Of a stretch of DNA of 64,000 bases, positions 1 to 64,000 are shown piece by piece. The stretch covers positions 12,572,632 to 12,636,631 of the forward strand of contig NC_087377.1 of assembly GCF_963675165.1 (NCBI RefSeq), given 5' to 3'. The notes under the pieces are model-generated. The model was not told where the DNA came from and searched no databases. It worked only from the letters and a program-made list of their open reading frames with translations. The stretch's first letter is position 1, and each line of letters opens with the position of its first letter. A program made the position numbers and the translations under genes. This DNA is from Halichondria panicea. Lineage: Eukaryota; Porifera; Demospongiae; Suberitida; Halichondriidae.

Positions 1-214
1 TCTGACGTCCACTCTCATCAACTTCAGTGAGATGAAGTCAGTGTCTGTACGTACTACATGCATGCATAATTATATAATAGCAATGTTACCTGTACGGCTG
101 TACTGCTACCAATTATTACAGTTGCATGCAATACAGCAGACAATCTCTGTTGCTGGTGAGTATATTAACACACAGATTTTTGTTGCACATGCTGCTGATT
201 GCATGTATAGGTAA

Positions 215-475
215 TTCAACCTCTCCATTAAACCCAAGAATATCATATCCCCCACTCAAAACCAGCTCAGCTCCCTCCTCTACTGGTGGTGTGTCTGTTG
301 TCATTTCTCCAACACCTCTCTCCGGATCACTATAGTCACCGTGGAGACCACCTCGGCACAGTTCAATATCTCCAACATTCCCTGTTGGACATGACCATCA
401 GACATGACCATCAGAGCAGTTAACTGTGCAATAGCCGTGACAACATGCATGATGATGATCCGTTCTATTGATCTA
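215..475 (+). pseudogene. Degenerate FN3 exon of receptor family (copy 0)
   Basis: This stretch matches the fibronectin III exon found reverse-oriented at 35305-35578, including the Ser-Ser-Thr-Gly-Gly-Val-Ser core and the ISPTPLS strand. It has lost bases in several places (for example between the TGGVSV and ISPTP segments), so no frame spans it. It belongs to the second FN3 class of the cluster, whose exon ends near VMMIPSIG rather than SQETSIIDLS. It is the 5' part of a broken unit that continues with the CCP exons at 567-776 and 978-1104. Confidence 0.6.
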
Positions 476-566
476 TTCTGACCTCACCACTTACGTCTGA
501 ATCTCAAGTATAAGGTTCAATCACTGTCACTGTAATTACTAGTAATTACTAGTCCCCTCGTCTCAG

Positions 567-776
567 ATCTCACCTGTGGCTCTCCTGCTGCATCGTCTAG
601 AGGTAGTGTGGACGTCCGTGTTGGGACACCACCCTTCTCACTGGGTTCACAGGTCACCTACCACTGTGACAAGGGACTGTTCTTCCCTGATGTAAGGACC
701 AGCACATGCACTGATGTGGGGGTAGGGGAGAGTGGGTGGAGAATCTTGAGAGCTTGGGTGTGCAGGGAGAGGCCAG
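567..776 (+). CDS. CCP/sushi exon of receptor copy 0
   Basis: The exon is bounded by TCTCAG/ and /GTGAAT, is 210 nt long and reads in one frame with phase-1 ends, like its paralogues at 7335-7523, 32378-32593 and 37977-38192. It encodes one CCP module with Cys in CGSP, YHC, STC and VC, and the module's late Trp. Relative to the intact copies a G has been lost from the G-run near 720 (5 G instead of 6). An extra G near 760 restores the frame, so residues between the two sites differ from all relatives. It is part of a unit truncated on its 3' side by a retrotransposon, so it is probably not expressed as a full receptor. Confidence 0.55.
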
Positions 777-977
777 GTGAATGTATATTATAGCTGTGTT
801 GAGTCAGTGCATTTTGCAAATGTATATGCATTAATTTATGAAGTACACCTTTTGACAGCATACACAATTACCGTCGCATGCATTATCAATAATGTTTGAG
901 TGCAAACATGTACACAATTGAATCACTGCTTTGACTGTCAATAATAGTCAACTTTCTGCTTCTTCTTGCTGAGCACT

Positions 978-1104
978 GCAATGGTTGAACGAGACAGTGT
1001 TGGAGGGAACAGTGCTGACTTACCAGTGTGACAATGGACTCTCACTGACTGGACCCAACGCCATCACTTGCACTAATGCTGGAGTCTGGACTTCAAACTA
1101 ATTA
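978..1104 (+). pseudogene. Truncated CCP exon (copy 0)
   Basis: This is the 3' portion of the last CCP exon of the family (NETVLEGTVLTYQC, TGPNAITC, NAGVW). Its 5' part, which should include the VNCT and PCNGA motifs, is missing. The match stops at about 1104, where the reverse-transcriptase fragment begins. No TM exon follows, so unit 0 is a broken gene. Confidence 0.65.
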
Positions 1105-2106
1105 TACACACACCATTGCCTCAGGAGGTAATTAGTTTGAACTATAGTAATAAGTCAATACTAGAGGAACATCTGATACAACATTGCCCAATCTCAACAA
1201 GGCAGTGGGGATTTATGCGTGCACGCTCAACTGTCTCTGCACTAATACAAGTTGTGGATGATTGGAGCAAAGCTATTGACAACAAAAGTGAGGTTGCTGT
1301 TGTTTTTCTGGACATACGTAAGGCATTTGATACAGTACCACATTTACCACTACTTCAAATAAACAGCTACCTCTTAAAGTGGCTTAAAAGTTACCTATTG
1401 AAGAGAAAGCAATTTGTAGTTGTGAATAGGCAAGCGTCTACCACTCTCCATGCTATGTCAGGTGTGCCTCAAGGATCAGTCTTAGGCCCATTGCTCTTTA
1501 TCATGTACATTAATAATGTCTCTGATGTAGTCTCAAGCGACACCCATCTAAATATGTTTGCAGATGACATGGCTATTTATAGAGTCATTAAATCCATTAA
1601 AGACTACGATACACTTCAGGAATATAGAGTCATTAAATCCATTAAAGACTACGATACAAATCAGGAATACATAAACAGTGTTGCTGCTTTCATGTCTGGC
1701 AAACACCTTCATTTCAACGCATCAAAATGTAAAGTGATGTTAATATCAAACAAGAGAAGTAGGTCCATCGAGCCACCCACATTTACAGTTAATGGCTTTT
1801 CCCTGGAGCGTGTGGAGACATTCAAGTATCTAGGAATCCAATTTTCATCGGATCTTTCTTGGCATTCCCACACTAAGGCACTTTGTAAGAAATCGAGAAA
1901 ACTTGTTGGACTGCTACACAGCAACTCATTCTCCCCCTACTGTTATGCTGAAACTATACAAATCTTTCATTAGACCAAATCTAGAGTATGCTTCAATTGT
2001 TTGGAACCCACACTTGAAATGCATTATCAAGGATTTGGAAAAAGTCCAGAAGTTTGCAATGAAGGTTTGCCTAAAGCAGTGGGACTATACTCTATCAGCT
2101 ATTTGA
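1105..2106 (+). mobile_element. 5'-truncated non-LTR retrotransposon reverse transcriptase fragment
   Basis: The reading frame from about 1116 encodes the palm and thumb of a LINE-type reverse transcriptase. Visible motifs are the QWGF..RSTVSAL block, VFLDIRKAFDTV (first catalytic Asp), SGVPQGSVLGPLLF, the catalytic FADD box at about 1558-1569 and the HFNASKCKVM block. The frame is lost near 1925-1950; the conserved KLYKSFIRPNLEYAS.VWNP stretch continues in another frame to 2106. A 45-nt segment (1578-1622) is repeated in tandem at 1623-1667, duplicating 15 residues just after FADD. No endonuclease domain or poly-A tail was seen. The family looks CR1/L2/jockey-like, but the clade is not certain. 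It is dead, and it interrupts a CCP exon. Confidence 0.8.
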
Positions 2107-2299
2107 AACAAGCAGCATGCAGAATAGCTGCAATAATTGATTGCTGCTCCAGGCTGCTCTAAGCCACACCCACTTCGTGAGCTAGTTTATTCGTTATTCG
2201 AGCTCTGATAGCTAGCTACACTGAGTCTGATTGGGCAACTACCATTATAATTATGGAGATATTTGCTCAAACCACTTAGACAACAACTCAGTTAGATGC

Positions 2300-2482
2300 C
2301 CTTCCCTTTATGTGCTCCTGCTTAAGCGAAAGTAAATCATGGCGAAAGCATTAGCCCAGCGCAGTTTGTAACACTCGTTGTTCTGGCATTAATTTTGTTT
2401 ATACTTGTGTACGTTGACTTCAATAACATGACTTGTGGTTTTTCTGACTTCCTCAATAGAGGGTGTGTTCAATCATAGGTGA
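2300..2482 (+). promoter_or_regulatory. Conserved 5' flank of receptor copies (putative promoter region)
   Basis: The bases upstream of the signal-peptide exon are shared with the flank upstream of copy 3 (34050-34170, reverse strand) and in part with copy 5 (39350-39395). The most constant block is TGTGGTTTTTCTGACTTCCT, starting at 2434, followed by TCAATAGAGGGTGTGTT. Sharing may reflect recent duplication rather than constraint. No clear TATA box was identified. Confidence 0.35.
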
Positions 2483-2513
2483 TTGTTGTTGATGTATCTA
2501 GCTAGCTCCTGCA

Positions 2514-4517
2514 ATGCAAGTACAGACAGTTCTTATTATCAGCATCCAGCTGTTTTCTTTTGCTGCAGGTAAGTTATAATACATATACATACATGCATGT
2601 TCACTGGAACACACATTTTTACAGCCACTCTGACATCCACCTCCACTGTGGCTTGTCCTGATGACACGGTCACCTTCACCTGCATTCTGCCTGGTAGCTT
2701 CATACAATGGAGGGCCATGCAAGGCCAAGTATCTTTGTTCAGCATATCGTTGGATACTAGCAACACTGATGAGACACGTGGTAATCCAGCATTCCGAGGT
2801 GTTCTTACTGACTCCAGTGGACCTCTCACTGCCACTCTCACCTCACTGTCTGAGGCCTCCATTGTAGAGGGTACTATGGTGGAGTGTGTGGGAGAGAACT
2901 CACGAGAGGGTCCTCTCACTATCACTGTGGCTGGTGAGTTCTTTGTTTGGAACATAACATTGTGGAACAAGTATCACTGATACACCCATAGATCCACCCT
3001 CTCCTCCACTCAACCCACGAGTATCCTCCACTTTAAATCAACCCAGTTCCTCTAATATCTCTCTGAATTGGGACCCTCCTTCCTCTACTGGTGGTGTGTC
3101 CGTCATGTATGTCCTCACCATCTCCCCAACACCTCTCTCCGAGTCACCAGTCACCGTGGAGACAACCTCTGCACAGATCACTGTCCTATATAACATTCCT
3201 TACAATGTAACCACCAGAGCTGTCAACTGTGCTGGAATGAGTCAAGAAGTCTAATTGTGGATCTTAGTAAGCCATTCCATGGTCGTAATTATTATAACAC
3301 ATGCATGTATATATTGTACTCTTTCTCAGTTTTGTGCCCCACACCGTCTACTGCTGCTGGTGTGACCATCACCAACACACCTCCTGTCACTATTGGTGGA
3401 TCCATGCTCACCTTCACTTGCGGTGGACCCAATGAAGTGATAACCTCAACCTGTGGCAGTAGTGGGTGGTCTCCTGACCCTGGGACCTTCGACTGTGGCA
3501 CCCCAGTTACAGGTATCATACATGGGAAACTAACTCTCTAAAAGGAATGTTGATCTCATGCATTAGATCGATCCCCCATCAGTCACCTGTGGCTCTCCAA
3601 CTGCACCATCCAGAGGCAGTGTGGACATCAGTGGAGGGACACCACCCTTCTCACTGGGTTCAGAGGTCACCTTCCACTGTAATGAGGGACTGTTCCTCCC
3701 TAATGTGAGGACCAGCACATGCACTGATGTGGGGGTAGGGGAGAGTGGGTGGAGAATCCCGGGAGCTTGGTGTGCAGGGAGAGGCCAGGTGAAATGTAGC
3801 TGTTTAGAAGCTTGATTTTTCTGTCAAAAAAGTTGTTTATGTGACTGCATGCATGTGTACAATTGTACTGCCTTTGTTCCACATGTCATTTCTTAGTATT
3901 CTGCAATGGCAGGTCATTAATGGGTGCTCATGTTGAGCTGATGAGATACAAAGATGTATACTCACAGTTATTTTCTGACCGTCCCTATATATATAGTCAA
4001 CTGCACTGTACCTGCTGAGCCGTGCAATGGTGCTATATTGGACTATGAGAGGTTGAATGAGACAGTGTTGGAGGGAACAGTGCTGACTTACCAGTGTGAC
4101 AATGGATTCTCACTGACTGGACCCAACACCATCACTTGCACTAATGCTGGAGTCTGGAGTACTAAGCCTGAGGCAATCGTGTGTGTACTTATGACTGAAG
4201 GTGATGAGCTTTGTAATATTGTATACTATCTACTATCTCATTTCACAGTTTCTACTATCGCTCCCTTGTTCTCCACTTCTGCAACTGTCGCTATCAGTGT
4301 GGTCATCACTTTAATTGTCACTCTAGTCATTGGATTCCTCACTGGACTCCTAGTGATGCATCTTTTCTCTCGTAAGAAGGCAGTGTACTTCCCGGCAACT
4401 GAAGGACAAGCTAACGCAGCGTCCACTACACCAGTTGGTCCTGTTTATGAGGAAATGTCACCCAAAGAGGACATTGAACTCAACACAAACCAGGCGTACG
4501 GACCATTAGGACTGTGA
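2514..4517 (+). pseudogene. Receptor copy 1: SP-Ig-FN3-CCP-CCP-CCP-TM, frameshifted
   Basis: Seven exons can be placed: 2514-2568 (signal peptide MQVQTVLIISIQLFSFAA), 2625-2933 (Ig-like, VACPDD...FTC...VECVG), 2992-3266 (FN3), 3330-3512 (short CCP-like), about 3567-3788 (CCP), 3997-4200 (CCP) and 4249-4517 (TM plus tail). Exons join in phase 1. The FN3 exon is 275 nt instead of 276; the missing base near 3249 creates a TAA at 3252-3254. The fourth-module exon has a 7-nt insertion at its 5' end and 5 instead of 6 G near 3731, so it is out of frame. The other exons are open. The tail has KK next to the membrane, then VYEEM and NQAYGPLGL. Either this is a young pseudogene or the assembly has indel errors; intact relatives argue that the ancestral product was a type I cell-surface receptor. 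Confidence 0.7.
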
Positions 4518-5450
4518 CAGTTGTTCACTCTTAATTTTAATACAATAGCATTCAATAATGCGATCATTCTGGCATTTCGTTTGTTTATAGACCTATGCAT
4601 AGACTCGCTATAGTTTAATATACATTTGTAGATAGTGTTAATTAATGCCTATAATTCTAATACTAATCATAATTATATAGATTGTCTCATGCAATGACAT
4701 CTATATATCCCTATATGATTAATATACAGGTTATAATTATTTTTTGCTGTAAAACCTTATAATGTGGTTTTTCTGACTTCCTCAATCAGACTGAAATAGA
4801 ATAAAGTGGTGTGTTTCTTTATGCCTATGAACCAAGTGATCAAACTCGACAGTTATTATAACTACGCCTTATTTACTGATTCAGTCCGTATCCTAGGTGA
4901 TGTCCAGTAATTATATTATATAATTACTTCCCCCAGGCACTATTCTTATAATCTACTTCCTCAGCAGATTTGAATTGATATGATGCATCTTGACAAAATT
5001 TGGTACATTGCACACAATAAAATTTAAAAATGTTGTGTAAGCTTAGCGCTTGACAGTATTGAACTGAACTAGCTGAAGCCTGTAATCAAATTCTTGCTCT
5101 GTGCTTTCTCAGTAGTCAAGGCTGTGGCTCAGAAGTAGACAATTACAAGTAGACTGTGGTGTTGTTGACAATAACAGACTAGTTCAGAGCTACAGTACAG
5201 GTAGCTAGCTAGCTAGCTAGCTACCTGTACAAACCTCACAGCTGCATTTAGTGGTGGGCGGGTCTGGTCAAAGTTTATGCATGGCTTCCAGCTAGCTGAA
5301 CCTAGCTAGCTCTCATGTAGCTCCACAGTAGTACTGCTAGTTCTATGCCTGTAACTGTTCTAACTGCATAATTCTGAGGCTGTGAGAGCAAGTTTTACTG
5401 TCTCCACTGATGTTCAAATGACTGTTTTGCTGTTTTTGCAGTAAATAAAT
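4518..5450. other. Intergenic, 3' flank of copy 1
   Basis: No coding exon was recognised. The block TGTGGTTTTTCTGACTTCCT recurs at about 4763, followed by a stretch (GAACCAAGTGATCAA, 4830-4844) shared with the 3' flank of copy 2 at about 8507. An AGCT tetranucleotide run lies at 5203-5222. The rest is AT-rich and unassigned. Confidence 0.5.
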
Positions 5451-5452
5451 CA

Positions 5453-5560
5453 GTTGTTGACTGGTTGCCTAGTAATTATGGTTTATAAACAACCTCAGCC
5501 TCGGGCTGCGCCCTCGGCATTGGTTGTTTATAAGCCATAATTACTAGTCAACCAGTCAAT
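5453..5560. repeat. Hairpin/foldback repeat (MITE-like)
   Basis: Two arms of about 45 nt are inverted copies: TTGTTGACTGGTTGCCTAGT at 5453 pairs with ACTAGTCAACCAGTCAATAA ending near 5559. The loop contains the GC-rich stretch CTCGGGCTGCGCCCTCGGC. Length and structure fit a small non-autonomous element; no target duplication was identified with confidence. Confidence 0.55.
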
Positions 5561-5569
5561 AACTATAAC

Positions 5570-6095
5570 TCGGTGTGCGGTAGTATGTGCATAACACCCT
5601 AGCTTTCAGCTATTGTTTTCCTTGCAACTTTCATTATTATTCATTGAGACAATGTAAACAATACATGTAGCACTGCATCTGTTCGCATAAACTGATGAAC
5701 AAATAACAACAATTAATTATACAACTGCATGTTACTGTTCTGTCAGACTTGTCCATCCTGCAGCAAAAATAAATCACAGTACAATAAGTATTTGTAAGAA
5801 AAACAATTAATATTATTAACGTGTGGTGCAAGCTGCGCTGTGCTAATGCCTAGCTCTCGCCATGTTTTGCTTCACTCAAAAAGTATTAGAGGGTACACAT
5901 ATATAAGAGGTAGACTCGGGGGAGTGGCTGAAGTGACTAAATTTAAATGTACATGCATAGGTAAAGTCATCCTAAGCCTAAGCTTAATGAGCAGAGAATT
6001 GAGTTTATGTGTTCATAGAAAGTTTTATGCAGTAAACTGCAAAGACTCACGTTTGATTGTGTTGTTCTCTTCTCCCTCCGAGGATCATAAAACTT
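5570..6095 (-). repeat. Segmentally duplicated 3'-flank block with HEAT-gene exon remnant
   Basis: This block is related, in the same orientation, to 8560-9130 and, inverted, to 30900-31560. Shared landmarks are the CAGACTTGTC..TCCTGCAGCAAAA segment, the TAAAGTC.TCCTAAGCCTAA segment and TTCTCCCTCCGAGGATCAT at the end. The last is the reverse complement of the 3' end of the HEAT-like exon at 30819-30928. The block therefore marks a duplication unit covering a receptor plus the end of a convergent neighbour gene. The exon itself is mostly lost here. Confidence 0.55.
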
Positions 6096-6248
6096 AGTGT
6101 CCTAATTGATATTGAATAGCTCAGCAACATTATTATCCAATCTACCACAGAAACCAATATCAACATTGACAAGTTGACAGCACGTTCCCGAGCTTCTAAA
6201 GCTGCTATTGCTAGATCTAGCTAGGTACATCAACGCTCGCACCACAAC

Positions 6249-8359
6249 ATGGTTGAATTTTGGATTAAGATGGCCTTGATACTTCAAAGCCTGTACAAAA
6301 CGGCAAGTGCAAGTAAGAATACAGTATTAAATTAATTAAATGCATGCATAATTATGCAGATTCTGCTTTGATGTCTAGCGCTGGTGATGGCTTGGCCTGC
6401 CCCACTATCTCAGTGGTATTCACCTGCTCTGTTAATAGAAGAAGTTCACTTTTGTGGGAAGTGGATCCTCCACCTGGCGTGGTTACTGCGCAGTTGACAC
6501 AAGTGGTGTCTTCTGCTTCTACTGAGCTATTACAAATAGGGGTAGAAGGTTTCATGTTTCAAGCAGCTAGAACTGAATTCAGTAGTAATAGCCTCACCTC
6601 TACCCTCACCACAGTCACGGAGGTGTCCTTGCTGAACGGCACCGTTGTGCGTTGTATTGGAGAAGCAACAGAATCCCTAACAATCATCGTTGCAGGTGAG
6701 ACATATAGCCTCATAATCAGTATATACAATGATTCTCAGTCTTACAGAGCCACCTACTTCTCCATCTGCTCCAACGGTAATTTCACAACAAAACCAACCC
6801 AGTTCCTCTATTATCACTCTGGACTAGGACTCCCCCTCCTCTACTGGTGGTGTGTCTGTCAGGTATGTCCTCACCATCTCTCCAACACCTCTCTCTGGGT
6901 CACCAGTCACCGTGGAGACCACCTCAGCACAGATCACTGTTTCCTACAACACTCCCTACACATGTGACAATCAGAGCTGTCAACTGTGCTGGCTCTAGTA
7001 CTGATGTGATGGTGATGATTCCTTTTATTGGTTAGATATTACACGTATACTAGAATCACTGTTGGTTAGATATTACACGTACTAGCTTCACTGTAATTTA
7101 ATCTGCTGCAGTTACCTGCCCCTCCAACCCAACACCTGCCGATCGAGTGACCATTAATAGTGCTCCACCACTGCCTGCACTAGTAGGATCAACTCTTAGC
7201 TTCACTTGCAATGGACAGATGGTACCAGCAACCTGTGAGAGTAATGGACGATGGTCACCTGACCCCACCACATACGTTTGTCTCTCAGGTAGGTATATTC
7301 ACTGTCATGACTGTATACTATAGTCTTTTCTCAGATCTCACCTGTGGCTCTCCTGCTGCACCATCCAATGGCAGTGTGGACGTCAGTGGTAGGACACCAC
7401 CCTTCTCACTGGGTTCAGAGGTCACCTATCACTGTGACGATGGACTGTTCCCCCTTGATGTGAGGACAGAGTGGGGAGAGTGGGTGGAGAATCCTGGGAG
7501 CTTGGTGTGCAGGGAGAGGCCAGGTGAAATGTAGTTGGGCAAATATTTAGGCTTCCCAAACCACACTGGTAAGTGTGATAACAGATAAGCCTCTAGAGTG
7601 GGTGGCGTTGGGTTTTTTTAGAGTTTCACAAAAGCATCCTTGAAGCATGTAAATAAGTTGGCTTGGCCTTGGTTTAGAGGCATAACTAAAAGTTATTTCT
7701 GCAATGTAAAATTGTATTATGTATGTACACCGCCTTTGTTCCACACTTCTTAATTACATGTATTCAATGGCAGGTTATTGGATGCTCGTGTTGAGCTGAT
7801 TGAGATACAAACATGTACTCATAGTCATTTTTTCTGACCGTCCCTATAGTCAACTGCACCCTTCCTACTGAGCCTTGCAATGGTGCTATAGTTGAGTATG
7901 AGAGGTTGAACGAGACAGTGTTGGAGGGAACAGTGCTGACCTACCAGTGTGACAATGGATTCTCACTGACTGGACCCAACACCATCACTTGCACTAATGC
8001 TGGAGTCTGGAGCACTGAGCCTGAGGCAATCATGTGTGTAGGTCAGTAATTGTTTGCTATCCCAAAATTAATACAGTCATATCTCACAGTTTCTACTGTC
8101 GCTCCCTTGTTCTCCACTTCTGCAACTGTCGCTATCAGTGTGGTCATCACTTTCATTGTCACTCTAGTCGTTGGATTCCTCACTGGACTGCTAGTGATGT
8201 ATCTTTTCTTTCGTAAGAAAGCAGTGTACTTCCCCAGCAACTGAAGGACAAACTAACGCAGCGTCCACTGCACCAGCTGGTCCTGTTTATGAGAAGGTGT
8301 CACCCAAAGAGGAGATTGAACTCAACACAAACCAGGCGTATGGACCATTAGGACTGTGA
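6249..8359 (+). pseudogene. Receptor copy 2: SP-Ig-FN3-CCP-CCP-CCP-TM, multiple lesions
   Basis: Exons: 6249-6312 (signal-like MVEFWIKMALILQSLYKTASA), 6360-6695 (divergent Ig-like, LACPTISVVFTC...VVRCIG), about 6748-7031 (FN3), 7112-7288 (short CCP-like), 7335-7523 (CCP lacking the STC cysteine), 7850-8041 (CCP) and 8100-8359 (TM and tail). Lesions are a Trp-to-stop TAG at 6835-6837 in FN3, a 1-nt insertion near 6960, and a 1-nt insertion near 8235 that stops translation at 8242-8244. The Ig and FN3 exons belong to the second class of the cluster (FN3 ending VMVMIPFIG), like copies 0 and 4. The CCP and TM exons resemble class 1, so the locus may be recombinant. Open Ig and short-CCP exons suggest recent loss. 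Confidence 0.7.
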
Positions 8360-8399
8360 AACTCGTTCACTCTTTATAAATAGCATTCAACAACTTATA

Positions 8400-9170
8400 A
8401 TTATAGAGGTTGTAAACCTCCCAACCACGAGGGCGTAGCCCAAGTTATAGATCTATGTGGTTTTTCTCTCAATCAGAAAATTGAGTACACGTGTTTTTTC
8501 TTCATGAACCAAGTGATCAATCAAGCTCAGCATGCAGTTATTAATTATGCCTCGATGTGCGGTAATAATAATTTATTATACCCTAGCTTTCAGTATAATT
8601 ATAAATTGTTATTTGCAACTTTCATAAAATAATAATGGCATTGTTTATATTCAGCATCGGATATGTATAATTGAGAACAATGCAAACAATAGCTGCATCT
8701 GTTCACATAATTATTTAAACTGATGAACAAAGAGTAAACGTACACATAATTATATTGCTTCAAATGTAAGAAAAACAACAAGCTATATAATTGTACATTG
8801 TATACTGTTCTTTCAGACTTGTCAAGATTCCTGCAGCAAAATATGGAACATCAGGACATAAAGATCTGGCATGAAGTTAGGATATTAATTAAGCAATAAT
8901 AATGCCGAAGTAGAAAGGAGGAGAGAGTGGCTGAAGGGATCGAATGTACATAGGTAAAGTCGTCCTAAGCCTAATTAAGCTTAATAAGCAGGACTTTGAT
9001 TGTAATGTAGTAAACGATAGACATTACGCAAAGACTCACATTGGATTATGTTGTTTTATTCTCCCTCTGAGGATCATTCTCCCCAGCAGCTGACAGAAGA
9101 GTGAAGTGAGACAGTCCACTCCAGCAAACTGCACCAGGCATTGTCACTGCTCTGTGAGGGGGGGGGGGGG
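8400..9170 (-). repeat. Duplicated 3'-flank block with HEAT-like exon remnant
   Basis: This follows copy 2 just as 5570-6095 follows copy 1. The reverse strand at about 9053-9160 matches the exon at 30819-30928 (SSDNA.VQ.AGVDCLTS core) with indels; a poly-G run (9159-9170) follows. The exon is no longer cleanly open. It represents the end of a neighbour gene converging on the receptor. Confidence 0.55.
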
Positions 9171-9284
9171 TGCATGTAAATAACTGTATGTAGATCTACA
9201 TCATCAATATTGAAATAGCTAGGAAACAAGGACACAAAGTGTTTCTATACCATTGAAAGTAATGGCTCCTACACAGTCCTAACA

Positions 9285-9363
9285 ACTCACCAGTCAGTCC
9301 ATAGAAGATGCAGCTCGAGGTGTCTCTTAAACACTCCCTCACCCAGCGACTTGGGCAGGCAAC
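9285..9363 (-). pseudogene. Isolated exon of a HEAT-like gene
   Basis: On the reverse strand an exon-like segment lies between a CACAG acceptor and a GTGAGT donor. It reads CLPKSLGEGVFKRHLELHLLWTD. It lies upstream of, and in the same orientation as, the exon remnant at 9053-9160, so both probably derive from one gene. Function is not recognised and no complete gene is present. Confidence 0.35.
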
Positions 9364-9544
9364 TGTGGACAGAGAAAGGGAGAGAAAAACATTAAACACA
9401 CTCGAAAAGAAGTGAGAGAGAGAATTTCAAGTTGAGAAGGGAACTGAAGGGGGGGGGGGGGGGGGGGTACAATACTTATACTCTGGCCTCAATTTACATC
9501 ACACACAAGCTGTACTCAACACTGAATACTTAGATTACGGTGGC

Positions 9545-10022
9545 CCTGAGCGCTACTAGTATAGTTCACCTTAGCTACTTAATAGTTCAACTACCTTAGC
9601 TACTTCGAAGTTGACCCGGCTTTGAACTGTATGTTAATTCTGTAGCCATGCTCGACTACATAGCGACCCACTACATACTGATATACAGGTACTGAGGACT
9701 ATCTGCAGCCGGTCAGTTCTACCCTATTGGTAACAGCAATGCAATTAAGACAAGAGTACCACACCATGCAGAACCCCATTGTTAAGTACAGAATTTTGAC
9801 AATTGTGCGTTGGTAAGTAGATGATGGAGATATAGGCCAGAACACGCATGCTTCACACCTTCAGCACACCACTTGAAGTCATACTCAAAGCCATGTAGCT
9901 ATAGTTATGATCACCAAGCATAGTTTAAAGGTCACCAACTACACCAACTTCGAAAGGTTAAGTAGCTAAGGTAGTTGAACTATCAAGTAGCTAAGGTGAA
10001 CTACTAGTAGCACTCAGTGCCC
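9545..10022. repeat. MITE with about 70-bp terminal inverted repeats
   Basis: The left end (GCGCTACTAGTATAGTTCAC) and right end are inverted copies over roughly 70 nt, containing CACCTTAGCTACTT and AGTTCAACTACCTTAGCTAC. The central 300 nt have no recognised coding. A target duplication could not be fixed. Confidence 0.55.
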
Positions 10023-10044
10023 CCATACTTGGATCCTTGCGCGT

Positions 10045-10255
10045 CACTATAGTGACCACCATCACATGTACCACATGCACATCTACAAAAGACCCTTATC
10101 ACACACATCTTTGTACATGATCAGTACACCTAATCTACACAACATCATCATACCTTTATCCCATACCCCACTACACCCTCAATCACATAGCATATCCACA
10201 CACATCACACACCCTCACCCTTCTCCACGGCTCTCCTGATTTGTAATAGTGTGAG
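10045..10255 (-). repeat. Copy of the interspersed block found at 27.4 and 29.9 kb
   Basis: The reverse complement matches the sequence that follows the DNPDQQMY exon at 27450-27600 and 29880-30070 (ATTGAGGGTGTAGTGG and GGGATAAAGGTATG segments) and, more weakly, 36720-36830. It is intronic sequence of the duplicated HEAT-like gene. Confidence 0.55.
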
Positions 10256-10353
10256 TCCACACATCATCCAGTACAACTGCTGAGTACAGCTTTAGGATCG
10301 GTGAGTACGTAATGGCTTGAAATTATGCTGTGCACAACTTCCCTCTCATGCAG

Positions 10354-11047
10354 GTGGCTGTCCTGTGTTGACTAACCCCATGAATGGAGCCTTTGGACCA
10401 GTCTTCAGCAGATTATCAGGATCCACAGTAACCATCCAGTGTGACGCTGGATATATATCTGCTATTGCTATGGTGACATGTGATGATGCACTGATGTGGA
10501 GTCCAGACTCTGAGGCTATTGAGTGTACATTACTACCCACACTCCCTCCCACAACTCGTGAGTTGAGTTCTTGGTTTTTACAAAACTTATTATGTTTTCA
10601 CCTCATAGCTCCAATGAACTGCACAGTTCCACTATCCTCACCACGGAATGGCACCATCAGTGATCATTCAGTACCAGCTATTCCTGGTACTTATGTGACC
10701 TTCCAGTGTGACGCTGGACTGTTCCCTGGGGGGATAATGACTGCCACCTGTCTAGCTACGGGAGAGTGGGACAGGATCCCGGGGGAGATCGTCTGCAGAA
10801 ATGATTCCAGTAAGTGACTTCATTATTCATGAACATCCTCCATTTTGTGTATACCCAGTTTCGTGTGTCCTGCCTGCCCATCCACTCAATGGAGCTTTAC
10901 TCAACACCACGTCTCAGAACACTAACTTGACTGAAGGTTCAGTCTTTACCTTCCAATGTGATCCTGGGTTCTCACCGGTGGGTGCAGTGACTGTCACTTG
11001 TAACAACTCTGGTCTCTGGGATCCTGACCCAGCTCTATTGGAGTGTT
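10354..11047 (+). CDS. Three CCP/sushi exons of a second receptor family
   Basis: Three exons, each coding one CCP module, lie at 10354-10557, 10609-10809 and 10859-11047. Acceptors and donors are canonical, and all junctions are phase 1. Lengths are 204, 201 and 189 nt. Each module has four Cys and a Trp before the last Cys: GGCPV..IQC..VTC..MWSPDSEAIEC; MNCTV..FQC..ATC..EWDRIPGEIVC; SCVLP..FQC..VTC..LWDPDPALLEC. No signal exon was recognised upstream and no TM exon directly downstream. The next 6.5 kb are repeats and an opposite-strand gene, after which a related but decayed set appears at 17.7 kb. These exons are therefore either the ectodomain of the gene whose tail lies at 18029-22641 or a separate partial copy. 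A binding role is inferred from the fold only. Confidence 0.7.
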
Positions 11048-11102
11048 GTACGTAGATCTACGCATATGAGTAGTCATAAACTAGCTGGTACAACGATATA
11101 CG

Positions 11103-11232
11103 TACCGTAAATGCGCAAAAATTTCAAGGCATGCACTTACAAATGTACCAGAAACACTCCCAGGCCACGCCTTTAATCTTTGCACGTTATAGCAGATAAA
11201 TTAGCAAAATTAAGCCCCTCGAAAATTTGGCA
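11103..11232. repeat. Degenerate copy of the CCGTATAGCG MITE
   Basis: It shares CACGCCTTTA.ATCTTGCACGTTATAGCAG and TTAAGCCCCTCGAAAATTT.G with the well-preserved element at 51367-51592. Terminal bases have decayed, and no TA duplication is evident. Confidence 0.5.
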
Positions 11233-11235
11233 CTG

Positions 11236-11500
11236 TACTATATAGCTCAAGGTACATTTGTATACAGTAGACTCTCGCTATTCTGGCTCTCTGAAGTATG
11301 GCCACCCCGATATATACCTGCATGCCATTTGGTTTGGCACAGATTGCACAAAACTCACCCTGAAATGCGGCCACTCGCTATATTCCGTGTACTGGCTGCC
11401 CCTCACTAGGTTTCAATGTACGTTTATTACGGCCGGATACGATGTTTTGGGTGTGGTTTGGCAGATAAAATTGGATTACACTTAAATATAAGAGCAGAAT
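11236..11500. other. Probable decayed DNA transposon end; no gene seen
   Basis: CAGTAGACTCTCGCTATTCT near 11266 resembles the ends of pogo/Tigger-type MITEs. Short open frames here have no recognisable domain. Confidence 0.3.
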
Positions 11501-11506
11501 AATTTA

Positions 11507-13404
11507 TGATATTATCCTATGGATACTGAGGATTATCACGAGTCTGTGCCAGTAACTGCACGAGTGCCTGCAAGGCATGAGTGACAGTTACTAGGCACGG
11601 ACGAGTGATAATCATCAGTATCCATGGGATAATGCATTTATTGCTTGGCAACCAAAATGCAGGTTGAATCTGCGCATGCGCAACATGCGGTTGCTTTATC
11701 AACCAGAAGAATGCGTAGCAACAAAATTGAGTTCTCCCAGTTGAAGACAAGTTAAGAGAAAGAAAACAGCTAGTTAGACAAAGAAATAAGACTCTAGAAC
11801 ACCAAGAGAGCTTGCAGAAGGCTACTTAAAGATTTTGTAGAAAACAGACAAGAAAAAAAGACAAGAAAAACGTTGACAACCAGCAACCCGTTTTGAAAAT
11901 GGATAGTTCTGAAGGATAAACACCATGTGCTTGCTTTCTATCATGCTCCAGTGTATCAGAAGAGGAAACATGCACCGCTGTAACTGAAGAAAAGTGTGAC
12001 AACCGTTTTTGAAGCCAAAACGACTTTATACAAGCCTGAATATTATTATGGTGGTGCAGTACACTTCTACATGTGCAATACTCTGCTCAAAGCACCCACT
12101 CCCAACACTGATGCCTGTTTGATGCATTACATATGAACACTGACAACCTCCTGACCCTCAGCTTCACTGCAAAAAGAGCACAAAAGTGATACAGAGCATC
12201 AGAAAACAAGAAAAGAGACTGATAAACATTGCAATGCATGATTATAAGTGTGTAAACTATGTTTTTCTTGTTCTCTCACTGCTGAAAACGTTTTATTCCA
12301 AATAATAATCACTTCCTAGTGTGCAATAAGAAGTGTGCAATAATACTTCCGGGTGTGCAATATGGGAAAATATCTGCACAGTCGGTGATGAGTCGCTTCC
12401 TGTGCAATTTGAATGTAAAACGCTGATGTCAGCACTTATTAAAAAGCAATAATATGATATTATCCTATGGATACTGAAGATTATCACGAGTCTGTGCCAG
12501 TAACTGCACGAGTGCCTGCAAGGCACGAGTGACAGTTACTAGGCACGGACGAGTGATAATCATCAGTATCCATAGGATAATGCATTTATTGCTTGGCAAC
12601 CAAAATGCAAGTTGAATCTGCGCATGCGCAACATGCGGTTGCTTTATCAACCAGAAGAATGCGTAGCAACAAAATTGATTTCTCCCAGTTGAAGACGAGT
12701 TTAAGAGAAAGAAAACAGCTAGAAAGACAAAGAAATAAGACTCTAGAACACCAAGAGAGCTTGCAGAAGGCTACTTAAAGATTTTGTAGAGAACAGACAA
12801 GAAAAAAGACAAGAAAAACGTTGACAACCAGCAACCCGTTTTGAAAATGGATAGTTCTGAAGGATAAACAGCATGTGCTTGCTTTCTATCATGCTCCAGT
12901 GTATCAGAAGAGGAAACATGCACCGCTATAACTGAAGAAAAGTGTGACAACCGTTTTTGAAGCCAAAACGACTTTATACAAGCCTGAACAGGCTTATATG
13001 GTGGTCCAGTACACTTCTACATGTGCAATACTCCGCTCAAAGCACCCACTTCCAACACTGATGCCTGTTTGATGCGTTAAATATGAACACTGACAACCTC
13101 CTGACCCTCAGCTTCACTGCAAAAATAGCACAGAAGTGATACAGAGCATCAGAAAACAAGAAAAGAGACTGATAAACATTGCAATGCATGATTATAAGTG
13201 TGTAAACTATGTTTTTTCTTGTTCTCTCACTGCTGAAAACGTTTTATTCCAAATAAGAATCACTTCCTAGTGTGCAATAACAAGTGTGCAATAATACTTC
13301 CGGGTGTGCAATATGGAAAAATATCTGCACAGTCGGTGATGAGTCGCTTCCTGTGCAATTTGAATGTAAAACGCTGATGTCAGCACTTATTAAAAAGCAA
13401 TAAT
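11507..13404. repeat. Two tandem copies of a ~945-bp repeat
   Basis: Copy A is about 11507-12452 and copy B about 12453-13404; they agree almost base for base. Each starts with ATGATATTATCCTATGGATA and carries a ~105-bp hairpin in which GGATACTGA..GATTATCACGAG pairs with the reverse complement ending in CAGTATCC. Each ends in TTAAAAAGCAATAAT. A clustered TGTGCAATA motif lies near the 3' end of each. Copy B keeps a 61-codon basic, coiled-coil-like frame (12593-12778) that is broken in copy A, so coding is doubtful. The ends are not TG..CA, so two adjacent LTRs are unlikely. Confidence 0.7.
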
Positions 13405-13679
13405 AATTTTTATCTTATTGTGATAAAGAACAGAAAAAAGAAAAAGAAGAGGCTACCTCTCTCTGTATATACTGTAGACAGAGACAGCTAAGTAAAACAT
13501 CAGCTCTGTAGATTTATTCATTAACTTGAGGCTCGGATCGGATACACACTCAGGCGACAGTTAATCTCATAAGAAATTAGTTAAACCTGTGGGTAAAAAA
13601 TAAATGAATGTGGATAAGTACAGTGGCTGTGACGTAACATAATGTGAGGACTACTTATTGACTTACACAATAGATTTAC

Positions 13680-13815
13680 CATTGAAAGCACTATCCATTA
13701 ATACACACTCAAGCAACAAGTCCGGATACACACTCAAGCAACAAGTCCCTCGGATCGGATACACACAAGTCCCTCGGATTGTAAACACATTCAGACCACA
13801 CAGTTCTCGGATCAG
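13680..13815. repeat. Short degenerate tandem repeats
   Basis: ATACACACTCAAGCAACAAG and TCCCTCGGAT(C/T) segments recur two to three times in this interval, with the related GGATCGGATACACACTC at about 13533. No coding is evident. Confidence 0.5.
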
Positions 13816-13854
13816 ATACCACGTACTTACTCTGTGACCAATTTTCGGCAAATG

Positions 13855-14203
13855 TCACAACAATACTTCCTTCCAGAGAGAATGGCACTGAACGTCGAAC
13901 AGACACACCAACACTTTGAAGATGGCTTCACTCAGAGAAACAAGAGGAGAAATCACCATCACAACACTTCTTTCAGAGAGAGGTGCACTGGTCCTGTCAA
14001 GCTTCACATCAATCAAGAAAGGGAGTGTCTGGAAAGCAGATGGACTTGCTCTGGGACTTGCCATAGCCGGTCGGTACGGTACCCACATAAACACCAGCGT
14101 ACAGACACTTCAACGCCTCCAGCTGCTTGTCTTTCAAGACTAGACCTGGTTTTCCAACACAGGATAACGCGTACGCGAGAGCAGAAGAGAAGGTAGCAGC
14201 CAT
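13855..14203 (-). pseudogene. RecQ-like DNA helicase N-terminal fragment
   Basis: On the reverse strand the frames at 14009-14203 and 13855-14094 together spell a superfamily-2 helicase start: SALAYALSCVGKPGL, LKDKQLEALKCLYAG, then the Walker A region VPTGYGKS, QTLPFLIDV and the motif-Ia-like VVMVISPLVSL. A frameshift near the Walker box separates the two halves. Later helicase motifs (DEAH, III-VI) are absent. A second, more decayed copy lies inside a TIR-bounded element at 28725-29331. Both are linked to TCGAGGCTA ends (here at 14394-14402), suggesting that the fragment travels with a DNA transposon. Confidence 0.6.
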
Positions 14204-14334
14204 TACACAACTTGGACTAGATTTCTTTTTTCAATGACATCATTATAAATGAAACGGATATCAATGTTTTACAAACTAATGCGGAATAAGAATACTGATA
14301 AATATACTGCAATTTACGATTACCCAGATTCTGG

Positions 14335-14402
14335 GTAATTCTGGCGCATGCGTAAACAGTGTATACCAGGCCGTCTTTCTCAGCGGCTTGGAATCGAGGC
14401 TA
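14335..14402. repeat. Terminal segment of the TAGCCTCGAT family
   Basis: GCATGCGTAAACAGTGTATACCAGGCC and GGAATCGAGGCTA match the end of the complete element at 28725-29331 and the fragments at 29275-29331 and 50197-50290. The partner end upstream was not found. Confidence 0.45.
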
Positions 14403-14599
14403 GTAACTTAGAAAGACAATTCTAGAAGTTTCTTTCATTTTTGTGTATAAAAGTAGGACTAGAATTATTTGTGTTGTTGTTGCTTGAAAAGTCATATCAA
14501 TTGAAACGCTGTTTAAAGTCTACATAGATCCACGGGTACTTAGCGTAGTTCCCTCACTAACAGGCTAGAGAGGCTAGTCTGTTTACAACAGTACAGTAT

Positions 14600-14682
14600 A
14601 TAGAACCTCGATTATCCGGCATAATTATTCAGTTATCCAGCCTGCCTCTGGAACCAAGGCGTCCGGATAATCGTATTATGTA
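14600..14682. repeat. pogo/Tigger-like terminal repeat fragment
   Basis: GAACCTCGATTATCCGGC and the inverted GTCCGGATAATCG are typical of pogo-class MITE ends. No transposase is present. Confidence 0.35.
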
Positions 14683-14845
14683 GTTAAATTTTTATTGCTT
14701 CTAGTCAGTCCTACGCTCATTATAGAATCTTGGACATTGCAGAAAATAAAACATCAGCAACTCAATTAATTCACGATTAATTTGAACGTAACAGTACAAT
14801 ACTGGAATAGATATACACTATAAGTCTTGATAGCATAATTATAAG

Positions 14846-14943
14846 CTTCGATCCCAGGTCGAGTTTTCGCTTTTATAACGGATAGGCGAACATCACACCT
14901 ATCCGTTATAAAAGCGAAAACTCGGCCTGGGATTGAGGCTAGA
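14846..14943. repeat. Near-perfect hairpin element
   Basis: TCGAGTTTTCGCTTTTATAA pairs with TTATAAAAGCGAAAACTCGG, flanked by CGATCCCAGG and CCTGGGATTGAGGCTA. The same arm recurs at 50205-50235. It belongs to the TAGCCTCGAT family. Confidence 0.6.
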
Positions 14944-15336
14944 TAGTATATACCTATTGTTGAGCTCTTTCTTGTATCTAGACTAAGAACTAGACAGGCT
15001 AGTTTAGTTTGAGAGTTAGCTATTGTTGGGAGACAGGCTCCTACCTATCCTAGAGTACAAGTTGACTTGACCCTTTGCAACAATTCTTAGTGAGTTTAGA
15101 CAAATAACAACAACAACTGAGGAAGATAGTGGGTGATGGCAAATACAAAAACAAAGGGGGGCAGGGCCAGAGCAAGGGGCCCTGCGCACAACAAAGAAAA
15201 TTGAACAAAACAACACATTTACCACAAACTCATTAAACTATGAACCTAGTAAATATTGCATAACATTAAGTAATTAAACACCTAGCTTGTACACATCAAC
15301 ACCTATATACAAGTTTTGACACACAGACATATATAC

Positions 15337-17107
15337 CTAGATTATTGTTAGGACAATTGTTGCAGCTAGAAGGAGTACCCAGAACACGTATGCTGTTTTT
15401 ATACCTGCATGAATAGAATTGATGGCATGAATTTATAGACAGATGGTTCAACATAGATTGCACCCCGGAAAATTTAGAAGATTATTATTTTGATAAACAA
15501 ATTAGCTTGACTATAAATTATAGCAATTGAATAGGAAGAGTGAATATTGTTTGCTATAATTATATATAACGCTCCATGTAATGCCATGCATGTGACTGCA
15601 ATTGTACAAGTTATCTGTTGATTGCTGGGGAAATTTATACATACACCTAAATGAAAAAAAATTATTGGGCTTTAGAGTTAATTGTTGTGAGGGTCTACTT
15701 GAGAAACAACTAAATACTTACTAGGAAATAGTGTGAATGGTTTTCATCTACTTTAGCCACTAACTCTTATTTATCTGAATAGTGTCCGTCATAACTCCAT
15801 TGGTTGTCTGGTTACACTTGGACGTCACTGTTATACGTGCATAGACATTCATGGTCGTACTAACGGGTACAGCAAGTATTGCTTCGTAACTAGTGCTTTC
15901 TGCAGAAATAGCGATGGATTTAATTGCAGTGTTAGTGTCACTCTCAAACACCTGGATCGTGAAGTGACTAAGATCATAGCTTCCATTATTATGCATCCAG
16001 TTAATTTGCACACCAGCCATGTTAACTTTGTTTGGTGGGAAAAAAAATCCGATCACAGGAGAAATCACATCTAAAGGAGGACCTATAATTATGGTAAACA
16101 AAATCAAGGATCATTTAATATAGCTTGGTATATATATTAACCTCGATTCCAGGTCGATTAAAATCGGCCTGGTCTCGAGGCTAGATATATAATTATAATT
16201 ATACACCACACTTATCAATGTATAGGCCTATACTCCCAGGTAGGCCCTGGCAAATTATGCTCTTTTTTTGCCTATTATGCTTTTGAACACTGCCCCAAAT
16301 TCAGCCTATTATGCTTGTCGAAAGAACCCATTATGTCCCAAATTGACGTCATAAATAATATAAATATTTTTCAGTAGTAGTATAGTAACAATTATCTCCT
16401 GTATTGTACATTGGAACATAACTGAAATTCAACACTAGAATATAAAAAGGCATTTAAAGAGAAAAAACACATTCAGCAGCAGCAAAGGACCGTTGCATTT
16501 ACACCAAACTAACCAAATTCAAAATTTTAACCCTATTATGCCAGCATAATGACCTAACCTATTATGTCCCAAATTATGCCGGCATAATTTGCCAGGGCCT
16601 ACTCCCAAGTGAGGTGACGAGAGGATGGTGAGTAATTACCACAAGCACATCACAGAATACTTATACACTTCAACTGCTTTGTTTATTGACTGAGTGTATC
16701 ATATACCTATAGTATATACCTGAAGGTTTGTGCTGGACTACAGCTTCATCAGAAGGTGAAAGAACAGTGCAACGAACAGAGAACTCCGGCAATGAAGAAT
16801 TTTGCACTATTAAATCTGCTACCATCGAAGGTGAAATAGTCGAAATAAGATTCGATACAATGGGGCCATCTTCTAGACGTCCTAATCCTGGAGGGTCTCC
16901 ACGCACATACAACAAAGGAACGCCCAAAGGAATATGTGGTGGTGCTGATAGCCTAATTTGATCTCCAGCTCCACTGCAGACATAGGTAACAATCTCTCCT
17001 GGACAAACATACATTCTGTTTGTTGATTGCAGAGAAGATATAATGGTCGTCTGAACAGATACATCTTCAATCAGACATCCTCCTAAAAGTAAAACTAACC
17101 AAATCAT
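15337..17107 (-). CDS. Ig-FN3 type I membrane protein, tail-less, three exons
   Basis: Exons on the reverse strand are 17107-16720 (388 nt), 16082-15765 (318 nt) and 15404-15337 (68 nt). All junctions are phase 1, and the joined frame is 258 codons. Residues 1-20 form a signal peptide (MIWLVLLLGG core). Residues about 25-125 form an Ig-like module with Cys in YVCPGE, YVCSG and VRCTV. Exon 2 gives an FN3-like beta module (GVQINWMHNNGSYDLSHFTI). Exon 3 is a single hydrophobic helix (FWVLLLAATIVLTII) that ends at the stop, so there is no cytoplasmic tail. Intron 1 holds a MITE (16242-16600). Such a protein would need a partner to signal, or acts as a ligand or decoy; this is inference. The CPGE...C start of the Ig resembles the Ig remnant at 35650-35790. 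No specific family name is assigned. Confidence 0.65.
16138..16186. repeat. Mini-hairpin of the TAGCCTCGAT family
   Basis: ACCTCGATTCCAGG is followed within 30 nt by GGCCTGGTCTCGAGGCTA. It is a tiny palindromic element similar to 23641-23697. Confidence 0.45.
16242..16600. mobile_element. MITE with AGGCCCTGGCAAATTATGC ends
   Basis: The left end AGGCCCTGGCAAATTATGC is the exact reverse complement of the right end GCATAATTTGCCAGGGCCT. Flanks are ACTCCCAGGT on the left and ACTCCCAAGT on the right, a 10-nt near-duplication with one mismatch (the true duplication may be 8-9). The interior has repeated CCTATTATG motifs and no coding. It lies in intron 1 of the Ig-FN3 gene. Confidence 0.65.
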
Positions 17108-17714
17108 TGATCCCTAAACCGAAACAAAATTATAACTTATTTAATTATACTAGATCTATAGGAACTACTTACCATTGGAATTAGAGCTATGCTCTTTATA
17201 GATGAACTGTCAGCTTAGTTTCTAACTCTTCATAGATGAACTTCGACATAATTATCAGTCCAGCTTAGTCTCTGCGCACGCGGACTCTTCATTATTTGGA
17301 GGCTACAAAGAAGAAGAAGGACCGGATGCCAATAATTAGAGAGAGAGAAAGTTCGTCTTGTTTTAATAGTGTCTGGATCCAGTGCACTGGAGATTGATGA
17401 TGAGATCTATGCAGCAGTAGTTTTCTGCATCGATGACATACATTGTCCTAGATAGACAGCGGGAATGACTCTACGGTCTCTCAAGTTCTATATCAACCTT
17501 ACGGCTAGGTATGGTTTCATAGATATACAAGAGCAGCATGGCAGGCAGCATGGAGTGGAAACAAGATCACATGCGCTATCAATCAATCATATACGTAGTA
17601 AGCCCCAGTCGCACCATGTACCATTGAGGATTCCGTGTTTTATGACATGACGACAAGAGAGTGCAAGTGGCAAAGAAGGCTTATTTTTGACTAACAAGGT
17701 AAGCTAAGCTGATT
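17108..17714. other. Spacer without recognised genes
   Basis: The spacer includes the 5' flank of the reverse-strand Ig-FN3 gene. A ~35-bp sequence near 17200-17250 (ATAGATGAACT...CAGCTTAGT) is repeated twice. A 61-codon open frame at 17465 has no recognisable feature. Confidence 0.4.
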
Positions 17715-17960
17715 TATACCCACACTCCCTCCCACAACTCGTGAGTTCAGTTCTTGGTTGGACAAACACTTAATATTATTTTTTCACCTCACAGCTCCAA
17801 TTAATGAACTGCTCGGATCCATTATCCCCACCACAAAACGACACCATCACGGTCCATAAGTGACCTTCCATGCAGTGTGACGATTGACTGTTCCCAGAGG
17901 GATGACTGCCACCTATCTAGCTACAGGAGAGTGGGACACCAAACTGGGGGAGATTTTCTG
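17715..17960 (+). pseudogene. Decayed CCP exon related to 10539-10809
   Basis: CCCACACTCCCTCCCACAAC at 17719 and the following intron and exon copy the region 10539-10809, but with several indels and lost codons (ATAAGTGA in place of TATGTGACC). No frame survives. It marks a duplication of the second CCP receptor family. Confidence 0.6.
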
Positions 17961-18028
17961 CACAAATGAACCTATAGTAATTAAGTGACTTTTATAAAAA
18001 ATGTCTATACACCATTTCTTGTACCCAG

Positions 18029-21000
18029 TTTCCTGTGTGCTACCTGCCTCTCCACTCAATGGAGTGCTACTCAATAACTCTAACCTAACTGAGCGCTCAG
18101 TCATTATCCTCCAATGTGATCCTGAGTTCTCACTGGTGGGTGCAGTGACTGTCACTTATAACAACTCTGCTCTCTGTGATCCTGACCCGGCTCTGTTGGA
18201 GTGTATGTGTCTCAGTGTCATGCCTGCATGCATGTATGCTGCAGAATTACCTATAGATGGGGCATCTGCTATACTGGTGCTACTCTTGCTGGAGGTGAAA
18301 GAGAAAAGGTGATTGACATTCAAAGGATCTGAAATTAATGTTTTTAATTGTCATATAGAGTGTGTGGCTCAAATCAAATACTAGTGAAGATTTAAGCTTC
18401 GATTGTATTGTCTTGGTTTTGTGTTATGATCCATATACCTTTTATTAACTAAGACACAATGACCCTAAAAAAGGTTGACTTGTTTTTCACTCACTACCTC
18501 TTTTAACACAGTACCATGCAGCCTCCAGCAGTGAACAAAGAAGGCTACAACAGAATCACCTATAATGTGGGATGTGGTGAGTATTGGTGTATTGTTAGCA
18601 TCAGTTTATTGCCACACCTCACAGAATCCTGCTTCACAGAACCCTTCTCCAGTTCACTAACCTATGATGAGGTTACCATCAACAGTGATAATGTGGTATA
18701 TAGTCATCAACATACACATATTCTTATGCTGCAATGGCGACTATTTTTGTACAACACAGAAAATAGTGGTCAACGAAGAGGAATACAGTGTAATGAACAC
18801 TGCATGGACAGGTATATATGTGAAACTCGTCTTTATACTCAATCATTACTGAAGCTCCACTCTTCGTACAGGGTGCTCAGAGGCTGCCTGCAGCTATGGC
18901 CAGCTTGGGAATGTGGTGAGTGTGTTTGTGCGCAGTCGTGAAAGTATTGCAGTCGTGAAAGTATTGCGACTAATATAGGTGTCTGTTTTGGTTGGCATTC
19001 TATACTGAACTACTATAATTACAAGTTAGAAAAAATTTGCATATTCAAGCTTTGAAGTGGCCACTGCTAATGAGGTGTCTATCCAACTAAGAAACCTGCT
19101 AGCAGGTCACTATCTGAGTTAGTGACCTGCTAGCAGGTTTCTAACTAGTACCCACAGGTTTCTAACTAAAACCACAGATGCATGAATATAATTAAACTCA
19201 GACAGATTACTATCATTTTTAAGGGTGCTGGAACACCTACGCCCACGTACGCCCACACACACGTTGCTAGGGAAAGCTAACTATGAAACTACCTGCAGGG
19301 GAGACATGGATCCTTCACAGGATTATGAAGCAACACTCTACTAGTGTGCATTCCAAAAATGGAGAGGAAAGGATGATGACAACAGATTTTACACTTGATT
19401 TTCATCATATAGCTAAAAGAAGTTCCGCTTAGGAAACCAGTAGAGCTATGGACTTGATTGTTTGTTTGCAGGTGCACTACACACAGCTCTTCAACATTAC
19501 GAAGAGCTTTTGTTGTAAAATCCCTTTGTTATCTATTTATGAGAATTTTTTGTCATGACACACCCTCTAGAGAAAAATCTAGACCGTATATGGACAAAGT
19601 CAGCCCGTAACTTTGTTCACCTTACCTAATTATAGCAGCATGCTAAATATAGACCAAGTCCTGTACGTAGATAGTCAGATCGAACACTTTTTATATCTGG
19701 CTCTAGCGTACGCATACGCTAGAGTATAAATTAATACGTAAGCCTGTAGACCACGCCCCAATTGCGTACATAGAGTGCAGAATTAGCGTTGAAGATCAAG
19801 AGCCATTATTTTGTTAGTAGCCTGAAGAGAAGAGATAGGCAACGCTGGGGCTACAGACAGCGCTGACAATTGGCTGGCTCATAGACTTCTGCCAGGGTTG
19901 GCTGCTGTTTTGATGGACTTTGAAGGTAAACTATGAACTAGCTTTGCTAGCTTGATACACAGGGCCTTGCTTTTCACTCCCTCCCCCTTCAGAGCTTCCA
20001 TGAAAGCCTGTGTGTAATACCACTCTTGGACCTCAGTGTCACCAGAGTGCTGTGCTCCAGGCCAAGTTGGACCAGTCTCTTTGTCTGGGCTGCAGTAATG
20101 CTTGGCTTCCCCGGGCATCAGATTGGTGGAACCTCCGCTTTTGTGAGGTCCACACAGCTCCATCTGCTTATTAGCAGACCGAATAGGGAGGTTGGGGAGG
20201 CAGCTGATCAGTGAATGGTGTGTCGTAACTGCCTCCATCGCCAGGACATCTGGAAATGAGCTTCTGTGAGTGTGATACATAAAATAAATAATAACACAGA
20301 TTGCCAACCTTCCAGACGAGTTCCTAGCGTGTTTGTAAGTATAGGTCCTCCATCCCAAGTTTTTTGCCAGAAAGGTGACTGTCCCCTTCATCTGGACAAT
20401 ACATGTGCATGTACAGTGAATAATTATGTAGTGGCACCGGGTCAGGTAGAATCCATCCATAGGGACCAACTTATTTTTGTCATCACCCCTGTTCACAATA
20501 TTTTTTTCGTACCTGACCACAGGACCATTCTGCTAACTTGGTGGCAAGGATCTCCAGCTTCTGAAGGATGCGATGCCATTGTGTGCTGGAACATGGTGGA
20601 AGACCCAACCAGCCACTCAACCGGACGTATCAACATGCAGGTGGCCATTGAGGAGAAAGGACAACACTGGATAGTGCCATGAACAGCTCGAATCGTGGAT
20701 AGTACACGTCTAAAGCACTGAAGAGAAACGTCTCCACTCGACACAAATGAAGACAGTGTGTATTAACATTAAAAGACAATCCAACCTGCTGTGTGACTAA
20801 TGCTAGTTGAGGAACTCGGACACTCGTGCTGATTGTACTGAGACTGGGGTCTATTGGCACACTTACGTTTCTCCCATCTACTACTGAAGGCACTCCTTTG
20901 CTACAAATCTGGCTCTGTATTTATTGGATTGTGTTATTTTGTTATTGATTTATTAGTTTGTGTAGCTACCTGATTTTCTTTTGCAGCTTGTAGTTAATTT

Positions 21001-22641
21001 AATTGAAGACATTCTCACAAAACCACTATGTTGTTACTTGTGGTTACTACTATACTAGCGCACGCATTGAAATTAAATACTGCGTGTGCAAGTCTCAGGA
21101 TCTGAACGTTGCATTTTTGTGGTTAAATTATGTCAATTTGTTACTATGTGCGGGCACCCTTAAGCACAAAATTAATTAGAAGACAAATTGATTGTTATAT
21201 TAGTTCCACCAGAAATAGAAATAGTAGGCAGCATGGTCTTCTGAGCAGTTTCGGTTTCTTTGCTTTTCTGAACAGGTTCAGCAGGCTCAGCAAAAGATCG
21301 CACATCATCACTTCGAAAGTCGTGCAAGGCAGGGTCATCAAATATCTTAACGTCTGGCCTTCCATTCTCTTTGAGGTGGCGCTGTAACCCACAAATTAGT
21401 TGGTATAAAGTGTTAGGAGGGTAAGGTTGTTTACATCTTTGTTTCCTTACTTCTAAAACGAATCTTGAAAGCCAAAAATTCATTTCTGCCACTGTTAGGT
21501 CATTGATAGAGGTGCTGAATGCGTTTTCTCCAGCTAGTAGCGCTTTATTTCTTGACATAGCCCAGTCAATCCATAACTTGACAGCCCATTGTGTACAACT
21601 CTTAGTTTTTTGCGGAATGCTGCTTTTCTTAATACTATCAATATATTTTTGTTTTTTTGGGGAAGCGTAATGAGAAACTGTAGCTGTAGTAGAGACAGCA
21701 GTGACAGCAGTGGTGGAAGTAGTACCAGTAGTGGAGTCAAAGCTTGCAGTTTGAGAATTGGTTATAGCAGCATCAATTAAATAGTCGACTTGAGTGAGCA
21801 AATCATCACTTATCGGAGGGAAATCCAATAGATTTTCTTCAAATTGGTTCAAATACTCGTCAGTTTGTTGCGTTGACAGGGCCTTGTAGGGATCGCCCAT
21901 TTGGGAGCTGGTTACTTGTATTCCACCAACGATACGGTCATCTGGTTCATCAAAAACTGACTCCCAATTAAGTCTGATGGGGTGCTCCGCTCTCCAACTA
22001 CAAAAGGTACATCCAGGACCAGTACAGTCGTGGTACATTGAGCTAAAATCTTTGGGCTCTCTAAATTTGAAAGACATCTCTTTTTACTAGCTTGAAACTC
22101 TCTTTTTTGCATGAAACTAATCTCATTAAACCTTAAAAATGCATTTTCTAAGCGAGATAGACCATGTGTAGTACGGCTTCTTAGCTGGATAGTAACCCTC
22201 GGGAGTGGTTAGTGGCTTCTGCAAGCCACTAATTGTCCTCGGCTGCGCCTCCGTCAATTAGAGGCTTGCCTCAGCCACTACACTCCCTCAGGTTTACTAT
22301 CCAGCTAAGAAACCTACTACACATGGTCTAACTAATACTTAATCATGTTTGGGTTAGTGTTATTGGATGTGTCATGTATGGTGAATTAGTGTACATTGTT
22401 TACCCAATATATTTTTCCTGCTTCACATTGTACAGATCAGGAGCTTGAAACCTGTATAGGTATATACACTCTGTAAGGGCTAATCTGTTGTTTCCTGACA
22501 CCCCAGGCTATTACAGTGGTGCCGGTAATCTATGTTTCCCTTACCTCCAGCCAGTCCCACACAAAAGGCAACACAACTGCCACAGTAGACCAACATCAGG
22601 TCACCTACGCTACTGTGGATATTGATACCGCCAGGAAATAA
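18029..22641 (+). CDS. CCP receptor 3' half: CCP-TM and tyrosine-rich, ITIM-bearing tail
   Basis: Six consecutive exons have matching phases: 18029-18308 (CCP then hydrophobic ASAILVLLLLEV), 18512-18576, 18625-18695, 18760-18811, 18872-18915 and 22507-22641 (stop TAA). The CCP module has lost its third Cys (TYNN for TCNN) and its Trp, so the ectodomain is decaying or diverged, and the TM helix is short. The tail exons are open, with tyrosines in GYNRITYNV, LTYDEV, EEYSVM, SYGQLG, VIYVSL and VTYATV. Three of these (LTYDEV, VIYVSL, VTYATV) fit the ITIM consensus [SIVL]xYxx[ILV]; YSVM fits YxxM. ITIMs recruit SH2 phosphatases in known receptors; the role here is inferred. Intact CCP exons upstream (10354-11047) may belong to the same family, but splicing from the last of them into this set was not established. 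An opposite-strand gene and repeats fill the last intron. Confidence 0.5.
19040..19180. repeat. Hairpin MITE, CTGCTAGCAGGT type
   Basis: The arms AAACCTGCTAGCAGGTCACT and AGTGACCTGCTAGCAGGTTT pair around GAGTTA. A second copy with the same flanks (GAGGTGTCTATCC.ACTAAGAAACC, reverse) is at 24395-24560. Confidence 0.6.
19879..20391 (-). CDS. Unidentified two-exon reading frame
   Basis: On the reverse strand an 83-nt exon (20391-20309, ATGAAGGGG...) and a 385-nt exon (20263-19879) are bounded by plausible splice sites. They join in one frame (MKGTVTFLAKNLGWRT..., then SSFPDVLAMEAVTTHH, ending KTAANPGRSL). The joined frame is about 155 codons and is hydrophilic, without a signal peptide or TM. 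Further exons may lie upstream toward 20.9 kb, where frames are broken. I do not recognise a family. It lies inside the last intron of the opposite-strand receptor tail. Confidence 0.35.
   Translation of the reverse strand: MKGTVTFLAKNLGWRTYTYKHARNSSGRLAICVIIYFMYHTHRSSFPDVLAMEAVTTHHSLISCLPNLPIRSANKQMELCGPHKSGGSTNLMPGEAKHYCSPDKETGPTWPGAQHSGDTEVQEWYYTQAFMEALKGEGVKSKALCIKLAKLVHSLPSKSIKTAANPGRSL
21172..22077 (-). CDS. DUF3504/Crypton-like N-terminal domain protein
   Basis: This is a single uninterrupted frame of 301 codons. Residues 15-30 contain a small Cys cluster (CTGPGCTFCSW). The middle is acidic, then Ser/Thr-rich. From about residue 150, TKSCTQWAVKLWIDWAMSRN, MNFWLSRFVLEVRKQ and YPPNTLYQLICGLQRHLKENG match the N-terminal core-binding region shared by Crypton tyrosine recombinases and their domesticated relatives (DUF3504; ZMYM2/QRICH1/KCTD1 type). 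The catalytic C-terminal half is absent: the frame ends soon after FDDPALHDFR with a low-complexity TISISGGTNITINLS tail. It may be a domesticated DNA-binding protein or a truncated transposon gene. It lies in the last intron of the receptor-tail gene, on the opposite strand. Confidence 0.7.
   Translation of the reverse strand: MSFKFREPKDFSSMYHDCTGPGCTFCSWRAEHPIRLNWESVFDEPDDRIVGGIQVTSSQMGDPYKALSTQQTDEYLNQFEENLLDFPPISDDLLTQVDYLIDAAITNSQTASFDSTTGTTSTTAVTAVSTTATVSHYASPKKQKYIDSIKKSSIPQKTKSCTQWAVKLWIDWAMSRNKALLAGENAFSTSINDLTVAEMNFWLSRFVLEVRKQRCKQPYPPNTLYQLICGLQRHLKENGRPDVKIFDDPALHDFRSDDVRSFAEPAEPVQKSKETETAQKTMLPTISISGGTNITINLSSN
22145..22335. repeat. Hairpin MITE, TTAGCTGGATAGTAA type
   Basis: The outer arms AGACCATGTGTAGTA / TACTACACATGGTCT and inner arms TTAGCTGGATAGTAACC / GGTTTACTATCCAGCTAA pair around a CTCGGCTGCGCCTCCGTC loop. 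A full second copy lies at 24575-24755 and a partial one at 24303-24375. Confidence 0.65.
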
Positions 22642-22670
22642 GCAGCCAAAGCAGCCACTCTTCCAGCTCA

Positions 22671-23127
22671 ACAGGTGAGTCTGTTTAGTTGATTCTGTTT
22701 AGTTGATTGGATTAATGCTTGGATTCATTGTTCAATATAATTATGCGTCAGTGCGTATGCGCACAACAACATACGTATATAATTTTGTTATCTGCACTGT
22801 GTTTGTGTGTCTGCATGTCTGTGTTTAGACACTATAGTTGATAAGATCTACACGGGAAATACATGCATGGGAAGTACATGGGAAAAGTGCCTCAGAGCAG
22901 GTACACTATGGGACTTAGTATACCTACAACTTACTTAGTATACCTAGTATTCCGTTGTCAAGTAATTGTATTGCAGTCAAGCGGTTTGCGCATGCGCACT
23001 AGTATCTAAATGAGTTAGACACTGTTTTGGAGGTGTCTGTGGGATTTAGAAGCCCGAAGGCACTGATTTAGTATCCCGAGCGTAGCGAGGGTACTAAAGT
23101 GGCTGAGGGCTAAACAGACTCACCTGT
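22671..23127. repeat. Candidate TIR element (ACAGGTGAGTCTGTTTAG)
   Basis: ACAGGTGAGTCTGTTTAG at 22671-22688 is the exact reverse complement of CTAAACAGACTCACCTGT at 23110-23127. No target duplication was seen. The left end lies 30 nt after the stop codon of the receptor-tail gene. The interior has no coding. Confidence 0.45.
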
Positions 23128-24300
23128 CTAACTATTATATAGACCGCCATGCTGCTCAATAATCAATCAAGTGCAGTGAAAATTAATTATGATAATTATC
23201 ATTCTAAAGAATGAATAGCTAAACTACACCTAAGTAAGCGCCTTCCTCAAGTTTTCTTGGATTTCAATTTGTACGTAGATTTGCTTTGTTCTTGAGTATA
23301 ATGCCATTGCAGCCTTTTCAGAATACTGCATAGCAAAACTTCTCCATAGATCAAGTGCTGCTACTCTACTTACTATATAGTTAGTTTTGCACTAGAACGC
23401 TACATAATAATATATAGCTATTGGTAGCTGCAAGAGTGAGAAAAGAGCTGCAAAAAGCTGCACTGTTTCACGAGAGCAGCAGCCATTAATTATGGACTTT
23501 AACATTAATTTAAACTTTGAGGAATCCCACTTAGCAACAATCATGGTCAGACATCAATTCCTACTGCATTAAATGTAATAATTATGTGCAGGTCAAATTG
23601 TTGTAAATATTACAACAACAACGGAGCCCATCTTCTAAGCTAGTCTGGCCACGCCCTCCCCAAATTCGTCTTACAAAGAGGCTGGAATTCGAGACTACTT
23701 CTAAGCCAAGTCTTCATTGGGGGGGGGAGCGGCGATCAAATCAAGCTAAGTTGGTGGGTTGGGCTGACCACAAATTCAAATTCAAACTAAAGTGATAACC
23801 CTTTTCCCCACGGTTGCGATTGAACGGTAAAGGGATATGTAATAACTAGTAGCTTCATGCCATAAAGCTTTAGCACAGACATCAGCACCCACGATGCTTC
23901 ATGATATAGTTGTACAAAGAGATAATCTATAAATAGCGCACCCGTTCCTATCTACATAGCAATCGAGTCGTAAGTTTTCCCATTCCTCTGATTAAGAAAA
24001 AGTGTCAGGCTAAAGTGTGCTGTAATGTTATCTGTTCCTGGTAGTTTTAATTAGGAAGCTTGTATCTTGTCTTTAGAGTAGGTGTATAGTAGCTAGGTCT
24101 CTTAGTTGTATCAGGAGTGCACAAGTTAAATAGGTGAAGCCAACCAGAGGAGGTACAACAGGCAGGAGTAATTAGGCTTGATTGAGAGCTGTAATTACAT
24201 TCCTGTAATTACATTCCGTTCAGTGGGCCTAGGTTTATTAATACTGAGTAAGCTAATCAAGTCTTATAATTAGACTATTACTCCTGCATGTCATACCGAG
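23128..24300. other. Non-coding spacer with repeat fragments
   Basis: 23265-23430 is an inverted, diverged copy of 46765-46875 (TAATGCCATTGCAGCCTTTTCAGA; AGCTATTGGTAGCTGCAAGAGTGAG). An 8-nt G run lies at about 23718. No exon was recognised. Confidence 0.4.
23641..23697. mobile_element. 57-bp micro-MITE with exact 9-bp target duplication
   Basis: The segment runs from TAGTCTGGCC to ATTCGAGACTA. It is flanked on both sides by CTTCTAAGC (23632-23640 and 23698-23706). The end form TAG.CT..../....AG.CTA and the 9-bp duplication match the larger element at 28725-29331. It is a deletion relic of that family. Confidence 0.65.
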
Positions 24301-24302
24301 GT

Positions 24303-24765
24303 GACTTGCAGAAGCCACTAATCACTCCCAAAGGGTTACTATCCAGCTAAGAAACCTACTACACATGGTCTATCTAGCTTAGAAAATGCATTTTTGTGGG
24401 TACTAGTTAGAGCCCTGCTAGCAGGTCACTAACTCAGATAGTGACCTGCTAGCAGGTTTCTTAGTTGGATAGACACCTCATTAGCAGTGGCCACTTCAAA
24501 GCTTGAATATGCAAATTTTTTCTAATCTGAGTTAGTGAACTGCTAGCAGGGCTCTAACTAGTACCCACAAAAATGCATTTTCTAAGCGAGATAGACCATG
24601 GCTTCTTAGCTGGATAGTAACCCTGGGAGTGATTAGTGGCTTCTGAAAGCCACTAATTGTCCTGGCTGCGCCTCCGTCAATTAGAGGCTTGCCTCAGCCA
24701 CTACACTCCCTCAGGTTTACTATCCAGCTAAGAAACCTACTACACATGGTCTAACTAATACTCAA
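24303..24765. repeat. Cluster of hairpin MITEs
   Basis: A partial TTAGCTGGATAGTAA-type element (24303-24375), a CTGCTAGCAGGT-type hairpin (24385-24565) and a complete TTAGCTGGATAGTAA-type hairpin (24575-24755) lie end to end. Shared AATGCATTTT.T..G sequences sit at the joints. This looks like nested or sequential insertion. Confidence 0.6.
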
Positions 24766-25433
24766 AGTGTTTCCAGAGTGTATTCTTGTAGCTTATGTAA
24801 CAGCTAGGGCTTCACAATGTTGTGTGGCCTCTATTAATCAGATTATGGGATACACATTTAAAAATTTGGTTTGAAACAACTAGTACTGTATAGCGGGTAA
24901 TTTTCGTGGGTGCAAATTTTTCATACAAACTACCCATTTGTATTCGTACAGGTCAGGATGGTGACGTTGAACATAATTATGAGCAATTTCGCAGTTTTAA
25001 TTTTGTAATCACTGATACGAACATTTCCACCATGCGAAAATAACCCGCTATTGGCAGAAATTATGCTCTATAAAGCATATACATGTAGGTAATGGTAAAA
25101 GAAAAACAACTTATGATCAGAGTGTTTCCAGAGTGTATTCTTGTAGCTTATGTAACAACTAGGGTTTCACAATGTTGTGTGGCCAGATTATGGGATACAC
25201 GTTAAAATTTGGTTAAAATTTGGTTTGAAACAACTGGTATACTGTATAGCGGATAATTTTTGTTGGTTCAAATGTTCATACAAACTACCATTTGTATTCG
25301 TACAGGTCAGGATGGTGACGTTGAACATGATTTCATTTTGTAACCACTGATACGAAAATTTCCACCATACGACAATAGCCTGCTATAATTATACCCACTA
25401 TAAGGTAATTGGCAGAAATTATGCTCTATGAAG
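24766..25433. repeat. Tandem duplication of ~310 bp containing a TA-type MITE
   Basis: Copy 1 (about 24766-25073) and copy 2 (25116-25433) share GTGTTTCCAGAGTGTATTCT, GGTTTCACAATGTTGTGTGG and CCATTTGTATTCGTACAGGT. They also share a terminal segment GGCAGAAATTATGCTCTAT. Each contains CTGTATAGCGG(G/A)TAATTTT, related to the CCGTATAGCG MITE family. Confidence 0.65.
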
Positions 25434-25502
25434 AATATAGGTGGCCGAGTCACCAACATTTTAGTGAATTTTGCAGGATTCGTAAATAAGAAACCATAAT
25501 TA

Positions 25503-27452
25503 TGATACATGGGGCTATCACGAGGAGCAACTGGCAAAGGAACTCCTAAGGCTGGTGAGTATGCAGTCAGTACATTAGATATGGCATGTGGTAGATCTAG
25601 TGGTAATAAATAAGTGGGACTGTACACAAGCCATGCAAGCTATTCATTCTAACAACATTTACGTAAACAGGCAAACATGAATCTTCCTTCGTTTCATTTT
25701 AATGCATTTATTGACTTATTACTACCCCCCTCCCCATACACACACATGCATGCAGTTCGACCCTAATTGTTGTCTCACTTAATGTTTTTAGTGTAGTGGG
25801 TCTTTACCGTCTGTTTGGATCATGCAGAGTGATTGTTGCTTATTATTCTTAGGCCTTTACCAAATCTACCCACCCTAGTACAGATTGTGTTTATTGATTG
25901 ACTGATGCTTACCATTTACAAACACCTACAATTATTATCGTTTAGATATGATAGAGAGGTTTTCCTTTTGTTTGGAGGTTATAGTTTGAGTAGAACATTC
26001 GTTACTGCCAACTTTCTCTTCTTCCAGCCTTGCATATACAATGTATTGAGTTAATTCTGCAGTCTCCCCATTGCTTTTCATGTGCCCATGTGCCCCTGGA
26101 CACACACTAGTAAAGTTACTAGCTATAGCTACGTACAGAATAATATTGCTACCTCAGCAATTTCTCCATAGGACAATAATTATACGTAATTACGGTGCAT
26201 TTATGAATAATACGCTACCGTTTAGTTTGCGTTTTTTTGGCTCCATAAAAACATGCAACGCAAATATAACAGAAACTTTTATTTGAGGGCATAAAATTGT
26301 TTGATTTTGTGCTCCGATCAATTGTACTGTACTTCATTATAGAGTACTGACTGCTGGCTGTTGGTGTTCCCCTACTCTCCTCAGATTGTGGCTGGATGAA
26401 CTGTTCCTACTGTTCTTTGCCAACCTTGAGGACAGCATACCCTCAGTTAGACAAGGGACAGCTGCTGCTCTCACCAGCGTCACCAAGGCCTGTGGTGAGA
26501 CACTGTACAGACTGTAGACTGTGCTGATAATTTGAAGTGTGTTTTCAAGATTGTAAAATTTGCTCAGCTCATTATTACCTTTTCATTGTATGTGGAGAAT
26601 AGTCGTGCTCTTTTTTCACTAGCTGACTGTGTGAAAACAACACTACAAGTATAAAGGCCCCTTAAAAAACCTTTGAATATACTGTATTATGGACCTAGCT
26701 GGTTGTGGTTGTATTTTGCAAACCTGTTGCAGTTTAGCTAGTATAAAGTGTATCACCTTAATTCCGAATCCTTTGTGTTCTGTAACAGATCACCAAGTTG
26801 TGGGTGACCACTACATTCCTTGTCTTATATCTCCATCTTGTATGTACAGTATTATATGCTAGAATGTTTTGCAAGCATGCATCAAACATTTGCGAACTTT
26901 GCGATGGTTGATCAATCCGCAACAATAAATCCGCAAAACCTAAATAAATACACACGATCCTTGCCAGAACGCAATAGTTAGGGTCAAATTTTCTGCTGAT
27001 TTGGCTCATTCGCAAAAGGGTTTTCACCAGCAAAATATTCTAGTAATACGATACCATGCATGGGTGACCACTATACATTATCTCTATCTTTACTTCACTT
27101 CTACAGCACTCAAAGTTCTCTATCTCTTTCTCTAACCTTGTAAGCTGCTGCTTCGTAATCAATACTGTTGTACATTGAGCGCTTAAAGCTCTTTCGACTG
27201 TTTTACTACCTGAACCAGCTGTTTAAAAGATGTGCAATACACTTTGATAAGAAGCAAATTATATTCGTTCTTCCCCCTCCTTCCTCAGCTCCACTGGTAT
27301 TGATCCTGGACCGGGTGTATTTAAGGTGGTGCATCGTGTCCATGACAACCCAGACCAGCAGATGTACTCGTGTGGTTCACTGGCCCCCAAAATGAGGAGG
27401 GGAGGATGTATGGACTCTCACAAGCCAGGAGAGCCGTGGGAGAAGAGTGAGG
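25503..27452 (+). pseudogene. HEAT-like gene fragment, exon set A
   Basis: Exon-like segments on the forward strand are about 25505-25553 (YDTWGYHEEQLAKELLRL, GTGAGT donor), 26385-26494 (LWLDELFLLFFANLEDSIPS, helical, HEAT-like, then VRQGTAAALTSVTKAC) and 27289-27452 (GVFKVVHRVHDNPDQQMYSC, SLAPKMRRGG, KPGEPWEK). Splice sites are canonical at most edges. The order and phases do not make a full gene, and a related set recurs at 29.6-30.9 kb. The helical VRQG repeat suggests an ARM/HEAT scaffold, but the family is not identified. Spaces between exons hold no other gene I can support. Confidence 0.45.
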
Positions 27453-27959
27453 GTGTGTGATGTGTGTGGATATGCTATATGATTGAGGGTGTAGTGGGGT
27501 ATGGGATAAAGGTATGTTGATGTTGTAGATTAGGTGTACTGATCATGTGTGTGATAAGGGGTCACTTACTTTTGTAGATGTGCATGTGGTATACACAAGG
27601 ATCCAAATGTCTAAGTGATTAGTGTCTGTACTGATAATTTACTATATATTTATTGATGTTGTCAAGATTGTTACTTGTTTGCTCATAATTGTTTTTGTAT
27701 GTGGAGAAAAGACGTACTCATTATTCTAACGCGAAAACAATTTACACTATACATACCCAGTAAGAAACCGTATTATGGGACCTAACTGTCTGCATGTGGT
27801 TTTATTTTGCAATCCTGTTACATTGTGCTGATGTGATTAACCATTGTTTTGTCACACCATAAACTTTATACTTGTAAAGTATAAGTGCTAGTAATAAATA
27901 CGTTATTAGTTAATTTAATCATACTACCCACTTTAATCTCATTTTCTCCTGGACCACTA

Positions 27960-28116
27960 TAGATTGAAGATACGTGTTGCGTGTTGCAATGACAATGCTG
28001 GATGCTTAATGGGAGTGATTTACCAATGGATGAAAAGTTGCTCAACATGGAAGGAGCTGACTGATCATCTCGGAGAGGAGCAATTGGTCTTGACCAGCTA
28101 CGAGCTAGATTGGAGG
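27960..28116 (+). pseudogene. Possible exon of the HEAT-like gene
   Basis: The forward frame ends KSCSTWKELTDHLGEEQLVL then TSYELDWR at a GTGAGT donor (28117). The upstream acceptor is uncertain. It may belong to the surrounding fragment set. Confidence 0.25.
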
Positions 28117-28724
28117 TGAGTACATAGATGTGTACTCAGCTCTACATTATCTGGCGGGTATATTTAAGACACTTCACTAATGTCTTGGAGCTCAAACCAT
28201 TGAGCATATTGAGTTTAGTGAGGCGAGTTTTGTAGTCTGTTGTTTTGGTGTAGCCTCCTAGGATAAACTTGGTTTCCCTTCGTTGGACGGACCATAGACA
28301 AACGAAAATAGTATAATTGTATGATCACTGCAAGACGTTATTGGGGGCAACTAGTTTGGCATCATCTGCACAAGTTTCAAAGTTAATTTTTCTGATAGAT
28401 CATTGATATAGACTAAGAAAAGCATATATAGGCCCCAAGATGCTTCCTTAACTTGAGGAACGCCAGATACATGCAAAACTCGTAGAGGGGAGGAAGCTCT
28501 TCTACCAATTGCCATGAAGTGTTGTCTATTAGTGTTTGAACCATGTCCATAGTTGGCCAGTGATACCTAGTCTCCATGTGAAATATGAGACGTTTTATTA
28601 CGTCATTACAATGACATCACTGCATTCGCTAGTGCTTTCACTTTCTAGATACACTTTACATGAGTCCACTACCATTTTTGTGTATGTCAGCCTCCATGGT
28701 TATGAGGGAGTTCCTCCCAGAGAC

Positions 28725-29331
28725 TAGCCTCGATTCCAGCTGGCCTCTCTCAATTGAGAAAGACGGCCTGGTATACACTGTCTGCGCATGCGTCAGTTGC
28801 CCCAAGATTCTTGGGGATCGAGATATCTTAGTAAATTAGTCAGTATATTGTATATTTTACAATGATGCAATTGCACAAATCACAGCAGTTTTAATAAGAA
28901 TAACACAGCTACTTACAACATTTACGATCTAGACTAGTGACTAGTTTTGTTGTGATGGCTTCTACTTCTGTTCTGCTCTTGCTCAAGCTCTCTCCAATGT
29001 TGAAAAGTCAGATTTTGTCTTCTTTTGTACTGTGGTAGAGTGGTAGGCGTTTTTCTGTCAGTACCGACCGGCTCTGGCAAATCTACTTGCTTCCAGACAC
29101 TTGTTTGATGCCATCTCAGTAAGATCAGTGCTCCTCGTATGAGCCTAGAGTTGTGATGGCGATTTCTCTCTCTTGACACTAAATAGTTTAATCAACTACG
29201 TGGGTGACCATAGTACAAAAGGTTAATTGATAAATTACAAACAGTTTTACTAATAAATTTACTATTGAATACACCCACTCGCAAACAGTGAATACCAGGC
29301 CCTCTGGTGAGAGGGGCTGGGATCGAGGCTA
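28725..29331 (+). mobile_element. 607-bp TIR element carrying a helicase fragment, 9-bp TSD
   Basis: Ends are TAGCCTCGATTCCAG (28725) and CTGGGATCGAGGCTA (ending 29331). Immediate flanks are CCCAGAGAC on both sides (28716-28724 and 29332-29340), an exact 9-bp target duplication. Inside, on the forward strand at about 28953-29178, a broken frame spells FCSALAQAL, VPTGSGKSTCFQTL and DAISVRSVLLV. This is a decayed copy of the RecQ-like N-terminus seen (reverse strand) at 13855-14203. A 9-bp duplication is typical of Mutator-like elements, so a MULE-type non-autonomous carrier is likely; the transposase is not in this window. Confidence 0.75.
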
Positions 29332-29587
29332 CCCAGAGACCAGCCAACCAGTAATGATTATGTACATTGCATGACCCTTTATCATTTATGTCCATCAAAT
29401 AATGGTTATAGATTGCATGACCCTTTATCAGAGCTAAATCCCTGTCTCACTTGATGTTTATTGTGTAGTGGATCTTTACCCTCTGTTTTGTCTCATTGCA
29501 GCTGCTTGCTTGCTTGATTGACTATTAATGGATGATGAAGAGTTAATTACTCTGGAAGACCAATTAATTAACCTAGAGGAGCTGGCA

Positions 29588-30928
29588 GACTATGTAAGAT
29601 AGGATCAACTGCATGGCAAAGGAACTCCTGAGGCTGGTGATCTTGAGTATGTGTATAATTATAGTCATGCAGTATACGTTTTGGGATTAGAAGCAATTCA
29701 ATTACTGTTCTTCCTCCCCATTCCTCAGCTCATCTGATATTGATCATGGACCGGCTGTATTTGGCGTGGTGCATCGTATTCATGACAACCCAGACCAGCA
29801 GATGTACCCGGTGTGGTTCACTGGCCCCCAAAATGAGGAAGGGAGGATGTATGGACTCACACTATCACAAGCCGGGAGAGCTGTGGGAGAAGAGTGAGGG
29901 TGTGTGATATGTGATATGTGTGGATATGCTATGTGATTGAGGGTGTAGTGGAGTATGGGATAAAGGTATGTTGATGTTGTGTAGATTAGGTGTACTGATC
30001 ATGTACAAAGATGTGTTTGATAAGGTACTTTGTACATGTGCATGTGGTATAAATGTGGTGGTCACTAGTGGATCCAAGGGTTGAGTACAGCTTGTGAATG
30101 TGTTGTGTGATGTAAATTGAGGCAGTTTTACTAATCTTGTACCCCCCTCTCCAGTTTCATTCTCCTGCTTGGAGAGCTGAGTGATGTAAGTGGGTGTGGT
30201 GACCGAGTGTCCTCCCTCCTCCTCCTCTGTGCTGAGACACTACAACACAGACACTACCCTCAACACATCAACCTCCTGGAGACACTGCTCAAACGGGTGA
30301 GATAAGTAAGATATAAACTCTCCAGTTGCTTTAGTGATAGTACAAGTGTATGGGTTGAAATTTCTTAGACACCAGTGCTTCACTGAAACAGAGTAGTGCA
30401 GGGCCGTAGCCACCAGTCAGGTTAGTCAGGTTTCAACCTGACCACTTTTTCCGAGGTGAATAGGCAATGGTCGTCACTACAGTAAAGTGCTTCACTGAAA
30501 CAGAGTAGTGGATTGCACAGAACATTTAATTGCTTGTATTTGTATTTGTATTCTTGTTATACGCTACATTTATTTTGAGTGCATGTGTTCAATGTTGCTC
30601 TAATACTCTCTTTCTCTTTCGTGATCATTTCTTTGAGTGCGTTCAATGTTGCTCTAACACTATATTAATGAGACTGTATAGAACGTATAGAAGACATTAT
30701 TTACAATAGCACAGGTTAACGTTTGCTCCAAAACACTTTTGTGTCCATTGTTTATCAATAGGTAATGTATACACTCCAGTTATTAATTTACATGCATCTC
30801 CCTCCACCCATGTCACAGAGCAGTGACAATGCCCTAGTGCAGTCTGCTGGAGTGGACTGTCTCACCTCACTCTGTCAGCTTCTGGGGAGAATGATCCTCA
30901 GAGGGAGAATAGAACAACATGATCCAAC
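29588..30928 (+). pseudogene. HEAT-like gene fragment, exon set B
   Basis: Segments are about 29590-29635 (copy of the 25.5-kb exon, GGCAAAGGAACTCCTGAGGCTG), about 29728-29897 (copy of the DNPDQQMY exon with an extra base, so the frame shifts after MY), 30155-30296 (FILLLGELSDVSG...LLKR, canonical splice sites) and 30819-30928 (SSDNALVQSAGVDCLTSLCQ...DP). The last two exons are open and look like alpha-helical HEAT/ARM repeats. Set B is the better-preserved 3' part and converges on receptor copy 3 (- strand, from 31661). Remnants of the same exon follow copies 1 and 2. I do not recognise a named family. Confidence 0.5.
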
Positions 30929-30959
30929 GTGAGTCTGCGTAATGATATCTATAGTTGTT

Positions 30960-31600
30960 TACTGCATAACAGTTTCTATTATTATTATTTATATTATTAT
31001 ATATGAACATTAAACTCAAAGCCCTGCTCATTAAGTTTAGGTTTAGGATGACTTTACCTATAATTATGTACATTCGGTCACTTCAGCCACTCTCTCCACC
31101 ACTATTTATCCTTGTTGCTCCACCCACTCTCTCCCCCTTTTCCACCACTAAGTTTTAAGCCACGGCTATTGTAACTAACCGGCCAAGCTGCACTGTCCCA
31201 AGGGTGGCCGGATTAACGATAGTCTACTGTAATGAGTGTGGGTTCATTGTCAAAAAACTAAAACCTCTTATGATACATGTACCATCTAATACTGTTTGAG
31301 TGAAGCAAAACATAGCGAGACTCGTTAATAATAATTTAAATGCTTTATGTGCTGTGATTTATATTTGCTGCAGGAATCTGGACAAGTCTGACAATAAATT
31401 CTGTTGTTTTTCTTACTCTTTGTTATGTGAACAGATGCAGTGCTACATGTATTGTTTACATTGTAATAAAAGCTGCAATAGATTATTGAAAGCTATAGGG
31501 TATATATAATGCACATACTACCACACATGCACCGTAGTTATAACAACTTTCGAGTTTGGTTCAAAAGATTTTATTACTCGATTGAGGAAGTCAGAAAAAC
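30960..31600. repeat. Duplicated 3'-flank block of receptor copy 3
   Basis: Inverted copy of 5570-6095 and 8560-9130: it shares TCTGACAATAAATTCTGTTG, GAACAGATGCAGTGCTACAT and GTATTGTTTACATTG segments. TGAGGAAGTCAGAAAAACCA at about 31583 is the reverse complement of the boundary motif seen near both ends of the receptor units. Confidence 0.6.
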
Positions 31601-31660
31601 CACGGTATAATAATGAAAGTTTTATTGCTATTGAATATTAAAATAAAGAGTGAACGAGGT

Positions 31661-34004
31661 TCACAGTCCTACTGGTCCATACGCCTGGTTAGTGTTCAGT
31701 TCAATCTCCTCTGTGGGTGACACCTCTTCATAAACAGGACCAGCTAGTGTAGTGGGTCCTACGTTAGCTTGTCCTTCAGTTGCCGGGGAGTACACTGCCT
31801 TCTTACGAGAGAAAACATGCATCACTAGGAGTCCAGTGAGGAATCCAATGACTAGAGTGACAATGAAAGTGATGACCACACTGATAGCGACAGTTGCAGA
31901 AGTGGAGAACAAAGGAGCGACAGTAGAAACTGTGAAATGGGATATAGTAGATAGCAAACAATTAAAAAGCTCATCACCTTCAGTCATAAGTACACAAATG
32001 ATTGCCTCGGGCTCTGTGCTCCAGACTCCAGCATTAGTGCAAGTGACGTTGTTGGGTCCAGTCAGTGAGAGTCTACTGTCACACTGGTAAGTCAGCACTG
32101 TTCCCTCCGACACTATCTCATTCAACCTCTCATAGTCCACTATGGCACCATTGCATGGCTCAAGAGGAAGAGAGCAGTTGGCTATAGGGACGGTCAGAAA
32201 ATTATATGTTTGTATTAATTGATCTCAATCAGCTTAATATACGAGCATCCACTTAAGAAAATGTGGAACAAAGGCGGTGTACGTAAGCTAATACAATTGT
32301 ACGTCACAGAAATTATAGAATGAACTTTTTCGAAGGAAATCAAAAACATTGCCTCTAAACAGCTAGCTACATTTCACCTGGCCTCTCCCTGCACACCAAG
32401 CTCCCAGGATTCTCCACCCACTCTCCCCTACCCCCCACATCAGTGCATGTGCTGGTCCTCACATCAGGGGGGAACAGTCCTTCATCACACCGGTAGATGA
32501 CCTGTGAACCCAGTAAGAAGGGTGGTAGCCTTTCACTGATGTCCAAACTGCCTCTAGACGGTGCAGCAGGAAAACCACAGGTGACTGGGGGATCTAATGC
32601 ATGAGATCCACATATAAATTAAAGTTAATTGCCCATGTATGATACCTGTAACTGAGATGCTACAGTCAAAGGTCCCAGGGTCAGGAGACCACCCACTACT
32701 GTCACAGGTTGAGGTTATCACTTCATTGTCTCCACTGCAAGTGAAGGTGAGCATGGATCCACTAATAGTGACAGGAGGTGCGTTGGTGATAGTAACACCA
32801 GCAGCAGTATAGATGTTGTGGGGCACACAACTGCATGCATTAAAGAGAAGGAGCTAGTACATCAATATCGTATGATTGAGTATAATAGCTTACTCAAATC
32901 AACAATTGAAGTTTTTTGACTCATTCCAGCACAGTTGACAGCTTTGATGGTCACATTGTAGGATGTGTTGTAAGAGATGGTGATTTGTGTGGAGGTGGTC
33001 TCCACGGTGACTGGTGACCCGGAGAGAGGTGTTTGGGAGATGGTGAGGACGTAGCTGACAGACACACCACCAGTAGAAGAGGGAGGGTCCCACTCCAGAG
33101 TGATAACAGAGGAGCTGGGTTGGTTTAGAGTGAATGACACTCTTGGATTGAGTGGACGTGAGGGTGGATCTGTGGGTGTATAATTATAATTATTATAATC
33201 AGTGATACTTGTTCCACAATTTTATGTTACAAATAAAAAACTTACCAGCCACAGTGATGGTGAGAGGACCCTCTCGTGAGCTCAGTCCCACACACTCCAC
33301 CATAGTGCCCTCCACAGTTGAGGCATCAGACAGTGAGGTGAGAGTGGCAGTGAGCATTCCTCCACTTGAGTCAGTGAGAACACCATGAAATGCACCTTCA
33401 TTCCTGTCTCTTGATGAGGCATCTAATGTTATAGTGCTTATAACATTTCCTTGCATGATTGCCCATTGAATAAAACTACTTCCAGGCAGAGTGCAAGTGA
33501 AGGTGACAGTGTCATCAGGACAAGCCACGGAGAAGTTGGATGTCAGTGTGGCTGAGAAAAATTGTGTGTTCCAGTGAACATAGTTAGAGGAAGTATAAAT
33601 AAAAATTATTGATCAAGTGGTAAACCACAAGTGTAGTGATTAAGTGAACTCTTCACTTAGACTGTACATCTAGCTTATTCTAGTTAATGTTTGTTCTAGA
33701 ACTGCATGTAGCTGCTACTGAACTTTGACATTAGAGAACTAGGTAGAACATTCTAGAGTTATATGTGTTCTGTATATAAGTTCTTGAGTTTTGTGCAAGC
33801 TAGGTTATGATTAGGTTATGAGTGTTATGCTGTTTCTGTTGTCTACTGCTGTTATTAAGTTACAAGAACAAAGTGTGACTAGTGTCAACTGTGATATCTG
33901 CGAACAAACATATGCATGTATGTACAGATCTATATGTATTTTAACTTACCTGCAGCAAGAGAAAACAGCTGGATGATGATAATAAGAACTGTGTGTACTT
34001 GCAT
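31661..34004 (-). CDS. Receptor copy 3: SP-Ig-FN3-CCP-CCP-CCP-TM, one frameshift
   Basis: Reverse-strand exons: 34004-33950 (signal MQVHTVLIIIIQLFSLAA), 33551-33246 (Ig-like), 33169-32894 (FN3, 276 nt), about 32826-32641 (short CCP-like), 32593-32378 (CCP, 216 nt, six-G form), 32181-31978 (CCP) and 31929-31661 (TM plus tail). All junctions are phase 1. Only the short CCP-like exon is out of phase: a 2-nt insertion near 32805, relative to 38431-38249, shifts its frame. Otherwise every exon is open with all Cys present. The tail carries SRKK, VYEEV and NQAYGPVGL. It was probably a functional type I receptor until recently, or the indel is an assembly or allelic difference. The unit lies convergent to the HEAT-like exons at 30.2-30.9 kb. 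Confidence 0.7.
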
Positions 34005-34594
34005 TGCAGGAGCTACAGCTAGCTGGTACAACAGCAAGTTTATTGATTACCTATGATATGAAACACACCCTCTATTGAGGAAGTCAGAAAAACCACATCA
34101 GAATGTTAAAGAAAACCACATCTATAAAACAAACAAAATGCCAGAATAACGAGTGTTGCAAACTGTGCTGGGCTAATGCCTCTCACCATGATTTGCTTTC
34201 GCTCAAAAAGTATTAGAAGAGGTAGTTTGCTTTGTATAATCATGTAATTATTGTTGAATGCATACACACTTTAATATAGAAGAGCAGCACAGAAGTCTAT
34301 ATCTGATATGGCTTGATGAATGATCTCTTCAAGGAGGATAGAACTAGCATGTAGCTATAATTATAGATCTACAATGTAGAAGTTTAAATAAGTATTTTGC
34401 ATTTCCGCTCAAAAATTCAAAAAGGGGTGTATCTGAAATGAGGTCAGAGTTCACAAGGGCTTGCTTCTGGCAGTACATGCATGCAGCTTTCAGCGAAATG
34501 TTCTTTGTAGCTAACAAATAGCTATAGCGCTACTTGTGCAGCGGTCTCGTGACCGTTTGCATTGATAAGCGGTGGTTAGTGGTTAAAATTATTA

Positions 34595-35034
34595 CCATAC
34601 TCTACCAAGATTACGCCCACCCTAATTGCATGCTACACAGCAGCTACAGGTACTATAGGTAGGCTTAATTTCGAAAAAGGTAGTTTTGTTTCGAAATTAC
34701 GCCTATTTTCTGGGGCATGCCAAGTGCTTGCAATAATTATAGTAGCTGAAGAAAAGTCGTCTACAGAGATTCAGAGAAGATTGTCTTTGTCTCTTATACT
34801 TGCGAATAGGAGTAATAATCATTGGATCTAACTATCTACGTAGCTATCTTCAGTAACCAGCTTACACAAGAAACTTCTAAACCTTTCTTGTCAACTATAA
34901 ACTGCTCGCTGACAAGTTTGCATCAATTCTTTGTGGGCGTATTCTTGAAGCAAATTAGCCTATACAGGAACTTTCACTCAAAAGAAGCAGTGGGTCATAA
35001 TTTCGGACGTGGGCGTAATCTCGATAGAGTACGG
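34595..35034. mobile_element. TA-flanked MITE (ends CCATACTCTACC / GATAGAGTACGG)
   Basis: The left end CCATACTCTACCAAGATTAC and right end GTAATCTCGATAGAGTACGG are inverted copies with a few mismatches, each flanked by TA. The ACGCCCAC motif follows on both sides, as in the MITE at 55032-55771. It is probably a Tc1/mariner-type non-autonomous element. Open frames inside have no recognisable domain. Confidence 0.6.
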
Positions 35035-35065
35035 TAGTAACGAGCGCAACTAAGACAATCATATA

Positions 35066-35276
35066 CCGTATAGCGGGTAATATTTGGGGGACAAAGTATT
35101 CGTGGTTCAGCAATATTTAGACATTTCATGGATAATATTTTCGTCGTTGCTGATTGCACTGCAGGTAAAGGTAGTCAAGGTCGCTTCATTCGTGGGTAAA
35201 ATATTCATGGTCAGAGCTTCAACCACGAAAACCACGAATATTTTGTCCCCCGAAAATTACCGGCTATATACAGTAT
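35066..35276. mobile_element. TA-flanked MITE, CCGTATAGCGGG family
   Basis: The left end CCGTATAGCGGGTAATATTT and right end AAATTACCGGCTATATACAG are inverted copies, with internal ATTCGTGGTTCAGCAATATT. It is closely related to 43108-43302. The right end is slightly decayed. Confidence 0.65.
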
Positions 35277-35304
35277 ATGAACTAACCAATAGAAGGGATC
35301 ATCA

Positions 35305-35795
35305 CCATGTTGTCACGGCTACTGCCAACACAGTTAACTGCTCTGATGGTCACGTTATAGGGAATGTTGTAGGAGATATTGAACTGTGCCGAGGTGGTTT
35401 GACTTTCTACGGTGACTGGTGACCTGGAGAGAGGTGTTGGGGAAATGACGAGGATATATAGCTAACAGACACACCACCAGTAGAGGAGGGTGACTCCCAG
35501 TCCAGAATAACAAGAGAGGAGCTGAGCTGGTTTTGAGTGGAGGATATTCTTGGGTTTAATGGAGAGGTTGAATTACCTATGCATGTGCAATAAAAGTCTA
35601 TAAGTTTAACTGTGTCCCTTCGACCAACTTAAGAACCAATAAAGAGTGTACTTTGAACTGACATCAACCCAGACTTCGCTGGAGGATCCACTTGCCATCT
35701 CAGTACAGCGGCAGGCTTAGAGCATGTGAACAAAACTGCCTCTCCAGGACACGCCACACTCGTGTTGGACACTAATAAGGCCTCTGTTGAAATGG
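35305..35795 (-). pseudogene. Receptor copy 4 fragment: Ig and FN3 exons (class 2)
   Basis: On the reverse strand, 35790 to about 35650 encodes the first half of an Ig-like module (SVACPGEAVLFTCSKPAAVL, then RWQVDPPA), ending at a stop. 35578-35305 is an FN3 exon with the TGGVSV and ISPTPLS landmarks and SQT/TTSAQFNISYNIPYNV, but with indels. It is the same class as copies 0 and 2. No CCP or TM exons follow before copy 3 starts, so the unit is truncated. Confidence 0.6.
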
Positions 35796-35996
35796 AACAG
35801 TTTCAATCACACATGAAGCACAATCTTGTTTTGCATTCATACCTCCTATCTGAGAGCCAATCATCACTGTTAACAAAAGATGCTTATCACCAACAAGTTC
35901 ACCATTATTTAACAGGGCAAATTTAGCAAAAGCAAAATGTGACATCTTTACCTATTGCCTAGATTAGATCATACTTCTCCAGTCATGAGACAGTGG

Positions 35997-36282
35997 GTTT
36001 ATTGTCAGTGTGGGCATACGAAAAAAAGTTTAATTGAGATCTAATATTAACCTTGTGTTTACCATACCCTATATCTGCTATAATTATCTGTAGAGTTGTC
36101 CTGAAGAAGTTTTCAAAAAGTAAAGATCGTTAATGAAACATTTGCTAAATTGCTAACTTCAGTAAATAGCTGTGGGCTGAGTAACCTGTTAGTGTTTATT
36201 GTCAGTGTGGGCATACGAAAAAAAGTTTAATTGAGATCTAATATTAACCTTGTGTTTACCATACCCTATATCTGCTATATCC
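35997..36282. repeat. ~87-bp direct repeat, two copies 199 bp apart
   Basis: GGGTTTATTGTCAGTGTGGG...ATATCTGCTATA at 35997-36083 recurs at 36196-36282 almost exactly. Between them lies a GATCGTTAATGAAACATTTG segment shared with 40245 and 42550. No coding is evident. Confidence 0.65.
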
Positions 36283-36344
36283 GATAATTATACTGGCTTA
36301 CTCAGATTCAAAATTTGTCTTCTATTCAACATTATAGTACATAC

Positions 36345-36485
36345 AGCTCTCAGCTCTGATGGTCACATTGTAGGGAGTGTTGTAGGAGATAGTGATCTGT
36401 GCCGAGATGGTCTCCACAGTGACTGGTGACTTAGAGAGAGGTGTTAGGGAGATGAGGACATAATTATGAACATAATTATAGTTGG
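36345..36485 (-). pseudogene. FN3 exon remnant
   Basis: The reverse strand matches the 3' half of the FN3 exons (SPVT.ETISAQITISYNTPYN). Its 5' half is gone. It is a rearranged fragment lying 3' of copy 5. Confidence 0.55.
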
Positions 36486-36584
36486 CTGTTTAACAGACCT
36501 TCAGGAAGGAGGTCCTAGTCCAGAGTAACAATAAAATTATCAGTGACTGGATGTTGAAGTTGTTCACCCTCTCCCCATTTTCTC

Positions 36585-36835
36585 AGCTCCTCTGATTGAT
36601 GATGTATCAGAATTGGGGTTGTGCGTTGTATCTATGATGACCCAACCCACAGAAACTAGCAGGTGTACTCACTGGCCCCCAAAATATATAGGGGAGGATG
36701 TATAGACTCACACTATCACAAGCGGGTAAGGGTGTGTTGTGTGTGTGGATGCTATGTGAGTATGGGATAAAGGTACATGTATGTGTTGTGTAGATTATAT
36801 GCGTACTGATCATGCATGCATGTACAAAGATTTGT
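36585..36835 (+). pseudogene. Remnant of the DNPDQQMY exon and following intron
   Basis: The forward strand matches 27289-27600 and 29728-30060 (GGCCCCCAAAAT, GGGGAGGATGTAT, ATGGGATAAAGGTA) with many differences. It is non-coding now. Confidence 0.45.
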
Positions 36836-37061
36836 GTAATATGGCTAGGCTTGGAAGCACACCACTTTAGTACGTTATAACAATGGCAAATTTTACAGTT
36901 AAAATAACCTCCTCTGATGTATTATATAGGGAATGCAATTGAGACAATCTCCAGGCAAGATGAAACACGTAGCGAGTCTACATGGCCTATAAAACAAATG
37001 AAATGGCAGAATAATCACAATTAACCTGTTGAATGCTATTGAATATTATAGTGAATGAGTT

Positions 37062-39301
37062 TTACAGTCCTAATGGTCCATACGCCTGGTTTGTGTTGAG
37101 TTTAATCTCTTCTTTGGGTGACACCTCTTCATAAACAGGAACAGCTGGTGCAGTGGGTCCTACGTTAGCTTGTCCTTCAGTTGCCGGGGAGTGTACTGCC
37201 TTCTTACGAGAGAAAACATGCATCACTAGGAGTCCAGTGAGGAATCCAATGACTAGAGTGACAATGAAAGTGATGACCACACTGATAGTGACAGTTGCAG
37301 AAGTGGAGAACAAAGGAGCGACAGTAGAAACTATGAGATGGAATACCGGTAGTAGATAAGCAAACAATTACAAAGCTCATCCATCACCTTCAGTCATAAG
37401 TACACACATGATTGCCTCAGGCTCAGTGCTCCAGACTCCAGCATTAGTGCAAGTGATGGTGTTGGGTTCAGTCAGTGAGAATCCATTGTCACACTGGTAT
37501 GTCAGCACTGTTCTCTCCAACACTGTCTCGTTCAACCTCTCATAGTCCACTATAGCACCATTGCAAGGCTCAGTAGGAAGAGAGCAGTTGACTATAGGGA
37601 CAGTCAGAAAATTACTTTATGAGTATATGTTTGTATCTCAATCAGCTGAACACGAGCATCCAATAACCTACCATTGAATACTAAGAAAGTGTGGAACGAA
37701 AGCGGTGTACGTAAGCTAATACAATTCACAGAAATTATAGAATGAAGTAAATCAAAAACCCTCTGAACAAGGTCAAGCCAACTTAATTACACGCTTCACA
37801 AATGCAAGCGAGTCACTTTTTGCTAAAAAAACACCCACAACCACCCACTCCATAAAATTACCACAAAACTCAGTGTGGTTTAGGAAGCCTAACAATTTAA
37901 TAGTCTAAAAACTCCTACTCTTAAGATTTTTTTTATTGGCCTGCCTAGAAGTTGGCTTGGCCCAACTACATTTCACCTGGCCTCTCTCTGCACACCAAGC
38001 TCCCAGGATTCTCCACCCACTCTCCCCTATCCCCCACATCAGTGCATGTACTGGTCCTCACATCAGGAGGGAACAGTCCCTCATCACAGCGATAGATGAC
38101 CTGTGAACCCAGTGAGAAGGGTGGTGTCCCACCATTGATGTCCACACTGCCTCTAGATGGTATAGCAGGAGAACCACAGCTGACTTGGGGATCTAATGCA
38201 TGAGATCAACATTCCTTTTAGAGAGTTAGTTGCCCATGTATATGATACCTGTAACTGGACTGCTGCAGTTGAAGGTCCCAGGGTCAGGAGACCACCCATT
38301 ACTGCCACAGGTTGAGGTTCTCACTTCACTGTCTCCACTACAAGTGAGGGTGAGCATAGATCCACCAATAGTGACAGGAGGTGTGTTGGTGATGGTCACA
38401 CCAACAGCAGTAGACGGTGTGGAGCATACCACTGCATTGATTTAATAGTATGGTAACTAAGGAACAAGTGCGTATGTTTTATGACCTTACAGTTGCAGTC
38501 AAATAAAACTTAGAATCAATTACGTCATTCCCCATGAAATGGCTTACTCAGATCAATAATTGAAGTTTCTTGACTCATTCCAACACAGTTGACAGCTCTG
38601 ATGGTCACATTGTAGGGTGTGTTGTAGGAGACAGTTATCTGTGCTGAGGTGGTCTCCACGGTGACTGGTGATCCGGAGAGAGGTGTTGGGGAGATGGTGA
38701 GGACATGGCTGACAGATACACCACCGGTAGAGGAGGGATGGTCCCAGTCCAGAGAGATATCTGATGAGTTAGGCTGGTTTTGAGTGGAGGACACTCTTGT
38801 GTCGAGAGTAGGGGACGGTGGATCTGTGGGTATAATGATTAATAATAGAACTCCATCAGTCACTCACCAGCCACATTGATGGTGAGAGGACCCTCTCTAG
38901 AGTTCTCTCCCACACACTCCACCATAATACCCTCCACAGTTGAGGCCTCAGACAGTGAGGTGAGAGTGGCAGTGAGCATTCCTCCACTGGAGTCAGTGAG
39001 AACACCACGGAATGCTGGATTACCTCGTGTGCTATCAGTGTTGCTGATACTTAAAGATATGCTAAACCTTTGGCCTTGTGGTGGAGTGACGTCCCATCGT
39101 ATGAAGATACCAGGCAGAGTGCAGGTGAAGGTGACAGTGTCATCAGGACAGGCCACAGGGGGGGTGGATGTCAGTGTAGCTGAGAAAAATTGTGTGCTCC
39201 ATTGAACACATGTATATATAGATGATGATCTATGTATATAACTTACCTGCAGCAAGACTAAACAGCTGGATGCTGATAATAATAACTGCTTGTACTTGCA
39301 T
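37062..39301 (-). CDS. Receptor copy 5: intact SP-Ig-FN3-CCP-CCP-CCP-TM receptor
   Basis: Reverse-strand exons: 39301-39247, 39179-38868, 38823-38548, 38431-38249, 38192-37977, 37591-37388 and 37330-37062 (lengths 55, 312, 276, 183, 216, 204, 269). All are bounded by AG/GT sites in phase 1. The join is 1515 nt, 504 codons plus stop, with no break. In order: signal peptide (1-18), Ig-like module (Cys in VACPDD, FTC and VECVG), FN3 (TGGVSVSHVLTISPTPLSG), a short CCP-like module, two full CCPs, a TM helix (VAISVVITFIVTLVIGF), then SRKK and a ~45-residue tail with VYEEV and NQAYGPLGL. VYEEV resembles the pYEE[IV] site preferred by Src-family SH2 domains, and NxxY resembles a PTB site. A cell-surface recognition or adhesion role is inferred from architecture. 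It is the only fully intact member of its cluster. Confidence 0.8.
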
Positions 39302-39339
39302 TGCAAGAGCTATAGCTACAGCTTTATTGATAGCTATAG

Positions 39340-39400
39340 CTTTATTGATCTATGATGAAATACACCTCTTTCTATTGATCATGAGGAAGTCAGAAAAACC
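39340..39400 (-). promoter_or_regulatory. Conserved 5' flank of copy 5
   Basis: TGAGGAAGTCAGAAAAACCA (39382-39401) lies about 80 nt upstream of the start codon, at the same relative place as the motif upstream of copies 1 and 3. Whether it is regulatory or only a duplication-border sequence is unknown. Confidence 0.3.
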
Positions 39401-39494
39401 ACATCAGAATGTGACAATAGGTTTTACAGCCAAAAATATACACGTTATAATTTGAAGTCAACCATGCACAACTATTAGTTGTTGATATTAAGTT

Positions 39495-39887
39495 TTACAG
39501 TCCTAATGGTCCATACGCCTGGTTAGTGTTCAGTTCAATCTCCTCTTTGGGTGACACCTCTTCATAAACAGGAACAGCTGGTGCAGTGGGTCCTAAGTTA
39601 GCTTGTCCTTCAGTTGCTGGGAAGTACACCGCCTTCTTACGAGAGAAAACATGCATCACTAGGAGCCCAGTGAGGAATCCAATGACTAGAGTGACAATGA
39701 AAGTGATGACCACACTGATAGCGACAGTTGCAGAAGTGGAGAACAAGGTAGAAACTGTGAGATGAGATATAGTATGACTGTATTTTGGGATAGCAAACAA
39801 TGACTGGCCTTCAGTACTAACTACACACATGATTGCCTCAGGCTCAGTGCTCCAGACTCCAGCATTAGTGCAAGTGATGGTGTTGGG
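39495..39887 (-). pseudogene. Receptor copy 7: TM/tail exon plus truncated CCP exon
   Basis: The exon 39754-39495 (260 nt, in frame, three codons shorter than in copy 5) codes the TM helix and tail with VYEEV and NQAYGPLGL. Upstream, about 39887-39810 is the 3' third of the preceding CCP exon (PNTITC, NAGVWSTEPEAIMC). It breaks off abruptly into CATGCATTCATACCTCCTAC, which is related to 35836-35935. The 5' exons are missing. It is a rearranged partial copy lying directly upstream of copy 5's promoter. Confidence 0.65.
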
Positions 39888-40216
39888 TCATGCATTCATA
39901 CCTCCTACCTGAGAGACATGCAACCATCACTGCTATAACAGAAGATGCTCATCAACAAGTTCATAATATTCAACAGGGCAAATAATTTGCAAAAGCAAAA
40001 TTTAATATACATAATTATAATAGATCTAGATTGATACCTCTCCATGCAGATGGGACCTAGATCTACCATGTACCAGGACAGTCAGTCAGTGGGTTTATTA
40101 TAATAAGTATATTATTGGCACTAAAAGAAGCAATATGTTTAGTACCCATAGAGTGAAGAGTATGATGCAGTTGTCCCAGACTTCCAATATGGAGTTGACT
40201 TGTCCTGATCCTGCAG

Positions 40217-40405
40217 CTATATAGCTCTGACCATTTTAAAGTAAAGATCGTTAATGAAATAATTAGATGCTAAATTGCTTACTTTATGGGCTGAGGAGAT
40301 AGCTGTGGGTTGAGTAACCTGATGGTGTTTGTTTAGCCAGCTGCTGTGATCATAAAGGATATTTCTTTTGAAAGCAAACTGTTGAAAATAGATGAATACA
40401 AACAA
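40217..40405 (-). other. Repeated reading frame, unknown (also at 42424-42681)
   Basis: The reverse-strand frame contains YDHSSWLNKH and YFINDLYFKM; the paralogue at 42681-42424 has YDHSSWLNKHLQFTS, CFINDPYFDMM and GTLEQLYTLQTMG. A third trace (GATCGTTAATGAAACATTTG) lies at about 36125. Similarity at the amino-acid level suggests a former exon, but no family is recognised and flanking exons are missing. Confidence 0.3.
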
Positions 40406-40709
40406 ATAGTTCAGTAGCTATAGCTACTCTGCATACCCGTTTTGATTCTTATAAACCTGATTGACTGCAACTCAGTGTGCATGGCCTCTAGGACAAGATA
40501 GTCATTACACACAATCTAAGACAGATCATTGCTTCACTTGTCATAATGAAAAAAGGAAAGATATCGTAAAACATAAACTCTTTTCTTGGTGAAACTATGC
40601 GGAGGTCTACAACAATCAGTATCACCATACACACACAGACCGCACACAAATACCTCCAACTATAGGTCCAAAGGCAGCAACACTGCCACCTAGAGCTGAA
40701 TAGATGATC

Positions 40710-40850
40710 TCATGTAGCAGTGAATCAAAAGTCCCAGTGATAAGGGACCACCCGCTACTGCCGAGGTTTTTCATTCCTGTCTCCATGGCAAGTGACTGAT
40801 GGTGAGCATGGATCCACAAATTGTGATAGGAGGTGTATTGGTGATGTGGT
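40710..40850 (-). pseudogene. Remnant of the short CCP-like exon
   Basis: The reverse complement matches the TPPITI..GSMLT.. and SGWSLITGTFD parts of the short CCP-like exon, with a broken frame. It is an isolated rearranged fragment. Confidence 0.5.
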
Positions 40851-41203
40851 TAAAACTTGACTCATAAAGCATATCTACATGTAGATGACTACGTTGAAAC
40901 ATGCAGGTTTCACTGTATATACAGTCACTTATTATCCTAACTTCAATCCATAATAATTATGCTGTTTCAGTACCAATGCTGTGATGCACTTCCTTTAGGA
41001 CAAGTTTGACTTCTCTTATAATAATTGTTGCTTATTTTGTTGATATACAAACATATGATGGTTTTAATGAACAGAAGTATTTGTGCTATTAATACGTAAA
41101 CGTAAATCTACCTTATAAGGTATAGTTATATAGCTATAATATAACTATTATACATGTATTCTGACAAATGAATGTACATTGGGTGGAAAACAAAATGCAT
41201 GGT

Positions 41204-42377
41204 TCACAGTCCTACTGGTCCATACGCCTGGTTAGTGTTAAGTTCCATCTCTTCTTTAGGTGACACCTCCTCACAAACAGGACCAACTGGCTGTGCAGTG
41301 GGTCCTACGTTAGCTTGTCCTTTAGCTGCTAGAGAGTATATTGCCTTCTTACGAGAGCAAAGGTGCATCACTACGAGTCCAGTGAGGAATCCAAGAATGG
41401 CAGCCACAAAGAAAGTAATAATTACGCTGATAGCAGCAACTACACCAATGGATAGGGAGGTGGCAGTAGGACCTGTGAAATCGATGTATTATGGGATTAC
41501 GAACCATAACTCGCATTCAAGTACACACATTATTGATGGCCTTCATCTTCAGTTGGTGACACACACATGATTGCCTCAGGCTCAGTGCTCCAGACTCCAG
41601 CATTGGTGCAAGTGACGTTGTTGGGTCCAGTCAGTGAGAATCCATTGTCACACTGGTAAGTCTGCACTGTTTCCTCCAACACTGTCTCTTTCAACAACTC
41701 ATAGTCCACTATAGCACCATTGCAGGGCTCAGCAGGTACAGTGCAGTTAACTATAATAGGGACGGTCAGATAATATCATACTATGACTATAGCACATGAC
41801 AGATGTTTGTATCTCATCAGCTCAACATGAGCACCCATGAATACTAAGAAATGTGGAACAAAGGCGGTACAATTGTAGACAGATCATGCAGACAGAAATT
41901 ATTTTTTTCGAAGGAAAATTCTGCTTCTGAACAGCTACATTTCACCTGGTCTCTCCCTGCACATCAAGCTCCCAGGATTCTCCACCCACTCTCCCCTACC
42001 CCCTACATCAGTGCACGTGCTGGTCCTCACATCAGGGGGGAACAGTCCATCGTCACAGCGGTAGACGACCTGTGAACCCAGTGAGAAGGGTGGTGTCCCA
42101 CTACTGATGTCCACACTGCCTCTGGATGGTGCAGAAGGAGAACCACAGGTGACTGGGGCCCATAGAAAAATGCATACTTTAATCCTTTATTTATAAGTAC
42201 CGGTATAGGACTGCAAAAGTCTCAGGGTCAGGAGACCACTCACTACTGCCACAGGTTGAGGTCCTCACTTCATTGTCTCCATTGCAAGTGAAGGTGAGCA
42301 TGGATCCACCAATAGTGACAGGAGGTGCGTTGGTGATGGTCACACCGGCAGCACGGTAGACGGTGTGGGGCACACCA
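41204..42377 (-). pseudogene. Receptor copy 6: 5'-truncated, CCP modules and TM/tail
   Basis: Reverse-strand exons: about 42377-42203 (short CCP-like; frame shifted near 42355 and the last Cys lost), 42152-41946 (CCP; the usual ATTAG acceptor is gone, but CCCCAG two codons further in keeps phase), 41750 to about 41549 (CCP; the normal GTGATG donor reads ATGAAG) and 41472-41204 (TM and tail, 269 nt, open). The TM helix differs from the others (ISVIITFFVAAILGF). The tail tyrosine of VYEEV is Cys (VCEEV), while NQAYGPVGL is kept. No Ig or FN3 exon lies upstream. It is a diverged, 5'-deleted member. Confidence 0.65.
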
Positions 42378-42423
42378 CTGCATGTATTTATACAGAGAAG
42401 GAATGTAAACAATTGTATTATGA

Positions 42424-42681
42424 TCATAAATTATTATACTTACCCAGATTCACAATTCTAATAAAGCAATGTTTACCCATAGTTTGAAGAGTGTAGAGTT
42501 GTTCCAAGGTTCCAATCTGGAGTTGTGCGAGCATCATGTCAAAGTAAGGATCGTTAATGAAACATTTGCTAAATTGCTTACTTGGCGGCCTCTGGAGGAT
42601 CGAGGTAAACTGTAGGTGTTTGTTTAGCCAGCTGCTGTGATCATAAAGGATAATGAAAGTAAACCCACGATTCGTAAACAA
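42424..42681 (-). other. Repeated reading frame, unknown (paralogue of 40217-40405)
   Basis: The open reverse-strand frame contains LYDHSSWLNKHLQF, LQRPPSKQF, CFINDPYFDMMLAQ and GTLEQLYTLQTMG. It is better preserved than the 40.2-kb copy. A possible donor GTAAAC follows TMG. Unknown exon. Confidence 0.3.
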
Positions 42682-43107
42682 ACATGCAGTTCTGAATCAG
42701 TGCAATCAAGCTACTCTGCATGTATACCCATGCAGTATTTGATTATCCATAATAATTTATTATAAGGCCTGATTCGACTTATGATTCGACTGGCACAACT
42801 CAGTGTTGCCTCTTGGGCAAGTTAATCATAACATAATCTCAAACACTTTCAATGTGTCTCACTTGTCAGAAACCATAATCGTAAACATGCAAAGCTGCAT
42901 GGCTTAATTACATTTTTTCTTGGTGATAATAAGACAAGCTCAACAATCAGTACCCCCACCAACAGATTGTCAAGAACACCCATAAATGCATGTGTCTTAA
43001 AGACCCTCCAATACCTAACTAATCTCCCCTGATGGTGCATGACGAAAAGAAGAAACTATAGTCATGAAGTAGTTAGAGGTACATAACACAAAACGATTGT
43101 GTATATA

Positions 43108-43302
43108 CCGTATAGCGGGTAATTTTCGGGGGACAAAATATTCGTGGTTCAGCAATATTGAGACATTTCGTGGATAATATTTTCGTGGTTGCTGCTTGGA
43201 TTGTAGGTAAGGTCGCTTCATTCGTGGGTAAAATATTCGTGGTCAGACCTCCAACCACAAAAACCACGAATATTTGCCCCACGAAAATTACCAGCTATAC
43301 GG
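43108..43302. mobile_element. TA-flanked MITE, CCGTATAGCGGG family
   Basis: The left end CCGTATAGCGGGTAATTTTC and right end GAAAATTACCAGCTATACGG are inverted copies, flanked by TA on both sides (43106-43107 and 43303-43304). The internal ATTCGTGGTTCAGCAATATT is shared with 35066-35276. Confidence 0.75.
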
Positions 43303-43304
43303 TA

Positions 43305-44400
43305 CCTATACACATGTAATAGTAGTGTGTTGTGACATGTGTCCTAATTAATAGCCATATAAAACGGCGAGGTTAAGTTGATGTTTAGCAGCACATCTAG
43401 AACTGCATGCTCGTTGTCTTTATTAGTACAGACAGAAAACAATTTTCCGTGCAAGTGGAATGTGTCCTCCATCGGGAACTCAAAACGATCATCTGTAACA
43501 TCAGGAGTGTATTAAGATTAGTATGCAACTTGCAGGGCCGTAAGAACCAGGGGGGCTGACCCCCTGGTTTTCAGACAATGAAATGGGGTGGGGATCACAG
43601 TCCTAATTATTAATTTAGTGCCTTTTAATCTGCATGTGGTTTGTTGCAACAACACTGTTACAGTACAGTAACTAAAGTAAGTTGATCCACATGCAGCTGA
43701 AAATTATAATAGCTATAGAGCTCACTATGGCACAAGGAGTATTCATTCTTTCTTTCTTCAGTACCTTAGCCTGCCATGATGAAGAAGGTAGGCGAACTAA
43801 GACCTTCTTCTTACGAAGCTCACCCAGCGTCTGTTTTATATACACAAGTCGCTAACTGATTCGCTTGACTTTGAAGCAGTTGCTCGTGACTTTGCTTCCA
43901 CTAACACACGTCGAATAAACTATTTGCTATAGCTCTCACGTGCATATTGTTTCATTTATGTATCTTTCTCCTGTTTATCTCTGAGAACATACAAATGTAA
44001 AAAGAAAGCGGGATGGGAGGGGGGAACTTCCCCCTCTCCGGACCCATGCAAGGAGAGGTTCCATTTAAACGAGCATGCTGACTATAAAAGGGCGTGCACT
44101 GTCATAACATACATGTACACTTACTTGACGAAATATACCATGAACTAACTTTTCCCAAGCCAGCATGACTACTAAAGTGAAGGTACTGGCTTGGGAGAAC
44201 TCCAGCACAAGTAAAACCATGGACGATCCTGCAATAAATAGTTAATCTTGAAAACGTCTAGAATTACTCACTTGCGGATTGTCACTCGAGGTCGCTTCCG
44301 TTGCCAATTTAACTCACAAGCAGGCCGCGCTTCGCCACTGCAAGTGGTTGGACTCCGCCCAACTACCAAGAGCCCTGGAACCAGAGCCATAGCGAAAGAT
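43305..44400. other. Spacer upstream of the ML gene
   Basis: No exon was recognised. CAGGGCCGTAAGAACCAGGGGGGCTGACC at 43533 resembles the ends of a common interspersed repeat, with a relative at about 30398. A small inverted repeat (TCCCAAGCCAG / CTGGCTTGGGA) lies at 44154-44197. Confidence 0.4.
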
Positions 44401-44407
44401 AAAAGAA

Positions 44408-47400
44408 ATGGATGCTACAAAAACTACTATTGTTTTGCTAATAGTAACCTTGTCAGTGACTCATTTTGTTGATTGTGGAGTCACCCTGATCACTCCTTCA
44501 ACACTGGCCAGTTTTCCCAAAGACTTTACTAACTGTAGTGGTACGTGCGTTGAACCATCATGCAGAGTTGTTCATGTTTCTCAACCACAGAATCTACATT
44601 TTGTTTTGGTTTACAAGTTGCATAATAATTGCTGCATCAATGTATACACACAGTCACAGCTTTTAGATGCGTAAAGGTTTCATAGTACCATAAAACCTTG
44701 ATTTAAAGCGAAGCTCCAATGATACGATATCTTAAGCTCAGGCAACTTTCTAACCTCTAAAAGTAGCAACAGGCACACCTTATTAAATGACGGAGCTACA
44801 TGCACATGATATATTTTGGCAGAAATTATCAATATATAGCTTGTTTTTGCGCTCTCAATCTAATGTGTATAATTATAATTGAATTTTGTTTGTTGCAGCT
44901 AAAGGAGATATTGGGAAGGTCCTGAATTTCTCATTGAATTCTTATGATTTTAGAAGAGGAGATACGATTGTTGGAAACCTGACATATTTCTTGTGTAAGT
45001 CTAATCACTCATGCACATGACCCTCTGCATATGGTCACATGTTAGCTATGTAAGGTTATATCAACACTATAGACAGTACAATATCAGAGAGACTTGACAT
45101 AATTAATAGCAAGTCAGAGTTTCAGTAAAATAATGAGCAATAAGGAATTTCCAAATTTTATATTTTGCTTTTTTTGTACACAGATCATGACATTTCTGGG
45201 AATGTAACACTCTCAGCATGGGGAAGGCATGGTGTTGTGCCTTACTTTGGTGATACTCTGAATTTATGTGATACCAAAGTGATCTCATGCCCACTGAAAG
45301 CCGGTGAAGGACATGCAGTCTTCAAGTATCCACTAGGCCAGTTTCAATCAATTGTAAGTGATTGTTAATTCAATTAACCAGCGATTTGCCTTTTTTAATC
45401 TATTAATAGTAAATCCAACTCAGGTTTCCTTCCTCCTACAGAAGTACTTAACTGGTTTCTTTCCTCCTATACTTCAATTGATTGTATAGCCTTCAGTATT
45501 ATACATAAATTTAATTATATGGTATGGATCTTCTTGTCTTTTTTAATCCAAAATAGTAAATCCAACTCAGGTTTCTTTCCTCCTACAGAAGTACTTAACT
45601 GGTTTCTTTCCTCCTATACTTCAATTGATTGTATAGCCTTTCAGTATTATACATAATTTAATTATACGTATGGATCTTCTTAATCCAAAATAGTAAATCC
45701 AACTCAGGTTTCCTTCAGCCAATAATACTATGGCTTCTTTCCTTCTATACTTCAATTGATTGTAGCCTTTCAGTATGGTAGCACATATACATGATATATA
45801 GTTATGGATCTTCTAGCTTATAGAGTTTCCTTCGCCAATAATTCTGATCAACAGTTTATATTAGGAAGAGTAATGTACGCAACAGTTGAACTTAAAACCA
45901 TAGTATAGGCCTATAGGCGTTGTCCAGCCTATACTGCGTGATTTTAAGTTAAATAAGGAAATTTGCTATGAATAACATTAGTGATTGCATGCATGCATGC
46001 ATGCATGCATGGTCTTTCCTATTATCTATAGCGCCATGCATCTGAAGTGGGTGCATGGTTGTGGTTACAATAGTGAGTATTATTGTGACATATGTCTGCC
46101 TCACAGTCTTCCTACTCTTTCGAACTCTTGATAGTGAGTATTATTGTGACATAAATGTCTGCCTCACAGTCTGCGGACTCTTTCGAACTCTTGATATAAT
46201 TATAGTGTGGGGGTGTAGGTACTATATAGGGGTTGCTATAGCATAATTTTGAGCATAATAATAATAGGCATACTTTTTTGGTGAGAATTATTCTGGCATA
46301 ATAGGTGCCTTTATAAAATATATAATAGGCATGCAGGTTTTAGAAGTACAGGTCAGTACGAATCTTAGTATAACATTTTTTAAGTCGAATGGTCGTGCTG
46401 GAAAAGTATATCTTCTTGGCATTCTGTATTATAGTGTTAATCATGTAGCCATTATTAATTTTATATGACATGGGGTCTATGTTGTACTTTGGAGGAATAA
46501 TGTGGGAATAATAGGCGATTTAAAAAGAATAATGAAAGCACCGCGGGTGCTGATACCTCGGTGGAGGTGCCAAAGCTACATAACATAAAACTACTAATAG
46601 CTAGCTTTTATACACACAATTATCATGATGATATAATTTGCTGCATGCAATCAACCGAATAGTGGGTAATGATCAACCATGATTGTTGTTAAAAACGATC
46701 GATGCCAAAAGTTCAAGTCTAATATTAATGGCTGCAAGTCAGCAGAGCCTTGCAGCTCTCTGCTCACTCTTGCAGCTACCAATAGCTAGCGTTCTAGTGC
46801 AGAGCTAACTACTAAGTAGAGTAGTAACACTCGGTGAACAAGTTTTGCTACGGACTCTTCTGAAAAGGCTGCAATGGCATTCCAAGTAAGCAAAACTAGG
46901 CATAACTCGAGAACGAAGCATTATTTTGCAAATCCACGAATTAAAATCCAAGTAAACATGACTAGAAGCCTATAGAAACTCTTACTTGCACTTGATTCAT
47001 CTTTGGGCAGCTGTAGCGGTCTACACACACACACAGACACACACACAGACACACAGACACACAGACACACAAACACACTACCGTATACCTCGCTTGCGCA
47101 TGCGCACCGAGGCATAATAAGCAGTTTGAAAAGGATAATATAGGCAGTTAACTTGAGCATAAAAAATAGCATAATAGGAATAACTCGAGCATAATCACAA
47201 AACCTTAGTAGGTACTTGTATACACACAGAAGCCCTAATTTACTGTTGAACCTATAATTATATGCTGTAAATGCAATACATGTATATAAAAATTATACGC
47301 TAATTGGTCCAACTATAATTATTGTGTCATAACTGCAGGGCTGGTATGAAGTTCATCTTGTTGTTTCTGATGAGAATAAGACAGAAGTAGCTTGCTTGGA

Positions 47401-47425
47401 CTTCAAACTCGAAATAAAAGTTTAA
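44408..47425 (+). CDS. Secreted ML-domain (MD-2/NPC2-like) lipid-binding protein
   Basis: Four exons, 44408-44540, 44899-44994, 45184-45353 and 47339-47425, join as 486 nt, 161 codons plus stop; phases are 1, 1 and 0. Residues 1-23 form a signal peptide (TIVLLIVTLSVTHF). Cysteines follow the ML/NPC2 pattern: DCG near the N-terminus, TNC, LNLCDTKVISCPLKAGEGHA, and CLDFKLEIKV at the end. The VTLSAWGR strand and GWYEVHLVV near the C-terminus fit the two-sheet ML fold. The family binds sterols or other lipids in its cavity (NPC2, MD-2, GM2A, Der p 2); the ligand here cannot be told. Length is normal for the family. Intron 3 (about 2 kb) is expanded by tandem repeats and mobile sequence. The gene appears intact and unrelated to its receptor neighbours. 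Confidence 0.85.
45396..45815. repeat. Three tandem copies of a ~140-bp intronic repeat
   Basis: TAGTAAATCCAACTCAGGTTTC starts each copy (near 45409, 45556 and 45691), followed by TATACTTCAATTGATTGTA and TATGGATCTTCTT. The third copy is shorter. It lies in intron 3 of the ML gene. Confidence 0.7.
45988..46012. repeat. (GCAT)n microsatellite
   Basis: About six GCAT units lie in intron 3 of the ML gene. Confidence 0.8.
46072..46200. repeat. ~65-bp tandem duplication
   Basis: ATAGTGAGTATTATTGTGAC...CTCTTTCGAACTCTTG appears twice in tandem with a few changes, in intron 3 of the ML gene. Confidence 0.7.
46760..47115. repeat. Interspersed repeat with (CA)n-rich microsatellite
   Basis: 46765-46875 is an inverted diverged copy of 23265-23430. 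47023-47080 is a CACACAGACACA-type simple repeat, followed by CTTGCGCATGCGCACCGAGG. It lies in intron 3 of the ML gene. Confidence 0.55.
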
Positions 47426-47587
47426 ATAGAGCCATAATACCTGCATGCATGCATGGCCGGATTAACAGTTGCAATTTACGTTTGAATTATAACATTATTG
47501 TAATTATTCATTAAGTGAACACCATAATAAATATGCATGATTTAGTTTTAATGCACACTTATAATGACTTAACCGATTATGCGTCAA

Positions 47588-47649
47588 TGACGCCTATTGG
47601 CGTCACTCTGGTAAGTGGCCGACACGGCCGTTGACGCCAATTGGCGTCA
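47588..47649. repeat. Double palindrome TGACGCC(T/A)ATTGGCGTCA
   Basis: TGACGCCTATTGGCGTCA (47588-47605) and TGACGCCAATTGGCGTCA (47632-47649) are each nearly or fully self-complementary. They are also inverted copies of each other around GGCCGACACGGCC. TTAACCGATTATGCGTCA lies just upstream (from 47569). The role is unknown; it could be a transposon end. Confidence 0.6.
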
Positions 47650-47931
47650 TATGCAGCGATCCGGCTTCTCTCTGCGGTAAAGAAACCAGGGTGAGGCTGC
47701 AGCTAGTTTAATGCTACGACTACGTCCAGTTACTGTTCAGGTAAGTATATATGCAGTCAAAAACTCATACTATGTAGAAAATATTTTTGCAATACCCATT
47801 GTCCAGAATTTCTTACAGCACCTCCTCACTGGTCTAGTGTGGCCTCTTGGCCATGATTGTAGCTCTATATAATTTTTTGAAAGTGTTTGTTTATGCCAAT
47901 AATTAATATTTAATTTGTAAAGTAGCTGCAT

Positions 47932-48046
47932 ATTCAAGCGGGGACCTGCAGAGATTGACATAGAAGATCTAACAGCTGAGTACAGCGAAATAGACAGAGA
48001 CGTGCCAGTCATGGAGGGCAGTGATGATGAATTTTCTGATCAATAA
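47932..48046 (+). other. Possible acidic exon with stop
   Basis: After a possible AG acceptor near 47925 the frame reads FKRGPAEIDIEDLTAEYSE, then IDRDVPVMEGSDDEFSDQ and stop. An AATAAA lies about 45 nt downstream (48090). A matching 5' exon was not found in phase. It may be a transposon relic with the palindrome at 47588. Confidence 0.2.
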
Positions 48047-48059
48047 CAGTTTAGAGAGG

Positions 48060-49600
48060 AGCTGGACAGTTACATTACTCCAACCAACAAATAAAATAGC
48101 TTCACTCAATGCATGGACTAAAAACAAGACCACAAATACAACAATAATTTAATACGCAAAGAATTATATTATTGTTATACTTGATAGTCAAAAAAATGTT
48201 TTCAAGGCTCAAAGAACGAAAGGAGAGGCTATTACTTTACTATTTCAAAAAACACTCTAGGTTAGTAGTCAACACACATAATATGTGCCCTGGCTCACCT
48301 CGCTGCTACTGCCACTGTTCCTCTGTTCACGTTCACTGTACATACGTGGCCCCATCTCTGATTATTGGATCCAGCCACACCTACACGTAGTGTATGTACG
48401 TACACAAAGAAGGCTAATCAATGCTTTTCAGCACTAAAAATTCTAGATACAATTACTATCTATCATGTACAGTCAGTACTAACCATACAGCTTCTAGCGA
48501 TTCTACATACAATGTAGGCATGCAACACAGTACTGTAAGCAACTACAACCGATTGAATTTTTAATATTTTAATCTTACGGCCTGATTTTAAGTCTATAAT
48601 AGGTGATGCAGGCCCTAAAGAAGACTCTAAACATTCAGTAGAGTCAACACATACAGCTTAGGAAGCTTGTTATAGCTTGTACTCACCTTTTTGCCACTGC
48701 CAGTGCTTCTTTTTACACATAGCGTGGGAGGGAGAGAACTGTCTGGTTTCTGTTGTCATATCGAATGCGGTAGAGTATATACATAATTATTCTTTGCATG
48801 TGAGTCTTATATTCCGACAAGAATGTAACATAGCTTTCAACACACCTGTTGGATTCTTCTTGCAACCATGCGAAAGAGTATAATTATAGCTAGACAGGCT
48901 AGACTATTGCTATTGTTTCAAGTTCAGAGATTGACTGCCAATAAACATTTTTACTTCGTATAGTAAATTCACAATAAGTATCAGCAAACTATACAATAAT
49001 GACAACTGACAAGGGTAATGACGAGTCAGGTCCCAGGGGGGTGATCGAGAATAATCCAAAATAGTCCAGAACAATCCAGGGTGCATGATAATCAGAAACC
49101 AAGGAAAAACTGTGATCAAGTGTGATAAATACATAACAAAACACATCAGGATAGAACAGGATGGATCAAGATAGATCACAACACATCATGACCAATCATG
49201 GCCAGTACACACCAACGCACACCATATATTTCTATGCATGCATGCGCATTAATTGAATTGTGGGTTTATCCACGTGGTTAACAGGATGAATATATACATT
49301 CCTGTACGACAAAACAGTGCATGCAGCTTGCAAAGGTGCCCATTATTCCAGGCCACTCACTCAAAAATAGGCCTATTATCAACTTTGCATGCGCTAGCAT
49401 AATTTTATATCTATCCCAAGTACAATTTATTTGCACCAACATTTAATTATGTACGTTGAATTTATGTATAAGCATTGAAATTATTGCTAAAAAAAATTAT
49501 TGCTAAAAAATATGCTATAACCTAAATTGACACCACAGCAACTATCTATTTATCACTACAAAAATGTTCAGTTATACACTGCATAAACTAATAAAAAAAA
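48060..49600. other. Non-coding spacer
   Basis: AT-rich with scattered short repeats (ATCAAGATAGATCACAACAC near 49165). No exon with support was seen on either strand. Confidence 0.4.
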
Positions 49601-49603
49601 GTA

Positions 49604-49920
49604 CTACGTCTGTGCCGTCGTCATTTGATAGTCATTACCGGTTTTACTCTCTTTTTTGCTTTTGGATTTGATGATAAGCGCCATTATGACAATAGCAATA
49701 AATGCGAGCAGCAGTGGAATACCAAGACCTAATCCTAGACCGAGACCAATCCCAAGGAAAGGGTTATCAGATACAACAAGGCCTTCTTGGTTGGGTCCAA
49801 TTATTGGTACAGGACAAGCTTGATCCAGTGTACAATTACCAATGCAAGTTGCGTTAGCATCACAAATTGGACAATCTAAAGGCTCTTCGTTGCAATCGGC
49901 TATGGTATTATCTTCAATTA
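49604..49920 (-). CDS. Last exon of a Cys-rich single-pass membrane protein (partial, cut by gap)
   Basis: The reverse strand is open from the gap edge to TAG at 49606-49604 (about 105 codons). The extracellular part is Cys-rich (ADCNEEPLDCPICDANATC, GNCTLDQACPVP), like an EGF or similar small disulfide domain. Next come a linker, a Gly-rich TM segment (GIGLGLGLGLGIPLLLAFIA) and a short basic tail (KSKSKKES) ending NDYQMTTAQT. The 5' exons lie in or beyond the 200-base gap. Family not identified; probable type I receptor or adhesion protein. The frame reaching the gap has no start, so it is not a complete gene. Confidence 0.6.
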
Positions 49921-50120
49921 NNNNNNNNNNNNNNNNNNNNNNNNNNNNNNNNNNNNNNNNNNNNNNNNNNNNNNNNNNNNNNNNNNNNNNNNNNNNNNNN
50001 NNNNNNNNNNNNNNNNNNNNNNNNNNNNNNNNNNNNNNNNNNNNNNNNNNNNNNNNNNNNNNNNNNNNNNNNNNNNNNNNNNNNNNNNNNNNNNNNNNNN
50101 NNNNNNNNNNNNNNNNNNNN
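49921..50120. other. Assembly gap (200 N)
   Basis: A run of 200 undefined bases. Any frame crossing it is meaningless. Confidence 1.
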
Positions 50121-50196
50121 TTTTTGTGATGATGTTCCCTATAATAGAATATGGAATTTCGAACTTGTAATAATTATGAAATATCAAGCAACTGTG

Positions 50197-50290
50197 TAGC
50201 CTCGATCCCAGGCCGAGTTTTCGCTTTTATAACGGTTAGGCGAACAACTAGGCCTGGTACTAGTTGTCTGCGCATGCGTCAATCGTTAGT
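50197..50290. repeat. Left end of a TAGCCTCGAT-family element
   Basis: TAGCCTCGATCCCAGGCC, then GAGTTTTCGCTTTTATAACG and CTGCGCATGCGTCA, match 14846-14943, 14335-14402 and 28725-28800. No right end or target duplication was found nearby. Confidence 0.5.
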
Positions 50291-50434
50291 CAGATTCTGA
50301 CTAATGGATATTCTCGTTCACTTTTGTGACATTTATATTCGTGTACTATCGTGTACTAGAAGTCAGTTCCCGTTTTATCATTATTGGAATGGCTCTTAGC
50401 TGAAGCTTCTCTCTTCTCTGAAGCTTAGAAAACA

Positions 50435-50640
50435 TTATTCTGAAGACTGAACAACAAGGGAAGAGGTATAAAGCTTTGTCAAGCTTGTTAAGGTCAGACA
50501 TTTTTGTGTGGGCCCTGTGCTATCATCATGTTTGGCAAGATCTAGGTAGACTATAGTTTCATCATTAATATGGTGGATCAAGTGAAGAGTGTGAGCTAGA
50601 GAACTTGGTGCTGCCATCATCAGCTTGTCGACAATGACAC
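50435..50640 (-). other. Possible unidentified exon
   Basis: The reverse-strand frame VIVDKLMMAAPSSLAHTL, IHHINDETIVYLDLAKH and CLTLTSLTKLYTS is preceded by a possible AACAG acceptor (near 50648). It ends at a stop (50437-50435). The composition looks coding, but no partner exon or family was recognised. Confidence 0.25.
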
Positions 50641-50644
50641 TATA

Positions 50645-51364
50645 ACCTGTTTAAAATACGAGAAATTTAATATAGATCTACACATATTTAGAATGTCTAC
50701 TTCTCTGTACAGGAGCAATGGCTAATATCCAGCTATCCCAACAGTGCTCCTCTTGGCTATACTAATGGACGAGACTGGACAGTTTAAGGTAAGGGTTTAA
50801 CCGTGTTTGGTTTCTTTAATATTGTCCTATACTTACAGGACTGGAGTATGACCTGCTCGTTCGAGCGTTGCTGGGTAGCTCAGAGGCATCAAGAGAATCT
50901 ACGTTTTCTCAAGCAAAGTTTAACTGAGTTACGAGTTGGGGCCTAGAATCAGAGAAGTCCAGCAGCCTGCTAAATCGTTGAAACGTAATTTGAAGACATT
51001 CAATCATCTTGAAGTTGCCCTGGGTCACTGTAATCGTGCTGCAGCACAACTGGCAACTCCCCAGGCCCTTGTGAAGCAGCTCCCTATGTGCATATTTTGT
51101 GTGTACTCACTCTGTGCATTTTCTGTGTACAAATTTCGATTATTGATTTATTAAATGAACTCTGGACACTACTGTGCACATGACTGTACTGTGCTGAGTG
51201 CAAAACCCATGTTTACACAACTGTCACCCACAATCAACCACAATCAACAATATTCATAGCATAAGCTATTGCGTGGGTCAACTCTTTACCGTAACCTTAA
51301 GACTACATGTTGTTTGCATAGCAACATTGTATTGTGGTTTTGTGGTAACGCAGTGCTAATTTAG
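50645..51364. other. Spacer without supported gene
   Basis: A GTAAGG donor-like and a TTACAG acceptor-like site flank a ~50-nt gap at 50790-50840, but the joined frame is closed. Nothing else was recognised. Confidence 0.3.
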
Positions 51365-51366
51365 TA

Positions 51367-51592
51367 CCGTATAGCGCGAAATTTTCGAGGCACTTATATT
51401 TCGTGGATTGGCCTCTAAAAGCCATTTCGTTGCACAATGTTCGCGGAATGACTGCTTACCGGAAGCCACGCCTTTAGATCTTGCACGTTATAGCAGGTAA
51501 AGAACGATTTTCGTGGACTTAATTTTCGTGTAGGATTGCTAACCCACGAAATCCACGAAAATTAAGCCCCTCGAAAATTTCGCGCTATACGG
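51367..51592. mobile_element. TA-flanked MITE, CCGTATAGCGCG type
   Basis: The left end CCGTATAGCGCGAAATTTTC and right end GAAAATTTCGCGCTATACGG are exact inverted copies, flanked by TA (51365-51366 and 51593-51594). The interior includes CACGCCTTTAGATCTTGCAC, also seen in the decayed copy at 11103. It lies about 300 bp left of the P-superfamily element. Confidence 0.8.
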
Positions 51593-52598
51593 TATTTTGC
51601 AAGGTCTATGCAAACAGCTGTACCTAGTGAATTTTACTACAAAACATTTGGCACCCACTTAAATTTGGTCACTTAAAATGTTTTTTCCAATTAAATTCTG
51701 TACTTAAACAAACTATTGTGGTATCTTTGTCAACACAAGCATACAACTACAAATTTCTGTTGGAAAAAATACTAGAGTGGTAGTGCTATTAAATGCAGAC
51801 AGAATAGCTGAAAAGCAGTCCTGTTTTAAACAGCTGTCTCATAATTGGTTCCGTCTCATAACACCTTCTTCTACTCTAAACTAAGAAGCTTGAACCATAG
51901 ATAGTAAAGGGAAGGGATTGGAAACAGCTCAGGTGACCAATGTATTGCCCTTGGGAATTCTGACACCATGCGTGTTGCATTGCGCAAGTGCTGATTGCGA
52001 TTTATTGCGAGCCAGCTGCAAAGAAGAAAGTGGAGGAAACTGCAGTAAGCACTGGCAGAGCTAGTCTGTATGTACATTATCCATAGTAAATGTATGATTT
52101 GCATAATTTACCAAATTTGTTGGATCATCAGAGCTCTTATTAGCACTATTTTACATGTATTTAGCTAGAAAATTGACCATGTATGAAACTTTGTGGGGGA
52201 ATATCTGGAGCTAGGAAGTAGTCACGGTTGCTTGAGAGTGATCAGAGTGTAGAGGAAGCATTGAAATATGCAGTAGGCATAGCCAAGTTGAGCATTATGC
52301 TGTTTATTGTTAGATATTTGCATAGCAGTGTGACAATATGGATTCAAAAGTACATTTGTTTGCGGGGGAGTTGCTGGTTAACAATAGATTGTACATGGCT
52401 ATTGTTTAGTTCTACATGTTACTTAATGATCCCCATGTGCAGTAAGAAAATATTTTCCTTGCTAACCGTTATAGTTTTGGAAATAATTATGCTAATTCAA
52501 ACTTACCCGAAAATTGCCGTAATTGCTTTCCTAGGTATGGGAGGAAGAAAATTCAAACTTTACAACCCAAAGAAATTGGAAAAAAAAAGTGTGCTGTC

Positions 52599-55500
52599 AT
52601 GTCACTCCCAGTTTCAATTAAGCTAACACCTGATATCAAAGTATTCCCGATATCAATTCCTCTCAAGGCACTGGAGCAAGACACAGACTACACAGTGAAG
52701 CTTCCTATCCAACACTTTTTTTCCGCTCCGCTCCTTACTACACAGGCGTTGAAACTGAGGCTAGAGAAGAAAACTCTTCCACTTCTTTGGAGCATGCATC
52801 TGGGATGCCAAGATTCTTTGCTGTTGTGCAAAATGAGCCTGGCTGAAGGTATACATGTAGCACCAGTTGTACAGGTTTCTCTGCGCATTAATGAAGATCT
52901 CTCGTGGAGCGTTTCATTTGTTGGTCGAATCATTCCTCCGAATGCACCATCAATGTTGAGCCTCCCACCAACGATCAAAACCATCGATGACATGACTACC
53001 CTGCTGGATTTTTTCGCCAACTGTCAACTTTGCTGTGGTAGCAAGGAAGAGAAACTGTTGAATGTAATCAAACACAAGGACTCAACACTCCAAGGTAAGT
53101 GAATATTACATGTGCACTTGTGCAATATTTCATTACTTTCTTTCAGGTCAAAACTCTGCAACGATTGACACATCCTCGTGTCAGCCCACAGTGAGGCATA
53201 GAGACTGCCACTACCTCCTACCACCATCTTCTAGCTGTGTACGATGCCCAAAATGCACTCGCCATCGCTCTTCTCTTCTAATACAATCTAAGCGCCTGGA
53301 AAATTCTACTCCATCAAAAAAAACCAACTATCGATTCCTCTCCAAACAAGGACTTGTTGATCGAGTACAACTGGTTCACTCACAAGTGAAAGTGATGACA
53401 AAAAGAAATTTGAGACTGAAGAAGAAACTCGAAACTCAATTCGAAGAAAATGGTATGACTGTGAGTGAGGAGACACACAATGACCTCGCTACAGTTATTG
53501 AGAGGAATTCCGACACAGTTGACTCTCTGCCTCCCAACTCATTTCAACGCCTGTTCTGGGAGCAGCAATTAATAGCCATGTCCAAGCCAAGTTCGAAGGC
53601 CAAGGGTGTACGTTACCATCCTCTCATGATCAGATGGTGCTTGTATCTTCAGTATCATTCAAGTGGAGCGTATAATGTAAGTGTTCAGCATAATTCTATA
53701 TGCTGTCTTATTCTACTTGTTGATTTTCCTCTTTTACTTTTGCAGCTCTTGAGAGAGAGTGGGATTCTCAAACTCCCATCTAGCCGCACCCTGCGTGATT
53801 ATACTCATTTCGCTAGTGCCAAGCCAGGATTTTCAGTCGAGGTGGATAAGATGTTAATCGATGCTTCTAAGGTTGCTAGTTGTCCAGAGCGAGAAAAATA
53901 CATACTGCTTCTCCTGGACGAAATGCACGTCAAAGAAGATTTAATTTTCAACAAGCATTCGGGGGAGCTGATTGGATTTTCCAATCTTGGTGACATCAAC
54001 AACCATTTGGAAGTCTACTTACGGTCTCTTGACACTGACATTGAACAGTCACCTCCCCTTGCCAAATATTTATGGTGCGAGGGCTATTTACGAAGATGCA
54101 GTTTGCGTACGCACAGTTCCCGTGTTGCTCTCTGACGGGCGACAAACTGTATGCACCATTCTGGAATGCTCTTTCCCGGATTGAAAACTGTGGACTAAAG
54201 GTTTGTATACTTAAGTATAATTATGTAGTATTCATTTTATTATACTCAGGTGCTATGTGTCAAGAATAAGTAATATACTCAGGTGCTAGGTGTCAAGTAT
54301 AAGTATTAATTTTATTATACTCAGGTGCTAGGTGTCACAATGGACGGGTGTGCTGTCAACAGACGATTTATGAAGTTGCACCAATCCTCCGACTCATTTT
54401 TCTACAAAATCACGAACCCCTACACCTCAGAGAGTCGGCCAATTTTTTTCTTCTCAGATCCTCCTCACCTTATGAAAACCGCTAGAAATTGTCTATTCTC
54501 TACAAAAAGAGAAACTGTGGGTAAGTATACTTGCAGATATAGCTATACTGGCGTGTATTCAATGGCATACATGTGTTTATTATTAGAATGAGGGGAAAGA
54601 CATCACGAGGCAGCACGTTGTGACTCTTTATGAAGAGGACCAGAGGGGTGGTCTGGGTCTAAGAGTCCTACCCAAGCTTAAGTACGAGCACCTTCATTTG
54701 ACCTCTTTTTCCAAAATGCGAGTGGATTTAGCTGCACAGGTAAATTTTATGTGTATTTATTAATGTTTGTAAGTATGCAATCACTACAGGTGTTGAGTGA
54801 GTCCGTTTCAAAGGCACTTACTTTAAGGGGTGGAGAGGCAGCCGAAGGAACAGCCTGTTTCTTGCTACTCATGAATAAATTCTTTGATTGCACAAATGTG
54901 AAGAATTATTCAGCTGGTGCCAGGTCACCCAAACCATTTCAGCTACCCTACTTAAGTGCGGAGGGTGAGAGGCTAACGGTACTAGGCCTAACAATTACGC
55001 ACGGTTTTATCAGTAAATTTTATATCATATACCGTACCCTCGCGAAAATACGCCCACCCTTTTCTGCAAGAAGTCTAGGCTTATTAGGGGACTGGGCGTT
55101 TAATTAATCACAAACGGCAAGTTTTCATTCGAACATACGCCCACCCGCGGCCTCAAATCTAGGTCTACACTTTGCTCTATGCCAATTCTTTATTAATTTA
55201 TTGTATTTTCATTTTAATACATAGTATGAACATTTTATACAACAACAATGTTATAAACTAATGCATGAGTATGATTAAAGCATGACAAGAGAATGAACAT
55301 AAGGAGTGGACTCTGGCTCTATTCGTTGATGTTAGATGTAGCAGAAACTTCTCGAAGGATGGTAGGTCATACTCCTACAGAGCAGCTATCAGGTACTTTG
55401 TTTCAGAAAACCAAGGCAAGGTAACCTGCAAAATTAGCCTGTGTGATAACTTTCTTGGACTTGTGTTTTCCTTTCTCAGCATATAGGACTACTTGTTCCC

Positions 55501-56261
55501 TGCATATACATCTTCAGGGGGCAAACAGATCCATACAGAGAAAGTTATAATGTCTGATCTTGGTCCAGCAAGGAGTATAGTCTTACTAGCTACTTCCTAA
55601 AACTTACTTTCTTCACTAAAATTAATAGTAAACATGTGGCATTCAGCTACTGCGCATGCTCAACTTCTTATTCTGGGTGGGCTTATAATCGAGTGAAAAT
55701 ACCCTCGTGCAAGGAAGCAAAAGAGGGGATGGGCGTTTATTCAAGATGGGCTTATTTTCGCGAGGGTACGGTAGTGGCTGAAGGATGTCTTCTTGGTATA
55801 TCTGGACAACTGGGAGATTTCTGTCAAAGAGAGAGGGGCTTTCAGCAAGAGGGAGCAGAACAAGATGCAGCTGAGCCAAGAAACATTGCTAGGACTTCGA
55901 ATGACAAGTTCGTGTATTATTATAGGCGCATAGCTATTCATGACCATTTTTCTGTTCAGTTTTCTCTCTTATCGAGTTGGTGAGATTTGTATTTACAATT
56001 CCTGGGGTGAAGTCATTTCTTACTCAAAGGATCTGCCAAGACCCCCTAGAAAATTTCTTTGGATGTCAAAGACAAAGGGGAGGGACACACGACAATCCCA
56101 CCGTTGCCGAATTTGAAAAAAACATGCAGGCATTAAGAGTGATCAATTCCTTTGCGAGAGGTCCTGCCAAGGGTAATTGCAGAGGATTCAGTAATGAAAG
56201 TATTTTGACTGATAAAGAGAACACACCATTACCTAAACGTCGCAAGACTAGAAAAAATTAA
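52599..56261 (+). CDS. P-element/THAP9-like transposase, eight exons, frameshifted
   Basis: Exons: 52599-53094, 53147-53676, 53746-54200, 54325-54516 (donor GTGGGT, or G/GTAAGT), 54587-54739, 54790-54978, 55775-55907 and 55960-56261; about 816 codons. Landmarks of P transposases: a Cys-rich CVRCPKCTRH, MIRWCLYLQYHSSGAYN, SRTLRDYTHF, the first catalytic Asp in ILLLDEMHVKEDL, VTMDGCAVNRRF with the second Asp, DPPHLMKTARN, HLTSFSKMRVDLAAQ and the C-terminal DPLENFFGCQRQRGG...ALRVINS. No THAP zinc finger was found upstream. One base is missing near 54071: the frame leaves AKYL, and MVRGLFTKMQFAYAQF follows in another frame. An intron between exons 6 and 7 holds a 740-bp MITE. The protein would cut and join transposon DNA with an RNase H-like core. 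It is probably dead, though splicing and most of the frame are preserved. Confidence 0.8.
54241..54337 (+). repeat. Triplicated 3' splice-site region
   Basis: TATACTCAGGTGCTA(G/T)GTGTCA occurs three times (from about 54241, 54273 and 54316), spanning the intron end and the first codons of the V-L-G-V-T exon. Only the third copy continues into the coding sequence. The others are candidate alternative acceptors that would add out-of-frame or stop-containing sequence. Confidence 0.6.
55032..55771. mobile_element. 740-bp TA-flanked MITE inside a transposase intron
   Basis: The left end CCGTACCCTCGCGAAAATA and right end TATTTTCGCGAGGGTACGG are exact inverted copies; ACGCCCACCC and GGATGGGCGT lie just inside. 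TA precedes (55030-55031) and follows (55772-55773) the element. Without it the host intron would be 54 nt (GTACTAGG...ATATCATATAG). The right TA plus the next G recreates the AG acceptor of exon 7. No transposase frame was seen inside. The ends resemble those of 34595-35034. Confidence 0.8.
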
Positions 56262-57279
56262 TTTTTGTAATCACATACCCGCATTGCCAATTTCTATATA
56301 TCCATGCGATGCATGCAGCTGTTTTCCCAACATTAAATTTTCATGTTATAAGGGTTGACCATTATAATAATTATTGTACTATGGTTGCACCAAAGATCAA
56401 AGGCTTCAGTTGTAGTTTATACTACTTATACAACCTGTCTGACCACAGCCATGGTATATGGCAGTTATACCCGTACCCTAGTGTATAACTGCCATATACC
56501 ATGGCTGTGGTCAAACTACATGTACAGCTAGAACTGAATACAGTATCCCACCTTTGCAATAAAATTGACACACTGTTTCAATTAAAACAATGACACACTA
56601 CTCAATTCAATCAATATTAGCAATATTAGAGTTAGAGAGAATTCAATACAAAACAGACTACTAATGATTTTAGTCAACATAAAAAGAGCCAAGTTCGAGC
56701 GATGAATAGTTCCAAAAAGGAGGCAAATTTCAAAGAACTCCGTGATCGTGAATCGAACGATACTGGTTTGTTTGTGTTGCTTTTTTTCAACTTTCAACAT
56801 TGGTTGTCACAACCTGCTTATTACATTGCTGCATGGGACCAGGAGCAGTAAGAAGGGTCCAGACTGCCAAGTGGGATCAGGTGTCATATACGGCACCTCG
56901 ATAATTAGATTCATAAACGTGTGGGCGGGACACAGGAAGCCATGTGCTTGCTTTGGACACAGGAAGCCATGTGCTTGCTGCAAGTTTACCGCGAAATTGA
57001 AGAAGTAGAATACAAACTATGTCTTTTTGGTGATAGGACCAGTGTTGTTTGGTGGAGTGGCAGGTATCATCCAGTATTTAAGACAGAGACACTTGCTGGC
57101 ATCTACCTGTGATTTGACTGATAAATAATTATAAATAATAAAAATCAATTATTAATTATAAGCAATGTAGCAGCAACTGATAAATAATAATAAAATAAGC
57201 AATGTAGCAGCAACTGTTTAATAAGCAATGTAGCAGCAACAAATTATATACGACCATTCACAATAGGTGTAACATCCCA

Positions 57280-60200
57280 ATGTCCGAAAAACCACGACGT
57301 GATGTGTCTGATCAAGTTAGTTGGTGGTGCAGGCAATGCAAAACAAGAAAATCAATAAGACACGGAAGTTTTTTTTCCAAATCAAAACTAACTCTACAGA
57401 AGTGGCTGATGATAATTCACTTATGGGCGTGGGAGTTCCCTGTAACTAGTACAGACCAGCTGGCAGAAGTGGAGAAAAAAACGGCTATACCTTGGTATAA
57501 AAAGTCACAATTCATGAATATAATTAAGCCTCTATAATGACATCAATATTATGGTTACATTCCATTCCACATAATTAAGTGTAACATATAATTATGTCAC
57601 TACTGTAACCAATGTAACATCAATCACCACTGTAACAACTGTAACACTTGTCACCACTGTAACAACTGTAACACTAGTCACCACTGTAACAACTGTAACA
57701 CTAGTCACCACTGTAACGACTGTAACATTTGTCACCACTGTAACAACTGTAACACTAGTCACAGCTATAACAACTGTAACACATGTCACCACTGTAACGA
57801 CTGTAACACTTGTCACAACTGTAACAACTGTAACGCTAGTCACCACTGTAACAACTGTAACACTTGTCACCACTGTAACACTAGTCACCACTGTAACAAT
57901 TGTAACACTTGTCACCACTGTAACAACTGTAACACTAGTCACCACTGTAACAACTGTAACGCTAGTCACCACTCTAACAACTGTAACACTAGTCACAACT
58001 GTAACAACTGTAACGCTAGTCACCACTGTAACAACTGTAACACTTGTCACCACTGTAACAACTGTAACACTAGTCACAACTGTAACAACTGTAACGCTAG
58101 TCACCACTGTAACAACTGTAACACTTGTCACCACTGTAACAACTGTAACACTTGTCACCACTGTAACAACTGTAACACTAGTCACCACTGTAACAACTGT
58201 AACGCTAGTCACCACTGTAACAACTGTAACACTTGTCACCACTGTAACACTAGTCACCACTGTAACAATTGTAACACTTGTCACCACTGTAACACTAGTC
58301 ACAGCTATAACAACTGTAACACATGTCACCACTGTAACGACTGTAACACTTGTCACAACTGTAACAACTGTAACACTAGTCACCACTGTAACAACTGTAA
58401 CGCTAGTCACCACTGTAACAACTGTAACACTTGTCACCACTGTAACAACTGTGACACTTGTCACCACTGTAACGACTGTAACACTTGTCACAACTGTAAC
58501 AACTGTAACGCTAGTCACCACTGTAACAACTGTAACACATGTCACCACTGTAACACTAGTCACCACTGTAACAATTGTAACACTTGTCACCACTGTAACA
58601 ACTGTAACACTAGTCACCACTGTAACAACTGTAACGCTAGTCACCACTCTAACAACTGTAACACTAGTCACAACTGTAACAACTGTAACGCTAGTCACCA
58701 CTGTAACAACTGTAACACTTGTCACCACTGTAACAACTGTAACACTAGTCACAGCTATAACAACTGTAACACATGTCACCACTGTAACGACTGTAACACT
58801 TGTCACAACTGTAACAACTGTAACGCTAGTCACCACTGTAACAACTGTAACACTTGTCACCACTGTAACACTAGTCACCACTGTAACAATTGTAACACTT
58901 GTCACCACTGTAACAACTGTAACACTAGTCACCACTGTAACAACTGTAACGCTAGTCACCACTCTAACAACTGTAACACTAGTCACAACTGTAACAACTG
59001 TAACGCTAGTCACCACTGTAACAACTGTAACACTTGTCACCACTGTAACAACTGTAACACTAGTCACAACTGTAACAACTGTAACGCTAGTCACCACTGT
59101 AACAACTGTAACACTTGTCACCACTGTAACAACTGTAACACTTGTCACCACTGTAACAACTGTAACACTAGTCACCACTGTAACAACTGTAACGCTAGTC
59201 ACCACTCTAACAACTGTAACACTAGTCACAACTGTAACAACTGTAACGCTAGTCACCACTCTAACAACTGTAACACTAGTCACAACTGTAACAACTGTAA
59301 CGCTAGTCACCACAACTGTAACACTTGTCACAACTGTAACAACTGTAACACTAGTCACAACTGTAACGACTGTAACACTTGTCACCACTATAACAACTGT
59401 AACAACTGTAACACTAGTCACAACTGTAACAACATGCCACCACTGTAACATCTGTAACGCTAGTCACAACTGTAACACTTGTCACCACTGTAACACATGC
59501 AACAACTGTAACACTAGTTCTTATAGTACTTATAGTCTATAGTGGTGCCAGACTAAAGTGTTACAGTAGTGACGTGTGTTGCATTGGTGACATGTGTTAC
59601 AGTTGTTACAGTGGTGACAGATGTTACAGTTGTTACAGTAGTGACATGTGTTGCATTGGTGACATGTGTTACAGTTGACAGTTGTTACATTTGTGACTAG
59701 TGTTACAAGTGCTACAGTTGTTACAGTTGTGACTGGTGTTACAGTGGTGGCTGGTGTTACAGTTGTTACAGTGGTGACGTGTGTTGCATTGGTGACTAGC
59801 GTTACAGTGGTGACATGTGTTGCATTGGTGACATGTGTTACAGTTGTTACAGTGGTGACAAGTGTTACAGTTGTTACAGTTGCGACTAGTGTTACAGTTG
59901 TTACAGTTGTTACAGTTGTTACAGTGCTGACAGATGTTACAGTTGTTACAGTGGTGACAGATGTTACAGTTGTTACAGTGGTGACATGTGTTGCATTGGT
60001 GACATGTGTTACAGTTGTTACAGTGGTGACTAATGTTACAGTTGTTACAGTGGTGACAAGTGTTACAGTTGTTACAGTTGTGACTAATGTTACAGTTGTT
60101 ACAGTGGTGACTAGCGTTACAGTGGTGACATGTGTTACAGTGGTGACAAGTGTTACAGTTGTTACAGTGGTGACTGGTGTTACAGTTGTTACAGTGGTGA

Positions 60201-61764
60201 CTGGTGTTACAGTTGTTACAGTGGTGACATGTGTTGCATTGGTGACATGTGTTACAGTTGTTACAGTGGTGACAAGTGCTACAGTTGTTACAGTTGTGAC
60301 TGGTGTTACAGTTGTTACAGTGGTGACTGGTGTTACAGTTGTTACAGTGGTGACATGTGTTGCATTGGTGACATGTGTTACAGTTGTTACAGTGTTGACA
60401 GATGTTACACTTGTTACAGTGGTGACTAGCGTTACAGTTGTTACAGTTGTGACTAGTGTTACAGTTGTTACAGTTGTGACTGGTGTTACAGTTGTTACAG
60501 TGGTGACAAGTGTTACAGTTGTGACTGGTGTTACAGTTGTTACAGTTGTGACTGGTGTTACAGTTGTTACAGTGGTGACAAGTGTTACAGTTGTGACTGG
60601 TGTTGCAGTTGTTACAGTGGTGACAAGTGTTACAGTTGTTACAGTGGTGACTGGTGTTACAGTTGTTACAGTGGTGACAAGTGTTACAGTTGTTACAGTG
60701 GTGACTGGTGTTACAGTTGTTACAGTGGTGACATGTGTTACAGTTGTTACAGTGCTGACAGACGTTACAGTTGTTACAGTGGTGACTAGCGTTACAGTGG
60801 TGACAAGTGTTACAGTTGTTACAGTTGTTACAATGTTGACAGATGTTACAGTTGTTACAGTGGTGACATGTGTTACAGTTGTTACAGTTGTTACAGTGGT
60901 GACTAGCGTTACAGTTGTTACAATGTTGACAGATGTTACAGTTGTTACAGTGATGACATGTGTTACAGTTGTTACAGTAGTGACATAATTACATGTTACA
61001 CTCCATGCGTACGTACACTTATTGGAATGGAATGTAACCATAATATTGATGCCTATACCCTCATTATAGAGGTTTAATTATATTCATGAATTGTGACTTT
61101 TTATACCAAGGTATAGCCAAAAAAACTGCGATCGATGTATACCAGTGGTTGAGGGAAGTTTGTTCCGCCAAGCTTGTCAACACACCGTGTATTCTGGGTG
61201 GGCCTGGTATAACAGTGCAGATCGATGAATCTCTATTCCGACACAAACCAAAGGTGAATTAATATATAAATTATACATTAGTGTACGTTTGTGCTGTACA
61301 CATACAAACAGCATCACAGAGGAAGAGCTACAACGCAAGATATATGGGTGTTTGGTTTGGTAGATACATCGGTAACACCAGCTCTAGGATACATGGAGAT
61401 TGTGAATGACCGAAGAGCTGTCACTCTATTGCCTATCATCCAGGCTCATGTAGCTCCTGGAACAACCATTCACTCAGACCAGTGGGCAGCGTACAACAAC
61501 ATGCTTTCTCTTCCCAATGTCAGCAGTTATTCTGCTGTAAACCACTCACTGCATTTTGTCGACCCGGTAACTGGAACACATGCCCAGAATGTGGAATCCT
61601 ACTGGAACCGTGTCAAAACAAAATTCAAGAGGATGAAAGGATGTGACAGTCATCAACTTCCAAGCTATTTGGATGAATTTATGTGGAGGGAAAGATTTAC
61701 CACTAGCCACAAGGATGCCTTCAACTCCATTCTTGGGGAAATAGCACAACAATACCCTGTGTGA
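57280..61764 (+). CDS. Merlin transposase (ISXO2/IS1595-like DDE), interrupted
   Basis: 57280-57482 reads SWWCRQCKTRKSIRHGSFFS and KLTLQKWLMIIHLWAWEFPV. The frame is cut by a foldback insertion after LAEVEKKT and resumes at 61127 with AIDVYQWLREVC...ITVQIDESLFRHKPK. A 58-nt intron (61254-61311) is followed by HHRGRATTQDIWVFGLVD to the stop at 61764. Catalytic residues are visible: Asp in QIDES, Asp in IHSDQWAAYNN and Glu in HAQNVESYWNRVK. The first half of the zinc finger is probably in an upstream exon; TGTAACATC just before 57280 would add a Cys, so the true start is not known. Apart from the insertion the frame is intact, implying that the foldback arrived recently. Confidence 0.85.
57483..61118. 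mobile_element. 3.6-kb foldback element made of inverted minisatellite arms
   Basis: The unique ends GGCTATACCTTGGTATAAAA (57483) and the inverted copy (ending 61118) match over ~110 bp. AAAAAAAC flanks both sides (57475-57482 and 61119-61126), an 8-bp target duplication within the Merlin frame. Inside, 57591 to about 59515 is an array of a 27-bp unit (CACCACTGTAACAACTGTAA then CACTAGT). From about 59535 to 60985 the array is the reverse complement (TTACAGTTGTTACAGTGGTG), so the whole element is one imperfect palindrome centred near 59525. No transposase is present. GG ends and 8-bp duplication are compatible with mobilisation by a Merlin transposase (inference). Confidence 0.9.
57591..60985. 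repeat. 27-bp minisatellite, two inverted arrays
   Basis: The period is 27 nt, nine codons, so all frames without a stop in the unit stay open over long distances. Variants within units are CGC/CAC for the CAC codon before TAGT, TTGT for TAGT, missing half-units and ACTCTAAC. Higher-order blocks recur (for example, the stretch around 57830-58010 resembles 58500-58690 and 58815-59000), indicating unequal exchange. The left array is ~1.9 kb, the right ~1.45 kb with more variants (GCATTGGTGACATGTGT). Confidence 0.9.
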
Positions 61765-62061
61765 GAGTGAGAATGGCAGTTCTTACATCTCTACCATTAT
61801 TCAACATTATTTAACCAGGATTTTAGTCAGCCATTGGTATTATTTAACACTATATAGTCAACCATTGGTATTATTATTTTACTGACTCACTCAGTCACTG
61901 TTTTTGGTTATGTAGCCAGATCTTTTCTAACTCTTTGCTGTGTACATTGATTTTGTGTTGCTAAGGACTTGCACATGGCTTCCTGTGTCTCGCCCACTCC
62001 CGCCCACACGTTTATGAATCTAATTAGCGAGGTGCCGTATATGACACCTGATCCGCCAAGT

Positions 62062-62486
62062 GTTTCTCAGACTAAAGAGACTGCACTGCACTGGGCCAGT
62101 ACAGTAGGCTTGTGGAATGATATTTTGGGGTACATTTGCACTCTTTGTAGACAAGTAGCACCAATGTACTTTCTTGAAGTGCCTTCTATAAAGATGCAGA
62201 AACACAGCCTTCACAATTGCTTGCTTGAATCATAGACGCTTGCTTGAATCAGCCATCGCTTTTTAAAAAAATAGCAAATTCATTGCATAGCTATAGCAAC
62301 AGTGACGTCAAACAGTAGTTATAAGCATATTCATTGAAGAAGCATGACAGGAAGTAGCTAAACATAGTAGTACAGTTCTAAACATAGTACAAGCCAGTTA
62401 AACTATGTTTAACTATAACTTATAGCCAGTATACATGTACAGGATATAATTATTATACTTACTATAATTATACTAAAATTATACGT
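62062..62486. other. Non-coding part of the P-superfamily element
   Basis: No exon was recognised between the right Merlin duplication and the reverse-strand gene. TATA-rich segments and an imperfect repeat (TAAACATAGTA twice near 62360-62395) are present. Confidence 0.4.
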
Positions 62487-63173
62487 TCATGTAGAGTTCA
62501 GTTTCTTCCTCAGTGCCTTGCTCTTTTGAAGGCTTGTTTTCGTTGAAGACTTGTAATTCTCTACCCAAACACTTGCAAAAGAGAAACCTCTTATTGTGAT
62601 ATATAAATCAGTAGCTAGTTTTAGTAATTGTTGGCTCTCTTCTTGTTCCCAATCTCCTCCCACAATCGACCAATAAAACAAAACGTCGTCATTACCTACA
62701 ACAAACTTGCATATCTGCTCCAGATCAAAACATCGTTTTACTGTTAAATGCTTTCGTAACTCCAATTCCATGGCAAGAAATACCTGAAAAACGTCATTTC
62801 ATTTACACGGGTCAATCCCCCACGATCAATGGCATCAACCCAATCATTTGCTGTGCCACCTTCTTTTTCATCATCAAGGAGGTCCCAGATACAAAGTTGT
62901 AGTTCTTCTTTGAGCAGATTAGCAGATTTCTTTAATTTTTTTCTTGACTTCTGACTGGAGACTTTGGTGAACATGTCATCATTAACAACTCTTTGAACAG
63001 CAGACAGAACAAGAGAAACAGCTGCAAAAAGTACAAGGAAATGGGGTTAAGGCTACTATACTACCATACACTTGAGCTTTATAGTCTAAGGAATTATAAT
63101 AGCTAGGTGACTTTGTAGAATAATAAAAACTTACACGGAGAGACACTCATACTCGTATGCAAAGTAGTAGCCA
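62487..63173 (-). CDS. Second gene of the P-superfamily element (TIRGFSFAS protein)
   Basis: Reverse-strand exon 1 is 63173-63134 (MATTLHTSMSVSP) and exon 2 is 63021-62487, joined in phase 1. The product is about 178 residues: lysine-rich SQKSRKKLKKSANLLKEEL, then WVDAIDRGGLTRVNEMTFF, VFLAMELELRKHLTV and the C-terminal block LYITIRGFSFASVWVENYK with a basic end (LQKSKALRKKLN). One base is missing near 62785 (between TFF and VFLAM), breaking the frame in this copy. I recall TIRGFSFAS-type sequences in cnidarian and sponge hypothetical proteins, often near transposons, but cannot name a family. The gene begins about 90 nt inside the right TIR and converges on the transposase. An accessory role in transposition is inferred only. 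Confidence 0.6.
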
Positions 63174-63301
63174 TTCTCTTGCAAAGATTTCCAATAAAAA
63201 AGCATCAAGCTGTACTTCCTGTCAATTTCCGGTGCGACACGCATGGGCCGCGCGAAATCCATGTGTTTCCAATCCCTTCCCTTTACTATCTATGCTTGAA
63301 C

Positions 63302-64000
63302 TTGCTGCATGTTAGCAGCTAGCTAACACTATACACGCGGCCTTTATTCGAGGCACCCTCCATATTTACAGCTGAAGTGATCCCGTACCAAAAACAGTGG
63401 AAAAGGGTCACTACAATAGAAAGCTAGAATTGTGACTTGTTTGTTGCTCTGTTAGCTGACTCTGGGATCCTACTCCATCCAAGAGTCATACTTCTCTGAG
63501 ATTCTTTGCTGTGATCCTAGACTAGGACCTAGTTCACCTCATGTACCACTAAAACTCTGTTCTCAATGTTTCAGCATGTCTCCAGTCTGGTTTAGTTTTA
63601 TTGCTCCTGAGTTGCTGTGCTAGACAGCTCAGTCATACATCACTACATGCACTGCATTATATCACTCTTTTGGTTTCTTGTCACCAGCCGAGGGTTTGCA
63701 CTTCAGTGCTCTAGTTATATGTATGGATAAAATTACTTCAATTCAAAATCCTTCTTCACCAAGAAGTTGTGTGGCTATCCATGCTGTAAACGCAGTGCTG
63801 TGGCATCCATGCAGGTGAATAGAAAAGCTCATCACAAACAAACAAACAAACAGACCAACAGACTACTATGCCCGTGGTGGGTAATAATAATAATTAAAAA
63901 CAAAAGTTCAGCCTCTAATTAGTCAATCTTAAACGATGTTCGACAGCTATATAGGACCTCACAGACAATATTACTTCCTGCATAAAAAAAACATCAGCAA
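63302..64000. other. Right flank of the P-superfamily element; no gene seen
   Basis: No supported exon on either strand. An (ACAA)n-like run lies at 63835-63853. Confidence 0.4.

Follow-up and report, generated by a model that had tools for sequence, protein, structure and literature searches.

Layout of the locus and the P-superfamily element

The window, a stretch of 64,000 nucleotides from Halichondria panicea (C1:12572632-12636631 of a 131-Mb, 39-contig assembly, in which all genome searches were run), contains five different transposable elements, all of known kinds, exceptionally well preserved and four of them nested (Table 1). A P-superfamily element holds a Helentron-type element, which holds a Merlin element, which holds a foldback element, so that the nest is four deep; a TA-flanked element lies apart, in a predicted P intron. 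The genome copy counts given below are lower bounds.

Table 1. Elements and their parts, in window coordinates. TIR, terminal inverted repeat.
Feature	Position	Strand	Remarks
P-superfamily element, 11,399 bp	51896-63294	+	Ends, family copies, domains
P TIRs, 31 bp	51896-51926 / 63264-63294		31/31 identical
P target duplication CTTGAAC, 7 bp	left 51889-51895, right 63295-63301	.	
P transposase gene, several exons	52446-56258	+	Pfam matches
Possible second P gene, convergent to transposase	62487-63175	-	Putative
TA-flanked non-autonomous element, 740 bp	55032-55771	.	TA at 55030-55031, 55772-55773
Non-autonomous Helitron2/Helentron-type element (filed by structure of ends), TTGTACTATGG ... TTTAACTATAAC	56375-62419	+	No target duplication
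Helentron-type 3' end	62385-62419	+	End of inverted left-terminus copy, 8-bp-stem hairpin, 5-nt tail
Merlin element, 5,181 bp	56874-62054	+	1,537 bp without foldback
Merlin TIRs	56874-56947 / 61971-62054		56/57 terminal bases match
Merlin target duplication GCCAAGTG, 8 bp	left 56866-56873, right 62055-62062	.	
Merlin transposase exons, split by foldback	57208-61758	+	Catalytic part 61300-61758
Foldback element, 3,636 bp	57483-61118	+	58-bp TIRs, 57/58 terminal bases match
Foldback target duplication AAAAAAAC, 8 bp	left 57475-57482, right 61119-61126	.	
Foldback arrays of a 27-bp unit, in opposite orientation	57596-59518 (~73 units); 59596-60985 (~53 units)		

Once its inserts are removed, the P element measures about 4,612 bp. 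Its exons match PF21787 (2.7e-9, 53740-54132), PF21789 (7.2e-10, above the cut-off) and, below the cut-off, PF21788, the GTP-binding insertion (E 1.1e-3). PF21787 was matched again in another frame (54045-54203; 0.0052, below the cut-off); RNase H N-terminal matches are therefore found in two frames near 54045-54132, so that the window copy of the transposase looks frameshifted. The RNase H domains with a weaker match to the GTP-binding insertion, as in the P element and Galileo, and a duplication within the 7-8 bp range place the element in the P superfamily. Target duplications of 8 bp occur in this superfamily, a THAP DNA-binding domain is one of its features, and the TIRs of the Drosophila P element measure 31 bp, the same length as in the window. 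The 7-bp duplication is shared with Galileo, for which 7 bp is given in PMC3573991. The present element differs from the superfamily in its possible extra antisense gene, for which no Pfam match above the cut-off was obtained, and in that no THAP match was found in the seven P stretches scanned, which cover part of the exons.

The P TIR occurs 150 times genome-wide at ≤3 mismatches, with no occurrence of the backward control. Ten TIR pairs, taken from at least 15 close inward-facing pairs among the matches listed (100 places), all carry a duplication that is exact over 7 bp and extends no further, and the window copy does likewise. Three other long P copies show 98, 96 and 93% identity. The flanks of copy L043 have no matching duplication and its left TIR is altered, while a single TIR was seen in each of L044 and L045.

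The TA-flanked element belongs to a family of which 40 copies were scored from 352 candidates. In the window copy, 19/19 terminal bases of the inverted repeat pair, with mismatches beyond, and TIR and TA are present in all six copies examined, this one included. With its TA duplication, its TIR and no gene identified, it resembles the TA-target non-autonomous elements, which we take to be Tc1/mariner-like, an assignment made here from the TA and the TIR only. The site is empty in the three other P copies that span it (L043 and L044 by sequence, L110 by alignment junction), and the element was inserted after P, relative to which alone it can be placed. The initial annotation was right about the TA duplication and the separate insertion; it had put the element in the P transposase, whereas inspection of reading frames and splice signals points to an intron, with the element adjoining the 3' acceptor ATATAG/TGGC and the AG retained.

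The Helentron-type element and the Merlin element within it

Four nested transposons, with exact target duplications at every level and Merlin directly inside P, had been described in the initial annotation. The four are all real, as judged from domains, family copies and empty sites, and their boundaries, inverted repeats and duplications were exact to the base on recheck. The count of four and the universal duplications did not stand, since P and Merlin are separated by a level without duplication: the direct host of Merlin is an 856-bp element of Helentron type (56375-56873 plus 62063-62419, one copy of the 8-mer counted), which is itself in P. The P copy L043 goes straight from window position 56375 to 62420, with the insert missing to the base, so that more than Merlin is absent from it. 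L043 is the one clean empty copy; L044 also lacks the insert but has a local deletion, and L110 and L045 end short of the site. Because TT is present on both sides in the window, the ends can be shifted by two bases, and 56377-62421 is equally valid.

Internally deleted P copies exist, and the deletion in L044 is at the same spot, as would be expected if the 856 bp were native P sequence deleted from the other P copies, in which case there would be four elements only. Against this, copies of the left part (40 scored from 85 candidates) and of the right part (40 scored from 83), the window's included in both, were found in the genome. The 39 other left parts, at 91-98% identity, have the identical starting base in all cases, and all lie more than 100 kb away from any other P-transposase match. 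The flanks differ among the left ends read in 18 distinct copies, 17 of which are preceded by TT, and TTTAACTATAAC closes 14 right ends, namely that of the window, those of six among eight long loci and those of seven among ten slices, with TT following in 7 of the 14; this right end is missing in L048, L049, L076, L079 and L081. With L043 empty at exactly these positions, native P sequence is a very improbable explanation.

In the flanks of the copies whose ends were read, no consistent target duplication was seen. The left 10-mer TTGTACTATG recurs inverted as CATAGTACAA at 62383-62392. The 3' hairpin has an energy of -4.7 kcal/mol, a value reached by 7 of 200 shuffles; the left end can form a 4-bp stem, but this lacks significance, since 30 of 200 shuffled sequences give an equally good fold. 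Among the eight copies read for the hairpin loop, extra palindromic sequence amounts to 119 bp in five and to 91 bp in a sixth, while the right end is missing from the other two; the window copy has no loop insert. Helitron2 elements and HINEs are described as having T-rich targets and short inverted repeats placed asymmetrically, with a hairpin downstream of the right-hand repeat (PMC3627910, PMC5148889, PMC4067079). The asymmetric terminal inverted repeat (10 bp at the left terminus, inverted and subterminal on the right), the TT target and start, the 3' hairpin and the lack of duplication are shared with this group (DINE-1, HINE), and the structure of the ends suggests a Helitron2/Helentron-type element. 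The palindromic loop sequence of some copies and the non-significant 5' hairpin are points of difference. A retroposon with a constant end and truncation was also considered and dropped, as a constant right end was found.

Merlin is absent from all eight Helentron-type copies examined, each of which has a single 8-mer (GCCAAGTG in seven, GCCGAGTG in one). Its exons match PF12762, DDE_Tnp_IS1595 (7.1e-18). The definition of the superfamily in PMC8101967 calls for GG ends and duplications of 8-9 bp; the IS1595/ISXO2-type DDE transposase, the TIR starting with GG and the 8-bp duplication make the present element an ordinary Merlin member. The TIR length of about 80 bp given earlier is fair, since with an indel allowed 74 bp pair with 84 bp at 87%. 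Four further copies were found at 97%. Merlin transposase matches in the genome number 24, window included. Where ends could be read among the window and 20 other loci, the window copy, L024, L112 and L113 combine GG ends with a duplication exact over 8 bp; L022, L023 and L028 have both ends but no matching duplication, and L025-L027 showed one end each.

The rate of chance duplications was estimated from random position pairs. In window 1-51700, an exact 7-mer abutted 128, and an exact 8-mer 60, of 1,000,000 pairs. Inside 51700-63500 the corresponding figures, 270 and 214 of 200,000, were above these rates, which we attribute to the foldback arrays lying there. Considering the inverted repeats, the empty sites and the low chance rates together, none of the target duplications of the locus is due to chance.

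The foldback family and the enzyme that moves it

That the innermost element sits in the Merlin transposase exon, as proposed initially, agrees with the AAAAAAAC duplication and with the four Merlin copies examined (L022-L025), which all lack the foldback and have a single AAAAAAAC. Assembling arrays of 27-bp units is difficult, and the array lengths may be wrong.

Twenty-eight exact copies of the terminal 20-mer make up 14 two-ended elements of 1.1-4.7 kb, on C1, C4, C5, C6 and C9; at ≤3 mismatches there are 43 matches, and 4 for the backward control. An exact 8-bp duplication is present in 11 of the 14, all different, and the C9 foldback has none. The assembly difficulty of the arrays is what could be said for the nest, or its foldback core, being an assembly artefact. 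The other foldbacks with the same ends, 10 of the 13 with an 8-bp duplication of their own at unrelated sites, and the empty sites found for every level make an artefact extremely improbable.

Identity was calculated for 13 of the 14 elements over their left-most 1,480 bp, leaving gaps out of account, and ranges from 93 to 100% in the 66 pairs without L004, and from 73 to 75% with L004. The foldbacks L002 (C6) and L003 (C5) align without gaps over the 1,480 bp at 99.9% identity, an argument for recent movement; from such comparisons the family looks recently active.

Drosophila FB is a foldback element with long inverted tandem-repeat arms. Having such arms, and being mobile with target duplications, the present family is one of foldback elements. 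It is like Tetris, Tm1, Drosophila FB and Galileo in its long inverted arms of short tandem repeats, its variable length and the lack of transposase in the copies read: none was seen in the four foldbacks covered (window, FB1, FB2 and L004), whose open frames look like repeat translations only. It is set apart from these named foldbacks, as they are described, by duplications of 8 bp only, GG ends and arrays of a 27-bp unit.

Since none of the foldbacks read showed a transposase, the family is most likely moved in trans. Its GG ends and 8-bp duplication are shared with four Merlin elements of this genome (the window's, L024, L112 and L113), whereas duplications of 8-10 bp are given for Tetris (PMC4079207) and for Tm1, a Mutator foldback in which most are 9 bp (PMC3169594). 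A Merlin-type transposase is therefore the first choice, to which we would give roughly an even chance. The main competitor is a transposase of the Mutator superfamily, which has been put forward for most foldbacks. There are 31 MULE transposase matches in the genome, and Tetris and Tm1 have been assigned to Mutator in the same two sources. This does not sit well with the exactly 8 bp found in the 11 individually matching foldbacks and in the outer flanks of a pair on C4 (see below), when compared with the spread in Tm1, nor with ends that begin with GG, a Merlin hallmark (PMC8101967); we regard Mutator as a credible candidate, somewhat less likely than not.

Two other enzymes were set aside. 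Target duplications of hAT elements have a consensus; those of the foldbacks do not show it, and their ends begin with GG. The P relatives of this genome leave 7 bp.

The presence of the MULE matches counts against a Merlin-type enzyme, and so does the search for a partner carrying the foldback ends. Of the other 23 Merlin loci, 20 were searched, and neither there nor at the other places covered was an autonomous Merlin with the foldback TIR found, so that the foldback is not filed as a Merlin member; the 8-mer GTATAGCC occurs at 4 of the 20 loci, in contexts unlike the foldback end. No autonomous partner was found either by a search with the 113-bp end (33 matches) or with the 20-mer pattern at ≤3 mismatches (43 matches). 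Six weaker end-like sites (L056-L061) had no inverted partner of the foldback end within 3 kb; L056, L059 and L060 look like decayed foldback ends. No Merlin foldback appeared in the open-access literature listings, a weak negative.

The C4 pair and the history of the locus

Neither of the two C4 foldbacks (C4:2577920-2582610 and C4:2612953-2617670) has a matching duplication of its own. CATAAATT is common to their outer flanks, while the two inner flanks are unlike one another and unlike the outer pair. Aligned over 4,664 bases, the two elements show 99.94% identity, with a further 81 gap columns in the arrays. Searches for the interior of 30 kb, which brings the whole block to about 40 kb, used its outermost 1.5 kb on either side as probes. 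Both ends belong to a family clustered around C4:1.93-2.33 Mb on the other strand: the best near-full match of one is at 92% (C4:2329850-2331348), with shorter pieces up to 98%, and the other is matched in parts at 82-86%, its junction carrying a high-copy repeat some 150 bp long. With neither probe did a near-full-length match exceed 92%.

Joint movement of the pair as a macrotransposon fits all four flanks, and the family may have moved a block of about 40 kb on C4. Sharing of CATAAATT could alternatively result from chance or from homologous recombination, for example of a foldback-bearing circle re-integrating into a resident foldback. The near identity of the two elements is also expected from recombination or conversion, and no donor copy was seen for the interior. 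Outside the arrays, any one pair would match exactly over 8 bases by chance at a rate of about 6 in 100,000, and differing inner flanks are what joint movement should give when the two foldbacks had been inserted separately; chance or recombination is nevertheless a serious possibility, if short of an even chance. The most far-reaching reading of macrotransposition would make this the first Merlin-driven foldback family, recently or still active and moving large blocks, with the pair and its interior, part of a local repeat or gene cluster, inserted as a unit with a single 8-bp duplication outside. Taken as a whole, this proposal is less likely than not.

For the window, positions and nesting order can be read directly. 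The empty-site search, carried out on paralogous copies in the same genome, found an empty site for each insert within the nest. The order of P, Merlin and foldback given in the initial annotation also holds, with the Helentron-type step missing between the first two; from empty sites and nesting the order is P, then the Helentron-type element, then Merlin, then the foldback. The locus is very probably a stack of five independent insertions. As regards the enzymes that we infer, the P element would have entered CTTGAAC by cut-and-paste with a 7-base stagger. The Helentron-type element, whose ends suggest rolling-circle replication, would then have entered P near 56375 without target duplication. 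Merlin would have followed, entering it at GCCAAGTG, and then the foldback, entering the Merlin transposase exon at AAAAAAAC, each by cut-and-paste with an 8-base stagger. In a separate step, the 740-bp TA-target element would have entered the P intron.

The locus thus offers a clean, relatively dated insertion series, with several transposition mechanisms in 11 kb and a paralogous empty site for each level, and it shows that element counts made from target duplications miss rolling-circle elements. The elements themselves being of known kinds, the foldback family and the C4 pair are the parts most worth following: the orphan foldback is a testable case for which transposase drives foldbacks, and foldback macrotransposition has a natural candidate in the C4 pair.

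A foldback pair on contig C4

Two foldback copies on contig C4 are 99.94% identical to each other and have a single 8-bp duplication in common over a span of about 40 kb, while their inner flanks are unlike. The pair and its 30-kb interior, which stems from a local repeat or gene cluster, are a candidate macrotransposon.

Features and their coordinates
Feature	Location	Strand	Position or loci
Foldback pair with interior	C4:2577920-2617670		L062, L063, L007, L008, L016, L017
Possible spliced antisense gene	window 62487-63175	minus	between P transposase and right TIR
Near-perfect palindrome, ~75 bases	window 56440-56513		within Helentron-type element

The 20-mer GGGTATACGTTGGTATAAAT, with three mismatches to the foldback end, was found at seven places, all of them on contig C14 (C14:537836 and six others). 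At L058, the single C14 locus read, it had no inverted partner within 3 kb.

Palindromes of the Helentron-type elements

Six copies (L047, L050, L052, L053, L054 and L055) carry 91–119 bp of palindromic sequence in the loop of the 3′ hairpin, which is missing from the window copy. The palindrome in the window copy folded as DNA at −36.4 kcal/mol, a value equalled by 0 of 200 shuffles.

Elsewhere in the window, 45386-45776 is a tandem repeat (unit of 147 bp, 2.8 copies).

A possible antisense gene

The possible spliced gene of the P element gave no Pfam match above the cut-off. Its DNA is also found in L043, another long P copy.
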